A stretch of DNA of 11,544 bases from an uncultured Paracoccaceae bacterium (GTDB taxonomy: Bacteria; Pseudomonadota; Alphaproteobacteria; Rhodobacterales; Rhodobacteraceae), in NCBI GenBank assembly GCA_913054485.1, contig CAJXHQ010000048.1, forward strand, positions 1-11,544, in the 5' to 3' direction. How positions within the stretch are numbered: position 1 is the stretch's first letter; each line of letters opens with the position of its first letter. The notes beneath the pieces are model-generated. The model had not been told where the DNA came from. It searched no databases and saw only the letters and a list, made by a program, of their open reading frames with translations. Of the stretch, positions 1 to 11,544 are shown piece by piece. Position numbers and translations under genes: made by a program.

Positions 1-1
1 C

Positions 2-91
2 CCATAGGTATGCTGCAGGCGCAGCATTTTCCACGTCTGATGCGGGAAACCCGTTATGCATCTGCAGCATGGCTGTTTGTTTTCTGTTCAT
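2..91 (-). CDS. possible small ORF downstream of ureC, cut by the window edge
   Basis: Twelve bases after the ureC stop an ATG (89-91) opens 30 codons that run off the left edge without a stop. The peptide begins MNRKQTAMLQ and has no domain or signal peptide that I recognise. A weak purine-rich stretch (AAGTGG) lies about 7 bases upstream of the ATG. In Rhodobacteraceae urease operons an extra uncharacterised ORF between ureC and ureE is known (ORF136 in Rhodobacter capsulatus), so a gene here is plausible. The stretch also contains a perfect short hairpin, so it may simply be intergenic sequence. Confidence 0.3.
   Translation of the reverse strand, partial: MNRKQTAMLQMHNGFPASDVENAAPAAYLW
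10..30 (+). repeat. short perfect hairpin followed by TTTT
   Basis: ATGCTGC (10-16) and GCAGCAT (21-27) form a 7-bp perfect inverted repeat around a 4-base loop, followed by T at 27-30 on the plus strand. It would be a weak Rho-independent terminator for plus-strand transcripts, or a hairpin in the ureC-downstream mRNA on the minus strand. No plus-strand gene ends here, so its function is unclear. Confidence 0.35.
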
Positions 92-102
92 ATTTTAACC
101 AC

Positions 103-1801
<1,699 letters not shown>

Positions 1802-1812
<11 letters not shown>

Positions 1813-2119
1813 CTTTCAGCTCTCCCATGATGTGCTGGTTGAAGCCGTAAATGCGGCGGTGGCCGCGGACCGGCACCAGCATGACTTCGCGTTTCTGGCC
1901 CGGCTCAAAGCGCACCGCTGTGCCTGCGGGGATGTCCAGCCGCATGCCAAGGGCGGCGTAGCGGTTGAAGTCCAGCGCCGGGTTGGTTTCGGTGAAATGA
2001 TAGTGGCTGCCCACCTGAATAGGCCGGTCGCCGGTGTTGGTGACCAGAAGCTGCGTGTTGCGGCGGCCCTCGTTCAGGGGGATGTGGCCCTCGGCCGGGA
2101 GGATTTCACCGGGGATCAT
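1802..2119 (-). CDS. ureB: urease beta subunit
   Basis: UreB is the small beta subunit that packs with UreA and UreC in the (ABC)3 urease trimer. The 105-residue product matches the usual length (about 101-106) and begins with the family pattern MIPGEILP. It contains the conserved [20 protein letters not shown] core, the [11 protein letters not shown] stretch, and a typical end with [12 protein letters not shown] and RIYGFNQ. The start ATG overlaps the stop of the preceding small gene (ATGA), and the 3' end overlaps ureC by 11 bases. Both overlaps point to translational coupling within one transcript. Confidence 0.97.
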
Positions 2120-2286
2120 TTGCGGCTCCGTGCATAAGCGCAGACTGCAGCGCCGCCAAACGCCGCCAGCACCAGAACCAGCGGCAGCCAGCCTGCGGCC
2201 TCATGCGGGTGGAGATGTGCGCCGCCGTGGGCCAGAGCCGGAGCAGCGGCAACGAGGGTGATCAGGGTCAAGGCAAATCTGTTCAT
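2116..2286 (-). CDS. small His-rich secreted or membrane protein in the urease operon
   Basis: This 56-residue protein sits between ureA and ureB. Residues 1-19 form a classic signal peptide ending in ALA, with predicted cleavage before His20. The mature N terminus is histidine-rich ([10 protein letters not shown], residues 20-29; four His). A hydrophobic segment at about 32-51 ([13 protein letters not shown] region) and a basic tail RSRK follow, so the product is probably a small inner-membrane protein with an outward-facing His-rich head. A strong ribosome-binding site (GAGGAG, about 8 bases upstream) and the ATGA overlap with ureB show it is a real gene. The AHGG-type mature start resembles the N terminus of HupE/UreJ nickel permeases, but the protein is far too short to be one. 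A role in nickel capture is only inference. Confidence 0.85.
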
Positions 2287-2298
2287 CGGGGCGGCTCC

Positions 2299-2601
2299 TC
2301 AGCGAATGGGATTGTGGACGGTGACCAGCTTGGTGCCGTCGGGGAATGTGGCTTCGACCTGAACGTCGTGGATCATCTCAGGCACGCCTTCCATGCAGTC
2401 CTCGCGGCGGACCACCTGCGCGCCGGCCTCCATCATGTCTGCGACAGAGCGCCCGTCGCGGGCCCCCTCGACCACCGCTTCGGTGATCAGCGCAATGGCT
2501 TCCGGGTGGTTCAGCTTGACGCCGCGCGCCAGCCGTTTGCGGGCCACCTCGGCAGCCATGGCCACCAGCAGTTTTTCACGTTCACGGGGGGTCAGGTTCA
2601 T
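2299..2601 (-). CDS. ureA: urease gamma subunit
   Basis: UreA is the smallest structural subunit of urease. The 100-residue product is exactly the family length. It shows the family start [17 protein letters not shown], the central [11 protein letters not shown] stretch, the [12 protein letters not shown] helix region and the C-terminal [17 protein letters not shown]. It starts 3 bases after the ureD stop, with GGAGA upstream inside the end of ureD, and is followed after 12 bases by the small membrane-protein gene. Separate ureA and ureB genes, rather than a fused one, are usual for Proteobacteria. Confidence 0.98.
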
Positions 2602-2604
2602 GTT

Positions 2605-3483
2605 TCAGAGTCTCCAGGCAAGCGGTAGGCCATCGCCGGTCAGGCGGTCGAGGATCGGCAGCAGGATTTTGCGCAGCTCGAAACTGTCCGGTGCCAGCAG
2701 GCGCAGGTACAGCGTGTCGGGATGCAGAAGAGTGGCACCGCCGGTTTCAGGCAATGCGGCGCGCAGAGGCGCAAGATGGGTTTCGGCGTCTGGCGCGACC
2801 AGCAGAAGGCTGGCCATTGCGGCGGCCCCGCCGCCTGTTGCGGTCCCGGGCAGGGTGGCGGCGATATCACCCTCCAGCCGGGTGGAATCGTAGAACAGGC
2901 GCTGGCCTGCGCGGCGGATGTCGATACGGTCGCGAAACAGGCCCTCGGTCAGGGTCTCCCCCATGCCGGTGCGTCCGAAGACCAGCGGTTCCACCATCAG
3001 GAAGCGGGCGCCTGCGTCCAGATCAGCGCGCAGGCTGCGGCTGTAGCGGCAGGCATCATACAGGATCGTCTCCTGCGGCAGCCAATGCAGCGCGGCACCT
3101 TCTTCGGCGTAAAGGCGGGTCTCCATCCGGGCGGTTTCATCCGGCTGGGACCGGTAGGCGCGTTCGGCTGCTTGGGTCGTGACGGTCAGCCGGCTGTTTG
3201 CTGCGGCGCGGGCAGTCACGGCAAAACGGTCGCCGCCTGTGATGCCCCCGGCCGAGTTGATCATCACCGCCTCGAGCCAAGGCCGCCCCTGCGGGAACAG
3301 CAGTTTCATCGCACCGGACTGGCGCAGATCGCGGATCCGGCTCTGGCCGTCCTTGAACTGCGACGCAACAGCAGCGGTGCCGCGCGCGCGCGGTTGCAGC
3401 GAGGCGGCTGGCGTGCCGGTTATGTCGTCCTGATAGCTGATGGATCCCTCACCCTGCCTGAAACTGAACGGCGATTCCGCCAC
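2605..3483 (-). CDS. ureD: urease accessory protein UreD (start uncertain)
   Basis: UreD is the scaffold that binds apo-urease and recruits UreF and UreG for nickel-site assembly. Family features include LQPRARG near the N terminus, SGAMKLLFPQG, MINSAGGITGGD with its glycine-rich core, TVTTQAAERAYRS, LHWLPQETILYD, and FGRTGMGE. The start is unresolved: there is no in-frame ATG before the internal Met of SGAMKLLF. The frame stays open up to a TTG at 3561, but that codon lies inside the terminator of the upstream gene. I chose the GTG at 3483, which has GGAG 8 bases upstream and gives 292 residues, slightly long for UreD. Starts further in would need rare codons. Identity is sure; the N terminus is not. 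Confidence 0.92.
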   Translation of the reverse strand: MAESPFSFRQGEGSISYQDDITGTPAASLQPRARGTAAVASQFKDGQSRIRDLRQSGAMKLLFPQGRPWLEAVMINSAGGITGGDRFAVTARAAANSRLTVTTQAAERAYRSQPDETARMETRLYAEEGAALHWLPQETILYDACRYSRSLRADLDAGARFLMVEPLVFGRTGMGETLTEGLFRDRIDIRRAGQRLFYDSTRLEGDIAATLPGTATGGGAAAMASLLLVAPDAETHLAPLRAALPETGGATLLHPDTLYLRLLAPDSFELRKILLPILDRLTGDGLPLAWRL

Positions 3484-3548
3484 TTCGGCGGCTCCGGTTT
3501 CGCGCGTATGCGCGCGCAAGGGAAGGTTTCTTGGCGGTTTTGTGACGT

Positions 3549-3593
3549 AAAAACCGGGCAAATGCCTAAAAATGCGGCATTGGCTGCCCGGTT
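3549..3593 (-). terminator. Rho-independent terminator after the PACE transporter gene
   Basis: On the minus strand AACCGGGCA (3593-3585) pairs with TGCCCGGTT (3560-3552), 9 bp. A 3-base bulge follows, then AATGCC/GGCATT (6 bp) with a 9-base loop. The stem ends in a run of five T (3553-3549). It begins 17 bases after the stop of the transporter gene and should separate it from ureD. The ureD promoter is therefore probably between here and 3484, though I see no clear -35/-10. Confidence 0.8.
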
Positions 3594-3609
3594 CTGCGCC
3601 TGTCCGGTT

Positions 3610-4038
3610 CTAGCTGCCCGTTGCGGCGGCCGGGTGCACAAAGCGCAGGCGCAGCTGGTCATAGGCCCAGTTGAACAGGATGGCGTAGACAAAGAAGAAC
3701 ACCACCGCACCCAGGTCCATGATCAGCACGGTCAGGAAGTCTTCCTGCAGCACCAGCATCAGCACCGGAATGGTGGCAAAGATCAGCCCGCCTTCGAACC
3801 CGGCCCCGTGCGCGATCCGCTGCCGCAGCCCGCGCGCGGCGCGGTCAGCCCCAAACAGGCGGTCGTAAATCAGGTTGTAGAGGTAGTTCCAGCCCATAGC
3901 GATCAGGCTCAGCGTGATGCTGAGCCCGGTCATCGCCGCGGCGCTCTGCTGAGTCACAAACATCGCCAGCGGCACAAATAGGACCAGTGCAAAGGCTTCG
4001 AACAGGAGGGAGTGGAGGATGCGCTCTTTGTGAGTCAT
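3610..4038 (-). CDS. PACE-family multidrug/biocide efflux transporter (AceI-like)
   Basis: This is a 142-residue, four-helix inner-membrane protein made of two tandem bacterial transmembrane pair domains (about 5-65 and 74-136). It matches AceI-type proton-driven exporters of chlorhexidine and related amphipathic cations or short diamines. Visible signatures are HSLLFEAF with Glu14 (equivalent to the essential Glu15 of AceI), WNYLYN (Trp50), HGAGFEGGLIFATIP in the second half, and NWAYDQLR near the end. The ATG at 4038 is preferred because AAGGA lies 9 bases upstream and it matches the family N terminus. A longer in-frame start at 4107 would add unconserved residues. The gene is divergent from a LysR regulator and followed by its own terminator, so it is unlikely to belong to the urease operon. 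The family is clear; the substrate is not. Confidence 0.92.
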   Translation of the reverse strand: MTHKERILHSLLFEAFALVLFVPLAMFVTQQSAAAMTGLSITLSLIAMGWNYLYNLIYDRLFGADRAARGLRQRIAHGAGFEGGLIFATIPVLMLVLQEDFLTVLIMDLGAVVFFFVYAILFNWAYDQLRLRFVHPAAATGS

Positions 4039-4130
4039 CTTTGGGTATCCTTGTTTCACAGGCTGCCTATTTAATCGCGTTTCCGGATATGCAAAGTTAG
4101 AAACCATCTGAAATTAGGATGGGTTGCTGG
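4039..4130. promoter_or_regulatory. divergent promoter region between the PACE and LysR genes
   Basis: On the minus strand TTGCAT (4094-4089) and AAATAG (4072-4067) are separated by 16 bases and fit a -35/-10 pair for the transporter gene. ATC-N9-GAT at 4106-4120 contains a LysR-type T-N11-A motif with partial dyad symmetry, placed just upstream of the chosen LysR start. LysR proteins usually bind such sites and both repress themselves and activate the divergent gene. The region is AT-rich compared with its surroundings. Assignments are by eye only. Confidence 0.4.
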
Positions 4131-5006
4131 ATGTATAATATCGACCATTTGCAGATGTTCCTGACGGCGGTGGAGACCGGCTCCTTCTCGGCGGCGGCCC
4201 GCAGGCTGGGCAAGGTGCAATCCGCAGTGAGCACCGGGATTGCCAGCCTAGAGCTGGATATGGGGTTGCAGCTTTTTGACCGGTCCACCCGCAAGCCCGG
4301 GCTGACCGGCGACGGGCAGAGGGTTCTGGAACACGCCCGTACCGTGCTCTTGCAGATGAACGAGCTGGAGGCGGCGGCCTCGGCGGTGCGGCGCGGGGAG
4401 GAGGCGCTGCTGCGGATTGCCGTGGACGATTCCCTGTTTCTGCCCGGTTTCGGCTCCGCCTGTGCCCGTTTCGCCCGCCGCTTTTCCAAGACCGAGTTGG
4501 AGATCCTGGTGATGGCCTGCGTCGACACGCCCGGTGCCCTGCTGGAGGGGCGGGCCGATCTGGGGCTGAGCTATGCTGCGCTGGACTTGGATTTCCGGCT
4601 GGACGTCTGCTTTATCGGGGACCTGCCGTTTCTTGCGGTTGCCGCGACCGGCCATCCGCTTGCGGCGCTGGAGACAGTGCATGACACCGACATCCGCGCA
4701 GCCCGGCAGCTGCTGCTGCGCGGCAGCGACGGCAGGCTGTTCGAGCAGTTCCCCCAGTTTTCTGCCGAGGTGCTATGGAGCGGCAGTTTCAACGCCCTGC
4801 GCGAGATGGCGCTGGCCGGCCTGGGCTGGACTTATTTGCCGGTTCACATGGCCGAAGACCTGATCGCAGACGGGCGGCTGGCGCGGCTCAACGTGGCGTT
4901 TGACCACAAGCCCTGGAGCGCCCCGGCCGAGCTGTCGCTGCCAAAGAACGCGGTGCCGGGGCCCGCGCTCCTGTGGCTGCATGAGGCGCTGAAACAGATC
5001 CTGTGA
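4131..5006 (+). CDS. LysR-family transcriptional regulator
   Basis: This is a 291-residue LysR-type regulator. The N-terminal winged HTH spans about residues 1-62: IDHLQMFLTAVETGSFSAAA, RLGKVQSAVS, then LELDMGLQLFDRSTR and LTGDGQRVLEHAR. A linker helix leads to a LysR-substrate (periplasmic-binding-like) domain from about residue 90 to the end. The ATG at 4131 fits the usual family start and has AGGATGG at normal spacing. The ATG at 4119 would have that sequence too close. It is divergent from the PACE transporter by about 90 bases, an arrangement known from AceR/AceI in Acinetobacter, where AceR activates aceI in response to chlorhexidine. Control of the adjacent transporter is therefore the likely role. 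The ligand is unknown. Confidence 0.92.
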   Translation: MYNIDHLQMFLTAVETGSFSAAARRLGKVQSAVSTGIASLELDMGLQLFDRSTRKPGLTGDGQRVLEHARTVLLQMNELEAAASAVRRGEEALLRIAVDDSLFLPGFGSACARFARRFSKTELEILVMACVDTPGALLEGRADLGLSYAALDLDFRLDVCFIGDLPFLAVAATGHPLAALETVHDTDIRAARQLLLRGSDGRLFEQFPQFSAEVLWSGSFNALREMALAGLGWTYLPVHMAEDLIADGRLARLNVAFDHKPWSAPAELSLPKNAVPGPALLWLHEALKQIL

Positions 5007-5027
5007 CGGCGCGGGCGGGGGACGGCT

Positions 5028-5693
5028 TCAGGCTGCTGGAAGCGGCAGGCGCATATAGGCGTGCACTGCTTCTTTCAGGCCGTTGCGCAGGCTTTCGTCG
5101 CGGGCGGTAAAGACGTGGTACTGGTTCACCAAATCATTTTGCATCGCGCCGACGATCAACTGGAAGCAGAAGCGGATCCGGACCTTGGAGTCTTCCTCGG
5201 AAAACTGGGGAAATTGCGGCGGGCAGGCGCGGTTGAGGTTGCGCATGATGTTGCGTGCCGAATCCCGCATCGGGGCCCAGGGGTCATCGGGCTCCAGAAT
5301 GCGCAGCAGGGATTCGCGCAGCACTCCGCGGACCGGCGAGTTGAAGATATCGGCCATCACGTCGACCAGCTCGTCCAGGGCTTCGCCGCCATCCATGTCA
5401 TACAGCCGGTCCAGGTTCAGCCGGTCGCTGATTTCCTTGTTGCAGGCTGTGATGGTCGCCGCGCGCAGCGCCCGGAAGTAAGCTTCCTTGTCCTGGAAGC
5501 GGGTATAGAAACTGCCGACGGATCCGCCGCATTTGGCCGCTAGATCAGAGACGCGCAAATCGTTGAACCGCATGGTGTTCAGCATCTCGACACCAGCTTC
5601 CAGATATTTGTCACGGATCCGGATGCTGCGTTTTTGCCGGGCGGCGAATACGCCGGGGACATCTTCCGCCAGCGTGAGTGAACTCATATCCAT
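5028..5693 (-). CDS. TetR-family transcriptional regulator
   Basis: This 221-residue regulator has an N-terminal TetR HTH at about residues 23-80: RIRDKYLEAGVEML, LRVSDLAAKCGGSVGSFYTRF and KEAYFRALRA. An alpha-helical C-terminal ligand/dimer domain has no recognisable ligand signature. The ATG at 5693 is chosen because GAAAGG lies 6 bases upstream. A longer frame from a TTG at 5747 has no such support, and a second ATG follows two codons later. It converges on the LysR gene (21 bases between stops, no terminator seen). It has no divergent partner: 367 bases without a gene separate it from the aminotransferase gene, so its target is not evident. It may act on itself or elsewhere. Confidence 0.9.
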   Translation of the reverse strand: MDMSSLTLAEDVPGVFAARQKRSIRIRDKYLEAGVEMLNTMRFNDLRVSDLAAKCGGSVGSFYTRFQDKEAYFRALRAATITACNKEISDRLNLDRLYDMDGGEALDELVDVMADIFNSPVRGVLRESLLRILEPDDPWAPMRDSARNIMRNLNRACPPQFPQFSEEDSKVRIRFCFQLIVGAMQNDLVNQYHVFTARDESLRNGLKEAVHAYMRLPLPAA

Positions 5694-6060
5694 TTTAAAC
5701 CTTTCAAATCTGCAGCCAGAGTAGGCGCGGATTCCGGCAATTGTCAAAAGCCATCACGCGCTTTGCCGGCGGGTGCGCCCAGCGGGTTGCGCCGGGCCCG
5801 CCGGTGCGGCGTCCTACCGCCGTGATCTAGTGACTTATAGGTTGAGTAAGGGACAGAAGAAGACTTCGGCCTCCGGTTGACCGATTGTCATTTTCTGGCC
5901 GAAGAAGCCTGCTAGGTGGCTGATCTGACCTAGCAGTAGGATCACAGCGGCGGATTCCGGGCCAAGTCTCACCGGATTTCAGCCAGGTCGGCAGGCCACC
6001 CGGCCGCTGCTGTGATTTTTACTGCACCTTTGAGTGGAGCACGGCGGTGGATCTGAGCCC
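5694..6060. other. gene-free interval with four successive inverted repeats
   Basis: I found no convincing coding frame here on either strand. The interval holds: CCGGCGGG/CCCGCCGG (5766-5773 with 5797-5804, GC-rich); CTTCGGCC/GGCCGAAG (5864-5871 with 5897-5904); CTGCTAGGT/ACCTAGCAG (5909-5917 with 5928-5936, loop of 10); and ATCACAGC/GCTGTGAT (5941-5948 with 6009-6016), which encloses a further CCGGG/CCCGG pair and is followed by TTTTT. The TetR promoter should lie at its left end. The last hairpin is 44 bases from the aminotransferase stop, but its T run faces the plus strand. Confidence 0.75.
5836..6021 (+). ncRNA. candidate structured small RNA with terminator
   Basis: Three stems follow each other almost without gaps (5864-5904, 5909-5936, 5941-6016), and the last runs into T at 6016-6020 on the plus strand, as at the end of a small RNA. 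No plus-strand gene leads into this terminator. A possible -10 (TATAGG, 5836-5841) lies upstream, but I see no convincing -35, so the 5' end is a guess. I do not recognise a known RNA family; it lacks tRNA, SRP and tmRNA landmarks. The alternative is a set of 3' untranslated hairpins of the minus-strand aminotransferase operon. Confidence 0.3.
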
Positions 6061-7386
6061 TTATTCTGGCACTGACGCACGGATCGCAGATTGCAGTTTT
6101 GCGATGATTTCATCAATGTGCCGGTCTTCTATAATGAAGGGTGGCGCCAGCAGGATATGATCCCCGTTCCGCCCGTCCCGGGTGCCGGACATCGGGTAGC
6201 AGATCAGCCCTGCGTCAAAAGCCGCCTTCTTGAGTTTTGCGGCGGTTTTCAGGGCCGGATCAAAGGGGGATTTGCTGTCGCGGTCGGCGACCAGCTCGAT
6301 GCCGCGGAACAGCCCGCGGCCGCGGATGTCGCCCACATGCGGGTGCTGGCCAAAGGCCTGCTCCAGTGCCGCCTGCAATTTGTTTCCCATCGGGGTGACA
6401 CGCTGCACCAGCCCGCGGTCCAGAAGCGCCCGCACAACGGCGAGTCCTGCTGCGGTCGCAACCGGGTGGCCGATATATGTGTGGCCGTGCTGGAAGAACC
6501 CCGAGCCGCCGTCGATGGCGGCGTAGATCTTATCCGTGCAGAGCATGGCCCCGATGGGCTGGTAGCCGGCTCCGAGCCCCTTTGCGATGCAGAGGATATC
6601 CGGAGCCACGCCGTCGGCCTCGCATGCAAACAGGTGACCTGTGCGTCCCATACCGCACATGACCTCATCCAGGATCAGCAGCACGCCGTATTGGTCGCAG
6701 ATCTCGCGGATGCGCTTGAAGTAGCCCTCAACCGCGGGCACCGCGCCGAGCGTGGCCCCCACAACAGGTTCCGCCATGAAGGCCATGACCGTATCAGGTC
6801 CAAGGCGCAGGATCTCGTCCTCCAGCGCCTGCGCGGCCTGCTGGCCGTAGTCAAAGCTCGACATGCCTTCGGGCTTTTGCGCGTATTCATAACAGGCGTC
6901 GATATGGCTGATGTCGATCAGAAGCGGCGCAAACTGCTGGCGCCGCCACTCGTTGCCGCCGGCCGCCAGCGCGCCCAGCGTGTTGCCGTGGTAGCTCTGC
7001 CGCCGCGCGATCACATGACGGCGGTTCGGCTCGCCGTTTTCCAGGTGGTACTGGCGGGCAAGCTTGATGGCGGCTTCGGTCGCCTCGGAGCCGCCGGAGA
7101 CGAAATAGACCCTGTCCAGATTGCCCGGCGCATTTGCGATCAGAAGGTCCGCCAGCGCCTCGGCCGGTTCCGATGTGAAGAAGCCGGTATGCGCGAAGGC
7201 CAGCTTGTCCACCTGTGCTTTCACCGCCTCGGCAATCTCAGCGTCCCCGTGGCCAAGACAGGAAACCGCCGCCCCGCCGGACCCGTCGAAGTAACGTTTG
7301 CCGCTGGCATCAATCAGGTAGCAGCCTTCGCCGCCCACGGCGACAGGCGGGTTGGATTTGCAGTGACGGGGAAAAACATGGGACAT
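6061..7386 (-). CDS. class III PLP-dependent aminotransferase
   Basis: This 441-residue fold-type I, class III (omega-type) aminotransferase transfers an amino group from an amine or omega/beta-amino acid to a keto acid. Visible signatures are the PLP-phosphate motif SGGSEAT (about residues 97-103), the YHGNTLGAL loop, the DEVMCGMGRTG motif with PLP-ring Asp240, and the catalytic Lys269 in CIAKGLGAGYQPIGAM. HGHTYIGHP and the C-terminal RGRGLFRGIEL follow. The ATG at 7386 has a strong AAGGAGG 5 bases upstream; an in-frame TTG at 7401 overlaps that site and is rejected. It is the last gene of the operon, 24 bases after the BKACE-like gene. Class III substrates cannot be predicted from these motifs. 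In this setting a beta-amino acid or an N-demethylated product is plausible (inference). Confidence 0.93.
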   Translation of the reverse strand: MSHVFPRHCKSNPPVAVGGEGCYLIDASGKRYFDGSGGAAVSCLGHGDAEIAEAVKAQVDKLAFAHTGFFTSEPAEALADLLIANAPGNLDRVYFVSGGSEATEAAIKLARQYHLENGEPNRRHVIARRQSYHGNTLGALAAGGNEWRRQQFAPLLIDISHIDACYEYAQKPEGMSSFDYGQQAAQALEDEILRLGPDTVMAFMAEPVVGATLGAVPAVEGYFKRIREICDQYGVLLILDEVMCGMGRTGHLFACEADGVAPDILCIAKGLGAGYQPIGAMLCTDKIYAAIDGGSGFFQHGHTYIGHPVATAAGLAVVRALLDRGLVQRVTPMGNKLQAALEQAFGQHPHVGDIRGRGLFRGIELVADRDSKSPFDPALKTAAKLKKAAFDAGLICYPMSGTRDGRNGDHILLAPPFIIEDRHIDEIIAKLQSAIRASVPE

Positions 7387-7410
7387 GGAGGCCTCCTTCA
7401 AGGCTGATAC

Positions 7411-8199
7411 TCAGGCCGCCGGGCAGGCGGTTACAAGGCCTTCGCCGCAAGCGGCGTCCAGCAGTGCGCGCACTGAGGCGGCGTTGCTGGGCAGAAGCTT
7501 GCCCTCGGGCGTGTGGATGTTGTTTTCGAAACCGATACGGATATTGCCGCCGCGCCGGATGGCCTCCAAGAGGCAAGCACGCTCGTTCCGGCCGAAGGCG
7601 CAGACGGTCCAGCTGAGCCCCATGCCATCTGTGGCGGCCAGGAAACCGTCGAGATCAGAGGGCTGCGCCGGGACCGGCGGAGTGTACTGGCCGAGGACGA
7701 AGATCACATCGTCCTGGCCCGCGCGGATCACGCCCTCCTCACGCCAAGCCGTGAGCTGTGCAATGCAGGCGGGCGTGTAGAGGATGTGCTGCACCTGCGT
7801 GCCGGCCTCAGCCGCCACCGCATAGGCCCGCGCCGCCAGAACAGGGTCGCGTGCCATTTCGCGGATAGACACCGAGGCGGAGGCGGGCCGCAGCGCCTCC
7901 AGACAGGCCAGCTGCGCCGGGACATCGTAGGTGCTGGCGCTTTCTGTGGTGACCTGAATACCCATGCCGGGGGCAGCAGCCTCGACCGCAGCGACGGCCT
8001 CGCGGTAGCGGCCTGCGTCCAGCGAGTGGCCGCCGTCATCCTTGCGGATGTGCAGATGGATCGCGTCCGCGCCTTCGGCAAAGCAGGCCTTGGCGGTTGC
8101 GGCCAGCTCATCCGCTGTCACCGGCAGGGCGGGATGATCGGATTTCTGCCGCCGCGCCCCGTTGGGCGCGACCATCAGGGTGAAGGGTTTGATCATCAT
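7411..8199 (-). CDS. DUF849 / BKACE-family beta-keto acid cleavage enzyme, divergent
   Basis: This 262-residue TIM-barrel protein belongs to the family of 3-keto-5-aminohexanoate cleavage enzyme (Kce). Such enzymes use a divalent metal to react a beta-keto acid with acetyl-CoA, giving acetoacetate and a new CoA ester. The family start (NGARR then HPALPVTADEL), the metal motif HLHIRKDDG (His48, His50), QVTTES, FVLG, and GNIRIGFEN with Arg221 and metal-ligand Glu225 are present. By my alignment to Kce from memory, Asp231 is Asn226, Ser82 is Thr84 and Glu143 is a hydrophobic residue near 139, so chemistry or substrate may differ. Its ATG overlaps the stop of the flavoprotein gene (ATGA; AAGGGCGG upstream), indicating coupling. 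It is shorter than typical BKACE proteins (about 275-310). Confidence 0.9.
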   Translation of the reverse strand: MMIKPFTLMVAPNGARRQKSDHPALPVTADELAATAKACFAEGADAIHLHIRKDDGGHSLDAGRYREAVAAVEAAAPGMGIQVTTESASTYDVPAQLACLEALRPASASVSIREMARDPVLAARAYAVAAEAGTQVQHILYTPACIAQLTAWREEGVIRAGQDDVIFVLGQYTPPVPAQPSDLDGFLAATDGMGLSWTVCAFGRNERACLLEAIRRGGNIRIGFENNIHTPEGKLLPSNAASVRALLDAACGEGLVTACPAA

Positions 8200-10580
8200 G
8201 CACCGCCCTTCATGCGCAGGCCTTCGGGGTCGTAGGCCGGGGCGAATTGCAGCCGGGCTGCATAGCGCTGGCCGGTGACCTCGACCGTGACCTGCTTGCC
8301 GTCCAGGCTGTCCCCGTGGACATGGGCCAGCGCAATCGGTTTGCCGATGCGGTAACCGAACCCGGCAGAGGTGGTGTGGCCGATGATCCCGTCATCCGCA
8401 TAAATCGGCTCGTGGCCCAGCGGCACGGCGGCCTCGTCTTCAAAGATCACGGTGACCAGCGAGCGGGTTCCGTCCGCCCGCCGCGCATTCACCGCGTCCG
8501 AACCGATGTAATCCTTCTTCTTGGAGGCCATCATCGCCATGCCGGTCTCAATGGGGGTGATATCGCTGTCCAGCTCGTGCCCCATGGCGGCAAAGCCCTT
8601 CTCGATCCGCATCGAGGTCTGCGCGTAAAGACCGGCAGGAGAGGCCCCGGCAGCGGTCAGCGCGTCATAGACTGCCTGTGCGTTCTCCGCCTTCATGGTG
8701 ATCTCCCAGCCTGCTTCACCGACATAGGACATCCGCACCGCGCGCACATGTTTGCCTGCGATATGCGCGGGGCCGACCTTGAAGTAGCCAAGGTCATTCA
8801 GCTCGGGCGCGCCGCACTCGGATAAGATCCGCGCCATCAGGCCCAGCACGGCGTAGTCTTCGGTGCTGTCGGCGAGTGTCACGTCAAAGCCGTCTGAGTG
8901 GCGCTTGAACCAGGAAAGATCGCGTTTGATCGCGTTTGTGCCGGTGAACAGGCGGTAATGCGTGTCGGTGATCCGGTGCGCGGTCAGATCGCTTTCATAG
9001 GTGCCGCGTTCATTCAGAATGGCAGTGTAGATCGCAGACCCCGGCGCCTTGCCCATATTGGCGGCACAGACGTGGTTCAGGAAGGCTTCGGCATCCGGGC
9101 CCTCCACCTCGATCTTGCCAAAGGGGGAGGCGTCGAAGATGGCGGCCGCCTCATGCGCCGCCTTCACCTCGGCGGCGACGTTCTCGAACCAGTTCGGGCG
9201 CTCAAAGGTCAGGTCCGGCTCCTGCGTCTTGCCGAAATACAGCGGTCGCTCCCAGCCGTAAACCTGGCTGAATTGCGCACCTGCCGCCTTGTACGAGGTA
9301 TCAAGGGGCAGGGCACGCAGACCCCGCGCAGTTGAGAGCTGACGCCCGGGGTATGCAATCTCGTAATGCGTGCCGAGGATCTCGGGCGCGCGGGCCATCA
9401 GGTGGTCGATGTTGTTGAATATGGGCGCAAAACGCTTGGCGTCGGCCTCGCCCAGATCGTAAGCGGTGTGGCCGTGCACGATGCAATGGGCGAGGTTCAT
9501 ACCCGCGCCGCCGCCCGAGGCCAGCCCGACCGAGTTCATGCCGCAGCCCAGGAACAGCCCCTTGGTCTCAGCCGTCTCGCCCAGCATGAACATGCCATCG
9601 GGGGTGAAGCTTTCGGGACCGTTCAGCAGCATTTTGACCTCAGCCGTTTCCAGTGCCGGCAAGCGGTGCAGCGCGTTCATCATCATTGGTTCGAAATGCT
9701 CCCAGTCCTCGCCCAGGAGACCGAATTCGAAGTTCTCGTCCAAGATGCCCGGCTTGATCGGTTTGCCCATTGGTTCAAAGCACCCCACCAGCAAACCGCC
9801 GGAATCGTCGCGGATATAGAGGTGATTGTCGTGGTCACTGAGGGTCGGCATGTTGCCGGCGATGCCGTCGATGGGCTTGGTGAGAAGGTAGAAGTGTTCA
9901 CAGGCCAGTGCCGGGACTTCGGCGCCGGCCATGGCGCCGGCTTCGCGCGACCACAGGCCAGTACACAGCGCAATGGCATCGCAGCTTACGGTGCCTTGGG
10001 AGGTTTCGACGCCAACCACTTTGCCGTTTTCGGTGAGGATGCCGGTCACGCCGGTGTCCTCAAAAATCTTCGCGCCCAGCCCCTTTGCGGCTTTAACCAG
10101 CGCGGCGCAGACATCAGAAGGCGAAACCCGCCCGTCATCCGGCGACCAGACCGCACCGATCACGTCGTCGGCATTCATCAGCGGCCAGCGTTCCTTGGCT
10201 TCGCCCGCGCTGATCGACGTCGCTTCGACACCGTAAGCATGGGCAAGGGCTTCTTGACGCTGGATGTGGGCCATGCGGCCTTCGCTGGTGGCAATCGACA
10301 GGGACCCCTTCTGGATCCAGCCCACGTTCTGGCCAGTCTCCGCTTCCAGTTGCGAATAGAGATCGACCGAATACTGGATCATCCGCGTCAGGTTGCGCGA
10401 ATGGCGCAGCGCGCGGACCTGGGCGGCCGAATGCCAGGTGGTGCCGGAGGTGAGCTTGTTACGCTCCAGCAGGATGGCGTCGGTGACGCCCATCTTGGCC
10501 AGGTGGTAAAGGGTCGAGCAGCCCATGATGCCGCCGCCGATAACGACGACAGAGGCGTGGGAGGGGAGTTGATGTGCCAT
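8196..10580 (-). CDS. dimethylglycine/sarcosine-dehydrogenase-like FAD protein fused to a GcvT folate domain
   Basis: This 794-residue two-module enzyme first has an FAD-dependent amine oxidoreductase (DAO fold, about residues 8-370) with the dinucleotide motif VVVIGGGIMG (Gly15-Gly20). His50 in GTTWHSAAQ is at the position of the covalent FAD histidine of dimethylglycine dehydrogenase. An FAO_M-type linker follows, then a GcvT-like folate-binding module with its C-terminal barrel (about 430-790; motifs RMSYVGEAGWEI, RIEKGFAAMGHEL, PIETGM). Relatives oxidise N-methyl groups and pass the carbon to tetrahydrofolate. The residues after the FAD histidine (SAAQVRALRH) differ from the WHAAG type, so dimethylglycine or sarcosine is not assured as substrate. 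The ATG at 10580 gives the family length; a longer frame from a TTG at 10670 has no conserved residues. It is the first gene of the operon. Confidence 0.93.
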   Translation of the reverse strand: MAHQLPSHASVVVIGGGIMGCSTLYHLAKMGVTDAILLERNKLTSGTTWHSAAQVRALRHSRNLTRMIQYSVDLYSQLEAETGQNVGWIQKGSLSIATSEGRMAHIQRQEALAHAYGVEATSISAGEAKERWPLMNADDVIGAVWSPDDGRVSPSDVCAALVKAAKGLGAKIFEDTGVTGILTENGKVVGVETSQGTVSCDAIALCTGLWSREAGAMAGAEVPALACEHFYLLTKPIDGIAGNMPTLSDHDNHLYIRDDSGGLLVGCFEPMGKPIKPGILDENFEFGLLGEDWEHFEPMMMNALHRLPALETAEVKMLLNGPESFTPDGMFMLGETAETKGLFLGCGMNSVGLASGGGAGMNLAHCIVHGHTAYDLGEADAKRFAPIFNNIDHLMARAPEILGTHYEIAYPGRQLSTARGLRALPLDTSYKAAGAQFSQVYGWERPLYFGKTQEPDLTFERPNWFENVAAEVKAAHEAAAIFDASPFGKIEVEGPDAEAFLNHVCAANMGKAPGSAIYTAILNERGTYESDLTAHRITDTHYRLFTGTNAIKRDLSWFKRHSDGFDVTLADSTEDYAVLGLMARILSECGAPELNDLGYFKVGPAHIAGKHVRAVRMSYVGEAGWEITMKAENAQAVYDALTAAGASPAGLYAQTSMRIEKGFAAMGHELDSDITPIETGMAMMASKKKDYIGSDAVNARRADGTRSLVTVIFEDEAAVPLGHEPIYADDGIIGHTTSAGFGYRIGKPIALAHVHGDSLDGKQVTVEVTGQRYAARLQFAPAYDPEGLRMKGGA

Positions 10581-10731
10581 TGGCAAGATCCGCTGAGATG
10601 CGCCCGGGTTCTGGCCGGGCAGGGGAGAGTGAGGTTGCTGAAAAGATGTCGGAAATACAAAACATGTCAACGGCGCTGAAAAATAACGTATGTTTTAATT
10701 TTGGCCCCACCCGGAAGACAAGGCGAATCAA
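10581..10731. promoter_or_regulatory. divergent control region between the flavoprotein operon and the RpiR gene
   Basis: On the minus strand a perfect TTGACA (10670-10665) could be the -35 of the catabolic operon, with a weak -10 (CATCTT, 10648-10643) at 16 bases. AAAACAT (10659-10665) and ATGTTTT (10690-10696) form a perfect 7-bp inverted repeat whose half-sites are 31 bp apart, about three helical turns, and the left arm touches the -35. This is a plausible operator for the divergent RpiR regulator. No clear promoter for the RpiR gene is seen. The centre is AT-rich relative to the flanking genes. Confidence 0.45.
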
Positions 10732-11544
10732 ATGGACCCGACCCTGAAAACAAAAACAATTTCAACGCTGAAGCAGGTCCTGCCAGAGCTGTCGCCGCGC
10801 CTGAAAACGGTGGCAAAGTATATCGTGGACCACCCGTCGGACTTCGGATTGGACCCGATCCGCGAAACTGCGCGCAAGGCGGGCGTCAGCACCTACACGC
10901 TGGTCCGCATGGCGCAGACGCTGGGATTTGAAGGCTACGAGGAGCTGCGCGAACCCTTCCGCCATGCGCTGGTCTCCTCCACCGAACTGGCCGAGCGCCC
11001 CCCCTGGGTGGACGAGCTGCGCAGCCGCAGCGCCCTGGGGCAGGTGCAGGCGGATGCGGCGGTGAACTCCATGGCAATCGTGCAGCGCTCGCTTGAACGC
11101 CAGACGGCAGAGCAGATGGAGCGGGTGGCGGCGCTGCTGCTGGGGGCCAACAATGTCTACCTGACCGCCGTGCGTGCCAGTTATGCGCTGGCCTATTACT
11201 TTCACTACGTGGGCCGTATGGCCCTGCCTTCACTGCAATTGATTCCGCGCCATATGAACAGCGCCATTGACGAGCTGAACTATGCGGACAGCAGCGACGT
11301 GATGATTGCGATCAGCTTTACGCCCTATTCGCGCGAAACCATCGAGGCCTGCAAGTTCGCCCGCAAGAAGGGGGTGAAGCTGGTCTTGATTTCCGATTCC
11401 GATGTGGTGTCTTCTGAATTCATGCCGGACGAAACTCTGGTCGCCTCAGTCATCAGCACCCATCATTTCGGCTGTTACGCAGGGGCAATGGCCGTGATTG
11501 AGAGCCTTCTGGCCATTCTGGTGAATCTCGGCGGGGAAGAGGCT
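10732..11544 (+). CDS. MurR/RpiR-family transcriptional regulator with SIS domain (3' end cut by window)
   Basis: 271 codons are open from the ATG at 10732 to the right edge, close to the usual full length of 280-300. Residues 1-77 form the RpiR helix-turn-helix: LSPRLKTVAKYIVDHPSDFG, IRETARKAGVSTYTLVRMAQTLGFEGYEEL. Residues about 125-270 are a SIS (sugar isomerase) fold: NVYLTAVRASYALAYYF, DVMIAISFTPYSRETIEAC, and KKGVKLVLISDSD. SIS domains of this family bind phosphosugars or other small acids; here the ligand is unknown. AAGGCG upstream is a fair ribosome-binding site. It is divergent from the flavoprotein-BKACE-aminotransferase operon, which it very likely controls together with itself. 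Confidence 0.93.
   Translation, partial: MDPTLKTKTISTLKQVLPELSPRLKTVAKYIVDHPSDFGLDPIRETARKAGVSTYTLVRMAQTLGFEGYEELREPFRHALVSSTELAERPPWVDELRSRSALGQVQADAAVNSMAIVQRSLERQTAEQMERVAALLLGANNVYLTAVRASYALAYYFHYVGRMALPSLQLIPRHMNSAIDELNYADSSDVMIAISFTPYSRETIEACKFARKKGVKLVLISDSDVVSSEFMPDETLVASVISTHHFGCYAGAMAVIESLLAILVNLGGEEA

Follow-up and report, generated by a model that had tools for sequence, protein, structure and literature searches.

The window, the whole stretch of 11,544 nucleotides analysed here, is contig C48 of its genome and carries three enzyme genes in one tight operon, with the gene of an RpiR regulator divergent from it. On balance, we consider it probable that these genes belong to a stand-alone module for the catabolism of a single small amino compound, which would be imported, demethylated, transaminated and broken down by a DUF849 protein under RpiR control. 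Marine bacteria appear to hold a small, widely shared gene set for the import and breakdown of an amino compound that is sometimes N-methylated. The N-methylated and beta-amino compounds in marine dissolved organic nitrogen have been mapped poorly. A module this compact, with a transporter, a regulator and a likely operator of its own, offers a direct way to find the compound used.

Proposed pathway

We infer the following reactions and their order, the beta-oxo acid and the binding of RpiR included. A TAXI-TRAP transporter would bring the amino compound into the cell. If the substrate is N-methylated, the FAD-GcvT enzyme would oxidise the N-methyl group and hand it to folate. Next, removal of the amino group by the class III aminotransferase would yield an oxo acid, most probably of the beta type, and the DUF849 protein would break this down in a metal-dependent active site unlike that of the canonical BKACEs. 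RpiR is predicted to bind the palindrome in the divergent gap and to control the operon. It speaks against this scheme that class III aminotransferases often use terminal amines, with an aldehyde as the product.

Operon layout

The original prediction described a tightly packed operon with a divergent RpiR gene, and its coordinates and spacing proved correct: the FAD-GcvT gene overlaps the DUF849 gene by a stop/start ATGA, and 24 bases separate the latter from the aminotransferase gene. The enzyme families that it named (FAD-GcvT, BKACE-fold, class III aminotransferase and RpiR) were confirmed by Pfam domains (Table 1). The gene content, like the conservation, palindromes and residue changes reported below, comes directly from the computation.

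Table 1. Position and assignment of the module features in the window
Feature	Position	Strand	Details
FAD-GcvT N-demethylase (dimethylglycine-dehydrogenase-like)	8196..10580	-	794 aa; Pfam DAO, FAO_M, GCV_T and GCV_T_C, all over cut-offs
DUF849/BKACE-fold protein, non-canonical subfamily	7411..8199	-	262 aa; PF05853 183 bits (cut-off 24.8)
Class III aminotransferase, PRK07483-type	6061..7386	-	441 aa; NF005685 762.7 bits (cut-off 485, passed), Aminotran_3 329 bits
RpiR-type regulator, truncated at window end	10732..11544	+	HTH_6 and SIS over Pfam cut-offs
Putative RpiR operator, palindrome related to AATAACATATGTTATT	10682..10697	-	13/16 positions
Conserved TTGAC element	10666..10670	-	Fixed offset from palindrome

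Conservation of the gene neighbourhood

The comparison of the neighbourhood covered 38 genomes of the window's family, from which 39 loci were taken; five of the 19 loci of one earlier set (L039, L040, L043, L053 and L057) entered these counts, while L041, L042 and L051, whose contigs match in length those of L126, L125 and L069, were among those left out. The module genes were counted by tblastn, because gene calling in the high-GC loci gave shadow frames. In 34 of the 39 loci no more than 1.5 kb separates the aminotransferase gene from the DUF849 gene, and in the other 5 the DUF849 subfamily gene stands without it. The FAD-GcvT gene adjoins the DUF849 gene in only 9 loci, and RpiR is found within 4.5 kb in only 19. 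In place of the four-gene unit originally predicted, the core of the module is the aminotransferase-DUF849 pair. Demethylation is an add-on to it, as shown by the 30 of 39 loci that have the DUF849 gene without an adjoining FAD-GcvT orthologue. A locus tree took in 42 loci, L060 and L085 being omitted by choice for a distant FAD-GcvT paralogue nearby.

The expected co-occurrence also extends beyond the family: the module genes stand together in other families and in one gammaproteobacterial MAG. The transporter partner turned out to be a TAXI-type TRAP system, with TAXI plus TRAP genes in the same stretch in 22 of the 39 family loci. At L039, where the RpiR orthologue is 89% identical, the TAXI-TRAP genes come after RpiR. 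In the window's own genome, another contig (G000:C298) carries the end of a TAXI gene, a TRAP permease, Usp and an amidase. The TAXI-TRAP transporter is part of the module, although it is not visible within the window.

Some neighbours were seen at single loci and did not recur: a diaminopropionate ammonia-lyase near the module at L058, an aspartate ammonia-lyase-like gene behind RpiR at L053 and an adjoining fumarase-like gene at L200. The amidase and Amidohydro_3 gene of L039 likewise do not recur as leads, an amidase being present in the window's genome too.

The DUF849 protein

The AlphaFold model of the DUF849 protein (pLDDT 95.8) has Kce 2y7e as its best PDB match, with a TM of 0.87. The subfamily was examined in an alignment of 175 rows, made of 120 proteins (the best 120 of 2780 matches) and 55 loci, after removal of frames with internal stops, repeated sequences and rows no longer than 225 residues. 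The metal ligands are kept (H48 in 175, H50 in 174 and E225 in 175 rows, and each in 20/20 of the more distant loci), as are R221 (175/175) and Tyr141 (169/175). In contrast to the Glu and Asp of all four BKACEs encoded in the same genome, the subfamily has Ile139 (174/175) and Asn226 (175/175). We take these positions to be the equivalents of Glu143 and Asp231 (Kce numbering), the residues expected of a canonical BKACE. The STGG-type loop, present as STGG in three of the four own-genome BKACEs and as TAGM in the fourth, is replaced by TTE[AS], its Gly having become Glu86 in 175/175. Glu86, Glu114, Gln137 and Cys200 are new invariant residues of the subfamily, and Arg16 is nearly invariant; the pattern extends to 20/20 of the more distant relatives. 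Compared with canonical BKACEs (Kce 2y7d; PdKce 8rip), the protein thus shares the fold, the metal ligands and the Arg226 equivalent, but has neither the STGG-type loop nor the acidic residues at the two positions.

The original prediction ended in a canonical acetyl-CoA cleavage, and with these residues missing and low scores on the curated models this final step is not supported. It is rather unlikely that the protein is an ordinary BKACE, differing only in its substrate pocket, that turns the aminotransferase product and acetyl-CoA into acetoacetate and an acyl-CoA. The same fold, closest to Kce, would agree with such a reaction, as would the retained H48, H50, E225, R221 and, mostly, Tyr141. 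However, the exchange of Glu/Asp for Ile/Asn and of the loop Gly for Glu, seen also in 20/20 distant loci, argues against it. So do the four matched curated BKACE models, which gave 64-105 bits against cut-offs of 350-725 (the best equivalog 105 bits against 382), and the fact that no CoA-transferase, thioesterase or thiolase was noticed by eye, in imperfect gene calls, among the gene clusters recurring in at least 3 loci. In the top 120 of 2780 matches, many close relatives bear the public name "3-keto-5-aminohexanoate cleavage protein". The active-site residues do not support this name.

A beta-oxo acid is still the likely substrate, because 4 of the 20 more distant subfamily loci (L184, L185, L190 and L195) have a 3-hydroxyacyl-CoA-dehydrogenase-family gene beside the subfamily gene, a neighbour that is also compatible with the beta-keto acid substrate of an ordinary BKACE. 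Such dehydrogenases could convert beta-hydroxy acids to beta-oxo acids, the kind of product that the aminotransferase would form from beta-amino acids; by tblastn, an aminotransferase match is absent altogether in 8 of these 20 loci. The reaction may be new. We tentatively propose, at somewhat less than even chances, that the subfamily represents a new type of enzyme, which degrades a beta-oxo acid by a mechanism other than the canonical one of BKACEs and perhaps needs no CoA. Together with the aminotransferase it would form a widespread route for a beta-amino acid, with the demethylase gained and lost again as N-methylated forms become available.

An alternative that we regard as unlikely is a CoA-free decarboxylase or hydrolase acting on a beta-oxo acid or semialdehyde, for example malonate semialdehyde from beta-alanine, the operon then being a route for beta-alanine-like compounds or N-methyl-beta-alanine. 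Non-BKACE groups of DUF849 proteins, one of them with decarboxylation activity, are tabulated in a clustering paper (PMC4922564), which is in line with this idea. BsfD (PMC12871164), a DUF849 enzyme of divergent, non-BKACE chemistry that makes a phosphonate antibiotic, also speaks for it; BsfD departs from BKACE chemistry as the subfamily would, but has lost the Tyr that the subfamily mostly keeps.

Carnitine breakdown uses a carnitine dehydrogenase plus a BKACE. It resembles the proposed pathway in its N-methylated substrate and in the beta-oxo acid that would be fed to the DUF849 protein, whereas the window operon has an aminotransferase in place of the dehydrogenase. As originally noted, a carnitine dehydrogenase is absent: no 3HCDH match was found among the 11 window proteins scanned. 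Carnitine use was rated low. The related L184 enzyme reached 276 bits on the L-carnitine dehydrogenase model against a cut-off of 414. Homarine degradation was also considered; no title or abstract opening among the matches listed describes the gene set, nor did the literature search give a paper describing it among the matches listed. A word search of the Phaeobacter methylated-compound paper (PMC11306105) gave no passage bearing on the module.

The FAD-GcvT demethylase

Among solved structures, the FAD-GcvT enzyme is nearest to DMGDH (5l46 and 4p9s) and then to DMGO (1pj5). His50, H229, Y255 and Asp531 are identical in 26/26 orthologues, a comparison that left out L041, L042, L051, L060 and L085. 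Presumably His50 links FAD, H229 and Y255 are catalytic and Asp531 contacts folate, as we take H225, Y259 and D552 of DMGO to be the catalytic His and Tyr and the folate Asp. On this assignment the enzyme shares with DMGDH and DMGO (5l46, 1pj5) the domain order and all these functional residues, but differs in that its operon also encodes an aminotransferase and a DUF849 protein. The residues support the folate-dependent N-demethylase that had been predicted. The protein falls below the cut-off of each of 25 NCBIfam models among 30 matched, and seven own-genome paralogues, one of them short at its start, lack the residues found at 28 positions that are conserved in 25 or more of the 26 orthologues.

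The original prediction had named ordinary dimethylglycine/sarcosine use as a rival reading. That the enzyme serves such a use and has no functional tie to its neighbours is very improbable, although the closest solved relatives with the same catalytic residues would fit it. The same genome holds 13 other FAD-GcvT matches at 31-49% identity, nine of them near full length. All nine orthologues in the 38 family genomes (69-87% identity) adjoin the DUF849 gene, and conversion of dimethylglycine to glycine would require neither neighbour. The picture in other families is more favourable to this alternative: among 13 genomes, FAD-GcvT shares a cluster with the aminotransferase/DUF849 genes in five, and in eight the stretch fetched around its orthologues (61-74% identical) contains no DUF849 gene; six of these eight genomes gave no DUF849 subfamily match at E up to 1e-25.

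Predicted RpiR control and the divergent gap

For this RpiR type, a palindrome lies at the same 27-nt offset from TTGAC in 11 of 14 loci, several of which are close kin, and that of the window also begins 27 nt before TTGAC. A second RpiR lineage has a different palindrome in 12 of 13 divergent gaps. The shuffle values for the palindromes are not independent, because some of the gaps scored had also served to derive the consensus. A general sigma-70 scan of the divergent gap found no promoter; the TTGAC element may serve the enzyme operon as its -35 box. With a closely related 17-base pattern and up to two mismatches, the window site is the only one in the 75% complete genome. The predicted control by RpiR is well supported at the sequence level, since the palindrome in the gap differs between the two RpiR lineages.

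Conservation and Extent of the Module

The FAD-GcvT demethylase, the DUF849 protein, the class III aminotransferase, and the divergent RpiR regulator belong to a real, conserved, and dedicated catabolic module. All four genes lie where the original prediction placed them, the ATGA overlap and the 24-base gap being confirmed on the sequence, and carry the expected Pfam domains. The DUF849 protein was found (E up to 1e-40) in 39 of the 149 family genomes searched, the window's own included, and 39 loci were fetched from the remaining 38 genomes, one of which gave two. In 34 of the 39 loci, the DUF849 gene has the aminotransferase (at least 55% identity) within 1.5 kb; in 22, both a TAXI and a TRAP gene (each at least 45% identity) are present within the fetched stretch. 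RpiR is found within 4.5 kb in 19, with the cut RpiR protein of the window as the query. FAD-GcvT (at least 55% identity) adjoins in nine, at a spacing of −6 to 22 bases. A FAD-GcvT search of the same 38 genomes (E up to 1e-215) returned those nine orthologues, with 69–87% identity, and three other matches (48–50%) located elsewhere.

The module extends beyond the window, which is the whole of contig C48 in a genome that is 75% complete; we refer to its family as Rhodobacteraceae after the closest named relatives. In the closest named relative, Rhodobacteraceae bacterium Alg231_04 (L039; identity 94% for FAD-GcvT, 82% for DUF849, 90% for the aminotransferase, and 89% for RpiR), the genes that come after RpiR encode, in turn, a TAXI binding protein, a fused TRAP permease, a Usp protein, an amidase, and an Amidohydro_3 protein. 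Contig C298 of the window's genome carries counterparts of four of these genes, 80–92% identical to those of L039: TRAP permease, Usp, amidase and, of TAXI, the end of the gene. Because of the gene order in L039, we infer that C48 and C298 would adjoin.

Core Pair and Accessory Demethylase

We built a tree from 42 aminotransferases, of which 18 have an adjoining FAD-GcvT gene and 24 lack one. The FAD-GcvT label needs eight changes on it, only three of them forced by well-supported branches, vs. 13.8 on average for shuffled labels. The presence of FAD-GcvT therefore also tracks kinship. The core of the module is the aminotransferase–DUF849 pair, and demethylation has been gained or lost on more than one occasion. 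This suggests that the core acts on a plain amine and that the demethylase opens up its N-methyl forms.

Outside the family, FAD-GcvT (at least 55% identity) occurs in 13 of 385 genomes. The DUF849 gene shares its cluster in five of these and not in the other eight; thus, the enzyme works outside the module too. Two of those eight genomes have a DUF849 subfamily member elsewhere, and six gave no subfamily match at E up to 1e-25. An amino-acid ABC transporter replaces TAXI-TRAP in a gammaproteobacterial MAG (L053) and an alphaproteobacterial genome (L137), and the same kind of transporter adjoins a lone FAD-GcvT gene in L135. An FAA-hydrolase-like gene recurs in four loci (one confirmed by Pfam). 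Apart from it, the module families, and ABC genes, the gene clusters common to at least three loci appeared by eye to be only small or shadow frames.

N-demethylation to folate is the likely reaction of the FAD-GcvT enzyme, because four residues of dimethylglycine oxidase, which we take to link FAD (His), to be catalytic (His and Tyr), and to contact folate (Asp), are kept in all 26 orthologues. The window's genome has 13 other FAD-GcvT matches (31–49% identity), nine near full length. On its contig C5, two further FAD-GcvT genes, with 48 and 32% identity to the one in the window, stand side by side near an MTTB-family trimethylamine methyltransferase gene.

Active Site of the DUF849 Protein

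The structural model of the DUF849 protein (pLDDT 95.8) has Kce, a solved canonical BKACE, as its closest match. We compared 175 subfamily sequences with four other BKACE-family proteins of the window's genome, which are canonical by sequence rather than by assay. The subfamily retains the metal ligands as well as Arg221. The positions of Kce Glu143 and Asp231 are occupied by Ile (174/175) and Asn (175/175), respectively. A loop Gly is replaced by Glu86 in all 175 sequences; every sequence also has Glu114, Gln137, and Cys200, and 172 have Arg16. These subfamily-specific positions fall in or right after barrel strands, as judged by the secondary structure of the model. Four curated BKACE models give the protein 64–105 bits at cut-offs of 350–725. 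With both Kce residues replaced and scores this low, canonical acetyl-CoA cleavage, predicted for the BKACE step, is not to be assumed, and the chemistry of the enzyme probably differs from its annotation. A Tyr described in PMC12871164 as common to all BKACEs is kept in 169 of the 175 sequences; of the four BKACEs used for comparison, two carry Phe at this position.

Of the original scheme (N-demethylation, transamination, then BKACE cleavage with acetyl-CoA, under RpiR), the conserved dedicated module and the likely demethylation hold, but canonical cleavage by the DUF849 protein is not supported. Among the matches listed in our literature search, which covered mainly open-access papers, none describes this gene set; a published pathway may exist. 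PMC4922564 lists non-BKACE groups of DUF849 in a table, among them one with decarboxylation activity, and PMC6365646 presents the canonical BKACE logic for deoxyribonate.

Substrate Clues

Twenty further loci were fetched later: 17 of the 32 genomes matched in a phylum search (398 searched) supplied 18, and a subfamily search of the outside-family FAD-GcvT genomes the other two. All 20 keep Glu86, Glu114, Gln137, Ile139, Cys200, and Asn226, and 18 keep Arg16. A nearby aminotransferase has at least 44% identity in ten and 34–35% in two (L184 and L185); none was found near the DUF849 gene in eight. In L184 and L185, a 3-hydroxyacyl-CoA-dehydrogenase-family gene stands just before the DUF849 gene, that of L184 matching L-carnitine dehydrogenase best (276 bits, below the cut-off of 414). 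Another gene of this family neighbours DUF849 in L190 and L195, and these two of the four loci have Tyr16 instead of Arg16, which may mark a substrate change. Since such dehydrogenases make 3-oxo acids, a beta-oxo acid would be the common denominator of the loci. Arg16 replaces a Glu that in Kce presumably meets the substrate amino group; at a guess, this hints at a substrate with a negatively charged group.

Near the module in L058 (1367–4864) lie a diaminopropionate ammonia-lyase gene (above the NCBIfam cut-off), a peptidase-like gene, and an M20 gene, which puts 2,3-diaminopropionate, or its N-methyl form, among the possible substrates. In L053, the region 98–1813 holds an aspartate ammonia-lyase-family gene directly behind RpiR and, after it, the beginning of an MmgE/PrpD gene truncated by the edge of the stretch.

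Putative RpiR Operators

Fourteen divergent gaps border an RpiR gene whose product has at least 44% identity; in 11 of them, the window's included, a palindrome close to AATAACATATGTTATT begins exactly 27 nt upstream of TTGAC. The pairing is absent from L058, L059, and L064. Gaps of the other RpiR lineage have TGAAACATATGTTTCA-like sites (at least 13/16 matches) in 12 of 13 cases vs. 1 among the 14 gaps above, and reach at most 11/16 matches to the AATAACATATGTTATT-type palindrome. Shuffle values are not independent, as the consensus derives partly from the scored gaps and several of the loci are closely related, but a site that changes with the regulator lineage is hard to explain other than as a putative RpiR operator. 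Across the window's genome, a single site matches the tested palindrome pattern when up to two mismatches are allowed.

Other Features of the Window

The RF02514 match (table) may merely reflect conserved coding sequence. In L039, the TetR, LysR, BTP-like, and urease genes come after the module in the same order as in the window.

Further features of the window
Feature	Position	Strand	Source
ureC, ureB, ureA, ureD (urease)	103–3561	−	Pfam
5' ureB small RNA match (RF02514), antisense to ureC	1372–1659	+	Rfam, 114.9 bits
PF05232 chlorhexidine efflux transporter-like protein, divergent from LysR regulator	3610–4062	−	Pfam
Stretch of ~310 bases rich in inverted repeats, TetR to aminotransferase	5748–6060
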